The notes beneath the pieces were generated by a model, which was not told the origin of the DNA, did not search any database, and worked only from the letters and a program-made list of their open reading frames with translations. A DNA stretch of 64,000 bases from Clavelina lepadiformis (taxonomy: Eukaryota; Chordata; Ascidiacea; Aplousobranchia; Clavelinidae), in NCBI RefSeq assembly GCF_947623445.1, contig NC_135241.1:20958501-21022500 (forward strand), given 5' to 3'. Numbering within the stretch: position 1 is the first letter of the stretch; each line of letters starts with the position of its first letter. Of this stretch, positions 1 to 64,000 are shown piece by piece. A program made the position numbers and the translations under genes.

Positions 1-8
1 ATCTAGTT

Positions 9-331
9 CAGGGGTTCCCAACCGGTGGTACGCGGGAGCTTTCAGGTGGTACGCGAGCAGCTCTCCGTTGCATGCGATATACAGTATAGTAGTATAACAA
101 TTTAATTTTGAGTTGCTAAAATATGCGAACAACACTTTTATTTCTTTCCGTACTAAATTCTCTGCACTCAGTAAGCTACTTTTGTCGATCTTGCTCCCTG
201 CTGTCATTGTTATTAATACAATGCTGCTGTGCGAATATTGGATCAAATTAGTTGTTTTTAAAATAGTGGTACGTGTTGACAATCCGTGGTGGCTAAGTGG
301 TACGAGAACATAAAAAGGTTGGGAACCCCTG
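9..331. mobile_element. hAT-type MITE, complete, with perfect target duplication
   Basis: A 15-base perfect terminal inverted repeat, CAGGGGTTCCCAACC on the left and GGTTGGGAACCCCTG on the right, bounds a 323-bp non-coding element. It is flanked by an identical 8-base duplication ATCTAGTT (1-8 and 332-339). CAGGGGTTCCC ends with an 8-bp duplication are typical of hAT elements. No transposase is visible, so it is non-autonomous. The perfect ends and target duplication suggest a fairly recent insertion. Confidence 0.9.
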
Positions 332-672
332 ATCTAGTTCATTAGGTCTGAATTTTTCAGAGCATTGTATTTTCTTTTCGTGTCTATTGAAGTCCTTGGA
401 TTTTTAGTTGCATGTAGTATAGCTGGAGTGGATAGTACCGTCCATTACCAGATAACTGGTGTATAGAAGCCAGATAGCAGCAGCAAAACATCCTTGAACA
501 AATGGTCGTAGTTTTTCCACAAAGTAACCTAAATGATTAATCTTGCCGTAAATGATTGCCAAAATTTTTGCCCATCTACCAAAAAGTTGTCATTCAAGAG
601 TAATAACATCTCGTGGTTTTAAATTTTTAACTTTCCAGAAGCTCGGTTTCATTCAGTTGTATTATAATGCAG

Positions 673-1026
673 GTGAATAACTTCGTGACTGCCACGGCTG
701 GTGGCTCCTGGGGATCGTCATCAAGTGGAGGCAGCAATCGATTCATGTCAAGTGGAGCCGGCTCCACTGGAGGATTCATGTCACATCCTTCCCAGCGCCC
801 GAACATGGGAGGGATGCCAAATATGAACAGGATGACATCATCCGGAGCTACTGGCCAACAATGGAGTAATGCATCCTCTAGCAATGTTCCTGTCGGCACC
901 TCTTGGGCAAACAATGGCTCGCCCAATGTGGCCTGGTCCGGAGCCACTGGTGAAGACATGTCTCGCATCATGAGTCCAATCTACAACCTCCTTCCAGAGA
1001 ATCTTCTGGGAGGAGAGACAATGTAA
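673..1026 (+). CDS. Last exon of an unrecognised Gly/Ser/Met-rich protein
   Basis: An acceptor (TATAATGCAG) at 672 precedes an open frame of about 117 codons ending in TAA at 1024-1026. The segment is low-complexity and rich in Gly, Ser, Asn and Met. Isolated Trp residues recur in contexts such as GGSWGSS, QQWSN, TSWANN and VAWSG, and it ends LPENLLGGETM. Codons are regular and the antisense frame is less plausible. The rest of the gene lies left of the window or upstream of 673, and I see no convincing preceding exon here. Spaced Trp in a disordered tail can mark GW-type or endocytic-adaptor tails, but that is only an analogy. I do not recognise the protein. Confidence 0.55.
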   Translation: MNNFVTATAGGSWGSSSSGGSNRFMSSGAGSTGGFMSHPSQRPNMGGMPNMNRMTSSGATGQQWSNASSSNVPVGTSWANNGSPNVAWSGATGEDMSRIMSPIYNLLPENLLGGETM

Positions 1027-4000
1027 TAAGCGGATGGTCGCTCAACAAGCCGCTTGTAGACTTACTTGTTATATTCTTAGCGCTCGGTTGTGTTTCACAA
1101 TACGATGCTAGTCGTCCTCTGTTAACATATTTGACCCTAACGTGCTGTTTGGTCTTTTGCGTATATTGTATAATGTATATGTTTTAGATTGTTACGTTGC
1201 GCATTTACGGGCGTTCTGTGACTCCACAATTGATTGTGTGTTCTTTGCTCCTCCGCCGTTTACTTTATGATTTGTGAAAATACTGTTTTATGTTTTTGGA
1301 AGTTATATCCTACTTGTGGCTTCACGCCACGTTGTCACCATGCCTACTAACACACAAGCCAGGTCGCGTAAGCAATTTTTTTAAGCATGTTAGTTTGAAA
1401 CTCGTACTGTGTCGTTTGTTTCTTCCAGTTACGTACGAAGTGGGTGCTTTTATGCTAACGTATTTTTTTCACTGAGGCTACCCACACCGACTTGCTTATA
1501 GCTCAAGCGCCACACCATCAATGAACGAACAGCCTATGTATCGTTGTGTCATTTTTATGCCCATCTTGACTCTCGCCTATGCTGAACTTTGTAGCTCTTC
1601 ACCGGCTTGCTGAAGTGCCGCCATTTTAAATCGTCCTTTCTACCCTTTAGACTGCTGTACTGTGGTTATCTTTTAAATCAGCGTTTTAACTTTGACACTA
1701 TTTGTTGTTCGCCACTGATTAACACGTTGCAAAGTATTTCTTTCGGTTGGTTCATTTTTTTATTTATTAACTTTTTGCGCGTCAACGTTTTTAACCAGCT
1801 ACGGTATCATCGACACTTACCTATATACGATAGAAAACGTTGAAGTCGTTGCATCTTTTGCTTGATAAGATACTGTAGTACCTATTACTTTGTACGCGCA
1901 CCCTTTTGTGTTATTAACAGTATTTCTACGTCAAACGCACATTGACATCTTAAATAACGCGCACAGAGATATCTTTTAAACTCACTCGCTTGTTCAAATC
2001 GCGATATAACCTTGAAAGAAAAAGTCTGCAGTCTACGTCATTAACTTCGCCTTACTGCCGCGTCAAGGACGTTTTTAAAACTCCTTTATCTTTATTCTAA
2101 GCATTCGCCGCTGCTGAGCAGTTTAAGTGTAACCTCTCACTAACGACTGGCATGCAGCATCGTGTAAAACTTGTTCATTTTTCTTTAAAATACCGACGAA
2201 ATTTATAGTTGTAGAAGGTGTATAAAAGCGAGTCTGAATCGCATTTTGTTCATGTATTCTGTGCGTTGATTTTACTCGGGGTTATAAAATTCAAAATGAT
2301 TTAAATCCGCTGCCGCCTTTGCACATTTAAAATTCTGTAATACTTTCTCCGCTAAGCTCAAGTTATTCCTTAAGCACTGAGGTGGCGGTTTATTTGTTAA
2401 AAGGCTGAAATAGAAAAAAATTCAAAGCATTATTGTTTAATATCATTATCGGTTCATCATTATGTCTTATCACAATATATATAGATACCATTATCTGTAT
2501 TCCTGTCTTCAATCTACAGTGCTTAATCTGTCGAGACCCCTCTTGTGTCTCAAAATTGTCAGTGCACGACTATCGACCATGTCAATCGTCGCCTTTGTCA
2601 AAATTGATTTTTTGAATTTTACCGTTGTTTTTATTGCACGTGATGTCAAATGGAGAACAAACGCCAAAATTCTCTGGTTCTTGTAAATTAATTCCATTCA
2701 TTAAGTTATCGTTCCTTCAGTAACCACTAGTGCTGTTAAAGCTGCATCCGTTTATCTCGGTGCCCGTTCATTACGTGCTCTCCATATGACGTCACGTATA
2801 CGTCACCAGTGTCAGCAAGTCGGTGGGAGTTGTGTAGTGATGTCCATATTGCCGATATATGCTTCTACCTTGGTCCATACCACAAGCCTGTGCAATGTAT
2901 GGTTCGCTTTTGCTCAAGAGTTTGAGCGTTTCCCCGTTTTAACGGCCTTTATTGATAGTGACGTCATTTTATTACGCAACCGATGATGACGCCGGCAAAA
3001 TGGATCGCAAGATGAACATTTGCGTAAAGTCTTGCGAAAAAAATACAATGTGGCATTTTCGAATTTCGTTTGCGACCAAATGACAAAGATAGAGTCAGGC
3101 TGACAATCCCACAAAATCATCAAATGCAATTTTGCCCATTGTTCGCTTATAGTACAGTTGTCTTTGTTTTATGTCGTGAAAACATTATTGCTACTACTAC
3201 CTTATTAATTACGTTTTATAGGTGCGCTCAATGTTAGTTTTGTGGAAACGTCGGTGTTTCAGGTTCGGTTTTGTTTGTTTTTGGGAAGTTGAGTGCACTG
3301 CTTTCTCGTTGGTGTCTTTAAATGAATGGCCACGTAATGTGTTTTTCGCCGCCGAGTAATTGCAATTTATGGCCACTTTTAACCGCAAAAGTGACGAAGT
3401 GTTTCTTGGCTTTGATATATAAGTAGGCCGTGCTAGAGAGATTTGTCTTTACTGTTGCTACGCACACAAACACACGTACATCACTATTGTTACTACGATT
3501 ATTGCTATACAGTAGTAAAATCAATAGAACGCAAACCATTTGACCTGTACTTAATTTGCACATATTTTCCCTTTAATTTCTAAATCTTTAAGTCAGTCTT
3601 CACGTTGCTTGAAACAGCATTTAAAGGACCATTTAACTTGTCTATTGCCTTCTTCGAAATCATCTCAACGCAAAGAATTTTTTTCTACATTACCAACCGC
3701 TAGATCGCGCTGTTGATTACCACTTTGCAATTCTAATGTGTTCCCTCACAACACAACTTGTAACGTTTTAGCTTTGTGGTGTTCATGCCAATTTACCTTT
3801 TGGCCAGTGATTAGCTCAATCGCTTTTGACGAGGGCTCTTCACTCTAACCTCGGCAGCTGTTTGCATTTCTAAACCTTTCTGTTTTTTAATGTGAGATAG
3901 AACTCTAAATTAATTTTTAAATTAAATGAGTTCCTTTTGTTTTCTGTGATAATTTTTATATTTAAAAGCAGAGCGTTATCCTATAATGTGAGATTTGCTA

Positions 4001-5375
4001 TTAATTTTATTTATCCTTTTGCTGGTACCAGTGCTACAAGCTTCTCCTTTGCGGCCAAAATGATTGCCTACTTCTCCTTTGCAATTTGGCTGATATGTAA
4101 TTGTTTTTGGAATGACAATGAACTTTGTAAATTTCTGAAACGTCAATTTCTTATGTTGCTGTGCTATGCCGTCAAGTAATGGACCCCTTCTTAATAGTTG
4201 TTACTGTATTAGATTTAGATGACCTGTCTTTTTTGTTTTCCTGTGACGACCACACCCAGTTTGTGTTTTTCCGTTTTTGATTTTATGCCTGTAGCGTTTT
4301 TGCCTCCAATCACTTACCGCTAGAGTGCGCAAAGCAAACAGTCGCAAAGAAAAGAGCCCAACAACCTAAAGTTTTTCAAACGATTTTCGTGTTTTGTCGT
4401 CATTGTTGATGTTGTTATTACCATTATTTTGTTTCCGTTTGGCAAGTGTACGTTGTACCCGTTTTACTACTATTTTCTCTAGCGCCAACGTGCGAGTGTA
4501 GAATTTTGCGTGCGTGACTCCCCCTCGTGCTTGCTGTGCATCGAAAATTTTGATTCTGCTCTCCACGACTTTGTATTTTTCAAGTGCTTTTAACGCGGTT
4601 TCCTTTTATCGCCAATCTTATTATTCTTATTATCACGATTATTACAAGTCGTCTGCGTTGCATTCACCCGATCAACCATGTCCTAGTTGTGAAATACGAG
4701 GTCCAGCGGTTGGTTGCCGGTCTCACAGAAAACCAGACTGTAAGGAACTTAATCTAAGAACACAATGTGTTTTTATTGCATTCGAAATTTCTTTATTCAA
4801 AGGAAGGAAAGCAGATATCTTGAAACGACAAACGACGCCATAAAACCAGTTGTTAAAGAAAAGTCCGGGCTCGGAATGATCGCTGCAATACTGTATACTA
4901 GCTTGCAGCTCTTGACTTTGCGAAACAGTCACAGTCGGAGAGCCTTCGGAAATGTCGGCCACTTGTTCGATTTTCAAGAGTGACCCGAATAATTAGTGCT
5001 GCCACTTATAGGTGCTTAACATAGGCTATTTCTTCTATTTAATAATTTTGTCCTTTACGAAGAATGTTTTAGACTATAGGTTATGCCAAAAATATAACAG
5101 CAATTTAATTACGGTTTATTTGGCACACTTTGACCAGCAGTAATCCCAAAAAAGCTTTTTCGTACAAGTATTACTTTAAGGAAAAGTAACGTTACGACTA
5201 AGATGCGCTGGTTAAAGTAAAAATTCTTACACAACAAATATCCTGAGGTTATAATTGTTGCGTATGGCAAAGCACGACACAATTTTCAATATAAGTTAGC
5301 ATTCTGGTCGCTAAACTTATGCACGTATTACAGAATAGTCCATTTTCTTTCTTCGAGATGGCTTTATGATCTGTC
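1027..5375. other. Gene-free, T-rich on the plus strand; possible long 3' UTR
   Basis: No coding exon, transposon end or tandem array is convincing here. The plus strand is T-rich and G-poor across most of the stretch, as expected of a 3' UTR continuing from the exon that ends at 1026. I could not find a clear poly(A) site to fix its end. Short open frames (for example 4514-4843) lack splice context and codon regularity. Confidence 0.4.
5115..5120 (-). terminator. Candidate poly(A) signal for the SDR gene
   Basis: AATAAA on the minus strand, about 255 bases past the stop codon of the SDR gene at 5376. This is the first canonical signal I see downstream. Confidence 0.4.
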
Positions 5376-7964
5376 TTAAATTGATGTACAAGTCTGGAGA
5401 CTCTTTTCTAGAGCAACGGCGATTACATTCTCGCTATACGACCACAAATCGGTCGCAAGTTTGCGATCAAACGCGTTCGGGCAGGATTTGCTCGGACGAC
5501 AAGATACAAAATATCCGCCACTTTGCTTTTCCAATCCCCGCGCAATCGCCAAATGTATCTGAGTTTGAGCGCCCTCTTCTGGGAGGTAGAGGAACAGATA
5601 AAAGAAGGGAAAGGCAACCAGTTTTAAAAAGAACGGAAAATCACGGAAAAGCGCGGTAAATGTCCAACCTAAACAAAAGAAAAGTGCTATACTGTAGGTC
5701 CCATAATACATAAGATATTCTTCACGGTTTTGAACCGCTTATGTTATAATAGAAGTAAGTTTAAATACAAAGAATAAGTTATACGTATAAAGACGCAATC
5801 CTGTGGTTCTCCAAGTTGGTTCGGTGAAGGTTTGCCAAAGATTCAGCAAGAAAATTAAAAATATTACTGCAATCATGTATTAGTATAGCATAAAAATTTA
5901 CAATAATTCAATCACCTATATTTACAATGATTCAATCACCTATTGCTAAGTTACAACATGTGTATAGTTGGCCAAGTTGTGATAAGCGAAAATTATTGCA
6001 GTAAGTTACTACAATTTATTTACTGAAAAATTTACGTTATGTTTCGCAGTTTCTTTTTAAAGTTTAAGCAATCTTGAAGGACTTCACCGCGTTAAACCAT
6101 TTAGAAACCACAGGCACAGGCAAGCATATTGCCACTCATGAGTTTTGTAAAGTAGGTTAAAGATTTTATATCAATGAGAACATTCGTTACACCACGAGAG
6201 TAAGTTACAAAATTATTCTTGCCTGGATGGGCGACGTATGTCGTAATCCTGTTATTTTTCTCCCGTCTATGCAATTCCTTGGCAAACAAGACGTTGGCCA
6301 GCTTGCTTCTAGAGTAAGCTTGAAATTGAGATCTCACCGAGCACCCATCCAACTCGTGCAGGGTGCCGAAGTCTATGTTACCCCACAAATGTGCGACCGA
6401 AGACACAAAAACGACCCGCGCTGACCCCGACCTTCTAAAAAGTGTTTCAATTTATTTTATCTATAACCCACAAAGCAAAAATAAATACAAAAAACGGGTT
6501 ATACATACTCGGCTCTCTACCATTTTGCATACCCACGGGGTTTGGCCGACATTTTGTTCGTACCTGAGTAAGTCGAGTAGCTGGGTAGTAAAAAGAAAAG
6601 GTCCTAAATGATTAACTCCGAATATATTGGGTAAACCGTCCTTTGTTGCGCCGACTCCGTGTCCTACGCCTTGAAGGAGTGGCATTTTGGAAGTTACAAA
6701 AACCAATAGTTTAAATCATTATTTTCAGAAATTATAAATAAACTTATAACGAAAAGAAAAAAGTTAAAGACTGAATGTCTAATGTTAAACACTTCTTTGT
6801 GAAAAAATAACACAATTTACAAATATTGACTAATATAGGCTTTACCTGCATTATTGACAAGAATATCTATTTTAGTTGTAATCTTTTTAATTTCGTCCGA
6901 ACACCGTTTGACCGATCTTAGATTTCTGAAGTCGAGATACAAAATTTTCACCTTTTTATTCCCGGTTTTCTTGAAAATTTCGTTTGCAACTTTTTCGCCT
7001 AAATTCAACATATATAATTGCTTACTTGAAGCTATACACAATTCAGTGACTGATAAGCAGTGAAGCATGACATAATTAACCTGGTTAAAAAGGAGTTGAT
7101 TTACGCAAATTAATTTGCGGCGGGTTAACTTTAACTTTTAAATTATAAATGTATTACCTTTTTTAAGATCCCTGCAAGGAAGAATTATTTCTGCACCCAG
7201 GTTTGCGAGCTTAATCGCTGTTACTTTTCCAACTCCGTCACTGCCACCTAAAGGTGAATAAGAAGTGACATCAAAACATACGAGTTCAACAAACCGTTAA
7301 TTTATTGTAAATAAAATCAAATAAGATAATCAAAACATATTCATTTCGGCTAATATTTTAATTCCGTTCAATACTCAGATCATTTTATTTCAGTTTTTGA
7401 ATTTGATCTTGTAAAATGTTTTAACCGCTTTATGATTAAAAAAGCGTACAAGGAAAAACTTTGCAAGTGAAACATACCTTGCTAGCAACGTAACAATTTA
7501 GCCAATCGCTAAAATAAATATTCAATTTTAGTATTAGTGTATTATAATCAACAGGACCTCTAAAAACATTCTAAGAACAAAAATACCACCTACAAAACGA
7601 AATGTATTTTTCATTACGTACATTTATATCCGACAAAGTTCTCCATTTATAAAGCGATTACTTTCACTTTTTCTGTGGTATACTGCCGTACTCTGTTACC
7701 TGTAATAACAACTACTTTTTCATCCAGTCTTGTCTGGCATTTGCAGTAAGGTTTCGGTGCCAGGACGACAAGAAATATATAAGCCCAAAGGCAAATTCCA
7801 GTCCAGAATATGGTGGAGCTATTCATGAGTATAACGGAGAAGCTGTCCATCACAGCTTCCTCCGCTCCGAAATTCATGGTCCCAGAATTGTGGTGAAGCA
7901 GAGAAAATGAGTCCATGTCTGAAATATTGCTCATTTCGAAGCCTTTCGACAGGTTCGTCATCAT
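5376..7964 (-). CDS. Retinol-dehydrogenase-like short-chain dehydrogenase/reductase (RDH11-14 type)
   Basis: Exons on the minus strand: 7964-7700, 7247-7158, 6998-6846, 6669-6564, 6434-6223 and 5668-5376. They join in frame to 372 codons plus a stop. The protein is probably an NAD(P)H-dependent oxidoreductase on retinoid or lipid carbonyls, anchored in the ER by a hydrophobic N-terminal segment (about residues 51-72). The cofactor motif TGGSDGVG is at about 88-95. NNAG is at 167-170, the catalytic Ser in VSS near 217, and the YSRSK catalytic Tyr/Lys at 245/249. The C-terminal PEEGAQT segment followed by an SGGYF segment is typical of the RDH11-14 group. All junctions are GT-AG except the fifth intron, which uses a GC donor (CCAG|GCAAGA). 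Several in-frame Met codons lie near the N-terminus, so the start is uncertain; an inner Met would give a length nearer the family's ~320. Confidence 0.88.
5896..5943. repeat. Two tandem 24-bp repeats in the last SDR intron
   Basis: ATTTACAATAATTCAATCAC and the following four bases are repeated once in direct tandem, with a single difference. This is a local duplication with no visible function. Confidence 0.8.
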
Positions 7965-10900
7965 ATTAGCAAACTGTTGTCAGCAGATGGCCAAACAAAC
8001 GATCGAGATCTAAAATTTGGAAGTGTATTATTATTAACAGAACGTCATAGGCTATATATGTTCTTTCTCTTTTAATTTTCTTCATTGTAATAGTTTGCTT
8101 ATAAAAGCTTTATGACCGCATAAAACGTTTATTACTGCGTCAAGTTTCAAAAACCTTTCACAACCAGTTAACCAAAAATGTTATAAAATTAAACGTTTTT
8201 CCGTCAATACATCTATATATATATATACATATATAGGCCTATATACCATATAAATGGCCTATATAAAGAAGCAAGCAAGATCAGCTGCACCAAAAATCAC
8301 AAACAAGACTGGCAAAAATCCTACGCATTTACAAATATTTCAAACGATTTCATATCTTAAAAATTATATGCAGCGATACGTTCCGTTCTCATCAAAGTTA
8401 TAAATGACGTGTACCTGATGGCTCTTATCCGACATATGTAGCCCTATAGTGGGCGTGCGTTTTAACAAACAATTTCTTTTTTCTGTATTTGCGTGCACTC
8501 TAATGTTTTACGATTTTCTATCGTAAAATGCAAAAAAATCTCCCGGTCTTTTAACGAATCACAAAAACAGAATTCGTCCACTCATTCCGTAGCGTGAGAG
8601 AGTCGGTCGTAAAGTGCATGCAATTTTTTTCTCACGAAATACTACTCTCTCGTTCTGGTCGTATTATCGTTATAACACGGTGTCTTTTATTCGAGCGCAC
8701 GATTAATGGGTTGAAAAATCCTTTACTACAGTTCGATTGACCATAATTGAATATTTGCATTCTTCATACAACAAAAGCAAAGTAGGATTTTATCTCTGTC
8801 GGACCAGTTCAACAAAAAGGAAAGTATCACATATTTATAAAGTTTATTATACATCATTGCTGGGAATGTTAAGTCTAACTTCGTGCGCATATTCACTCTA
8901 AAATAAGCCATTGTTATTATCGTTTTACGCAGGGTCAGTTGCATCTAAACTTGTCCTTGTTTCAACTTCGAGATTCATTAAATTAAGTTTTATCAGATTA
9001 TCCGCTCTAGAACGTCAACGGATGCACGCGGGGTCGGGTTTCGTTTTCCCCATGCTTGTCATCAGTGTACGCAATTTCAACTTTGTCAAGTCTCTTTATC
9101 TTGCGGTTTTCTTGTTAATTCGGCAGCAATTCATTTTGGGTGAGTATCAAGTTAAAAGAAAAAGCTGTAGGTTAGAAATTCAATCAAGGCGGTGCGTTTG
9201 ATGCACTGCAGGCGTAATGGGTAGCGTGTGAGAGCTATAGGTTCATTAGAGACAGGCTCCTGCACACGGTATTGTATTGTTGTTATCGTCGTCAGAAGCC
9301 GTTGTCGGTAAACAAACTTATCATTCCAACGCTACCAGCTAGGTTTTGTTTTAACCTAAAATCGAAAAGCGCCACCACGTGCCTTTCGCAGGCCGAGAAA
9401 TGAGTCACACACCGCGGGCAATCTAGCCCCGCTCTTGAGTAAATTACTCTCCATGCAGTCACGCGAACTTCGGACTATAAACAACACTCTACTCGCACGC
9501 GAGAGGTTATAAATCTGCATCGCTGTAGGCGGATGGAAAACTGCTGAAGTCTTGACAATAATTACGGCGTTTCATAAGGAATTTAAGCCTTTCAACTATT
9601 TTGATTTTTTCTTTATTCTTTTTGACATTTAAAGCTATTATGATGAAACTTCGGGAATTCCTTGATTATCTTTCAATTTATGTCGGGATTAGTTGAGATG
9701 TCCGTGCTAAGACCAATTTAAGTGACTCGTAAACATTTTCCACGAAGGTGATTTTTCTAGCAGACTTGACGAAAAATATCGTGTTGCTAGTAATATCTTT
9801 CGCACAAAAATTATTTCCACGGCGTGAAAAATCAAGCAAACTTCTGGGAACTTTATGGCGGCCGACCTTTTACTAAGCCGACTTCTTTTGACAAGCGTCA
9901 ATGACGCGACAACGAGCGTTTGAAAAATAATTGTTTCATCGCGTGTGGTTGGGACTCCATTGCCGTCAAACATGAACCACTCGCGTGCGACTGGCCAGGA
10001 ATCTGATACGCTTATATCGGCTTTGAAAGGGGCTAAGCGAAAGCTTAAAGATTGATTGAAAAGACCAAAATACTTCTAAACGCGTAAACGCATGAAAATT
10101 GCCCTGAACAATTTTGAAAAGGAATGTCTTGGCACTTTTTCAGTGATGTTTATTCTGACTTGTCAAGGTCTTCGTTCAAAATTCTATCGGTGAAAGGGAC
10201 TCATTTGTAAGTATATACTCAAGTAAGTATGAAAGTATAGATTGAAATCATCATGTTGTGTTAAATTCGTGCAAGTTTGTAAATCACCGTTAAATGGATC
10301 CCGGATAATGGAAAATAAGTAAATCTTATTCGATCTCTATTTGCGTTTTATAATAAAAAACTATTCAGATTAGTTTTTGGAATGAATTTTGTTCAATTAA
10401 TTTTGCTCACTAAGTTTGAAAACATCGTGAATAAGCCTCGATACCAGTTCGAAAATCTTTATCTTTATCATCTTTAAACTATGTGATGATTTTGTCATTA
10501 AAACACTGTAAAATTTGGCATTAACTGTCTTAGGAGATCCGTCGAAAATTGCATAAAAAGAATTATTGATAATTGAATAATTTTTGGCCACAAAATCGAG
10601 CGCCAACCGCATTGCCGCTGTATTTCAAATCGCAAAATAGCTTTAACAGTTTCTCACGCAATGGATGGTCTGGCGCTTTCCTATCGCACGCGATTCTTCT
10701 CTTGTGGCACGCGACGGTCGATGGCCGACCGACCATTCATACATTTTACGCTACTACGACACCACAACGCCGTACACGCTGACCTGTCGGAGCACGCAAT
10801 CCTGTAACACTACATGCGTGTTTGGCTAGATAAGATAAGATGAAAGACCTTTGTATTTGTTGCGGGAACGTAGTAGTAGTTGGGGGGGCGTGACGGTGCC

Positions 10901-12843
10901 CGACAAAACGGGGTCGCCTGGTCTCTTTGACTCAAAGACAACTTTGACGACTCTCGGCGTTAATGAGGCAGCTTTGAAAAGTAAAAGCTGTCAACAATAG
11001 CTAGTCCACTCGTGCGATGACGTAACATGTTTGTCGTCTTTTTGAAAATGGGTCTGTAAAAAATAGAGTGAATCAAAAAACTGTCTATGTAAAAATAAAA
11101 TTTCCAAACAAACAAGAAGTAAACTGTTTATGAGCACGAATGATATATTAAATGAATGAGACATTGTATGTTGCCATCGTAGACATCAAAACAAATGCGG
11201 ATGATTTTTAAAGCTCTTCATGAATCAGAGATCCAAAATACCACGCCTTTCACGTTTTTTTCATTTAATTGATAAACCGACATTAAAAACACTTAAAAGT
11301 AATAAAATAAAACATATAATAACGTGTGTGGCATTTAAAAATGTTTTTGCTAAAGTATAGTCGATAAAGTTCAACTTCGGATAATGACCTTGTTAATCTG
11401 TCAGAATACTTCCGCAAGTGTGAATTCTTACGAGCTCTAAAACGTATTTTGAACTATTTCATTACATTTCGTCAACTTCACCTGAGGGACGGTGAAAAAC
11501 GTCTTGGAAAATTCATAAAACCCATCTTATATTGGTTCGCGGTTAAGCCCATCGACTGACAGTAAGAATAGCAAATATAGCTTTTAATAAAGTGATTTGT
11601 ACAGTTTAAATTGGTGAGAAAATGTTTGACCTGTAGTGCTCAAAATGTTCGGTGCTAATTATACGCTGCAGCTAATAATAACCTGATGGTAAAATTTTAA
11701 AATTAAAGTTTTTGACAAGATCGCACAAATAATAACTTTAGATTTAAATTTACGCGAAATGACGCCACTTTGACCAATTTATCGCCCTTCACGAATCTGC
11801 AAGGTTTCCTTTGTGGATTCTGCGAAAGGTTTTAAGTGGAAGAGATTCAGATGTTGTACTTACATGCTCTCAAGCGCAGATTTTTAGACACGCCCGTGAC
11901 GTATGAATTGTCGTCGTGATCAGCTGACAGTCACGATGTTCAACGGAGCGTGAAGCGAGATAAAGGCGTGAGTCGTTTGAAATTTGAGAAATTAGATCAA
12001 GAAACACGGCTGAAGGAAATATAGTAAATGTCAGTTAAGAACTTTCAACGGTCATGTAGAATTGATCCAAATATCAAATTTCTTGAAATGAATTACCGTA
12101 AAGTTCAACTATGGCAATTTTATTCATCGAACACTTTATTTGGAAGTTAATTTCATTAAATTTTTTTTTAATGCTAGAAAAGAAAAGACGGACTATGTCT
12201 GTGTTTACCAAATCGGCATTCGAAACGCTGTAGTTGGTTTTCATGTCAAAACCAACGCCTCAATTGACCGCAAAAAATAATAGTCTTTCCTTTAAACTTC
12301 TACACGCTGCTCTTTTTATTAGCATACTCAGCCAGATTTTTCTTGCAATGATCAACATATGCTAAGCATGATAACTAATAATGTTTATTCAGATGCATGC
12401 TATTACATATCATCATTTATGCAAATGCACATACTTATTTTCACATCTTTTTAAGTAAGTATTAATGTTGTTAACAACTGACAATTTGAGCATGTTAAGA
12501 TAAGTATGTTTTAAGGATAACTTGAGCTTTAAAATTGCAGAATGGTAACCATAACCCAGTCTCTATCGCCTAATTTCATATGCTTGTAAAATATCATATA
12601 AGCACTGAGCTTCCTCTGTTTTTAAGTTCAAAGTTAGGTACACGAATTTGGTGCATTTCATTAATAAATAAGTTGATGGTGATAACTTTGAAATTTTTGG
12701 TTTAACCTTGACGAAAAGTTAACAACACTAAGTGAGTTGTTTCTTAACACCGCTTAGCGGTAGAAAATTAAGACGATTCAATCCTTGTGGTGACGAAAAG
12801 ATTTTTTTATCAATACAGTACCGCATTCACCTTGATTCTAGAC
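7965..12843. other. Gene-free stretch with an AT palindrome near 8.2 kb
   Basis: I see no exon, RNA gene or complete element. A TATA-rich stretch with palindromic GGCCTATATA motifs lies at about 8213-8276. A perfect 9-base hairpin arm pair, TTTTACGAT/ATCGTAAAA, lies near 8508-8530. Twin GATAAGATAAG sites lie near 10829-10840, and an octamer-like ATGCAAAT occurs near 12420. Regulatory sites may be present, since the region is upstream of the leftward SDR gene. No element can be defined from this sequence alone. Confidence 0.4.
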
Positions 12844-13174
12844 CAGCGGTTCCCAAACTTTTCTAAAAATTTTGCCCGGCGGACCCTTTGCAATTATTTT
12901 GATATTTCGCGGTTCTATAAAAATCAAAGAATGCTATAGGAAAAAATGCAAAAACCACACCAATGAAAGAAAAAACTAACAAATACGGTAAGCGTTTAAT
13001 GGGATGGGTGCACTTGTTTTGCTGCAATTAACTCATCAATGTTTGGTTTTGGATAGCGCAACTCTCATGTCGTGTACTACATCCACCCTCTGAAACTGCT
13101 TTAAAGCTTTAAGGACTAATTCTTATTGCGGACCCTCTGAAACTGCTTTACGGACCCCAGTTTGGGAACCGCTG
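12844..13174. mobile_element. hAT-type MITE, complete, with perfect target duplication
   Basis: The ends CAGCGGTTCCCAAAC and GTTTGGGAACCGCTG are perfect 15-base inverted repeats. The 331-bp element is flanked by an identical 8-base duplication TTCTAGAC (12836-12843 and 13175-13182). The interior has GCGGACCC motifs near both ends, as in widespread hAT MITEs. It belongs to a different subfamily from the copy at 9-331, and it carries no coding sequence. Confidence 0.9.
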
Positions 13175-13182
13175 TTCTAGAC

Positions 13183-14329
13183 GCTCTGGAATTGAAGACG
13201 CACGAAACACTTTTAAAAAATTGGAGGGCGTACAAGATGTTGCTAAAAATTTACCATTCAAAAAAATTTGCCGCGGATGACTTGAAAGTTTGTAAACGTT
13301 TTCTTATCAAGTAAGGAGGAACAAGATAAGCAGCACAGTAATTTTAGTGCGTGCGGTACAGTCCAATTAAATTTGTTCAAATTGTGCAAAAAAACGGAAG
13401 TCGAATGAAAAGTATAAAACCACAACAAAAACGGAAAACTTTTTCATGAACACGGTACCGTAAATATCGTATTTGCCAGATTTAGTAGAGTATTTACCTT
13501 CAATACTAGGCACAAGAAATGATTTTAAGAAATTGGAGTAATTATTAACAAGATAAGAATTGCAATAATTATTAACAAGATAAGCGACACAGCAACTTGA
13601 ATGCACAGGGCACGGTCCAAACAAATTTGCTCGTATTGTGGCAAAAATAAGCAGCCTTGGTTTGATTTAAAACGCTTTTGAAGAAAGCTAGAAGCCAGCC
13701 GCGCCTTCTATTCGAATATCTGCGATGGTTACAGTTTTAAGATTTCACACTCTAAAATTTCTTTGTCTTTTTCAAGTGTTGTGATGAATTTTCGTTGCTA
13801 GCATGATCGCGCCAACAACACTCATCAATGTAGAAGAAAACACCAACCATTACAACATGCAATGCCTACAATCGTAAAATCTCAACAATTGAGATTTGTA
13901 ACGGAACATGAAACCTATACTGGTAACGAAATGTAAATTTAAGGATAAAGACATCACGACATTTAACCAATAACAGAACAGTTGTGAAAATTTTAGGTAA
14001 AATTGATCGACAAAACCTCATGCTCTATTCGTGGTAAGTTGCGCTAAATTTTCAGTCATATAGCAGTTAATAAATTAGAAAAACGGAATTTTTTGGAGTG
14101 AAATTCTCAAATTAATAACACTGCTAGTTAAGGACACATAGATCAAGTGAATGAGAAAAAACACCGTCTCCAGACAATCGATAATACTGAAACGTTGGCA
14201 GAGTGCCAAGAAACACCTTCAGCAAAGACACAATTGCTTTCTAACATAAATTCTTCTTGGAAAATCTCGACGTGCCAGCTCTACAGCGGCGGAATATGAC
14301 AAAGCGACCAGTGTGAGTCGGTTTAATGG
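13183..14329. other. Intergenic, no gene seen
   Basis: Apart from the diverged direct repeat at 13318-13650, nothing recognisable lies between the hAT MITE and the 3' end of MINDY. It probably includes the MINDY 3' UTR (minus strand). Confidence 0.4.
13318..13650. repeat. Diverged direct repeat about 254 bp apart
   Basis: The segment at about 13318-13395 recurs at about 13572-13650. Shared landmarks are AACAAGATAAG, then an ACAG run, then a CGGT(A/C)C(A/G)GTCCAA-like stretch, then AAATTTG and TTGTGCAAAAA-like sequence. A shorter AATTATTAACAAGATAAG motif is also doubled at 13541-13582. This looks like an old local tandem duplication, without coding content. Confidence 0.6.
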
Positions 14330-16878
14330 TCACAGAATGACGCATTTACTGTCACTCTGTCTTTGTTCGGATCTGGGATTGCGTAGATGCACGTGATCGA
14401 CACGTTCTCCTTGCGAGTGCACAGCTGCAGCAGCTTGCTGATCGTATTGCTCTTGTAATCGCTGGGCTAACTTGCGACTGTAAAGAAGTCAAGATGTGAA
14501 GTTAAATTCGTGAAGTTAACGCTGTTCGCGGTTAACTGCAAAAACATCCCAAAAATAACAACAATGAAAAAAAACTAATTTCACAAAGAACCAGCAAGCT
14601 TCAAATCATCATCAAACGTTTTGTAGTGCATGGTGCCCGACATAAAATTTCCTAAATTTGGTTTCAATAACAACTAACAATATATGAGGTAAACATATAA
14701 AACCAATTAAGGATTTTAGGTGGGGCGCCATGTATTTGTAGAGTGTACTGCTTGACACGTACTCAGCTTCCTCTGTACTTTCACTCATGCAACTGCTCGT
14801 GTGGGCCGGCGAAGTTGAACTCGATCCCTCATCCTGCAAGGACAGCGCCACCTGGAGGTCCTGTAAGAGGTGGAAAGACTGCAAAATTGATCAGATAGAA
14901 ATGGCACTCTATAATTTCCTGCTTTCATTACATAGTATCTTTCACTTAATCAAAACTTTTTTGCGCTCTACTCACATGTTCCATTTGTTGTTCAGGACTT
15001 AAATTCTGATCAGGAGAACTTATTGGAGTTTCCAGAGGAGTGCTGAGGAAATTGCCGTCCGTGAATTCAGTGTCTCCCTGCACGCTTGATAAGGTCTCCC
15101 ATACAATGTTGTGCTTTGTTAGAAACCCCTGGTCAGTGACCAAGGTAAATAATTCATTCTGAAACCAAACAGTAGTCATAATATGATGTCTTTGAAACAA
15201 GCTGGTAAAAACAAAATTAAATCTTAACACGCAAATATGAAAATCGTTTAAAACAACATTTGTTTTCTTGTAATACAACAAAGAGCTACGTTAAGGATCA
15301 CCCCGATTTTTAAATGAACTAAATCAATACCACTGTCAAAAAACTGTGTTTTTGAAGGGTCCTTGGTTAAAAAAAACTTTCATAATGATTATAAAAATGC
15401 AAAGTAGTTTGCAAATGACGTTTGTTATTGCGAGTGTTTGTAAGTCGGAGACTGCCCAAATAAATTGGTTTTCAACCATTACATTTAGCAGTAAAAGTAC
15501 GTCTGAAATCAAGACTCATCTACAAGGTTACCTGCTTCTTATAAAGTGTAGCAAAATGATTGTTTCGAAAAAAGACGGCCAACTGACTGTCTTTCATTGT
15601 CTCCAAAATTTTAACCACCCCATGGCATGTGAGTTGAGATGCGGTAGCAGTGAGATACTGTTCTGCCACCAAACCTGCAGTAAGTGATGGGAACAATTGC
15701 GTTAATAATACTTTAATGTTTCATACTTGACAAAACAGCAAACCATATTGTAGCCAACTACCAGCTCTTATTACTGTCTCGTCGTTTGATTCTTTGCTGG
15801 AGATGATTCTGTCAACCAACTGATTGTAACTGCAGTTTTTCGTAATGGAACAAGTATCTTTGTCCTAGTATAAAACGTTTTTAATGTAAGTAGCTCGCAT
15901 GACAAAACAAAAAGGTTTTCATCATAAAAAGCACATATGCAGAAAAGGGAATGTGTATGGTGGGGTCAGAACCTATATAATGTATAGTCAAAAACCAACA
16001 GTTTGATACCAATCAATAAAACAATAGATGCCTAGCAGTACACTGGCGTTGTCATCATAATGTCAACACAAGAAAACTAAATAAGCAAATCTTTCGTGAG
16101 GTTAATCAGACGTAAATATACCTGTGGATCCGGTAACCAGCCATGATACAAGGGAATACGTAGAATATCGAACACAGCAAGCTCTGAAGTGCATTCGAAA
16201 CTCGTAACATCTTTGAACTGCACATTCACATCGATTCCAGTTTGAAGCTTGGCAAACACGGCAATAGCATCAGACATATTTTGTTCATAATTAAGTCTAT
16301 CTGGCTCTGGTAAATCACTGGGCATGTCCTCAAACATTAAAGTTCCTGCAAAACTTACAGTTTGTCAACGAAATTGGACAATATAAAGTTTCTCCTCAAA
16401 CTGTTTATATTAACTGACCTACGTAATCCATAATTTGTCTTGAAGAAATCATTTCAAGCACGCTGGATAAAGTCACCTGCACATAAAAAATCTTATTGAT
16501 AAAATACGAGTTAAAGAAAAAAATAATGTGTGGGTTTCACAAAATGTGTTTTTCTGGGCAAAAATAAAATTAAAAGCACTTTAAAATACATTGTTAGAAA
16601 CTACAGTAAGACAGAAAGTGACTTCTTGTGAGAAATAAATAAATAGGTTCACTCACTCTTTTTGAAAGCAGAAGTACATTGAATATTGCCAAGAGTGGAC
16701 AGGGTCCATTTCTATTCTGTGTAATCACTGGAGCCTTTTCATTCATCCAGTTAATCCACTTTATGTGATAAACACAGGGATCTTCAGCCGGTTCATCTAC
16801 TACTGTTTGGTTGTTGCTAACAGGAGTTGTGATTGGAACTGCATCAACCGTATCACTAGAACCTTCCTGGTTTGGCAT
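14330..16878 (-). CDS. MINDY1/2: MINDY1/2 (FAM63) K48-specific deubiquitinase
   Basis: Eight exons on the minus strand: 16878-16657, 16476-16419, 16345-16122, 15864-15762, 15674-15532, 15158-14976, 14878-14763 and 14477-14330. They join in frame to 398 residues, and every intron is GT-AG. MINDY enzymes trim K48-linked polyubiquitin in the cytosol. The catalytic block ITQNRNGPCPLLAI gives oxyanion Gln54 and nucleophile Cys60. The catalytic His is His242 in RNNHFATLY. Two ubiquitin-binding MIU helices follow the catalytic domain: DLQVALSLQDE near 318-328 and DRKLAQRLQEQ near 350-360. The protein ends in a CaaX box, CVIL. It is shorter than human MINDY1/2 because the N-terminal tail is short. 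No clear poly(A) signal was found. Confidence 0.93.
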
Positions 16879-17646
16879 GGCTTCACTTTAAAGGTAGTCA
16901 AACACTGCCCACTATTATATGGTTATATAGCACACACAACCTGCAGAGATTAACAAGGCATGAGACAGGTTTATGGGTGAGTAATAACAATTGAAAAGAA
17001 GACAAACGATGTAAAACATGTGCTTAGGAATGAATAGAAAGAATAAATAATATAATATCACTCAAGTTAGCTGATGTTACTGCAAGGAAGTAAAGACCAA
17101 AGAGCGACCGAGGTCATAACTAAAGTGTGCGCAAGACCATGTAAACAGTAAACACATAACTGTATTAAAACTTGAAAGAATAAAAATGCAAAAAAAATTT
17201 AAAATGAATTATAGCCTACAGAATAAAATTTTTAATTGGTAAATAACATTTACGAGTTAGCCTAATATCATATCGGCAAAGAAACAATAAACCTAAAACT
17301 TTTAACTATTCCCTATTTCCTCCCTTGGCTAAATTTCCCCCAACAAATATTAAAATTATTCCCTTGGTGACCAAAGTAGTTCCCATTTACTGCTCTTGAG
17401 GACAATAGCAACAGTAGTTTTTATACATAATTCACAAACAGGAAAATGCATTATCTTGTATCTTAAGTATTGATATATTGCACCAATGACAATCAAATGC
17501 AAGCCAATAGGCTGCATTTTAATGCAATGGCACAGTGTCAGTATATCCATCCAGTTATTAATACGTTTTGGAAAAAAACCTGTTGGGGTAAACCCATTGC
17601 ATATAAAACTGATATTCACAAATCACAACACACCAGTTACTAACAT
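16879..17646. other. Spacer between NKIRAS and MINDY
   Basis: This AT-rich spacer separates two minus-strand genes. It must hold the NKIRAS 3' UTR and the MINDY promoter. A frame at 17356-17619 lacks coding character. I see no TATA box or repeat. Confidence 0.4.
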
Positions 17647-18216
17647 TTAGTCAACGCTTTGTTGTTTTAATCTTCTGCTTCCGAATGGTGTTGATTTTAC
17701 AGGCGGTTGAGTCATTTTGCTGCAGATGCTTATAAAAGGTTCTGCCAACAATTTTCTGTTCGATGTCGAAGTTTCAAAAAGTTTTACTTTCTCTTTTGAT
17801 GCCCAACTAAGCGCGTTCGATGTCTCCACTTGTCTCTCCGATTGCAAGTCGCACTTGTTGCCGACAACAACAATTGTAATGTCCTTCTTTTCTCTCGTCT
17901 TCTCAATTTCCTTTTTAATACTTTCCATACATTTAAACGATTCTTTACTTGTGACACTATACACCAGAATAAACCCATCTCCAAAATGGAAGTAATGTTT
18001 TATCGTATTCGCGGCATTTGCCTCGATCCCAGGTGTGTCCTGGATCCTGACAGTCTCCTTTACACCTCGATCAGTGTCAATCTGCGCCAGGTAAGTATCT
18101 TCAATGGTTTTGAATAACGTATCACAGGCATGCTCACCATATAACAAGTTTTCCAATATTGAAGTTTTTCCAGTGCTACTTGCTCCGCATATGACAAGCT
18201 TGGTTATTTTACCCAT
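17647..18216 (-). CDS. NKIRAS: kappaB-Ras, NF-kappaB inhibitor-interacting Ras-like small GTPase
   Basis: An intronless frame of 189 residues, close to the family length of ~190. Vertebrate kappaB-Ras proteins bind IkappaB-beta and RalGAP complexes and restrain NF-kappaB and Ral signalling. The start MGKITKLVICGASSTGKTS holds the P-loop. Other family hallmarks are SILENLLYGEH, TDRGV, the switch-II DTPGI, TIVVVGNKCDL (G4), EKVKL and SKMTQP. The Ras Gly12/Gly13 positions are Ser-Ser and the Gln61 position is Ile. Loss of these hydrolysis residues is a known feature of kappaB-Ras. There is no C-terminal CaaX, also as in the family. It is transcribed in the same direction as MINDY but 768 bp upstream, too far for an obvious operon. 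Confidence 0.93.
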   Translation of the reverse strand: MGKITKLVICGASSTGKTSILENLLYGEHACDTLFKTIEDTYLAQIDTDRGVKETVRIQDTPGIEANAANTIKHYFHFGDGFILVYSVTSKESFKCMESIKKEIEKTREKKDITIVVVGNKCDLQSERQVETSNALSWASKEKVKLFETSTSNRKLLAEPFISICSKMTQPPVKSTPFGSRRLKQQSVD

Positions 18217-20626
18217 TGTAACAAAGGAAACTGAGAAGACAATTTTCAGGCTTTAAAACGATCCAGTTGATGCAAAGGCAATTCAATGTCCTTTCTTTAA
18301 ACCTTACGCTTTGGTAACCACCTCTTGTTTAATGTATAAAAAAATGACATAGACGAAGGCCAGACGCAAATGCCAGAGAGAAACAGAAAATATAGTTAAG
18401 CAACTTATTTCTATATTAAAAGTAGGTCGGTCATTGTAAGAAACGCTAAAAGCTACAAAAATGTAATTTGCAGTTTTAAACCTAAGTGGCTTGCAAAATC
18501 TCCAATCTTTAGCAACTGGGAATTTTGTTGTTTTCAGCCTAAGATTTTACAGTGTGAGAAGAAATTATTCTACAAAAACTAAGTCTTTTGAAGGGCGTAT
18601 AATGCTGCCTCACTTTGATGTTATGTGTGTATTGTATAGGACTATAGGCCCATGTTAATAAGTGAAGAAAAAAGACAAGAATTAATTAAAATCAAATCTT
18701 TTTTGACGACGACGACTTCCACATTAGCAGGCATGCAACACCACAAATTGCGCCACGCAAATGCAATAGCCTCACAGGCTAGGCTTACATATAATTTACA
18801 TTTACACTATAAATAGAATAGCCCTATAGGTATCAAGGTTACCAAGGCCTATCAAGGCTATCACTGACGCTGTCGCTGTATCATAACAAAACTGTTGCGT
18901 TGAAAGTTTGGCGCACATAAAGGCCAGCTTTTTGAGCCGGAGAAATCTAGCATACTTTCCGCTTGAGCTGCAACACGTCTACCAAGTACCGACAAAATCA
19001 AGAATTACAAAAAATATGTAAATGAATTTGAAATGTTATTGTTGAAAATCTAAACCATTTTGCAAAACTACTTTCTCTGCTTTTTTTTCAAGATGGGCTA
19101 AGGCAATTTGGTAAAACGGTTAATACGATATGATTTCTTTCCGCTAGGCCAAGATAACCATATAACAACACAGCACTAAAAAGAGGACAGTACTAAAATA
19201 TACTCCAACCTATATATTTTAGCACTTAAACTGTTTTTTTTCACTATGTTTTATACACTATATTTTACCATTCCACCACTCGAACCTGTATGTTTTAGTA
19301 GTATTCTTAAAATGACGCAGATTGCCACCAGTACAACCAAAGAATATAGAACTCTCACATCTTAGAGTTTATAGAGAGACTTTGAGTTACACTCGTAAAG
19401 TAAATGATGATTCACTCAATTTCGAAATCGTTGTGCTAAGTAGCATATTGCGTGGACTTAAGTCGGGGTGCCGTTTAGTAAACCAGCGCACAACCAGATG
19501 ACGTCACAATTTGAGTAGTTTGGGTCTAGTATACAAAGGCAACCTGTGGTTGTGCACTGACTTACATTCTAAACCCGATAAATGTATTTACAATTACAAG
19601 CATTAGGCTTGTAATGAATTTAATTTGAACTAAAAAAAGATTAAATAGATGCACATTTGATTTTCAATTACACACTTGAGTCACCGTATCTGCACATCTG
19701 CGATCTAGGCGAATCCTGCTATGAAATACAAGCAGGCGGCTAGCGAAGTATGCACCTGTTTAATCTTTTTCCAACGCAGATCTGTTCTGTAACTTACTAT
19801 ATAGAACACTTGTAATTATAGATTTAGCTAACACCTAGTAGCTGATACTGTGGGCCAGATAATTTTCATCGATTCTTATCGAAATTTGGCCAATCCTTAC
19901 AGCTAAATGGTTGAAGCCATCGGTGTTCATTAGTTACGCTTAGATGATTACAAACATTTTTCATAGTGTTGCTTGTGACCTTTTCCCTGGTATGACTATG
20001 TTCTTTTTGGTGTTTTGTGCAAACGATTGGGCACGCTTGCCACTTGTTGAGTTGTTGCCGACCCACACCTCAAAATAAATCCAATATATTTTAATAAGCT
20101 GTGTAGGCTTTTCGTTTGTGTTCCCTTCTTCAAGCAGTAGCGGTATGCTGTTACTACTTATTACAGCGTTCTGGGTAGCATTTCGTTTTGATAGTTAACA
20201 CAATCGCAGAGTCCCAGCGTAGAATTATATGCAATCTTATTGTGAAGGTAAATTTAGACTATTAAACATCTGTTTACGTGGCTTCTACATCAGGGCATAC
20301 ATAGTTTGCTAAAAGTTAAGATAAAATTTATTTTAGGTATGCAACTGCCAAGACCAGCAAACAATCGTACTTGGTTCTTAATATTTATTTTATTTAGCCC
20401 GTGCATTGAAAGAATTGATATTTATTTTGGCAAGTTATGTGCATACTTCCCAGTGTGGCTCACTATTTAAGCAGAAATAACTGTGATTGCTGTATGTGGG
20501 ACACACACAAACACATTTTTGTTTATGGAAAATACCTTGCCTTTTAAATAATACTCTGCTGTATTATCTAAAATTTCTAGAAAGTTCGGTTGCAGTATAT
20601 TTGTTACAACTTTTGAATGTAACCTG
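18217..20626. other. Divergent intergenic region between NKIRAS and GSKIP
   Basis: This region holds the promoters of two divergent genes. I see a CRE-like TGACGTCA at about 19500. It lies between short inverted arms GCGCACAACCA (about 19487) and TGGTTGTGCAC (about 19549), possibly the ends of a small degraded element. No exons or RNA genes were seen. An open frame at 19866-20066 (minus) has no supporting features. Confidence 0.4.
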
Positions 20627-20953
20627 ATGGATGATGAACAAGCAGTTTTAGAGGTTGTTCACATTGTCAGTGAAATAAGATTTGCTGTGAAAGACGTTGA
20701 AGTTGCAAAGGAGGACCCACTTACCTTCCATGTTACAACTCATGAAACTTTCACTTATCAGCTGCAGCTAAGTAACAGAGGATTGCATGTGTTGTCTGTT
20801 AAAAATTGTCTCGATGAATCATTAAATGATTGTGTGATTGGTCAAATCTTTGAAACCATTTACTCTTTTTTGGACCAAGTGAGCCCACAATACAGATTCC
20901 TGTTTGCGGAAAGCATCTCTAAAAAACTGAGCGGTGAACTGGGTGATATCTAG
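20627..20953 (+). CDS. GSKIP: GSK3B-interacting protein (GSKIP)
   Basis: A single-exon frame of 108 residues. GSKIP is a small cytosolic A-kinase anchoring protein that binds PKA RII subunits and GSK3beta. The domain shows an N-terminal helix (VVHIVSEIRFAV) matching the RII-binding region. A beta core follows (FHVTTHETFTYQLQLSNRGL). The C-terminal GSK3-binding helix is YSFLDQVSPQYRFLF, parallel to human YSLLDTLSPAYREAF. The human protein is ~139 residues; this copy lacks most of the N-terminal tail. It lies 38 bases upstream of the TSC2 start on the same strand, which suggests one polycistronic precursor. The same domain also begins CLU proteins, but no CLU body follows. Confidence 0.85.
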   Translation: MDDEQAVLEVVHIVSEIRFAVKDVEVAKEDPLTFHVTTHETFTYQLQLSNRGLHVLSVKNCLDESLNDCVIGQIFETIYSFLDQVSPQYRFLFAESISKKLSGELGDI

Positions 20954-20991
20954 AAGGTGGCAAAGCATAGCTATCTAAATATAGTACTTTT
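20954..20991 (+). promoter_or_regulatory. Intercistronic gap with candidate spliced-leader acceptor
   Basis: Only 38 bases separate the GSKIP stop from the TSC2 ATG. CTATCTAAATATAG at 20971-20984 contains a branch-like TCTAAAT and an AG eight bases before the ATG (20992). A second AG lies at 20969-20970. Trans-splicing of a leader here would give TSC2 its own 5' end, as in known tunicate operons. This is inferred, not shown. Confidence 0.45.
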
Positions 20992-23900
20992 ATGTCAACT
21001 ATGGCTGAAAGTAAAGACTCTCATTCAAATCGTAAAAGTTGGTTTAAAATACTAGGACTAGGATCAAGCAAAAATCAAAGCCCTAATGTCAGCGAATCAC
21101 AGACCACTAACATCCTTACTGAGGATTTTTGGGTAGCTCTTTCTACCAGCTCTTCGCTAGAATCGAGGGTAAACAAGCTTCATCAGTTTGGAAATCTACT
21201 TGAAACAAAGCAACTGGAACGTAGAGACATCGAAAAAATTTGGGTGGAAACTAAGGACTTATTAAAAGCAAGCATTCCACCAAATGTTCGGAAAACATAC
21301 TTTGAATTCTTAAGGCGCCTAATAACCTGCCAATACCGGCAATTAGGAATGCTTGTTCCAATGTTTTATCATGAATTGAAAATGCATTCGTACATGGCAG
21401 AAGAAGACATTGCAAACCACATGTTGATAGTTAACGCTCTTACCGATCACGGCAAAAATATCTACATGTTGGAGCAAGAGGTGGGTGCTTTTTATCTTTT
21501 GAATTTTGTAAATTAAATTGTAGATGTCCTGTATATGATTGAAGAGCATTTTAAGTGGCACAGATCACGGTGCCTCATTTGTTTCCAGTAGGTTGTTTTA
21601 TAGGGAAATCTCATTACAGTTGATGACTCATTTATAAATAGGTTTGGCTTTTGTATTGAACAGCCTTCACGGTTAATGTAAAGACATAAAGTTATGTATA
21701 TATATAAATATATATATACTGACTGGTCTATAATATGTATACAGTTAATATACACACAATTTAACGAAAATTAGTTAGGCTGAAATGTATTTTTGAACAC
21801 AGTATAAAATATATGTAATATTTGATTTTTGAATATGTGTGCATGTATTAATCAAGCTTTTGCCAACTGCATTCGTTCAACTTTTTAAGTATTATGTATA
21901 ATGATGTTTTTGAAAATATGATGATTTTTATTTGTTGAATTTTTCATGACTATGGCTGTTTTAATACCTCAGATTGGACCACATTTAGTTCAGTGGATGG
22001 ACCAATTGGGTGGCGACGAAGTATATTTGTCTCTTCTGTTAAACATAATTAAGTTTAATTCAAGCCATCTTGGTCGTGAGATAGTTAAAGGTATTGTGCA
22101 GCATCTTTGTGACCATGCCAATTCGCCTTCATCAATCAAGGAATTGCAGTCCCTTTTGAAGGTGCTGTGTTGGAATATATATAACTGATAGAGTACACAA
22201 ATAACTTTGATTTAGTATATATATTAATTGTTAAAGTTAATAATTGACTTTAAAAGACTTTAGTAAGTTTGCTCTTTTTTATAAGTGACATTTTTAGGTG
22301 CTTGATGCAATTATCTGCTATAATTCCCTACCGCAAGAATGTCTGCAAGGTGTTATATTCACTATGTGCAGAGCTGTCAGTCTCAAAGAGATGTGTGACC
22401 AAAGCTGGAAGCTTATGAGGAACCTTTTAGGAACTCACTTGGGCCACAGCTGCATCGGTATTATGTGTCAAATCCTGGAAAGTGAACCGTATGAAGATTT
22501 TTCCGTGTCACGTAGTGCAGTGTTTTTCATCGGGATGGGTCTTTGGGGTTCCAAATGCGTTACGTCACTGATGTACAAACCACAGTCAATTTTACCATCG
22601 TTTCAGTATTCTCTTAAAAGCAGAAATGCAGTCGTAGGATTTGAAATTGCTTTGACCTGTCAAAGGCTTGTGAAAAAGTTTGGTCATGATCTCCACGTGT
22701 CTGCCTGGGACAATATTTTAATAATTATTCCAATGCTTTTAGAAATTTGTGTCGATGGAACCCATAAATTGCAAAAGTTAGTCAGTAAAACGACTCATGA
22801 TCTTCTGACATTAATTGAACAACTCTACGAAACGCAGGCATTTAATGGTTCTGTTGAAAAACTTTTTGAAATCACCAGCAGTTGTCTCAAAGACAGACCA
22901 ACCGAATCAATTCTGTTACTGCTCACCCACCAGTCCCAGTCTATAAGGCCTGGTAGAGAGAATTGGATCACAGGATTAAATTCTTTGATGGAAAAATACT
23001 ACAAAGCAAGTATGGACACAGCCATAAGACTGAACACGCTTGAGATTTTATCCACCATTGTACTGAACAACATGGATGTTTATGAAAAAGACCTACTGGA
23101 CGTTATTGTTCTGCCATTGCTACAGAATGTTTCATTAGAAAGTGAAAGTGCTGTCCTTGACAATGCCATTGAATTTTTGTTACAAGTTAGTTTAAAATGC
23201 AAAACAAGTCGTTGTATTCATTTACTTCAACTGCTGAAGTCATTTGTGCAATTGCGTTTCAATTTTGACAGTTTAAATGCCTTCTCTGCGGTAGAATGTG
23301 CACTCCAGGGCATTGTGAAAGTGTTTTTAGTGAAGCTACACAGTCCGCACTCATCTCATGCTATAGAGGCTTATCACTGGTTAATTGATTTTCTTGACCA
23401 TTATTACGAAAATGATAACTTGCTGAAACAACCAGCGACACTGTGGAGTGTACGCAAGGAAGTCTTGGCAGCACTGTTTCAAATTCGTGCAAATTCAAAG
23501 CTGCTGGTCAGACTCAGTAATTCAAGTGTGATGAGCTCTGTTACTTGTTTTAACGCTGAAGCCAGTCTTGAGAACGATTTTCTGAGCAAATTACCTCAAG
23601 TTAGGCCAAGTTCTGGCAACCTTATGTCAGTTTATCTCCCGTTTTGTGATGCGTTTTCGTGCTTTGTGCAATGTCTTGAGAAAGAAAGATACTGGCCTGT
23701 TCTGGAAGTGACCTTAAATGGCCTGTTCACCCTGCTTGATAACAGAATTCTCATTTTAAGTGTTGGAGCAGATGCACTGGACCATTTAGCTGAAGCATTA
23801 ACTGGTCTCATATCAAATGCTACCAGGATGTCAACGCTTATTTGTGCCCCTAAAGGTTTCAAAAGATCCGATTTACAAGCAAGTACTCTTTATCCTCTCA

Positions 23901-26170
23901 CTGTTTTAACTTCGTTTCATGAATACCTGCACATTTCAAGACAGCGTCAGATACTACGTTGCTTGGAGTCGGGCTTTACCACAAGATGTGCTAAGCAGTG
24001 TATATGTGCTATATCCTTGTGTATGATTGGAATGACTTCTGATGCATTGGTCCGTGTTCTTCCCTCTATTTTGCTGCATCTATCACAGATGTCGGCCACT
24101 ACTCACTTGGCACCAGCTGTCCTGGAATTACTCTCCTCATTGTCACAACTGCCAACTTTGTATGCGAATTTCGTGGAAGACCAATACATGAGTGTATTTG
24201 CCATTGCCTTGCAACATGCAAATCCTGCCAAATATTCACTTTACATTGTGTCACTCGCGCACCATGTTATCAGTATGTGGTTCGTGAAATGCAGGCTTAG
24301 CTTTCGGCCAGACTTCATTCAATATATTGCTCGAAATTTACAAAATGTCAATCGTACGAAATCCAGTGACTCCCTTCAGCACAGTCTCATTGAATCCTGC
24401 ATTGATGTGATGGCACGTTATGCTTTTTCTGATAGTATGCCTGTGGCCAAACAACCCACACAAATGAAGTGTTTTGCTGTGAATGGTCAGAGTGCCACTT
24501 GGCTATTTGGCAATCGCATTATCACCATCAAGACCGGTAGATGCAACGATCATTCAACTATCCCAAACCAACTTCCTCAGATTGGAGATTTTCCCCCTTT
24601 AACAAACAACAGTAGTATTGCTTCTGACCCAGCATCTAACGATGCAAATGATCGAAAAATGTCCATTGAAGCACCTGCCAAGTTGCAGACTACCATGAAT
24701 AGTAATGTTGTGTCCATGAGACACCGTCATAGGTCGAGTGGCGCAGTGTTGAAGCGCAGCAGTGGTATTGAGTTTCCAGTAAGTGTGAAAGAACCTATTG
24801 TTGATTCCATACCAGAACAAAACATCACGGCAGACAGGGAAAGTGCTTTAACCCCAACAAAGGTAGGAACAAGCTGGGCTGAGATCAATATTAGGAGACC
24901 ATCTGGAAATACATCATTTTTGTTGTTTGGCCATCAGTTGAATTTGGTCTCTTCGCTTGCTGAAAGTGATATTAGCGATGTTGCTGCAGTATCCACTTTT
25001 CCTGCATCAGCATCGGACCTTCAAGTTTCTCAACAGGAGAAGATAAACGGACTCCCAGCTCTTTCCAAAAGTCTAGCAAAGGATGGAGACAGCGATGACA
25101 GTACAAAACAAGGTTCTCCTCTCACTCGTAATCGCAGCCATACAGTGTCGTCATCACAGGATTATGTCCAGGGAGCAGCTGCACGAGCCAGAGCGAAGAG
25201 CCGTGGCGTGGCCTCACCTAAAAGCCGGGGAAGGTTGTCAGGCCCGGTTGCATCTCCGATGAATGATCAGAGTAACCGAAACGATGCTAACCTCACTCCA
25301 GGGTTTGTATTTCTGCAAATGTTTCAAACTGCCATGGTGCCAGAGAGCTTGCAACGACCACTACTCCTGCCTAATACTGCTACGATAGATCGCGCTGTGC
25401 ACGTCCTTGACATGATCCCACCGTATGACACTTGGGGCACTGGAGTGGTGTACGTACGTCCTGGACAAGGCGAGGTTGGCCGGGACATTTTGTGCAATCA
25501 ACACGGTTCGAAAAGGTATCAGCAATTCCTGGACTCTTTGGGTTGTCTTGTTTCGCTTCCTGATTGTGACATGTCGCACACATACTTGGGCGGCTTGGAC
25601 CAAGGCGGTGACGATGGCCAGTTTACTTACGTGTGGCAGGAAAATATCATGCAGATGGTCTTCCACATTGCCACCCTGATGCCAAACCATGAAAATGAGG
25701 ATTCATCGAAAGTACGCCACATTGGAAACGACTATGTCACAGTGGTTTATGATGACAATGACTCGCCGCAATACGTTCCCGGTTCCATTTATCAAGGGCA
25801 ATTTTTGTCAGTTGAGATTATTATCACCCCTCTAGACCTCGGCTTCAACTCGGTTCGTGTCGTTTATCATAAGGAAGAGATCAAAGATATGATGCAGATA
25901 CGTGAAAAGAGAACAGTTTCTGATGAAAGACTTGGCTTGTTAGTTAGACAATTATCACTGCACGCCAACATGGCGGCTTCCGCCTATCTGCACCAGAAAA
26001 AACCCGAATATTTTATATCGAAACCGCTGTCACGCTTGAAGCAAATCAAACGCATTCGATCAAGAGCAATACAGGAACTGGCTTGTAAGAATGAATCCAG
26101 TGCGGCACGTTATAGCTCTCTAGATGAATCCTCTGCGTATCCGCTTGAAGAGTTTTCAGATTACGTTTAA
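20992..26170 (+). CDS. TSC2: Tuberin, TSC2 GTPase-activating protein
   Basis: Exons 20992-21480, 21973-22161 and 22298-26170, joined in frame, give 1516 residues (human 1807). Tuberin pairs with TSC1 and acts as the GAP for Rheb, switching off mTORC1. An alpha-solenoid fills the first two thirds; WKLMRNLLGTHLGH near residue 265 is almost identical to the vertebrate protein. The GAP domain is near the C-terminus, with YLGGLD, GEDGQFTY-like and HIATLMP motifs and the catalytic Asn in RHIGNDYV (residue 1370). An Akt-type site RNRSHTVS places Thr1175 where human Thr1462 lies, and an RHRHRSS stretch precedes it. The C-terminus EEFSDYV parallels human VEDFTEFV. A start at 21001 is equally possible. 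Almost all the protein lies in one 3873-bp exon, unlike the ~40 coding exons of vertebrates. Confidence 0.95.
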
Positions 26171-26428
26171 TACCGGCGATGTTGTAGGATTATATTTCCC
26201 TTAAGACATGCGAAGTTTTAGTTGTGCCTGTTACACTCTACCTTACCCATTGCTTTTGTTCTGTAAATTTATCGGTATTTTCTCTACTGCCTGGTTGATA
26301 CTGTATTTGCGACTGTCGTGTTTATGTCATCATGTTCAATTCATTTGTTATGGGGAAGCGGTTCTGTTTTAAAAATTGCCTTTGACATCAAACTTGAAGT
26401 GATTGATAATAATGATTGACGTTCCCAG

Positions 26429-26434
26429 AATAAA
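26429..26434 (+). terminator. TSC2: Poly(A) signal for TSC2
   Basis: AATAAA (in CCCAGAATAAACTG) lies 259 bases after the TSC2 stop codon, the first canonical signal downstream. Confidence 0.6.
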
Positions 26435-27163
26435 CTGTTATCGATACATGTCGTAGACCTCTACATGCAAAACGAATTGAACTTGTGAACAGTGCTAACG
26501 TTTTAAAACAAACTTTGTGTCCGCTTTAAATTGCTATCCAGTGCTTCTCATTGCAGTTTGGCATATCATGGTCATAAAGTGTCTTGTATGTGGGTACGGT
26601 TCACCATAAGATTCTTTCTTTCTTGTGCTATAATCGTGCATGCAAACAACAAACGAGCAGTGAGTGCTATTACCATACCACAATGTAATACTGAAATCAT
26701 TTTCAAATCGGCGCTACCGGATAGGATTTCAATGAACCCTATACAGAGTTCACTTTTTCTTGACTCGTTTGCATTGGCATTTCAGCTGATTAATATAGGG
26801 ATACAGCGAAACAAAGGGGTATGGTTCGGAGAAATCCCAGTTAGGCTATATTTTAGTGTAAGATTTACATGGATGTAAAAATTACCAACAGGGACGCGTA
26901 CTTGCTGCAAGTGATGTCTTGTAGATTTGCTTACTTGTATGCTAAAGAAATGAAAGAAATTAATTGCAACGTTTATTGCAAACGAGAGTATAATGGCGTG
27001 AAAACCTGACTGCCAATTTCTGCTTCAACAACAAACAGCATGTAAATATATGGTTTAGAATCACAATCAAAAAGATAGTTTTTAAACACGATTTGAAGAG
27101 AATTGTTGTTTTACAGCGTTGATAGACGCCAAATTTACAATCAATCCAAATGAATAACACTAT

Positions 27164-28074
27164 CAGGGACGTAGCCAGAAAGTATATATTTGGAGAGAGC
27201 AAGATTTTTTGGTGTCATAAATAACGTCATAAACTTGCTGAATCATGCGGGAGATCGCGCTTTAAGACCATCATTTCTTCATAAAGAACTTCAAGAAATA
27301 TTTTTTCAAAAAATGATGACAAATTTTAACATTAATAGATTGACGAAGCAAAGAAATTTATGCAAATACCATTACTGTACAGTATAATGGTTTATTATGA
27401 CAGATGGTATCAACAAGTTGAACAAAACGTCGTTGCGACCACCCGTGGTCACAGTTGTTCAAGTATGGCCATTTCTTTAAAACGTTAATTACGATGTAGC
27501 CTAATTGCCTTCAAACTAACAAATAAGACTAATATGGATTTAACCGAAATTTCCGCCAATTAAGATAACGTAGATTCCATGATGAAGTAAAACAACACAC
27601 AACGACTAAAAATGCCGGCAAGCACTGTAAATTTATGACTAATGATATCCACTGAGATTCGTATACATGTTAAGTAAGGTACATCTCAGTTGGGACTCAG
27701 ATGAACGAACTTGCATCGACCATGTCAGATCAACTACTATGGTGCAACAATGGTTTTACAAACAGTTTCAGAAGCAGGCGCTACAATGTCAACATAAACG
27801 GTTAGAAATAATCTTTTAAGGGGTCTTTTGCCCTCCAACTTGAAGGCCTGAATGATAAGGAGTGAAAATGTAAAACAAAAACAATTATGACGTAAGAATT
27901 TCTCGATCCTGATATGATAATAAAAAAAAGGAAACCGATTTTAAGTATTTTTTAAAGATTTGCTATTAGCTGAAGTCTAATAACACGAATTATTAAACCA
28001 AACTCTTCCAAAAATCCTTTCCGCTGGCAAAAATCTGAGGGCAAAGGCGCCTCTCGTCCCCCCCACCTACGCTC
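27164..28074. mobile_element. Possible degraded non-autonomous DNA element
   Basis: The left edge CAGGGACGTAGCCAGAAAGT resembles a TIR seen in many invertebrate MITEs. A C-rich CCCCCCCACCTACGC near 28058-28072 could be the opposite, decayed end. The interior is non-coding and target duplications are not clear. The region may instead be two unrelated relics. The remaining sequence from 26435 to 28192 shows no gene. Confidence 0.25.
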
Positions 28075-28192
28075 TTCCACTCTACTAAGCCACGTGATCC
28101 AAAACATTCTCAACCAATTACCGTGGAGTCTGCGTGCACATTGCATTTCGTTCATACGTCATAATTCAGATTGAAACCTATACGTTGAGATT

Positions 28193-30070
28193 TTACAAAT
28201 TAGCTTTGGGTGTCAGCGGCTTAAACACGAGATGCATAGATGCAATGCTTGCATCGGCAAATATTCTTTCACCGGTACTCTCATCTTCATAATCCGACAT
28301 CTTCATTTCATGTACTAAGTTGAAGCCATATTTTTCGGCAATGTGTTTTGATTCTGGAGCAGTAGCAATTCCCACTACGGAATTAAACTGTCCACTGATG
28401 GTGTTCCGTTTAATAGATCTTTTGATGAAAAAAACACAATTTGTATACTGTACCATCACAATGATTCTATGTATATATGCGTACTATCATAGCACTTCTA
28501 ATATTTTAATAATAGAAAAAGTGTCACAAGTGACCAAGTTATATTGATAACACAAATGACAGAATGAAATAATTTACATACAATTTATGCAAATTTCTGT
28601 TCTCACCTCACCACCAACTGTTGAGCTACTCCTCTACCAGAGTAAGCTGCATCCACAGACACCCAATAGCCTGCAATGTAATTTTTGCCACAAAATTTGT
28701 CAATCACTTTTTGCAAAAAGTCGTCAAACTGAAAAGTAATGCAATCGTTATTGCACAATCAGAAGAAACTATTATGAATGACTATTGTAAGGGGATTCAT
28801 TTGAAGAACACTTTTATGATTTAAATTGAGTTCATAAAAATGCTTAGATCTATATCCGATTTATTTAAGAGAATGTAAAACGATCATTATAGGTGTAAGT
28901 TTAGTAATGCGATTTTAATAAAATTCACAAGCATGTCATGGAAAAATGCAATTACGATGCTTGACAATAAACAAATGTCATTACCCTGATAAAGTACTTG
29001 GTCTTTGGTGACACAGATTGCAAATATTTTTCCACATTTACAACAGAGGCGTAATGACTGGAGCAGTTGATTTGAACTCCGCAAAGTTGGTCATCATTGT
29101 CACCGTCAAAAGCTCCCATACTCGTGTTGTCGGCTAAAAACATCTGATATCAGATATCAGCGTTGAAAACTCATCTTTCTGTAATTTTATTATCTTTAAG
29201 CAGGTTACCCGGTATTCAGTATAATTTTTATGAATTAATTATCAACTTGAAGTTGTTTATGTTACGTAACATACGAGGTTTGGCCAAAAAGTACCCGGTC
29301 TTATTTCCTCCCCTTAAAGACAATACTATGCCAGGGAGATTGTTTCGGCATATTGTGATATAACTATCAATATCCATTCTAGAATGTTTCAAGCCAAGAA
29401 GTGGTGTCTCTTCTTTTTATGAAGCATTCAGTACAGTCTTATACTGCACGATTTTCATTTGTTAATCACAAGCAAAATGACAAGGCGTCTCGAACAAGGT
29501 ATTGCATCAAGTTTTGCCAAACGCTTGGTATAAAAATCAAACTGAAACAATTCAAAAGATTCAACAAGCTTTTGGAGAGAGAAGAGGCGTTAAGCTAAAC
29601 TCAAATAAATCAAACCAATTCAATATTGAGAATGGAAGCATCCGGATTTAGGAGCATGAGCATTCCAGAGGAGGAGCTCAAGAGATGTTTTCAAAAGTGG
29701 AAGTGGCGCTGGGAAAAGTGTTTGTACTTGCAAAAAGAGTATTTTGATGAAGATTAATAAAAATGTTTTAAATTTCTTGTGTTGTGTTTTTATGCTTTAA
29801 AGTAGGATACTTGTTGGCCAGACTTCGTATAACTAACTTAACGCAGGTTAAAAGTTACAGTATGCAGCGATTTCCTTCATTGTCAGACATTGATTGCACT
29901 GTACTTACAGCAGCGTAGGTTGCATACTCATATCTTTCTTTCTCCGAAAATTTCAGACTTATGCAAAGGGGATCCATCATGCAGAAATGGTTTGCTACAG
30001 ATTCTATGACGTCATTTTTGTCATTAACAGTGAGAAGTCGATAGTAAATACCGGATGTTTCAATTGGCAT
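28193..30070 (-). CDS. GNAT acetyltransferase, arylalkylamine N-acetyltransferase-like, copy A (intact)
   Basis: Exons 30070-29909, 29143-28985, 28728-28607 and 28418-28193 on the minus strand join in frame to 222 residues, with GT-AG introns. The GNAT fold is recognisable: the acetyl-CoA loop SVDAAYSGRGVAQQL (motif A, Arg-Gly-x-x-x with preceding beta strand) and the motif-B segment TAPESKHIAEKYGF. Length and layout fit dopamine/arylalkylamine N-acetyltransferases, which transfer acetyl from acetyl-CoA to amines; the true substrate is unknown. This is the only one of four local copies with a normal GT donor after exon 3. Intron 1 contains a mariner relic (29274-29827). The upstream sequence is shared with copies C and D. 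The start is the ATG at 30070; no other in-frame ATG lies just upstream. Confidence 0.82.
29274..29827 (+). mobile_element. Internally deleted mariner-family transposon
   Basis: Inverted ends TACGAGGTTTGGCCAAAAAG (left, including the target TA) and TACGAAGTCTGGCCAACAAG (reverse complement of the right) bound about 554 bp with TA at both sides. Inside is a frame-shifted piece of a mariner transposase N-terminus (YCIKFCQTLG, about 29490-29590). It is joined by a large internal deletion to the C-terminus (EEELKRCFQKWKWRWEKC, about 29660-29757, ending TAA). Copies C and D lack it at the same place in intron 1, so it inserted after duplication. Non-functional. Confidence 0.8.
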
Positions 30071-30632
30071 TTTGTAAATCTTATCCAAACAACAGGTGGC
30101 TCATTGAAATCACAAAGAATATCTGAAAAGTTACATTTAATTCAAAGGATTTACGGTTTTAATGCGAAGGGCTACGAAAAATATATTTAGGTTCATATAT
30201 TAATAAGCATTCATTTAAATTGTACTTGGTGTTGTAATCTAAGTTTTAAAACCTATTCTTGTAGCTTACACAACTCTACCACCTTGGCATACCTCTAACT
30301 TTTCAGTTGGACAACACATATAGCATAGCTCTAACCTTGGACTCTTTTTACCTCATCATACAGGCAGCTAAAACAAAATCCTTTTATTTGACTGTATTTA
30401 GTTACTAAATGAAACACTATTTCGCCATACAGCAGCTTGAGTGCTTTCGTTCTGCACAGTTCTTCTTTGCCGACAGAACCACTATCCATTAAATATTATA
30501 CAGGGTATTATCAAAGCGCACTCTCTCTCGTATCATAGGCTGGCTGAAAACAGAAAAGAAAAAAAGAGTTTTCCAATAAAATGAATGAAAAGCATTAAAC
30601 CGTAACGTTGGTAGCCTGTACGCATGAATGGT

Positions 30633-31004
30633 TCTGTAGCGGTCGTTGGATGTTTCTTTTTGTTTGTCGCTTGTTGGCGCCCTCGGGATGCTCCCAGCAC
30701 GTCGGAGTCACCAGAATATATGGCGAAGGTAAATTGTTGTTGAGTTGTTACGTTGCTGCGTTGTTGACTCCTTGTCTCAGAAGGTTGCTGTTTAAGTTGT
30801 ATGCCAACTTCGCTCATATATTAAAGTAAATGCACAGGGCCTTCTTAATTCAACCTTTATTCAATCTTGCGTCCTGTGCTCAAGCAGTGCAAAACGGAAT
30901 GGGACGGTAAAACGAACGAGCAGTGCCGAAATGAACACGTGCTGGGAGCATTCCGGGGGCGCCAACAAGCGACAAACTAAAGAAACATCCAACGGCCGCT
31001 ACAG
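30633..31004 (-). mobile_element. LTR-retrotransposon fragment with inverted leader arms
   Basis: About 70-bp inverted arms (30633-30700 and 30937-31004) enclose a stretch that, on the minus strand, reads like part of an LTR. It has a poly(A) signal, a U5-like segment and then TGGTGACTCCGACGTG, which resembles a tRNA primer-binding site. It is non-coding and clearly broken. The family is probably Ty3/Gypsy-like but uncertain. The corresponding place in the opposite arm of the locus (about 52450) is empty, so the fragment is younger than that duplication. Confidence 0.5.
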
Positions 31005-31059
31005 TTTTAACTAATTTCTTCCAAGCGTAAAGTTTCAATAAATGCCTGAATTATGTATA

Positions 31060-31365
31060 AATCTTGACCTTGCAAAGGAATAATGCATTCACAATATCCA
31101 GGAAGAATACAATACTATACCTCAGCTGCAGCGTTGCTTATTATTGGCTGCAGTTTTACAGTTAGACAAAATACTTGCAGCTGGTTGGTTGTGTTGAGAT
31201 CAAACCTGTATTGAACCACTTTGTCACGGCCACCAGGTATAAAGTTACAGCACTTGACTGATAGTCAGCCCCGGACAATATCAATGAAATCCAATCGTAA
31301 ATGCTTTTCACATCTAAGACCCAGAAAACCTTATGAGTAGTACTGTAATAGCCTACGCAGTCAAC
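31060..31365 (-). repeat. Inverted copy of 52046-52375 (GNAT 5' flank)
   Basis: On the minus strand this segment matches 52046-52375. Shared landmarks are GGTTCAATACAGGTGTGATC-like sequence, CTGGTGGCCGTGACAAAGTG, GCTGCAGCTGAGGTATAG and GATATTGTGAATGCATTATT. It lies upstream of GNAT copy A just as its match lies upstream of copy D. A small extra region of similarity at 30330-30530 matches 47740-47900 and 52560-52720. Confidence 0.85.
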
Positions 31366-32439
31366 AGAGTCGCAATGACTCGAGTTACTTTTACCATTGA
31401 AGAACTCTTTGACTTATCTTATCTTAATTTACCTGTTGAATTATTTGACTCTATTGTTGCGTACGGTTAGAATACTCTAACTTTTTTCAACTGAAAAGTT
31501 TTAATATTACTACAGAAATAGTTTACAAGAAAATGGTTTTATTATAAGTGCTGTACACTTTCTCAATATTACAAATAACCAAAAAGATAAGTAATACTGC
31601 TGTTTTTAAGATGTCCATGGCATGAGTTGCAAGCACCTTGACTAGCTCAGACCAACGATATAAAGAAGATATAAGTTCTTTATATCGTTGCTCAGACAAT
31701 TGGTCTGTTTATTTCGTTGATTAAACCAATTAACACTTTCTATCTCGACGATTCACTCGACTTACTCTCGATCTCTTCTCGCTGGTAGAAGTGCGAGCTT
31801 ATAACTCCAATCGTGAAAGCGATGGGAGTGAAAATGATCAACAAAGAAAACGCTGCGAGTCGTTGCAGGTGCAAAGGGTTAAACAATGTTTACACAATGT
31901 GAGATACATATAGCTAAAGCTAACACATTAAAAGATAGATTGATAATTATTAATCAGTGTTAAGGTTAAGAAACGAGCTTTTCCAATAAAGACTTTTTAT
32001 CAGCATGGATGCTGGAAAACAACCTGGGAACAAAGTAAAAGGAATGTTTACACGAAGTTATTCAGAACAAGTTTCCAAATATAAAACGACAGTTGAAGTA
32101 TTTATCAAAAAAAATTTCATAAACTTCAGTCAATAACCAGAAAACACTTTTGCAAGAAATGATATAATGGTATTAAAAAGTACCACCCAGGCCGCTACAG
32201 ACTAAACCTGTTAACAGACTATATCGCAGTAAGGCTACAAAATACACCGTTCGTTGGAGCAAGTTTTCTAGATAAAATTTGGAGTGTGATCGAACGCAGT
32301 ATACAGCTGTGTGGGAAAATTAAGAGCTTTTATACCTACCAGAAGAGGAGAAATATGATAATAAATTAAAGACAAGGGTGGTGTAGAGGGCACGGCATAA
32401 ATACAAGTCAGGAAGTCGTGTGAAATTACTTAGAATACG
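31366..32439. other. Spacer between GNAT copies A and B
   Basis: No exon is visible. A short inverted stretch GATATAAAGAA...TTCTTTATATC occurs at about 31658-31686. I see nothing else recognisable. Confidence 0.4.
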
Positions 32440-33960
32440 TCGTCTCGCGACGTCTAAAACTGCTTGTGCCCTGTAGTTAATGCAAGCACGCATTGGAGTT
32501 ATAAAACTTCAATTGAATTTGAGGGTTGGTTTATTGTCTATATGCCGGATTCCATACCATTGTGTTCGTCATAAACTGTTTAGTTATTATACTCAACCTC
32601 ACATCAGGCCTAAACGTCAAGGAAAATGCGGTCACAAGAAAATGCAAACAGAGCAAACTTAACTTAAATTTTTCCAATTTCTACTTAAGAAAAAAAATTT
32701 CTTAAACACAGACTTCCAGCTTGTAAAAACAGCAACAGGATATACGAAAGTCTTCAAACACGGTTTTGGAAAATACTTTTAGAATTAACGGGCGGCAGAA
32801 GATCCGTCCCAAGCGGCAAACAAAGTATATGTAATACAGTGTCATTTTACTTACGAACCAGTACATAGCGTTTTATTCATTTCTTTAAAATAAACTGCAA
32901 CACATATTATGGAATTCAGGGATGGAATTTTACAGGTTTGATTTGGCAACATTCAGCGGTTTTAACATGAGGTATATGAAAGTAACTCCTGCATTGGCAA
33001 ATATTCTTTCACCAGTTTTTCTCATCTTTGTACTCCGATAACTTCATTTCATAAGTTGACTTGAAGCCAATTTTTTCAGTAATGTGTTTCGACTCCAGTG
33101 CCGTAGTTACCGCCACCAATGAATCAAAGTCTTTGACATTGGAATTCAGTGATTTCATATCCCTGTTGATAAAACACAAAATTTAGTTTGCTTGCCTTGT
33201 GTGTGCCATCATAGTAATTCTAATATTGTTCAAGTGTTATGACGCAAGTATGTACTATATCATAGATAATAATTTTGCAAACACTTTATACAAAACTGTT
33301 TTATGCCTTGTCATCAATTGATGAGCAACACCTCTTCCAGAATAAGCTGCATTTACAGATAACTAATTGGCTTCCATAAAATTGTTGCCGCAAAATTTGT
33401 TCATCATTTCTTTTTGTAAAAAGAGGTTAAACTGAAAAACAATGCAAATGACGTTGCCCAATAACAGGGAACTACTATTTGTTTTTTCAAGAGAAGCTTT
33501 TTGGAAAAGAATTTAAAAATTTACGGTAATGCGATTCATGATAAAAAAAGACTTCAGGCAATTTCAACTTTGATTGAAAGAATGTAAGAATCTTTGGCAT
33601 TCTTCTTGGTATGTGCAATGATTTTTCAGTTTCTAGGATAAATGTTGTAGTTATAGTCTTCAATTTATTGGCGTCGTTAATTTTTTATTCATCTGGGTTA
33701 ACTTTATGATTCAAGCATACTTTAAAATTTTTATTATGAATTCTTAGTAGCATAAAGTCTAATTTTAATAAATCCGTTAAAATAAAAGTTCATAAACACA
33801 TTAAGCAAAAAGCTCAATAAAGATGCGTCACAAATGTCATTACTCATTAGTCATTACCCTTATAAGACATTGGGTCTTTTGTGAAAGAGACAGTAAATAT
33901 TTTTCCAAATCTATATCAGGTAAGAAATAACTGGAGCAGTTGATTTGAACTCTCATTTAA
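32440..33960 (-). pseudogene. GNAT copy B, pseudogene lacking exon 1
   Basis: On the minus strand, about 33960-33850 matches the 3' part of exon 2 of copies C and D, about 33432-33307 matches exon 3, and about 33170-32940 matches exon 4. The following 3' flank to 32440 also matches the flanks of C and D. Exon 1 and the start of exon 2 are missing. Exon 3 has TAG in place of the Trp codon of copy C (FMEANWLSV). Exon 4 has an extra A in the GATGAGAAAACTGG stretch that shifts the frame. It shares the FMEAN residues with copy C, so B and C are the closest pair. This is a dead host-gene copy. Confidence 0.85.
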
Positions 33961-34196
33961 ATTGTGGTGGGTGTTGCCACCTTGTAGTTTTCCTATAGTC
34001 AAGATATTTTTGCTTTCTCAAACAGCGTAGGCCTATATGCAATACAGTGTCACTTTTCTTGCGATAGCGATAGCGTTAGACAAGAGAGTAAGAGTATAGA
34101 CTGCAGTTCTACAGTTAGACAAAATACTTACGATAGCGTTACTTACAGTACATAGCGTTGTATTCATTTCATTATTTTTTTGTGTTTTTGTCTCAG

Positions 34197-34853
34197 GTTG
34201 GATTGAAAATTTACGTCAGACCGACGTCGCTCTCTCTGATTCGATCGAACTTCATGAGAAGGCGCTGACTGAGTACAGGAAACTCCATAGAAATCTCACC
34301 GTTATTTCCGACAGTGTAAAATTTGATTTTAATACAATTAAACTTACAACATATTCTACAAGGTAATTATAGTTGCAATTTTTATATCAACTGGTAGCGT
34401 ATTACATATTACATGCACGTTAATTAATCATCAGCTATTAATTGATTGCGACCAGTAGACTTTGTAACTGGACTACAGTAGAACCTCGGCAAGCTGATTT
34501 TCCACAAGACCGTTGTTAGATGGTCATGGTGGCGAGGTTGTCGCGTTAGTTAAACAGACTGCTATACACTGCTACATACGATGTTTAAGTAGTCGTGATA
34601 CTGGAGCGGTCGTGTCATCGGGTCGGTCGTTAACCGGGGTTCTATGCTGTACGTCCTACAGTTGGCAGCCGCCAGAGTCGTCATTGCCCGTTTTTCTCAC
34701 CCTCTTCTCTTTCTCTTCCAGGTCAAAGAAGTTACCCATGAGCACGGTGAAGCCCTGGACACGGTACAGGATGTTGTAAATCAGATCAATGAGTCTTTAA
34801 CCGAGGAGAAACAGCACATCAACGAGCACATAACCTATATGTATAAAACGTAA
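34197..34853 (+). CDS. Two 3' exons of an unrecognised coiled-coil protein
   Basis: Exon 34197-34315 has an acceptor TTTTTGTCTCAG and a donor AGT|GTAAAA. Exon 34722-34853 has an acceptor TTTCTCTTCCAG and stop TAA. They join in phase to about 83 residues rich in Glu, His and Leu with heptad spacing. One segment (EHGEALDTVQDVVNQI) is loosely like the SNARE core of syntaxins (EQGExLDxIxDxV), but no membrane anchor follows. The upstream exon is not visible; the sequence just before 34197 belongs to the duplicated GNAT flanks. The gene may therefore have been cut by the rearrangement, or its first exon may be far away. Confidence 0.45.
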
Positions 34854-35934
34854 CCAAATGCTGTGTTGACGTCCAATGCTATAACGTAGTAATAATGAAA
34901 AAGTTATAAACAAGTGTCTATTTTTATCTTTTCCAATTATCCCTATTGTATGACATTAATGGTGTATTACAACAATTGCAATACAAACAACGCTGCGTTT
35001 TGTGAACTTATCTCCATTCCAAATCGAAATGTTAACCGCTTTGTAACTTGACTTCTGCATTTTGCTCTATTACAACAAGAACTTTTGATTAGGTGTATTT
35101 AACAAATAAAAAAATATTTTCACTACTCATAGATTTTTATAATCGATCCGATATTCTGTGACGGACACCCTTAACTTGCACGCCCGTAATTGTTACTGTA
35201 TGCCCGTCATATGGTCACAATCATTATGACGTCATTATGCCCTTTATTGTTTTATAGTTGTCCATGTTTATGATTTAGAGAATATGAACCTACAGGATAC
35301 TCTTTTTGAAAATCTTGCAGGCTCTAACATGGGGCAATATTAAAGTTAAGAATTTGTCCGTTTATTGCGTAAACAGTCAGTTGTTTTTTTTTCTCAGTGG
35401 TCGTTGCTAAAGGTATAAAACTGAATGAATGTCTTCAGACGAATTTTTATTGTGTTGGTTTGTTATAACTTATAAGTGAAAACGGCCAATTCGACCTCCA
35501 CTCAAAGAAGGTCCATTTAAAGCCAAGTTAACTTTCTTGAAAATTAAGAAACACTGTAAGAAAACAACAACAAACAACAAGAAACCAACTATTTCAAAAT
35601 TTTTACGATTTAAAATTAAAAATTAGCGCAGTGTACAGGCACGTGCAAAGACCTAAAACACCACAAAGTATTTACAATGACCTCCCAAATGTGTTATCGC
35701 GGATAAGATTAAAAAGTTACATTTTTGGGGAGGTTAGCAAAAACAAGTCTTTGTGGCTCTAATTGTGTAATGTTTGATATTTTTTGGAATTTAATAATTT
35801 GTTAAAGCGTGACAAAAAATTATTAAAAATTCATAGAGAAGAATATTGAGTTTTAATTAAATCATTGTTGGGAAAAGTTGTCTTACATAGTTCACCTTTT
35901 AAAATGCAAGGGTTTCGATGCAAATTTTCAGTGA
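34854..35934. other. Intergenic, no gene seen
   Basis: An AT-rich stretch between the two coiled-coil exons and the first ZicL promoter-like module. A CRE-like ATGACGTCAT lies at about 35226-35235. No exon or transposon ends were seen. Confidence 0.4.
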
Positions 35935-36165
35935 CGTGAGTGAGGTACGTCGTCACAATAACATCACAATGCCGTCTCTTTTTGTGTGCATAGCTTTCAT
36001 AAGTCGTTCGATCTCCCACCAGCTCACCTGTCGCGATTTCCTCAGCTCATTATTTATCTTCAGACTTAAGTCACCTACACCTGCGCTTGGCACGCGTCCA
36101 TCGATGACGCTGCGTGATGTCACAATGGGCGCGAAAGTACAAATTATTTGCTCATGAACATGCAC
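35935..36165 (-). promoter_or_regulatory. ZicL promoter-like module 1 (orphan, reverse)
   Basis: Reverse-complement copy of the sequence just upstream of ZicL. In order on the minus strand it has a CGCCCATTGTGACATCACGC block, then CATCGATGGACGCGTGC, a forkhead-like GATAAATAATGAG and CTGGTGGGAGATCGA, then a TGTGATG/TTGTGACGACG block. No Zic reading frame follows on the left, so it is an orphan promoter or enhancer. Confidence 0.75.
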
Positions 36166-37537
36166 GTTCAAATCAAGCAACACGTAATATTGTAATCACG
36201 CGTTCATATCAATTTCACAAAAACAATATTTCAACCACGTGGGAAATAATGAGAAGTATACTTGAGTATATATATATCCAATATATTGGAATAAGTTCTT
36301 CGAAAGATTAAATAAGACTGTAATTGTGTTTATTTATGCATTGACAAGGTATTAAGGACTCGTTGCTTGGTGCAACATTTTAGGTCATTTTGAAATTTTT
36401 CGGGTGATGAATGCGTCCTTTTCTTCATACAGAAACGCGTCCATGTTTGAAAACAGGTTACAACGTCATCAGATTCAATTTTTAAATTTGAATTTTTACT
36501 CAAGTATTAATTAATTGTACGGTTATTTCCTGAAATTAGATGCGAAAAAATATTGAAATAAAAAAATCACACTGTTAAAACATAGCAATATTAAAACTAG
36601 GAGAGAATTAAAAGAAAAATAACACAACAAGAAACTTCATACTTCAACGCAATTTACCTGGTGAAATTTTGGCAGTTTAATATTTAATGTGTGGGATGGA
36701 ATATTTCGATAACTGAATTTCTAAAGAATTGGTCGCTGTTTGCTTATGGGTGATATTACGCTTTTTGAAAAGAAAAATTTGAAGCCAAGCAGATTTGTAT
36801 TCCGTAAATTTGATTTTCAAATCATATGAAAATAAAACGCTTTAAATCATTCCAAGAACTGAAGGCTGCTATAAATAATTTCTATAACTTCAGCAATCAG
36901 CTCAACTTGATATACATGACGTAATTACCGGGTTCAGAAGTTTTCATTTATCGTCATAATTGGCATGATTACTTGCTTCCCACATCTTACAGAACTTGGC
37001 TTGACAGTATAGAGGATTATCACTGCTGGTGGCTGCTCTATTTCTAAGTCACAACCGGTATTTTGCAGCTGGTGGAGTGAGCTTTTGTCTGCTCGTGCGA
37101 CCCAATGTGCCCCGTGTAAATCTGGCTTTGCCTCTTTTGTTTATGCTTTTAACGTAAAAACGTTTTTATATAAAAATTATTCAAAGTACATTTCCAATTT
37201 TGCGGTAAATCCATAACAATAACAATCTTTAGTTTAAATAGTTTGGTCGGGTAAAGAACTCTACACGTTTGTTATTGACAAACAAAAGACGAAGAGCGAA
37301 AAGATTCTTCTAACTTCTGGAAAATAAAGCCGTTGTTGTGATAAAACATTTGAAAGCCAAGGAATTGCTTATTAGTCATACAGAGTAAAATTTCTTGGCC
37401 GATTTTGCTTGAAATACTCACATTTTTCAGAATTCAGTTTTCAGAATACAAATATTATAATGTTATTTTGCCAAATGTTATGAAGATGTTCATTAATGGT
37501 GTTGCGGTACCAATTAGTCTCCAGTACATTCTCAGAT

Positions 37538-37760
37538 TTTTCGTCATAACAAAGTCGCACGGACCACATTTTTTACATTTTTTTTAACTTCCATTCGTCG
37601 ATCGCCTTCCCACCAGGTCACTTGCTGAGATTCATTTAATTCATTATTTACCTCGTTATCGGGCCTGCAGAGTCATTTACACCTGCGGTTGGCACGCGTC
37701 CACGACGACGTTGCGTGATATCACCATCGGAAGTCGAAAATATTTGCACATGCGGGACTG
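37538..37760 (-). promoter_or_regulatory. ZicL promoter-like module 2 (orphan, reverse)
   Basis: On the minus strand it carries GTGCAAATATTTTCGACTTC, GTGATATCACGCAACGTCGT, GTGGACGCGTGCC, the forkhead-like GGTAAATAATGA and CCTGGTGGGAAGGCGATCG in the same order as the real ZicL upstream region. No Zic coding sequence lies between here and module 1. Confidence 0.78.
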
Positions 37761-38111
37761 GATTGTGTACGAGACGTGCTGCCCTAAGTAAGGTACGAAG
37801 TTTAAATTTTCGTTCAACAATTTTTTTCGAAACTGTGACTGTGAAAGACCCGTTAATGCTCACCGTAAAAACATTGTCCATAAAATGATTAAACTAGAAT
37901 ATTTCAAGTCCTAGCTGATAAAGTCTCATACAAGCCCTTCTGGATAAAGAAACTTTAAAGAAATGAATTTCTACAAAGTATAAAATTTTTCCAACCATTG
38001 CAGGGTCATTAGACGATTTCATAATTCTAAGTCGATTTCAAAATTGTTTTACAAATGTTTCATTTAGGTAATATTGTCAGACCTTCCAAAAACCAGGCTT
38101 TACTCGGCTCT

Positions 38112-38215
38112 GGTCATTACGATGTAACAATAGGGTAATCACCAAAAGCGATAATAGAGTTTGAATGGACGAAGTTGTAAGACAACAAGGAAGCGAATAA
38201 TTACGGTATTTATGG
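38112..38215 (+). repeat. Direct repeat partner of 39609-39722
   Basis: The two segments share an ACAATAGG(G/C)TAAT core, an AGCGATAA motif, and AAGCGAATAATTAC followed by an ATTTATGG/ATTAATG tail in the same order. The spacing is about 1.5 kb. Together with the promoter-like modules this shows that the whole 36-40 kb interval was built by repeated duplication. Confidence 0.6.
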
Positions 38216-38960
38216 CGTCGTTTCTGTTTGGGAAATTTTAGGAAGCAATTATGGAATGGGGCATGAGATTTTTTTTTAACGTTAATTAATAATCGACAAA
38301 AGTTTTTCCATTATTTGAACAAACGTCTTATTAAAAATATAATCAAACACATTGCTGCACACTTTGAAAGATTATCTTTTTTGAACATAAATAAAAAATA
38401 TTTTTTTAATTCCCTTTAACATTTTTCTTCGTTAAATCAATTAATTAATTAATAAATTGAATCAAATTCGCAACAGCCGGTAACAAAGAAGCGATCACTA
38501 CACGTTCTGAAATATAACTACAATAAAAACAAAAATTCAACTTGCAGATCATATATACAGTATTACAACAAGAACATATTTCAAATTGAGCATTGATGAG
38601 CACCATCAGTTTCATTCAAATAAATTCTTTTTAACAAAACAATGAATTAGCTTGAACACGAAAACGGGTTGTTTGTCTGAAGCGTTTTCTTAAATATAGT
38701 ATGTTGTGAAAATCGTACAATTATCCAAAACACTTTCTCAATTGATTCCCAACTGGACCTGAATATTTTAAAGTTTGTTTCAGAAATCTTAATAAAAGAT
38801 CTAAGACAAAATTTTTAATTTCGATTAGTATTGTTGTTTAAACTGACTGAAATTTTCAAAAATATCCAAAATCGTTCAAATTAAAGAAACAAAAAGTTTT
38901 AAAATCTGCTTCGTGATATTTTGTACAGTGAAAATAATCCAGTGTAAAAATATATATTTA

Positions 38961-39190
38961 CAAGCCCAAACATTTTGAAATTTCGCGCCCATTGTGATAT
39001 CACGCAACGTCATCCATGACGCGTGCTGAGTGCCATTGCAGACTAGATAAAGAGCGGTTGAAGACAAATAATGAGTTGTGGAAATCGCGGCGCACATGAG
39101 CTCGTGGGAAAGCGATCGTTGGTCGGAAGTTTAAGAAACGATTGCGGGACGTCATTGTGATGACGACACAATGCAGAATCTTGTATAAAA
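38961..39190 (+). promoter_or_regulatory. ZicL promoter-like module 3 (orphan, forward)
   Basis: Same orientation as ZicL. It contains CGCGCCCATTGTGATATCAC, GCAACGTCATCCATGACGCG, ACAAATAATGAGTTG and CTCGTGGGAAAGCGATCG, then TTGTGATGACG and a TTGTATAAAAA stretch in the TATA position. No Zic frame follows before module 4, so it is a decayed promoter or a distal enhancer. Confidence 0.8.
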
Positions 39191-40184
39191 AAAAATTTAA
39201 ACTGTAAATTGAAAAACTGGTTTGTTTGAAGCAAAAGTCGAGGTGGACTTTACAATGCAGCAAAACCAACAAAGTAAGCTAATATCTAAACTCCTATTGT
39301 TTTTACATTTCTTTTCATATATTTTCCATTCTTGAGAACATTTCAACGTGAACAATTTTTGTTTTGATAAACGTGGAAATATTTTAAACTAAAAAGTATA
39401 TTTATTTTAAAAGCATATTTTAAAAGTACATAGAAAAAGCTGAAAACATTTCCGGTTACATTTGCAACGAAAACTAGAGTGTACCGAAATATTTTGAAAA
39501 GCTTTTCGTGCGTAAACTTTCTAAACAAAAAATCAAGTAAAAGTCAAATTTATTGTTTAGTGACCACCCCGCAATCAAATAAACAACCGTTATCTCGATG
39601 CCCGGATAACATTGATTGTGACGTGACAATAGGCTAATTGCCCATGTAGCGATAACTGTCTTCCGTGAAGCCAAATTTCGGAAGGTGTGAGACAAAGAAA
39701 AGCGAATAATTACACCATTAATGAAGATAATTAAACATTTCCATCGACATCAACTACCATTGAATGAGTTTAACGACGTTCAATGGAATTTGAAATAAAA
39801 TATTTTCTACGCACCGACCAAAAGAAACAGAGCAAAGATAAAAGTGAAAATTGTGTAAAAAGTATTTTATATTTTTTGCAAGTTGAATTGTAAGTTTAAT
39901 TGAAATTTTGTAAACTGTTTTGTCTGTTATTTCCAAACAAAAATACCGCATACAAGTGTATATTTTAACATTTTAATCACAAGACACAAGAATAAAAATT
40001 GGGCTTCATTTAGCTGGTAATGGGTAAAATAACATAGCTGATACCGAAATGTACTTTTGCGTTAGTTGCGTCTCATTTTTCAGTTTCGTTCATCTTTCAC
40101 CTGGTTTGAAAGAAACAAATGAGAATTAAAATTTTTAAGTTTATCTCAAAAACTGCTCAAAACATTGCCTTCCTTCGGTTAATC

Positions 40185-40440
40185 CTGCAAGTGCAAATAT
40201 TTTCAACTTTGACGTCCGTTGTGACATCATGCAACGTCATCGATGGACGCGTGCTGCGTCCTGGCATTATCTTCGTTGTAGACTCGATAACTAGCGACTG
40301 AAGGTAAATAATGAGTTTGGGATCGCAGCACGTGACCTGGTGGGAAAGCGATCTCCAACGATCGGAAGTTAAACAAACAAAGATTGATTGTGACGTTGTG
40401 ATAAGAAAAAAGCAAAGCCAGATCAGGCCAGGTATAAATG
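40185..40440 (+). promoter_or_regulatory. ZicL: ZicL proximal promoter (module 4)
   Basis: This is the version attached to a gene. It carries TGCAAATATTTTCAACTTT, GTTGTGACATCATGCAACGT, CATCGATGGACGCGTGC, the forkhead-like GGTAAATAATGAG, CACGTGACCTGGTGGGAAAG and GATTGTGACGTTGTGATAAG. These are followed by TATAAAT at 40433-40439. Known biology: ascidian ZicL responds to maternal and FoxD/FoxA inputs. The GTAAATAA sites fit a forkhead input but are not proven here. Confidence 0.8.
40433..40439 (+). promoter_or_regulatory. ZicL: TATA box of ZicL
   Basis: TATAAAT in GGCCAGGTATAAATGACC. It lies about 45 bases before the inferred 5' UTR exon end region and about 190 bases before the coding ATG. The position relative to the promoter module fits a core promoter. 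Confidence 0.65.
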
Positions 40441-40476
40441 ACCAGGACCCAGCTACATTTGTCCAGTAGCTGATCA

Positions 40477-40634
40477 ATGTTCGACAGGTAACACTTGAAG
40501 CAGAAGTAATCGGAAAAGTTTTTACAACCTGGTATGGGTTGAAAAGTCTGTCAGAGATATGTATCTTTCGGCATTTATATGATTAGATAATCTCGAAATT
40601 TTTTATCTGTTTTTATGTTTTCAGATTTTTATGA
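40477..40634 (+). other. Upstream ORF overlapping the ZicL start after splicing
   Basis: A 5' UTR intron is inferred from the donor CGACAG|GTAACA (after 40487) to the acceptor TTTTCAG (ending 40624). In the spliced leader an ATG at 40477 opens a six-codon ORF (MFDRFL). Its TGA overlaps the ZicL ATG as ATGA. This depends on the intron being real and on no spliced leader replacing the exon. Confidence 0.4.
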
Positions 40635-41915
40635 AAAGAATCAAGCCAATGCATTCAACAGCCTTTACCAACCGTCCGTGTGATCTTTATGACCAAAGTG
40701 TTAACCCGAACTCTCATAATTCATTCTCGTCTGCTCACCAACAATCGTTCAACTATCAGGTCCGTCCTTACCCGACATTCTTTGTACAACAACAGTCAAC
40801 CATACCACAACAGCAATCAATCGCCCTACAACAATCGTCAGTCTTTCTAGAAGAAGCTTTTTCCAACCAACTTTCGAAACCGACTCAGTGCGAATGGATG
40901 ATCCCGAGCCAGGAGGGCAGCAGAGTGTGCGGATTAATCTTCGAAGACATGCAAGCGTTTGTCCACCACATCACTTGTCATCACGTCGGAGGACCGGAGC
41001 AAAGCGACCACACTTGCTACTGGCGTAAATGCAAACGTCATTTGAAAGCTTTCAAGGCCAAGTACAAGCTGGTTAACCACATCCGAGTTCACACTGGAGA
41101 GAAACCGTCCAAATGCTCCTACTGCGGAAAGCGCTTTGGTCGTAGGGAAAATCTCAAAATCCATAAAAGAACTCACACAGGTAAGAAAATACTTTAGTCA
41201 AAGGGGCATTTCTGCCATTCTCTGCACTTTCATTAACGAAATACTAGCTTTCAAGTTTGCATTGTTCTATTTTAGGCGAAAAACCATTTCCATGCAAATA
41301 TCCTGGGTGTAATCGACTATTTGCCAACAGTTCTGATCGGAAAAAGCACAGCTACATGCACAATGAAGGAAAGTTATATGTTTGCAAGGTAAGCAACATT
41401 CCCAGTTTCCCTTTCATATGTTTTCATTTAAAGATTTTTTTGTAAACAAAGTCAGGTAAAATTTTAATTCTAAAATTTGATCATTGCCTTTTACGTTGAA
41501 GTACAAAGGATGTGATCGCAGCTACACCCACCCCAGTTCGTTACGTAAGCACATACGTATGCACAAAGCAAACGGTGACGTCATGAGTGGCGATAACTCG
41601 CCAATCATCTTTTATCGACCCCTGTCGACAGAAAGCGCAAGTCACTCAACTGCTGTTGAAGATCCTGACGTCACATCGATCCTCCAATTGCTCATGTCTT
41701 CTCCGGAACCGGCGCAATCAGGCATCGACTACGTGTCAAATGACGTCGGTCAAGAATTTGGGTTGAGCGAAATGCTGTCCGGCGAGGTGGATCCTCTATG
41801 GCCCCTGGAGGAGGGCTTCACTCAACAGGCAGATTTCTCCCAGGATTATTCTTCCGACTGCATTCAGCCACCCAACCAGTCATTTTCCTCATTTGACCCC
41901 ATATTCGGCATTTAA
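40631..41915 (+). CDS. ZicL: Zic-family zinc-finger transcription factor, ascidian ZicL (Zic-r.b)
   Basis: Coding exons 40631-41180, 41276-41388 and 41502-41915 join to 358 residues. ZicL is a nuclear activator that specifies notochord and nerve-cord fates in early ascidian embryos. It has five C2H2 fingers: a divergent first finger at 87-117 (CEWM...HH, with a longer C-C spacer, as in all Zic proteins), CYWRKC at 129-154, CSYC at 162-182, CKYPGC at 190-212 and CKYKGC at 220-242. The linkers HTGEKP are intact. A Gln-rich stretch lies near 53-69, and the C-terminal tail is acidic and Ser/Pro-rich. The introns after finger 3 and within finger 5 are GT-AG. The start is the first ATG after the leader acceptor at 40624. 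In Ciona this gene is multicopy; only one copy is in this window. Confidence 0.93.
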
Positions 41916-41998
41916 TTTTTTGAAATTTGAATTAACTTGGATATGTTAAACCTGGTGCCTTTTCTACATACGTGTAAATATCACGCGTGTTATGTCAA

Positions 41999-42004
41999 AA
42001 TAAA
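41999..42004 (+). terminator. ZicL: Poly(A) signal of ZicL
   Basis: AATAAA (in TCAAAATAAAGATC) lies 84 bases after the ZicL stop codon. Confidence 0.75.
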
Positions 42005-42438
42005 GATCACTTTGACAGGCATTTGCTGCCATTTCTGTGATTGAATTTTTCAAGAGAATGAGTGTTTAAGACTTTAAGTTATCAAACTCTTTCAATAACT
42101 TTTCCTTTTCAAAAAGACACAACATTTTTCGAGTTCTAATCCCTATTAGGTAACTGGATTCGAATCGATTCTGATTCGCACGAAACGACTCACTCGTGTC
42201 ACTATGCGGAGATGTGCTAAGGCCGTGGTACTTTTTCTGCACTCTAAAAGCGATTCCACACGTTAACGCATTCACACAAGATTAAATTTTTTCTCACACG
42301 TCATGTGATTCGGCCTGCTGGGCATTGCGTGCGGCAGGTTGGTCTAGGTATAGGCTACGCTACGTCACACAATGTCTACGATTACATTTGAATTGTGGTT
42401 CCAAACAATGCTTTTATTGTATTTTACCGATTTTCCAG

Positions 42439-43368
42439 TGGTCTGGTTATACGTCTGCCACCAAAGCAAAAGAATTAGCAATTAGTCTTAAAAAAGGCTT
42501 TGAAGACTTTTCAGCAGTCGGCAAAGTGAGACCTTTGAAAATATACTGACTTTGTCGACAACAAAGAACTAAAGAGCTAAACCCAAGCATATTACGTTGA
42601 AATATGGCGTATTGGCAATTTTTATTGGTAAGTAAATGGTCAAAAAGCCATTACATTCAGGTATCTTCTACATTATGGTAAAACTTGTACCATAGCCCAG
42701 AGCTTGAACTTAACTGAAGTGAAAAGTGTAACAAGTCGCTTACTAACAGACTTGTATGCTACGGATAGGCTTCAATATTTCGCTTGTACCACCAACGCTA
42801 CAAGCCGTATTGTTATATGACAAAGTTTATCACCTATGGCTGACGTGTTCAATGTACAGACAGGTGCGAATACTTGTCCGTATCGAGTCAGGTTAAATAC
42901 CGTATACACAGTCTTGCGATTTCGTGCTGAGACTGCGTTACCCTGCGTGAAGCAATCGAACTCGGTGGACAGCATCTTTTACTTTGGCAAACAGGATTTT
43001 TTTAACGGATTATCAAGTGATATCTCAGGTGTAAATGCAGCAACTATTTTGTATGCTTGCATTAGCTGACTCTATATCGGCTACTATTTCTCACATAAAG
43101 CAGATAGGATTGTTTATCCAATAAAACAAGTTTTGTGTTAATAGATGCCTTAATAACAAGCTTAGTCGATTGTTTTTGTTTTTTATACAGAAACGAAAAT
43201 CATATTCGTTGATTGGATGTCACTTCTATCATTTAGCGGACAAAGTTTCAATCCTAAATGTCATCGTTTTCTGTCAACGCGCTGATCTCGATGAACTTGA
43301 AAAGTTTTCTGAATCAAATCGTGAACTGATGTACAGTTTCGCCGAATCCCTAACGTTACGACAGGAGG
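42439..43368 (+). CDS. Two possible exons of an unrecognised gene
   Basis: Exon 42439-42525 has an acceptor GATTTTCCAG and a donor GGCAAA|GTGAGA. Exon 43191-43368 has an acceptor TTTTTATACAG and a donor CAGGAG|GTCAGT. Both are phase 0 at each side and join in frame to about 88 residues. Residues such as SATKAKELAISLKKGFEDF and DLDELEKFSESNRELMY look helical and protein-like. The first half of exon 2 (SLIGCHFYHLADKVSIL) is less convincing, so its true start may be later. Neither first nor last exons are clear, and I do not recognise the family. Confidence 0.4.
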
Positions 43369-43600
43369 TCAGTTGTTAACTGTATCTAACTTTGAAATGT
43401 AAATTAGTTAATACGAAGGATTTAGATTAAAGCTTGAACAGGTGTATTTTTATGTTAAAATTGAATATATATATATTTCAAGGTTTAATTTATGAAAATG
43501 ATCGAATGAGATTGGTAAACCCGATTTGTATAGCGTGGATCTTCGAAAAGTTCTTTACGAATATTTACCCACCCATTACGTTCATTGAAGTAATCATTTT

Positions 43601-43659
43601 CGGCAGTGCGATCGTTGTAATGCCCTTGGACAAGGCAATAACCACGCTTGCTCCACTGA
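43601..43659 (+). mobile_element. SINE tail fragment
   Basis: GTTGTAATGCCCTTGGACAA and the following AGGCAATAACCACGCTTGCT match the body of the SINE at 58795-58990. The tRNA-like head is missing. It abuts the hAT MITE at 43668. Confidence 0.65.
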
Positions 43660-43667
43660 TCTATACT

Positions 43668-43948
43668 CAGGGTTGCCATCAGTCTCAACTCAAAAATAAG
43701 CACGACTAGGAAACGAAAGACAAATACCACCTTAAACAGTGCACAACAGGAGAAAGCAACCAATGTTGCTAAAAAAACGAGACACTATCTGCATGTTCTT
43801 AATTTTGGTATCTCTTTGGTACAAAATAATATACTAAAGGTGTCAAAATCCCCAAATTACGAAACTTTGACCTAAAAATAAGACGAAAATAAGGACGCAA
43901 GTGAAAATAAGGACATTTCTCAGAAAAAAGGACGGTATGGCAACCCTG
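43668..43948. mobile_element. hAT-type MITE with 8-bp target duplication
   Basis: The ends CAGGGTTGCCAT and ATGGCAACCCTG are inverted repeats bounding 281 bp. The flanking 8-mers are TCTATACT (43660-43667) and GCTATACT (43949-43956), seven of eight identical. Internal AAATAAGGAC motifs near the right end are common in this MITE type. It inserted at the end of a SINE fragment. Confidence 0.85.
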
Positions 43949-43956
43949 GCTATACT

Positions 43957-45344
43957 ACTGTATATGGAAAATCAAGAAACGAAATAAAAAATATGCGACA
44001 ATGGAAACTTGCTATTGACTAATTTGATCTAGAAGAAATCTGCTCGGTATTCAAAATCTAACAGTTCTGTCAAAAGTGTTAAACTTCGCCAATTGCTCTG
44101 GTTAATCTGGAGAACCGTATAATATTTACAACTTATACTGAAGCACAAGGTCAGCAGTTACAGGAGCCCTAGGCCCATTTTCTCAAGGTCATTTTAATTT
44201 TTCCATCATTTGGGCGTAGCGGACTATCTTCAAATTAACGTTTTTGCTATTTCTTGGTTGGCGACGCTTCGGTACTGCCTGCAAGTATAAATGCAGGGTG
44301 AGTAACTTCACTGCGAAGAAATATATGACATTTTTGACAAGTCGCATAATAATTCAGAATTGATAAAACACTTCTGTGTGAAAAACTGTCATTGACAATG
44401 ATCACGGTGTGAAAATAATTGCAGCCAATTGAAAGTACAAAAGATATATATAATGTAGTATAATATAGTCTACCTTAGCGGTCAGGGGACATGTTTCCAG
44501 GCAATATTTTGGATTTAGAAGGTGTACAGTAGAATGCATAAAATTTTGCTTTTCTTTCCAGAAAAGAGATTTCCTCGAGATTGATTTACTAAAGTTCGCA
44601 ACATTTGTTTTGCACGAATTGATTAGGCCTCTTTAAATATTCTAGATTCTAGAATATATGACATGTTATGCCAACATATGTCAAAAATATGACATATATT
44701 TGATACCTTTAAATATCTGACGGTCATATGAAATACATTACGATTGGTAACTCTTAGCCTTTGGCAGTGATCAAAAATTTTTACACCAAGCATAAACCAG
44801 TTGCATACACAAAAAAATCTTGCGCCGACTCGTAATAATGGTTCAAGCGTATAACAAAAGAGCAAGCTGTTTCACCAACTTTCCAAGCATTTTCCAGATT
44901 AATTGGCATTTCAAGGCTATATTTTATGCTCAACTCAAGTCTACTCTATAGCTGGGCTTGAGAATTACAGCACTTTTTTTAACGAACTATTATTAGATTC
45001 AAACGACGACAGCAACCAAATTGCCAAACTTACTTCAGGTGTTTCATAATGCTCGTATTATTAACTTGTAATATTAACTTTCGCCAAAGCAACTCAACCC
45101 GCCCACATCGTGGTGTTGTGAGATATGGAACATTGTGTTACCACAAACCTTTAGTTTCGATTAATGTAAATGGTAGTTCCGCGTTTGGAACAAACGGCGA
45201 TTTGTGCCAAAATTTATAATAATTTATATAACAATACCGAAACGAAAGGGAGAATTGATATAGGAAGAACATCTTTTATCAAGATGTTTGAATTCAGTCC
45301 TTTGACCAATCTTTGAAATCGTTTGAAGAGACAGCAAAAAGCAA
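43957..45344. other. Gene-free stretch downstream of the SLC35G-like gene
   Basis: No exon is seen. Near 44638-44700 there are short palindromic motifs TTCTAGATTCTAGAA and ATATGACATGTTATG with repeated ATATGTCA/TGACATAT. The 3' UTR of the minus-strand transporter gene must lie here. Confidence 0.4.
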
Positions 45345-46502
45345 TTACATTTTTAATTTTCTTTGAGCTTTACAACTTTTCATCTTGGTTTTAACCGTAC
45401 TTTCAAGAGATTGTGAAACGGCACATACAAGAATGAGACTTGCACCCACAAATCCGTAAATGGTCGGTCCAACTCCCAGTATGAGGTATTCCAGTAAAAA
45501 ACCAAAGACGAGTTGCGAAGTACCAATGGACGCAATTGGTCCTGCGCGCTCTCGCTGCAAGGCCAACGTAAATAGAATTTGTCCAAGGTACATGAGACTG
45601 GCAGATAGAAACAATATTAGCAAGTGTTGCCTACAGGGAATGATAGGTTTACCGGACAGACTAAGCTGTAGCAGGACAATTAGTAATCCCTCGAGTGATG
45701 TATAAATGAGAGAATGGCTGAAATGGATTCCCGGCCCAAGATATCTGATCATCACTGTGCAGACTGCTGCAAATACGGCGGAGGAGAGGGAATAAACGAT
45801 CCCAAGAAAACGTGTTCCAGAGCTTTCTCTGTCGTCTTCATAAGATCCTCCAAATATAAACGAAGGTTGAGACACGAAAACGAGTCCTACAAATGTCAGC
45901 AGTGTCAGAATTCCTCTCACTTTACTGTACTTTTCTAAAAATATAGAAAGGATGTTTACGTGGTTGTAATAATTGTAAGTAGGCCTACCATAAAAGATTT
46001 AGGCTACAGATAGTGACACTATTAATAATTATGTGATATGGTAAGTTTAATTTGTCAATTAAATTAATGAAAATTCCATACCTTTTAAGCAGATGCACGC
46101 AAGAAAGCCCACCAACGCAGGGTGCACGTAATAAATTGATAATGTGCTTCCCAGGGACAGGTTTTCAAGAGCCATTGCAAAAAGCAGACCAGATAATGAT
46201 CCAGTAGCACCACGTGCCACTAAGATGCTCACGGTTTTTAGATCTGGACCGAATAAGTTAATTTTCTTGTATTGCAAGAGCGGAACAAGAAATAAGCATT
46301 GCATGATGTAGCGCAAAACAAGCATTTGTGTTTTTTCCGCGCCGAAAGCAAGTTTTAGGCAAATTCCCGACGAAGCATTGGCTAAAGCAGAAAGTGCTGC
46401 TAAGAAATAGCCAAGCAGTTGCGATCTGGTAACTTTTTGTTTTGGTTTGATGTTGCCATCCTGAAGTTTGATCGAAGATTGCGACGTGTTTCTTTCCCTC
46501 AT
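45345..46502 (-). CDS. SLC35G1-like EamA/DMT-family membrane transporter
   Basis: Exons 46502-46082 and 45934-45345 on the minus strand join in phase (AAA G|AA) to 336 residues; the intron is GT-AG. EamA proteins are ten-helix carriers; SLC35G1 members lie in ER or plasma membrane, and their substrate is poorly known. The sequence shows about ten hydrophobic helices. One is LLGYFLAALSALANASSGI near the N-terminus. A loop motif VLRYIMQCLFLVPLL follows, and SIYYVHPALVGFLACICL marks the end of the first EamA repeat. The second repeat begins at GILTLLTFVGLVFV. Ser/Gln- and Lys-rich ends face the cytosol. A broken partial copy lies inverted at 55.7 kb. Confidence 0.85.
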
Positions 46503-47690
46503 TGTTGGATGGCTTCGAGTTTGGAAGCCTCTCTGTCTAAGTTAACCAATCGATGACAAGATGAGTACAATTGCCAGATCACCTAATACCCGTCACTCAT
46601 TCAGTTAGATGCTTAAAGAATACTTTAATGATCACAGAATGAATCAAAGATAAGGGTCTTGGGACAGCGCTATTTCTAAAGGATGCTTTAGAACTAATGC
46701 TCAATAACCAATACCATTGACGACTTTTGGCTTATTTAATTGCGCCATGCATGTCTATATAAGACCAAGTTGTAGCCTATGCTAGGCTATTATACAGTAT
46801 TTGAATTTGTGACTAATACATACCTATAATGCCTTGAGATAAAGATAAATTCTTGTCATTGACGTTGATAAAAGTGGCAATAAATTCCTAGAAAATCTTG
46901 CTGAGTAAAGCATCTCACCGTTGCTAAGCAAAAATGCATTCACAATATTCATTTAGAATAGCCTACCTAAGCTCCAGAAAGTTCTGAACCCTGGCTGCTC
47001 AAAACAGCTTGTTGACGACTACCCAATATGATGTGAAAAAGAGCTACCGAGTGAGTGTAGGAAATGCAAACAAAGCATTCTGTCTGTGTTTACTTTAGAC
47101 TGCCATAAAGGGAATTATAGAAGCAGGTTTAGCGTGTGTTATAACTCTATGAATTATTTTACAACTTGCTGAAGTTCATGTAAGAGTAAAACTTTACAAC
47201 GATGGTTCCCAACCTGGGGAACGCATACCCCCAAGTTGTTTGAAGCAACAGTTGAAGTGGGGAATGGAAACATTTTTAACAAAAGGTATTATTTTTCCCT
47301 GCGTTTTTCTTTTGACTGAAAATACAAAACCTTTATCACTTTAAACATTTAAGAGATCAAATAAACTTTTCTAATGCTATTTCTTTCATTTCTACTTATT
47401 AGGACAAGAGTACGTTGGATGGTTGTTTTTGTGAAAATAAACTCAACATAAACTAATATGATTCTGGATCAGTTGATCCGCAATCTGAGATTAAATTTGA
47501 TACAATATTCAGCATACCTACTCTCGATAAAACTTCGGTATTATGAAAACAGGAGGTTGGTAAAGACTAGAAATTTCCACATGAACTACTCAATTTCCAT
47601 GATAAATCCATGACTGAAATTATATCATAAAAGTGTTGTTCAAATGGTTCTTCTTCAAGTGGTTCTTAATGGAATACTCTTTTATCATTG
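46503..47690. other. Spacer with one end of a degraded hAT element
   Basis: No exon is seen. TGGTTCCCAACCTGGGGAAC at about 47204 and the following CGCATACCCCCAAG resemble the left end of a hAT element. I found no matching right end nearby. The rest is unremarkable and includes the promoter of the transporter gene. Confidence 0.35.
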
Positions 47691-47739
47691 AAGTTTTCAA
47701 TCTACCTATCATACGAGAGAGTCTGTGCTCATTAGATAA

Positions 47740-47900
47740 TAATTAATAGGTAGTGGTCCTGTGCACAATCAGGAACTGCGCAGAGCGAATCCGCTGAACC
47801 TCTTGTATGGCAAAATAGCGTTTCATTTAGTAACTAAATACAGTCGAAAAAAAATGTTTTGTTTTAGTTGGATGTACAATGAGGTAACAAGAGCGCCTAT
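47740..47900 (+). repeat. 5' flank of GNAT copy C, shared with A and D
   Basis: The segment from TAATAATTAATAGGTAGTGG through TATGGCAAAATAGCGTTTCA to ACTAAATACAGTC matches 52560-52720 (plus) and 30350-30530 (minus). It is the conserved upstream region of the GNAT genes and may contain their promoter. Confidence 0.8.
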
Positions 47901-48180
47901 CTAAGGTTACGGCTATGCAGTAGGTGCAGTCCACGTAAAAAGTTTGTGGTATGCTAAGCTTATAGAGTTGTACTTGACTACTTGTATAAGCTACAAGAAT
48001 TAGTTTTAAAACTTTCATTGCCACACCAGCCACAATTTCATGAATGCTTATTATATGAACGTAAATATAGTTTTCTTAGCTCTTGTTATTAAAACCTTTA
48101 ACCCTTTGAATTATATATATGTTTACAGATATTCTTCGTGATTTCATTAAGTCAAGTGTTATTTGAATGAGTTTTACAGA

Positions 48181-50435
48181 ATGCCAACTGAAACATCGGG
48201 TATTTACTGTCGACCTCTCACTGTTAAAGACAAAAATGACGTCATAGAATCTATAGCAAACAGTTTCTGCATGAGGAATCCCCTTTTGAAAAGTCTGAAA
48301 TTGTCAAAGAAAGAGAGATACGAGTATGCGACCTACGCTGCTGTAAGTACATTACAATCGATGTCTGGCAATAAGAAGAGAAATCGCTACGTACTGTAAC
48401 TGTTAATCTGGGTGGTCGGACGATTTAACCGCGGGCGAATCAACCCAGGACCTTTCAACCTACAACGATTCAACCCACGGACGATTCAACCCACGGACGA
48501 TTCAACTCACGGACGATTCAACCCGCTAACGATTCAACCCACGGACCTTCCAACCCACGGACCTTTCAACCCACGGACGATTCAACCTACGGACCTTTAA
48601 ACCCGCGGACGATTCAACCCACGGACCTTCCAACCCACGGACCTTTCAACCCACGGACGATTCAACCTACGGACCTTTAAACCCACTGACGATTTAACCC
48701 GTTTACAAAAACGTCTACGCAGTTTTTTACCAGGCGTTTGTTATCGTACTCTATAGCACAATTGAAATGCTTTCATGAGCTCATACAAGCTAGCCTACTG
48801 TGATAGAATACAATGACCACCCATTACATCTTGGATAGCCTAGCCATACTAGATTATGCAATGCCAGTACAGCAATATAATACACCTATACCACTGTTTA
48901 CAAGTCCACACTGCCACAAGAATACTCTGTTCGTCAGTCAGTTGATTCGTCCGTGGGTTGAATAGTCCGTGGTTTGAAAGGTCCGTAGGTTGGAAGGTCC
49001 TGGGTTGAAAGGTCCTGGGTTGAATCGTCCGTGGGTTGAATCATCCGTTGGTTGAATAGTCCGTGGTTTAAAAGGTCCGTGGATTGGAAGGTCCATGGGT
49101 GGAATCGTCCGCGGGTTGAATCGTCCTGGGTTGAAAGGTCCTGGGTTGAATCGCCCGCAGGTTGAATCGTCTGGATTTCAATCGTCCGTGGGTTGAATCG
49201 ACCTGGAACCGTTAATCTGCGTTAAGTTAGTTATATGAGATATTACACAAACAACTTCATGTTAATAATTAATTATTTCATAAAAAAACAAACAAACCAG
49301 GTAACCTATACTTAAAGCCAGTAGAATTACCGAAAGGTGAGTTTTCAACGCTCATATTTCGCAGATGTTTTTAGCCGACAACAAAAGCTTGGGAGCTTTC
49401 GATGATGACAATGATGACCAACTCTGCGGAGTTCAAATCAACTGCTCCAGTTATTTCGTACCTGACATAGATTTGGAAAAATATTTACTGTCTCTTTCAC
49501 AAAAGACCCAATATCTCATAAGGGTAATGACATTTGTGATGCATCTTTATTGAGCTGTTTGCTTTATGTGTTTATGAACTTTATTTTAACAGATTTACTA
49601 AAATTAGACTTTATACTACTAACAATTCATAATAGAAATCTTAAAGTATGCTTGAATCCTAAAGTTATCCCAGATGAATAAACAATTAACGACGCCAATA
49701 AATTGAAGACTATAACTACAACATTTATCCCAGAAATTGAGAAACCATTGCACAAACCAAGAAGAATGTCAAGAATTTTTACATTCTTTCAATCAAAGTT
49801 CAAAATGCCTGAAGTTTTTTTTTATCATGAATCGCATTTCCGTAAATTATTAAAATCTTTTCCAAAAAGCTTCTCTTGAAAAAGCAAAATTTAGTTCCCT
49901 GTAATTGGGCAACGTCAATTGCGTTGTTTTTCAGTTCGACCTCTTTTTACAAAAAGAAATGATGAACAAATTTTGCGGCAACAATTTTATGGAAGCCAAT
50001 TGGTTATCTGTGAATGCAGGTTATTCTGGAAGAGGAGTTGCTCATCAATTGATGACAAGGCATAAAACGGTTTTGTATAAAGTGTTTGCAAAATTATTAT
50101 CTTTGGTATAGTGTATATTTGCGTCATAACACTTAAGTAATAATAAAATTACTATGATGGCACACACAAGCCAAGCAAACTAAATTTTGTGTTTTATCAA
50201 CAGAGATATGAAATCACTGACTACCAATGCCAGTGAGTTTGATTCATTGGTGGCGGTAACAACGGCACCGGAGTCGAAACACATTGCTGAAAAAATTGGC
50301 TTCAAAGCAACGTATGAAATGAAGATGTCTGAGTACAAAGATGAGAAAACTGGTGAAAGAATATTTGCCAATGCAGGAGTTCCTTTCATGTACTTCTTCT
50401 TTAAACCGCTGAATGTTGCCAAATCAAACCTGTAA
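48181..50435 (+). CDS. GNAT acetyltransferase copy C, possibly decaying
   Basis: Exons 48181-48342, 49365-49523, 49935-50059 and 50204-50435 would encode 225 residues homologous to copy A. The first two introns have normal GT donors, and all three acceptors are normal. The exon 3 donor is AAG|GCATAA instead of GTGAGA in copy A. A GC donor can work, but this one has a poor consensus. Without splicing, translation stops about 17 codons later. The coenzyme-A loop (SVNAGYSGRGVAHQL) and the TAPESKHIAEKIGF segment are intact. Intron 1 carries the 800-bp foldback element. Compared with A, exon 3 has one extra codon and FMEANW in place of YIAGYW. Function is uncertain; a gene in early decay is as likely as a working gene. 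Confidence 0.65.
48411..49210. mobile_element. 800-bp foldback-type element with inverted minisatellite arms
   Basis: The left arm (48411-48706) is a tandem array of a 16-bp unit such as ACGGACGATTCAACCC with variants ending CTTTCAACCC or CTTCCAACCC. The right arm (about 48951-49210) carries the same unit in reverse complement. A 240-bp unique spacer separates them. The outer ends GGTGGTCGGACGATTTAACC and GGTTCCAGGTCGATTCAACC (reverse complement of the right) are alike. The target duplication is GTTAATCTG (48402-48410 and 49211-49219). GNAT copies A and D have the uninterrupted site. No transposase is present, so mobility needs outside help. Confidence 0.82.
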
Positions 50436-50439
50436 AATT

Positions 50440-50810
50440 TCATCCCTGAATTCCATAATATGTGTTGCAGTTTATTTTAAAGAAATGAATACAACGCTAT
50501 GTGTACTAGTAAGTAAAGTGACACTGTATTGCATATAGGCTACGTTTGCCGCTTGGGACGAATTGTAAAACTGGTTCCTGTCAATTCTAAAAAAAATTTC
50601 CCAAACCGTGTTTGAAGACTTTCGTATTTCCTGTTGCTGTTTTTACAAGCTGGAATTTTGTGTTTAAGAAAAATTTGTTTCTGAAGTAGAAGTTGGAAAG
50701 TTTCAAGTTAAATTTGCTTTGTTTGCATTTTCTTGTAACCAAATGTAACCCCATTTTCCTTCACGTTTAGGCTAGATGTGAGATTGAGTATAATTGCTGC
50801 AAGTAAACAA
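50440..50810 (+). repeat. GNAT 3' flank shared by copies B, C and D
   Basis: Matches 32930-32440 on the minus strand (copy B) and, in part, 54480-54715 (copy D). Shared motifs are ACACTGTTTTGCATAT-like sequence, GCCGCTTGGGACGAATT, a TTTGAAGACTTTCGTAT stretch and TGAGATTGAGTATAATT. Copy D has lost the middle part. Confidence 0.8.
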
Positions 50811-52045
50811 AATTTTGATTTTATTTACCAATTTTTGATTACCAACTATGTCCAGACGAGAAAATTGGTAGGAATCAATAAAATTTACCAACATAATTGG
50901 TTGCATTAATGTCAATTTTAACATTCAATTTTACCAACCACCATGGTTGTTTGAACCTACAAAATCGACCAAAAATACTCTTTAGAATTTAGATTGTACA
51001 TTGTACGCTCATCATTGATCGTTTTAACCAATCGCCATGGTCGCAACTGCCTGAGTAAATGTAAGCTTCACTGGCATTTTTCTGGTAGTCTATGATATAC
51101 TTTTTGCAAAAAGCACACTGTTCAGTGATTATACGAAAGTTTGTATTTGACATGCCACATGTGATGATGCAACACTAAACAAGTTTATGGCTTAGTCAAT
51201 TTGCTTATCAGATAGTGCACCTTGGTTTGGCGCCTTACTTTACCATTATAACAACTATTAATTCCATAAAGGTATTTTTGGAAGCAATACCATACATTTT
51301 CGGCACATGCCGGGAACGCTGCATTAAACACAATAAATGATTTAAAGCAGAGCACCACCGCCCTGCTTACAGATGGGAAATCATAAGACTACACAAAACC
51401 ATTCCATCTTTTTCTAAATTTATTTTATGATTTACCTACCTTTAAATGTACCAATGAAATCCTCAAAGCCCCATTCCATTAACTGGTTGCAAACAAATTC
51501 ATCCATGTTATTTAAATTTGCATTTGCTGTAGGCTATCCTCGCTAAGAATAAATCACCACGTTGTAGACCTAATGTGCTGTCGACGGTCGTCTGCTTTAT
51601 GATTGGCTACAGCGCTACATTAATGCCAAACTAAATTGCACAACATTAATTATTATAATTCTCTGATAACTTGAGTTGTAACCACGTCATCATATTTGGG
51701 TCACAAGTCAAGTAAAGTCGATAATTTATTGAATGACTCGGGCCAGTTGAAGCTTTTTGATAAATAAGTTTCAAGTTAAGTCAAGTCAGTGGATAGCTAA
51801 ATGTAAAACACCATTTCGGTCAACAAGAAAAGCTTAGAAATTTTACAAAATTCGTGTGGTTTTGCTGCAACATAATCGTTTGTAGATAAATAAACTCATT
51901 TTAAGCCACACTTTAATGTCAGAACTTCTGACAAAAATTTTAAGATATTCATTATAGGCCTATCTTTATAATGTTGGAACGTTACGAAAAGGAACCAATT
52001 CGAGTCAAATAACTTGAAACATTGTCTCAGTCAAACCTAGTGTTT
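50811..52045. other. Spacer between GNAT copies C and D
   Basis: No gene is seen. ACCAACCACCATGGTTG (about 50933-50950) and AACCAATCGCCATGG (about 51027-51041) are short palindromic stretches around CCATGG. An open frame at 52022-52276 is part of the duplicated 5' flank, not a gene. Confidence 0.4.
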
Positions 52046-52375
52046 TATGTAATTTCCAGTCGACTGCGTCCAGTTGACTGCGTAGGCTACCGCACTACTA
52101 TTTATAAGGCTTTCTGGGTCTTAGTTGTGAAAAGCATTTACTATTGGATCTCATTGATATTGCCCGGAGCTGACTATCAGTCAAGTGCTGTAACTTTATA
52201 CCTGGTGGCCGTGACAAAGTGGTTCAATACAGGTGTGATCTCAACACAATCAACCAGTTGCAAGTATTTTGTGTAACTGTAGAACTGCAGTCAATAATAA
52301 GCAACGCTGCAGCTGAGGTATAGGAATGTATTCTTCCTGGATATTGTGAATGCATTATTCCTTTGCAAGGTTAAA
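52046..52375 (+). repeat. 5' flank of GNAT copy D, inverted match of 31060-31365
   Basis: Homologous to the minus strand of 31060-31365. A short piece (GCTGCAGCTGAGGTA...GGAATGTATTCTTGCTGG) recurs again at 54863-55105, interrupted there by a hAT MITE. It precedes a (TATT)n microsatellite at 52379-52405. Confidence 0.85.
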
Positions 52376-53020
52376 AGTATTTATTTATTTATTTATTATT
52401 TCAAGCATTTACTCAAGCTTTACGCTTGCAAGAAATTAGTTAGAGCCAGTCATGCGTGCAGGCTACCTTCGTTACAACTGAATAATTGCCATTGATTTTA
52501 ATGGAAAACTCCTTTTTTCTTTTATGTTTTCAGCCTGCCTGTGATACAATAGAGTCTGTGTTGATTAGTTAATAATTAATTATAATTATTAATAGATAGT
52601 GATTCTGCCTGCAAAGAAGAACTGTGCAGAACGAAGGCACTCAAGCTGCTGTATGGCAAAATAGCGTTTTATTTAGTAACTAAATACAGTCAAATAAAAG
52701 GATTTTGTTTTAGCTGCTTGTAGGACAAGGTAAAATTAGCGCTAATGTAAGCTTAGTGCTATGCAGTAGGTGCAGTCTACATGTAAAGTTTGAGGTATGC
52801 CAAGCTTATAGAGTTAAACTTGACTACTTGTATAGGCTACAGGAATTTCATTGCTACATTAAACACAATTTAAATGAATGCTTATTAAATTTATATGAAC
52901 ATAAATATATTTTTCGTATCCCTTTGCATTAAAAACGTAAATCCTTTAAATTAAAAGTATATTTATAGATATCCTTTGTGATTTCATACAGCCACCTGTT
53001 GTTTGGATAAGATTTGCAAG

Positions 53021-54461
53021 ATGCCTACTGACAAATCCGGTATTTACTATCGCCTTCTCACTATTAATGACAAAAATGATGTCATAAAATCTATAGCAAA
53101 TAATTTCTGCATAAGAGATCCCCTTTGCAAAAGTTTGATACTTTCGGAGAAAGACAGATACGAGTATGCGACCTACGCTGCTGTAAGTACAGCACAATGA
53201 GGAGGGAAATCGCTACATACTCTAACTTTTAACCTGCGTTAAGTTAGCTACATGTGACATTACACAAACAATTTCACGTTAATAATTATTTCATAAAAAA
53301 ACAAACAGATACCGGGTTACTTATACTCAAAGCCAGTACAATTACCAAAAGATAAGTTTTCAACGCTCTTATTCCGCAGATGTTTTTAACCGACAACAAA
53401 AGCTTGGGAGCTTTCGATGGTGACAATGATGACCAACTCTGCGGAGTTCAAATCAACTCCTCCAGTTATTTCGTACCTGACATAGATTTGGAAAAATATT
53501 TACAGTCTGTTTCACAAAAGACCCAAAATCTCATAAGGGTAATAACATTTGTGATGCATCTTTATTGAGCTGTTTGCTTTATGTGTTTATGAACTTTATT
53601 TTAATAAATTTACTAAAATTAGACTTTATACTACTAACAATTCATAATAGAAATCTTAAAGATGCTTGAATCATAAAGTTAACCCAGATGAATAAACAAT
53701 TAACGACGCCAATAAATTGAAGACTATAACTAAAACATTTATCCCAGAAATTGAGAAACCATTGCACAAACTAAGAAGAATATCAAGAATTTTTACATTC
53801 TTTCAATCAAAGTTGAAATTGCCTGAATTTTTTTTTATCATGAATCGCATTTTCGTAAATTATTAAATTCTTTTCCAAAAAACTTGTATTGTAAAAGCAA
53901 AATGTAGTTCCATGTTATTGGGCAACGTCATTTGCGTTGTTTTTCAGTTCGACCACTTTTTACAAAAAGAAATGATGAACAAATTTTGCGGCAACAATTA
54001 CATAGGAGGATATTGGATATCTGTGAATGCAGGTTATTCTGGAAGAGGTGTCGGTCATCAATTGGTGATAAGGAAAAAAACAGTTTTGTATAAAGTGTTG
54101 AAAAGTTATTTTCATTGATGTAAAATTATTATCTTTGATATAGTGTATATTTGCGTCATAACACTTAAACAATAATAAAATCACCATAACACACCGACCA
54201 AGCAAACTAAATTTTATTTTTATTAACAGGTGTATGAAGTGGCTCACTACCAATTTCAGAGACTTTGATTCATTGGTGGCGGTCACTACGGCACCGGAGT
54301 CGAAACACATTACTGAAAAAATTGGCTTCAAGTCAACCTATGAAATGAAGATGTCTGAGTACAAAGATGAGAAAACTGGTGAAAGAATATTTGCCAATGC
54401 AGGAGTTCCTTTCGTGTATCTCATGGTTAAACTGCGGAACGTAACCAAATCAAACCTGTAG
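53021..54461 (+). CDS. GNAT acetyltransferase copy D, exon 3 donor lost
   Basis: Exons 53021-53182, 53380-53538, 53948-54072 and 54230-54461 would encode 225 residues. Exons 1 and 2 have GT donors (GTAAGT and GTAATA). After exon 3 the sequence is ATAAG|GAAAAA, so no GT or GC donor is present at the conserved junction, while the exon 4 acceptor TTAACAG is intact. Reading through the intron meets a stop, giving a protein without the C-terminal strands. The coding sequence otherwise looks intact: SVNAGYSGRGVGHQL for acetyl-CoA and TAPESKHITEKIGF. Intron 2 is almost identical to that of copy C, which suggests recent duplication or gene conversion. It is either a recent pseudogene or it uses a cryptic donor. 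Confidence 0.65.
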
Positions 54462-54881
54462 AATTTCATCCCTGAGATATCTTCTGTGTTGCGGTTCGTT
54501 TAAAAGAAATGAATACAACGTTATGTTACGAGGTCATATGTAAAATGACACTGTTTTGCATATACGCTATTTGCCGCTTAGGCCTGATATGAGATTGAGT
54601 ATAATTAAGCAGTTTATGACGAACACCATGGTATGTCATCCGGCATATAGACAATAAACCAATCCTCAAATTCAATTGAAGTTTTGTAACTCCAATGCGT
54701 GTTTGCATTAAGGAGGCGTCAAATACTTAAAACTAAGGTCTCTAAGATTTTGTTGGACGTCTTACGTAGAGCTATAAAAAACCTGTTTAGACCAATCAGA
54801 AAGCAGTATGGTTGGGGTTGTTTTCTTGCCTGGGAATTTTAGGTAATTCCCAGTCAGGAGTCGCTGCAGCTGAGGTACAGG

Positions 54882-55067
54882 CAGGTTTTTTTTTAAGGTT
54901 TGGTTTGGGTGACCGCTAAGTAGTTTTAAGAGACCGCAAGTGTTTCATTTAAATACCAAAAAATAGCCATATTTGCTTGTCCAGTCTTGCAAGTCCAAAT
55001 TTTGGGAAACCGCTGGAGAAATTTGGGGGACCGTTTCGGTCCCCCAAAACACCTTAAAAAAACACTG
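54882..55067. mobile_element. 186-bp hAT MITE with paralogous empty sites
   Basis: The ends CAGGTTTTTTTTTAAGGT and CACCTTAAAAAAACACTG are imperfect inverted repeats. The flanking 8-mers are GGTACAGG (54874-54881) and GGTAGAGG (55068-55075). The homologous sites at about 52315 and 31124 (minus) carry uninterrupted GGTATAGG or its equivalent. A small stem GGGGACCGTTTCGGTCCCCC lies near the right end. Confidence 0.8.
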
Positions 55068-55656
55068 GGTAGAGGAATGTATTCTTGCTGGATATTGTGA
55101 ACGCACTGTAGAAATATTGCAACATTTGTAGAAACCCTAATGATCAAAACTTTTGTTAATCATTAGCAAAATAGTGTGTAGGTTAACAAGTTGCAGGCTA
55201 ACAGTTTATTATTTAGGTTAATTTGGAAGTGGAGATGGTCAAGTTACTACCAAACCTATTAGCAACGTGATGGTTTGAGTGGTTAATAATCCCAAGTTAC
55301 TCTCTTCATGTAAGACATTTATACAGTAGAAAGGCCTATTAGCAATAACGTACAATAAAGTTCATGAAATGTTTTTATGTACGCACATGCCTATCGCATT
55401 GACCCAACAGGTCCAAAGTCACCAACCATATTGACTGCATAACGATTTGAACGTTGTCGTGAACAATTCTGCTGTCTCAACAAATCCTTAATAACTTGTT
55501 GTGTTGTGTTTGTATAGTATATGGCTATATGCTATCGCCTGTAGGCATCTATAAAAATAGTTACCGAAAATGTGATGTTCTTGGACTTGAACTTGTTTTT
55601 GGAGTATAGCCTACTTGGGTAGATTGTGCCAAAATCGTGAAGATGGTTAGTCTACA

Positions 55657-56040
55657 ATGAGGGTAAGAAGAAGATCACCGTCTTCCAACACAACTTAGGA
55701 TGACAACATCAAGCCAAAACAAATAGTTACCAGATCGCAACTGCTTGGCTATTTTTTTATAGCGCTTCAAGCCTTAGCTTATGCTATGTCGGGCATTTGC
55801 CTATAATAATTTGCTTACGGCGCGGAAAAAGCGCAAATGCTTGTTTTGCGCTACATCATGCAATGTTTGTTTCTTGTTCCGCTTTTGCAATACAAGAAAG
55901 TTAACGTATTCGGTCCAGATCTAAAAACCGTGTGCATCTCAGTACCACTTGGTGCTACTGGATCATTATCTGGTCTGTTATTAGCAATAGTTCTTGAAAA
56001 CCTGTCCCTGGAAAGCACATTATCAATTTATTACGTGTTA
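55657..56040 (+). pseudogene. Partial SLC35G-like transporter pseudogene
   Basis: Homologous to exon 1 of the transporter at 45345-46502, but on the opposite strand. It starts near ATGAGGGTAAGAAG and runs to SLESTLSIYY. Two adjacent TAA codons follow GICL, other changes break the early part, and there is no second exon. The segment LVLRYIMQCLFLVPLLQYKK is still intact. It lies just outside GNAT copy D, whereas the intact gene lies just inside copy C, which suggests it moved with the inverted duplication. Confidence 0.85.
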
Positions 56041-56545
56041 GTTACGTATTAGCCTACGTATAATTTCTTACGTAACACATTTGTAACCTGCCATTTGGAG
56101 TGGCTGAATACAAAACAGTTGAAACGTTGCAGTTCTTTTATGTAATGTCAAAGATTGTGAAGATATAAGTAGATACCGTATGATTGCAATTAATGCAGCA
56201 AATTTCAGATATTTACTTATCGATTATTGTCACATGCTTCGGACGTAAACGTTTTCGTAATGAGAATATTTAAATGAATAAATGGTATACCTAAATTCAA
56301 GATAAGATTTTATTTTAATAATTTAAACGTACGAGCTTATTTTTTTTGTGTTTTCGAAGCGTAATTGAAACAGCATTGATGAATTTTTAGAAAGTCAAAG
56401 TTTTAGATGAATTATCTGAGTAATTGTGTTTGAAATAAGGTTCAGTCGTAGGCTATTGCTGATTGATGTAATTTAAATTTATACCACGATGCCTGACTTT
56501 GAGTAGGTCTAACTACTGACTCAGTTACTCCATTGTGTATAGGCC

Positions 56546-56798
56546 CAGAGCAGGACTAACCAACTGCGTGGCCCGTGGTAAGCATTTTTTTTTAAATTGA
56601 CAAGTACACCAGGAGTTTAACTATTATCTTTTTGCAAATGTGTACTTGCAAAATGTTTGCCTAAAAAATTGCCCAAGTGTTACAAAAATCTTATCTCGGA
56701 GAATCCACATCGTATCATGAAAATTTGTTCAGCTGATATTAGCTTGCGCGGGGGTCCGTGGCAACTGCCACACTTGCCACTATGTTAATCCGACCCTG
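56546..56798. mobile_element. Degraded hAT-like non-autonomous element
   Basis: The left end CAGAGCAGGACTAAC and the reverse complement of the right end CAGGGTCGGATTAAC agree at 11 of 15 bases. The flanking 8-mers TATAGGCC and TATGGGTT share five. Motifs GTGGCCCGTGG and GGTCCGTGGCAACTGCCAC lie just inside. It is old and non-coding. Confidence 0.5.
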
Positions 56799-56806
56799 TA
56801 TGGGTT

Positions 56807-58564
56807 TACGTGAAAGACAGAGTGTAACCAATCCTCACAAATACGAAATAAATTGGACCGTGGCTTTTTATCGTTTTGTATAGTAGCGACGCAACTGAAA
56901 TAGATGCCATGAAGCTATTGGGACCATTACAAAAGCGCTTCGTTGGGTCCCGTTTAATATTTCAAGCTGTTGATTAGTGGTTTCACACTATGTCACAATG
57001 TTTTGCACTATTTTTTTTTTTATTGTGTGAATACGCACTGTGTAAATCAGCACTCCAGCACCAAGCACTTTCATATACTTTATTGCACCAAACGCTTGTT
57101 TTTCTTTATATTATGTATATATTTTCGTTTGTATTTTACTACTGGCTGTTTGCTGGCTTTGAGTCACATTCCGTGTTATTGAGTGTAGGCAACATTTAGT
57201 AATACTGTAACAGTAATTAAGTCGATGTGTAGGTTTCATAGAATTTTTAATACACATTCATTTGCTGGATCTGTCTTTCAACTTTAAAATAGTTAATGCT
57301 TTTCTCAACCACCTGTCACCAAATTTGTTGTTGTCGAACTTTAGACATAGGTAGTGTAATGTTCTGATTAAAATGACTCAGGCTTTGAGGCCATTAACAA
57401 CATACGAAAGCGAATAGTGAACAAACGTGTAAAACAGATAATGTGGAATAAATACGTACCGGCATGTTGGCACGTTGGCAAGCAACCTGAGGAATTATGG
57501 GTAGAGATTAACCACAATTGGCGCTAGTTACAGTTAGCAACAATCTAACAATAAGCTTCTTAATACGTCTGTTACAGGTAGTAAGCATCCAGCATGCGCA
57601 TGACTAGATTTGATAAAGCACTTTGATAAGATGATGGTGCAAGAAAAATTTGAATCAGACTTAGAAAATTATACGTGATTCTGTTCCATTATTAAATAGA
57701 TTTTCACTTTTCTACACTCATGTCATAACTATTTTGGAAAATTTACTGCAGACTACTTTTACATATTTTCGAGATGTAAACAGGAACTAGTTACTGGATT
57801 AAGAAGTTACCACCAGCGCCATTAGAGTCTTCAGCTTCGGAATAAGAAAGGTTTTCTTTTAGCACTACTACCTGTTGGACAGCTTGCTGTCTGCATTAAT
57901 TTCGTTTTTTACAACATTTTGTTTTAGGATTTAACTAATTATGGGTTTAGTTGCCGTGCTAGTTGTTACCAGCGATTAATTATTATCTTGATTATATTTA
58001 GCACGTTTTAAGCCTTTTCGGCTTTGTCACTTTTTTCTGTTTATTGGCGCGTACTACTAGCAACTTGCTTCATTTTTCGTCTTCACCGCGCTTTTGACAA
58101 GAAATAAAATGATTGATTTATTGATTGGTTTGTACGAGTGTGTTTCATCAACTCTGCAACATTTATGCATCGCCTATGTGATAACCTACAAATTGCTTGG
58201 AGGCAGTTTTACATCTCTATAGGAAACGGCTATGATGAAAAGTATAAGTTAATACGCTACAATTTAAAATATACACTTAATAAAAGGTTTATATTTCTCT
58301 TTATTTCTTCAAAGAAAAATTTATATGATCTTTGTTAAAATTTGTTGCTTTGACAATTAGGTGATTCCCCCAAAACAACTCCTTGCCAAATGCTCCCAAA
58401 TTCATAAGGTTGTATTGGTAGCAAACTGTAGTTTATAGGTATATGTAGGCCTACTTGTTAATCCACTTGTCTGGTTATATGCACCTTCGTATATTACCTG
58501 GACGTCGGCGTTGGTAGCGTATGAACTGGTAACAGTGCAACAACGCTGTGTGCTTAGCGAAATA
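56807..58564. other. Gene-free region upstream of the MGCGAS gene
   Basis: No exon is seen. The frames at 56970-57199 are T-rich, low-complexity and without splice context. The promoter of the gene starting at 58565 should lie near the right end; I see no TATA box. Confidence 0.35.
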
Positions 58565-61500
58565 ATGGGCTGTGGCGCCAGCGCGCACATGGATATTTCT
58601 TCACCAGATGATGCATTTGTAGAACCTTCAGCAGGGCAGCCAGAAGTCGAAAGCGTGCATCCCACGAACGGTGAGTTAAGCTACCTTGTTGGGCTAATTA
58701 TATCACTTCGATTATTTTAAATTATTAGTGATTTCAATACAAAATGATACATGGATAGGCCTAGCTGGTTGGTTACTAGTTGCCGAGTTTCCTGCTCGGT
58801 AGCCGAGTGGTTCGAGCACTGGCCTCGAAATAAATGCGGTCCAGGCTCCATGTTTGATACCTAGTGACGCCATACCGTTGTAATGCCCTTGGGCAAGGCA
58901 TTAACGACACTTGCTCTTGACCTGTTCAGTGGACCTGGTGGCTGGTGGACTGTTTTAAATTAGGACAATACTATAAAAATCAAAATAAAAATGTTTCACA
59001 AACTGAACTTACATAAAGACTACCTCGGTAACTGGGGCTTGAGCTATTAGGGATCATCGCTGGGTTTGAGTTGCGCAAAAACTTTCTCAGTCCGAGGCTA
59101 AAAATCATCGTACCACACACTTTTTAACAGAGGTTTTCCTGCTTTCCTAGGCTATGATACTATAATCTTTATCCTCGAACTGAGACAAGTCTTTGCACGA
59201 CTTAAATCCGGCGAGGATTTCACGTTGCTTGAGCCCTGAGCAATGAAGAATCCTTTTTTAAAGATTTTTTTTCTATCCTTCTCCATTTTTTTTGTTTCTT
59301 TCTCTCTCCTCAAGTGTAGGTCGATTTGTTTATATAATAAATGGGACTTGAGTCATGAAAAATTATTGCTTAGTTTACGTTGCGAAAATCTTTTCTCAGT
59401 CTGGGAATAAGATTTCTGGTATGATACCACTTATCAAGGTATCCTTTACTTTGCACTCCCATATCAGAAGAGAACACTGGGAAATTATTACGTCACAATT
59501 TCTTATTTATTACCTCATAACCAGTGTGCATTTTGTGTGATGGATATGCTGAAGATCTGTTTGGTATAACTAATGTGAAATGTACCCTGGCCTCATAACA
59601 CCTTCTCATTGAGGTCCAGAAGGCAGAGTGAAAAGGTACAATTACAAAGCTTCCTTACTTTACCAATAAAATGATAATGAATGCATTGTGTAAAAAACCA
59701 TGGTTCAAAAAATATGTCATTTATTTTTATTTCTCTCAGAAGATTTGATAAGTTTGTAATTCTTTTTCGTTTACAAACTTCAATAATAAAGGTTTTATTT
59801 AAAAAAAGCCTCGTCAATCATCATGCCCTTGGCAGCTTGGCGCACTGCTTGAGAATCGGTGACTTAGCATAAAGTTTTACACACACCACATCCAATTAAA
59901 TTTTAGGTTAATTGGGAATGAGGAAATCTACACCAAATGTTTAATTCTTCAGTTCTTTTGAAACCCATAAAATGGTAGATAAATGCAAGAAGATTTTGTT
60001 ATTTCCTACAGCCGAAGAATAGGTTGTTTGCTATTTTTAGTTTTAGATGAAATAAGTTTCAGCATAATTTGCTTGCCTGATAGTTACATTACTTTTACCT
60101 TATTAGGCAATTTGGATTATCCAAATATCAAAATTTATCCACAGCTTTATAGTTTAAAAAAATTTCAAATCGATTTTTATTTGGAACATCCAAAATATTG
60201 ATCTAAATAATTTTTTTGTTGTTCTTGTTTTATGGTTCTTCTAAAACTTTATTTTGTTGTGGAACTGCAAAAGTTTAAAATAAATTTAAATGTTATGCCA
60301 AAAATTTATTTGAAAAATACTGCGTGGTGCCCTCAGTACTATGTCGTATTAACTCATTAACCGAGTAAGATATCATATATACATAAACCTATTTTTCAAT
60401 ACTGCTTGCGATATCTTTTTTATATGTCTGTAAAAAAGAACAAGTAGCGCAAATATAGGTTTTGCACTTGTGCAAAAATAGGCCTTGTTCTTTATTTACT
60501 AAACTAGACCCACTACCACAACCATTTAAATTAAATACATAAGGCACTCTTGCCCAAATCTGGACTCTTAACACAATAATGATGACAGATTTTTCAACTT
60601 TGTATTTGTTTTTGTTTGGGAAAATTAGTAACATGGGAAGAGTGAAGTTTGTTTTTGTTTAAATGAAAGCGATGTGAAAGTTGTATGCTACAATATAAAA
60701 TCTAGAAATTATAGATTTTTATGGTGTCATAAACATTTGTAAAAAAACTGATGTCAGTATTCACCCGAATTGAATTAGGCCACAGAATTATCCAGTTTTT
60801 CTTATGCCTTGAGGCAAAGTAAACTGAGTAATATCTACTGGATATTTATGTTGTTTTATGTTAATTTAAAATTTGAGCTAAATATAACTAAAGTGAGGGA
60901 AATTTTAAAAACAAGTGAGCCTAAAGTCAAAGAGTTGTTGCCAGTAAATATATTAGAAAAAGGATTTGTACTAATATGTAGTGGTTACTTAAGCAGTTAT
61001 TGTTATAAATTATCAGATTGTTCAATAGGCTACCATATAATAAGCTCATTTGTGATTCAGTGAGGCCAAATTAACAAATTAATGTTGCTGGCCGGATTTG
61101 GCCCGCAGGCCATAGTTTGTTGACCCCTGAGTGCAGTCAGGGCTACTGGCTCTAGCCTAGTCCGATAACTGTGGTAAAAACAAGAGTGTTTTACTAGTTT
61201 ATGTCATCTGTGACATTCCTATGCTGAAATTAAGCATTACCTGCTGCTACTAATCACACTTATCTGTAGAGACGTGTTCCATCCAAAATGCGTTAGCTAA
61301 CCCACTATTACTACAAGCCTACTCGTACAGCCAGAATTATCGAACAAGTTGTTTTTACATTGTGACGTCATAATGCCCGCCATCTCTGTCATAATAGGAG
61401 ACCAAATTTGTGATGCAATTTTGGCAATAACGGCTTAACCATTGCATGTTATAAAAATCCATTCAGCACTATCCAGTATATTTACTGGCAACTACACTTT

Positions 61501-62627
61501 GATTTAAAGCCAACTTGTTGTTGGAATTGTCCCTCACTTTAACTAGGTGTTTCTGTGTAGAATACAGGAACTGATAATAAGATTGCATTAAAAGCCATTC
61601 ATAAATACATCTTTCTAACATAAAAATCCCTGGCAATTTAAATGGAAATAAAGGAAACGACAATGTAACAACAATAAAAGAAACCGTTGAAGAAGTTGAA
61701 AATGAACACGCATCTTCAGAAGATAATTCTGCAGCAGAAAATGAGAAAAATGACGGGACAATTGTAAATCCAAAAAAATTAACTGATGAAGAAATTTTAC
61801 TAAGAGTTAAGGTATTTGATTTCCTGTGCTTAGCTAAAGGGAAAATATTGTATTTGTCGACGAAACTTGTTGAATGAAAATTTGGCTGGGCAGCGTTGCA
61901 CACAAAATAAAGGAAAATGTAAATATTGCAGTCAAAGCTGGAAATACTGAGGTCTCTCGAGTGGCCATGGAATGATGAAGGAAAAGCTGTGCAGGATTAC
62001 CTTTTCAAGGTATAACTTGTGCAGCGCTTAATTTGTGATTCTTCTTTGTTGTAACCTCCTGTATTCAATATTCTCATTGCCTACTGTGAGAGTGTTTTAA
62101 AATATTCTTTGATTTTAGAAATTTTTAAGGAAAAGGAGGAAGAAAATTGTCCGTTCAATCGCAGATCTCATGATTGAAAACGGTTATCTTGATGTCTGTG
62201 TAAAGATTTGGGATTTTTGTCATACTACTGAAGACGAAGAGCTATCTTATAATCATAGCAAATCATATTATGTCGTAAGTCTTAACGTAAGGATTCTGAT
62301 TTTAGATATACAAGTAGGCAATGCTCCCTCTAATTTCTGCAAAGCTATAAAAATCTCTGAACTATGCTTCTAACAATTTGATTTTTAATTTCACAAAAGT
62401 ATTTTTAAAATTCAACTGTAAGAACACAGCATTTGTTATTGAGCTTAGTTTTAATGGCAAATATTTTTTTTGCCCAGGCGTGTTGTGCATTGAAACAGGT
62501 TTGCAATGTTAAGGCTTTTATCAAACTATGCAAAGCCGATTTTACAATCCATGACGTTTTTGGTCCAGATGTTTTTGGTCTAGGCACACCAACCAACATA
62601 ACTGTTATACGGGACACGCCATCCTGA
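58565..62627 (+). CDS. Unrecognised gene with N-terminal MGCGAS (predicted lipid-anchored), 5' exons
   Basis: Exons 58565-58670, 61654-61811, 61932-62009 and 62119-62274, and a fifth starting at 62478, join in phase. The first four give 166 codons. The start MGCGAS fits N-myristoylation at Gly2 plus palmitoylation at Cys3, so membrane attachment is likely (inference). An acidic, Ser/Glu-rich linker follows (exon 2). A helical, basic region comes next (exons 3-4: SKLEILRSLEWPWNDEGK, KFLRKRRKKIVRSI, ENGYLDVCVKIWDFCH), perhaps helical repeats. The exon 1 donor G|GTGAGT and exon 2 acceptor AAATAAAG fit phase 1, with a TCTAAC branch site 35 bases upstream. The fifth exon is open to a stop at 62625-62627, but its true end is uncertain and the gene may continue. 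I do not recognise the family. Confidence 0.6.
58795..58990 (+). mobile_element. tRNA-derived SINE
   Basis: The head CTCGGTAGCCGAGTGGTTCG resembles a tRNA A box (TAGCCGAGTGG). GTTTGATACC about 40 bases on is a decayed B box (GGTTCGAATCC-like). The body TGTAATGCCCTTGGGCAAGG followed by CATTAACGACACTTGCTC is a motif shared by many animal SINEs (CCTTGGGCAAGGCA). It ends in an A-rich tail (AAAAATCAAAATAAAAATG). It lies in intron 1 of the MGCGAS gene. Confidence 0.75.
61088..61129. mobile_element. Right end of a hAT element
   Basis: GGCCGGATTTGGCCCGCAGG and the following CCATAGTTTGTTGACCCCTG are a textbook hAT terminus read inward from the right. No left end was found within a kilobase, so the element is truncated or very diverged. 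Confidence 0.55.
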
Positions 62628-64000
62628 TCTTACCATTTGTCTCAAAGGCTTTATAAAATAAACTTTTATAAACTTTTTGTTATGTCAGAATGGAGAGGAT
62701 AAATTAACTTGAAAGTGGCATTATAGCCGGTTTAGACAAGAAAACAGATTACTTCACATACATTAAGATATAGGGCTAGATAAATTGGCCATTTGATTTC
62801 TGATTGATAGCGTTTTACAATTGAAAGATTTCTGGTATAAATTGCTAAAAATTTAGTTACACAGTTTTGATCGTTGCAAAGCATAAAAATTATATAATGG
62901 GTATAATTTATAGTTGCATGTTAGCACTGTACATGATGTCTAATTGTCTAACACTGGCAACAAAAATGGGGGTGTGGAGGCGCCGAACCCATAACTTTAA
63001 GAGTGAAAGATGCGGCACCCTTTGCCAAAATGAAAGAAGTGCCTAAAGATAAAAGGAAAGTAAGGCGCACATCACTGAGCAGTTGCTTGTTATCACACCT
63101 ATAACGTCTCTTTTCTTTGTATGCATGACCTCAAATTTTTTCGAAAATTGCTGTGTTGAATAAACAAAAAACAAAAATCCTCAACAAAATAGATGAATAC
63201 CTGGGCTCGGCTATAAAATCAGGGTTTGCTGTTTAAAACATCAAAATAGTTGTTTAAATCTTCCTGTATAAAATATTAACATAAGAAAATAAACAAGATG
63301 TGGCAAGAACAATAGAGGTTATCGCAATGATATCACTAACCTCATGACATCATACCTTGCCGCACCCCCACGATTTGCAAAAGTTTGCGCCTAGGTTGTC
63401 TAACTACACAGTGTATAGGTCTAATTACATTTTGTCAAAAATGATATACTAAGCTAAATTTTATTTGGACTTTGCTTCTTATTTTTGTATGCATATATTT
63501 GTATGTTCCTCAAACAAAAAAGTAAAACCCATTGTGCTTGACCTGTCTCATTGATGTGCTCATGCATTATTCAGTTTCTTATAAGTACAGCCACAAAAGT
63601 GAAGTGCGTGCCACACGTCAGCCTACATTGATTGAAGAAAACATTTTCTGTTACTAAGTTATGCGGGTAATCATGTTTGAATGAAAACAATCGATGACAT
63701 ATTTATATGACACAAGCAATGTTGTATTCAAAGTTCAATCATGCGGCCACTACACAGTGTAGTGAGATTCATATACATATATTACAATTGTAAGATGATA
63801 TCAGTCAATTATTTGCCAAAAAATCAAATTTTGCAAATTGATTTATGGTGTTCAGAATGCGCGTTAAAATAAGGCTGGTGGCATTAATAAAATAAACCAA
63901 GGTGTATATGGTAAAACCTGAGTGCAGCTTGGTGGGAGCTTTGCTGGTAAGTGGTAAAATGATTTGTAATTTTCGTGCATGTATGAACTATTCATGACAT
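62628..64000. other. No gene recognised; may be intron of the MGCGAS gene
   Basis: AT-rich, with no convincing exon, transposon end or RNA gene. If the upstream gene continues, this is its intron or 3' region. Confidence 0.35.

Follow-up and report, generated by a model that had tools for sequence, protein, structure and literature searches.

The window analysed here is a stretch of 64,000 nucleotides on chromosome 2 of Clavelina lepadiformis. It contains a gene of the Zic family, which we take to be ZicL. Translation, with the splice sites placed by eye, gives a first coding exon at 40631..41180 holding the amino-terminal part and the first fingers, another coding exon at 41276..41388, and a last one with the stop at 41502..41915, all on the (+) strand. 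The resulting protein of 358 aa opens its finger array with a Zic-type zinc finger and continues with C2H2 fingers, as expected of a Zic protein. Pfam zf_ZIC (PF18366) scores 32.8 bits against a cut-off of 26.3, zf-C2H2 also matches, and the PDB matches comprise 23 sequences, including the human-type ZIC 3 structures 2rpc and 2ej4. A candidate first exon at 40479 was rejected; its donor GT is present in 0/10 of the copies on chromosome 9 (C9), so it is not counted as part of the gene. A further Zic-like match is found at C3:14.87 Mb.

The earlier note on this DNA had described four modules of ~230 bp in the order (-)(-)(+)(+), only the last of them preceding a Zic frame, and this arrangement is borne out. 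Module c (M1) is at 35935..36165 (-) and points toward the place of a missing gene B, module b (M2) is at 37538..37760 (-), and module a (M3) is at 38961..39190 (+), oriented as the surviving gene. The ZicL gene has its promoter module, P_A (M4), at 40185..40440 (+), with a TATA box at 40433-40439. By tblastn (E <= 0.01), the gene 3' of M4 is the sole Zic match in the window, and we refer to modules a, b, and c as orphans. Local alignment of the six pairs among M1 to M4, a check that the note had proposed, gives scores of 49 to 88 against shuffled means of 12 to 13 (z of 18 to 34), and the observed score is reached by 0/1000 dinucleotide shuffles in every pair. Among the motifs, GTGAYATCAYGC and AAATAATGA are each exact in 4/4 modules, GGACGCGTGC is exact in 3/4, M3 having TGACGCGTGC, and GGTGGGAAAGCGATC is exact in M4 only, with 1 mismatch in M2, 1 in M3, and 3 in M1.

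The note had also asked whether the block is a dispersed repeat occurring away from Zic genes. In genome searches with M1 to M4, all of the matches listed are in the window or at 13.79-15.02 Mb of chromosome 9, adjoining Zic or Zic-derived genes, where the candidates scored were the best 40 of 56 for M4, 33 of 33 for M3, 37 of 37 for M2, and 40 of 41 for M1. A dispersed repeat is not supported on this basis, there being no module copies far from Zic genes among those matches.

Chromosome 9 has ten divergent Zic gene pairs, A and B, each with five modules between the genes in the order P_A(-), a(-), b(+), c(+), P_B(+), with one of the ten units inverted as a whole. The pairs and their derivatives are spread across 1.2 Mb, and one copy is on chromosome 2. 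That copy is the window, an eleventh unit that is reversed and is without gene B and its promoter P_B. Each orphan is orthologous to its C9 counterpart in 10/10 units, M1 to module c at 87-91% identity, M2 to module b at 74-85%, and M3 to module a at 88-91%, while for M4 there are, among the matches listed, 20 further C9 copies at 89-95%. Modules a, b, and c are without a gene of their own in 10/10 C9 units as in the window, hence in eleven units.

The place of the missing gene is a junction at 34825..34831, where ~4.55 kb (the D element of P_B, P_B itself, and gene B) is absent relative to C9 unit 9. Window position 34831 matches C9:14401393 and 34825 matches C9:14405943, and the far side of the junction is matched by one C9 stretch only, that of unit 9. 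From this comparison, a Zic copy, gene B, seems to have been lost at the window locus. The earlier suggestion that copies were lost from the ZicL locus is upheld to that extent, but P_B itself is gone as well.

The age of these classes is read from a tree of the modules. Class a forms a clade with support 100/100 and class b one with 100/99. Module c joins T0 with 99/93, and c alone has 61/58. P joins T1-T4 with 99/91, and within that clade the C9 copies of P_A and P_B intermix. By their sequences, a, b, and c are old, separate module classes that are paralogues of the promoter. The TATA box is found at one offset in 25/25 gene-attached modules (11 P_A, 10 P_B, and 4 T) and at that conserved offset in 0/10 C9 copies of a, 0/11 of b, and 0/11 of c. 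The single TATA match in window module a is common to 0/10 C9 copies of a. The orphans hence lack the feature by which a functional TATA promoter would be recognized.

A second kind of element, D, recurs upstream of module a, module c, and the promoters. D1 at 36932..37082 (-) pairs with module c at a distance of 766 bp, D2 at 38091..38237 (+) with module a at 723 bp, and D3 at 39581..39745 (+) with P_A at 439 bp. All were located by sliding profiles. The D1 profile matches D3 at E = 4.7e-11 and D2 at E = 0.0039, the D2 profile matches D3 at E = 5.1e-07 and D1 at E = 0.00018, and the D3 profile matches D2 at E = 3.6e-06 and D1 at E = 8.7e-06; a further D profile included the D1 copy in its building, so that its match to D1 is by construction. 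Profile searches find no D element for module b. Only the modules and the D elements are still recognizable as mutual copies across the window array (sliding profiles, E <= 0.05). Because a and c share the D element with the promoters, each appears to be a copy of an entire ZicL upstream region. The idea that the D elements are presently constrained is not supported, as they differ between window and C9 by 12-15%, which is the neutral level.

Cross-class alignment and site counts per class indicate that the orphans hold most of the upstream motif array of the promoter. The sharing of motifs with a primary element that is expected of a shadow enhancer is therefore found in part, some promoter sites being absent. 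The AAACAAA site of the promoter is in 1/11 copies of a, 3/11 of b, and 0/11 of c, and its second GATA site is absent from the orphan consensus. A GTAAATA-type site is present in most module copies, and GATAA is present in a and b, with c being without it in 10/11 copies. The orphan inputs would probably include Fox factors, through the GTAAATA-type site, and Gata, through GATAA in a and b, both of which are inputs reported for Zic-r.b of Ciona.

To judge how fast the orphans evolve, the window was compared with the C9 consensus. The a+b+c cores differ at 41/523 positions (7.8%) versus 520/3815 (13.6%) in the intermodule DNA (p = 6.5e-5), fourfold sites differ at 15/104 (14.4%), the P_A core at 13/196 (6.6%), and the individual orphan cores at 7-9%. 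These counts, which come from one genome and indicate moderate constraint, put the divergence of the a+b+c cores together at roughly one half to two thirds of neutral, close to that of the P_A core. The set as a whole is constrained away from the primary element and does not have the neutral decay of a dead promoter, although b alone is not significant (14/155, p = 0.058) and window c has a slight excess of changes. At columns that are alike in the other three classes, 24/341 positions of a+b+c differ (7.0%, p = 1.6e-4 versus intermodule DNA), and within the modules shared columns stand out only weakly from the rest (24/341 versus 35/333, p = 0.07). An earlier shared-column test (for example, 5/148 versus 14/82 in a) was discarded as biased, because the C9 consensus of the very class being tested had served to pick the shared columns, and its replacement gave the weaker result reported here.

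The individual modules are less uniform. Intermodule stretches as conserved as b number 60/2871 by mean and 287 by consensus, and by consensus the corresponding counts are 21/2765 for c and 5/2763 for a. Indels in module b run at 0.019 per bp, above the 0.012-0.017 of intermodule DNA. Window module c has 19 mismatches, more than any of the 10 C9 copies (12-17), a hint that it may have decayed after the loss of gene B. Between the 5 C9 units with a broken gene B and the 5 with an intact one, as scored by reading and with L013 broken only by a changed start codon, modules b and c have no clear difference and module a has slightly higher mismatches in the broken-B units (25-28 versus 24-25).

The orphans might be functionless relics of deleted ZicL copies, similar to one another through duplication of the units, which we regard as unlikely. 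Such relics would accord with the absence of gene B and its promoter, with the D elements beside a and c as parts of copied full upstream regions, and with T4 on C9, a promoter module kept before a degenerate gene. The slightly greater degradation of window c and the lack of significant constraint on b alone also fit. Being gene-less in all eleven units and belonging to separate old classes, however, the orphans are not what a recent loss left behind, and their cores diverge more slowly than the DNA between them. Nor is there a Zic coding relic between the modules by tblastn (E <= 0.01) in the window and the C9 units, or by sliding profiles in the window, which is weak evidence at such divergence. 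The proposal of the note that the orphans are promoters of deleted ZicL copies is correct in that a gene is missing together with its promoter, but that promoter is neither M1 nor M2, which are the distal modules c and b.

That a, b, and c are alternative promoters, TATA-less starts that supply the flanking Zic genes with additional first exons or with non-coding RNAs, seems quite improbable, since none has a conserved TATA box, and b and c are oriented away from gene A. Module a does point toward the surviving gene and is followed by a short first-exon-like stretch (ATGCARCAAAACCAAC, then GT), of which the ATG is kept in 11/11 copies and the GT in 8/11. That donor-like GT is nonetheless lost in 3/10 C9 copies, and the DNA from a to D3 diverges at the neutral rate (48/305). 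Gene conversion between units could also keep the modules similar, with no selection for function. It is likely within C9, where gene B of unit L017 is a hybrid with gene A, and the intermixing of P_A and P_B in the tree agrees with it. As an account of the orphans, we give conversion very little credence. Modules a and b stay separate clades, as does c with T0, which indicates that neither P nor another orphan class has converted them, and conversion between C2 and C9 would need to stop at the module edges, the neighboring DNA being at the neutral 13.6%.

The best reading, and one that we think probable from the sequence comparisons, is that the orphans arose as duplicated control regions, lost the genes that went with them, and have been retained as additional (shadow) enhancers. 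Their presence between ten duplicated gene pairs elsewhere makes them look like kept switches and not debris, and their occurrence in 10/10 C9 units, lack of TATA, and slower evolution as a set favor retained enhancers over dead promoters. The note had raised retained shadow enhancers too, and that option gains from the same three observations, with b alone falling short of significance and the enhancers being candidates in function. The four window modules would be four of the five members of one ~230-bp regulatory family between divergent Zic genes A and B, with P_A and P_B as TATA-containing promoters and a, b, and c as upstream modules without a gene or a conserved TATA. Modules a and c would go back to duplication of complete ZicL upstream regions, D plus module, the genes of these copies having since disappeared, and the orphans would feed the flanking Zic promoters, in the window that of the sole remaining gene A. 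More tentatively, and with our confidence falling a little short of even, the family may form a control hub of five parts that lies between divergent ZicL genes and is shared by them, in which duplicated promoters became enhancers on losing their genes and TATA, and which was copied to eleven loci, one of them later losing a gene.

The Ciona ZicL promoter was reportedly the subject of work by Anno et al. in 2006. A passage of PMC6836712 places six copies of Ciona robusta Zic-r.b (ZicL) in 18 kb of chromosome 6. Zic-r.b of Ciona is described as requiring two upstream Fox sites (PMC5453608) and as having two Gata.a sites for B6.4 expression (PMC10530022), and an entry in PMC3580780 lists two enhancer activities for Ci-ZicL-B. 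The Clavelina locus is like that of Ciona robusta in its several clustered Zic copies and probable upstream Fox and Gata inputs, and is unlike it in having ten divergent pairs over 1.2 Mb plus the chromosome 2 copy. Three orphan modules separate the two genes of each Clavelina pair. An ascidian case of shadow or secondary enhancers (Hong et al. 2008, as cited in PMC3580780) is that of the proximal and distal enhancers of Brachyury (PMC7846015). The extra upstream elements of Clavelina resemble them in sharing the motif content of the primary element under constraint, and differ in being visible, oriented paralogues of the promoter-proximal module itself. Carelli et al. 2018 treat the repurposing of promoters and enhancers, which in mammals is reported to be mostly from enhancer to promoter (PMC6172195). 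Clavelina would likewise be a case of conversion between the two in evolution, but the change seems to run from duplicated promoters of one gene family to enhancers, and all eleven loci share that state.

In ascidians, Zic-r.b is an early factor in the specification of mesoderm and neural tissue (PMC5453608 and PMC10530022), and the reason for the multicopy state of such key genes is stated as unknown in PMC6836712. We found no account of the Clavelina Zic cluster or Zic copy number in the open-access (PMC) literature. The eleven hubs are natural replicates, with genes present, broken, or missing, that make both promoter-to-enhancer conversion and enhancer redundancy testable. If the reading of the orphans as retained enhancers is true, the Zic cluster would offer a natural series in which promoters of a key chordate patterning gene turn into enhancers.

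The four ZicL promoter-like modules reported in the earlier note lie at 35935-36165 (-), 37538-37760 (-), 38961-39190 (+) and 40185-40440 (+), here called c, b, a and P_A, and all six pairwise alignments score above every one of 1000 shuffles (z = 18 to 34). P_A is, as claimed, the only one ahead of a Zic gene within the window, and the protein encoded downstream is 358 aa long and carries a Zic-type finger. A short ATG frame occurs at 40479-40490, in the 5' region ahead of the Zic start. A first exon there is doubtful, because the ATG is GTG in 9 of the 10 chromosome 9 gene A copies and the following GT is missing in all 10.

Each module was used as a query against the genome (209 Mb, 95 contigs), and the matches listed are confined to the window, at C2:20958501-21022500, and to chromosome 9 at 13.79-15.02 Mb. 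Ten 10-kb stretches there (L009-L018) contain five modules apiece in the order P(-), a(-), b(+), c(+), P(+), with the entire unit in L018 inverted. Zic coding sequence, partly broken, flanks each P on its outer side, gene A adjoining a and gene B adjoining c. Among the matches listed, window c matches the ten c modules at 87-91%, b the ten b modules at 74-85%, a the ten a modules at 88-91%, and P_A the twenty P modules at 89-95%. Because each window module matches its own class, and from the module order on chromosome 9, we read the window as one of these units, reverse-complemented and minus the B end, c(-) b(-) a(+) P_A(+). The mirror order reflects the symmetry of two divergent genes, each module pointing outward on its own side. 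On chromosome 9, Zic is amplified to ten divergent pairs at 13.79-14.98 Mb; the first coding exon looks broken in five of the ten gene B copies and one of the ten gene A copies (frames read by eye), and the L017 gene B appears to be a hybrid of genes A and B. Three gene-A-like fragments at 13.939, 14.273 and 14.337 Mb (L021-L023) have finger-coding sequence and the gene A downstream flank, but the surrounding 10 kb contains neither a promoter module nor an orphan, the converse of the window's orphans.

Homology between the window and the units spans the intergenic region as pieces of 75-88% identity and ends at window 34831, equivalent to C9:14401393 of unit 9. From 34825 downward, the window matches C9:14405943-14406592 at 83%, unit 9 being the sole chromosome 9 match for this side of the junction (1 among 10 scored candidates). 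The roughly 4.55 kb of unit 9 between these points contains gene B, its promoter module P_B and an upstream element, D, described below. A deletion in the window is favored over an insertion on chromosome 9. In a separate tandem cluster at 15.01 Mb, T1-T4, the P-like modules are preceded by a c-like module, T0, just as P_B is preceded by c. All ten B genes match residues 156-279, the C-terminal half of the T1 protein, where A genes match only within one long gapped hit (L012_A), although the N-terminal part is closer to A genes (100-135 bits) than to B genes (65-81 bits; L017_B 119). The 21 P modules form a clade (93/88) that excludes the T promoters, so gene B appears to predate the separation of the chromosome 2 and chromosome 9 copies, though gene conversion makes that age no more than probable. 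Three T-cluster genes behind ZicL-type promoter modules (L019:3950-4822, L019:7675-8544 and L020:1398-2174; C9 15.012-15.020 Mb) have open frames 290, 289 and 258 aa long that combine a Zic-like N-terminal part with a gene-B-like C-terminal part and lack zinc fingers; two of the three were scanned with Pfam, which found no domain in either. Under a ZicL promoter, they may produce Zic derivatives that cannot bind DNA. The fourth copy is degenerate.

A tree of 59 modules supports a (100/100), b (100/99), all P with T1-T4 (99/91) and c with T0 (99/93); c alone, at 61/58, is not by itself shown as a clade. From these clades, the orphans are old paralogues of the promoter module, predating the copying of the unit. 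Cross-class alignment finds in common a CAAATA-TTT block, a TGAYATCAYGCAACGTCATCGAT-like sequence, GACGCGTGC-like, GTAAATAATGA-like and GGTGGGAA-like blocks, and GTGA close to the end. The shared blocks may be read as CRE-like, Hes-like, Fox-like and Su(H)-like. GATAA is present in 21/21 P, 11/11 a, 11/11 b and 1/11 c modules, AAACAAA in 21/21, 1/11, 3/11 and 0/11, and forkhead-type RYAAAYA in 21/21, 10/11, 11/11 and 11/11. All 25 gene-attached modules have a TATA box at one fixed offset, and no chromosome 9 orphan has one there; window a has a single TATA, shared by 0 of 10 a modules on chromosome 9.

The earlier note had offered the orphans either as promoters of deleted ZicL copies or as retained shadow enhancers. 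On origin, sliding profiles of the intergenic region found D, a similarity of about 150 bp, at 36932-37082 (-), 38091-38237 (+) and 39581-39745 (+), which is 766 bp upstream of c, 723 bp of a and 439 bp of P_A; b is without one. Each of the ten chromosome 9 units has four, preceding P_A, a, c and P_B; T1-T4 have one each, 445-576 bp upstream, with a fifth adjoining T0. The profile included the P_A, a and c copies, whose matches are by construction, and excluded the P_B and T copies, which score 42-50 and 41-57 bits. A lone match at 25923-25962 (E = 0.036) is probably chance. With D upstream as in P, a and c resemble ZicL upstream regions in their entirety, in support of descent from gene copies since lost; no remains of those genes were found by tblastn (E <= 0.01) in the window and the chromosome 9 units or by the sliding profiles in the window.

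On retention, we compared the window with the chromosome 9 consensus; differing core sites number 14/184 (c), 14/155 (b), 13/184 (a) and 13/196 (P_A), versus 520/3815 in intermodule DNA (p = 0.009, 0.058, 0.005 and 0.002; a, b and c jointly 6.5e-5). Fourfold sites of the Zic gene differ at 15/104, close to the intermodule level, so intermodule DNA behaves as neutral; codon positions 1 and 2 differ at 86/718, above the modules. Among overlapping intermodule stretches of module length, equally low mean divergence is found in 0/2765 (c), 60/2871 (b), 0/2763 (a) and 0/2678 (P), and by consensus 21, 287, 5 and 0 are as conserved. Indels per bp are 0.009 (c), 0.007 (a) and 0.011 (P), with intermodule DNA higher at 0.012-0.017 and b above that at 0.019. 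In an unbiased test on columns where the other three classes agree, a, b and c differ at 24/341 (p = 1.6e-4 versus intermodule DNA); the remaining module columns, at 35/333, do not depart significantly from intermodule DNA (p = 0.11), and the contrast of shared with other columns gives p = 0.07. By mismatch count, window a (24 versus 24-28) and b (25 versus 28-33) show no more degradation than the chromosome 9 orthologues, and c slightly more (19 versus 12-17). As to other sequence, a local repeat next to the ZicL unit comprises 32900-33952 and inverted copies at 49429-50465 (91%) and 53444-54475 (85%), and 43653-43900 is part of a dispersed repeat with at least 28 copies elsewhere at 89-94% (best 40 of 711 candidates scored).

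On the most economical account, ZicL upstream regions were duplicated within a divergent array; three of them shed both gene and TATA box while selection preserved most of the motif array, and copying of the entire hub followed. In Ciona, two Fox sites upstream (PMC5453608) and two for Gata.a (PMC10530022) are relied on by Zic-r.b, and Ci-ZicL-B is listed with two enhancer activities (PMC3580780); compared with Zic-r.b, the Clavelina orphans carry part of such Fox/Gata inputs. Although the window is missing one of the two genes, a, b and c are still present there, c with a hint of decay, and judged from sequence, all three are most likely extra enhancers of the remaining ZicL gene.
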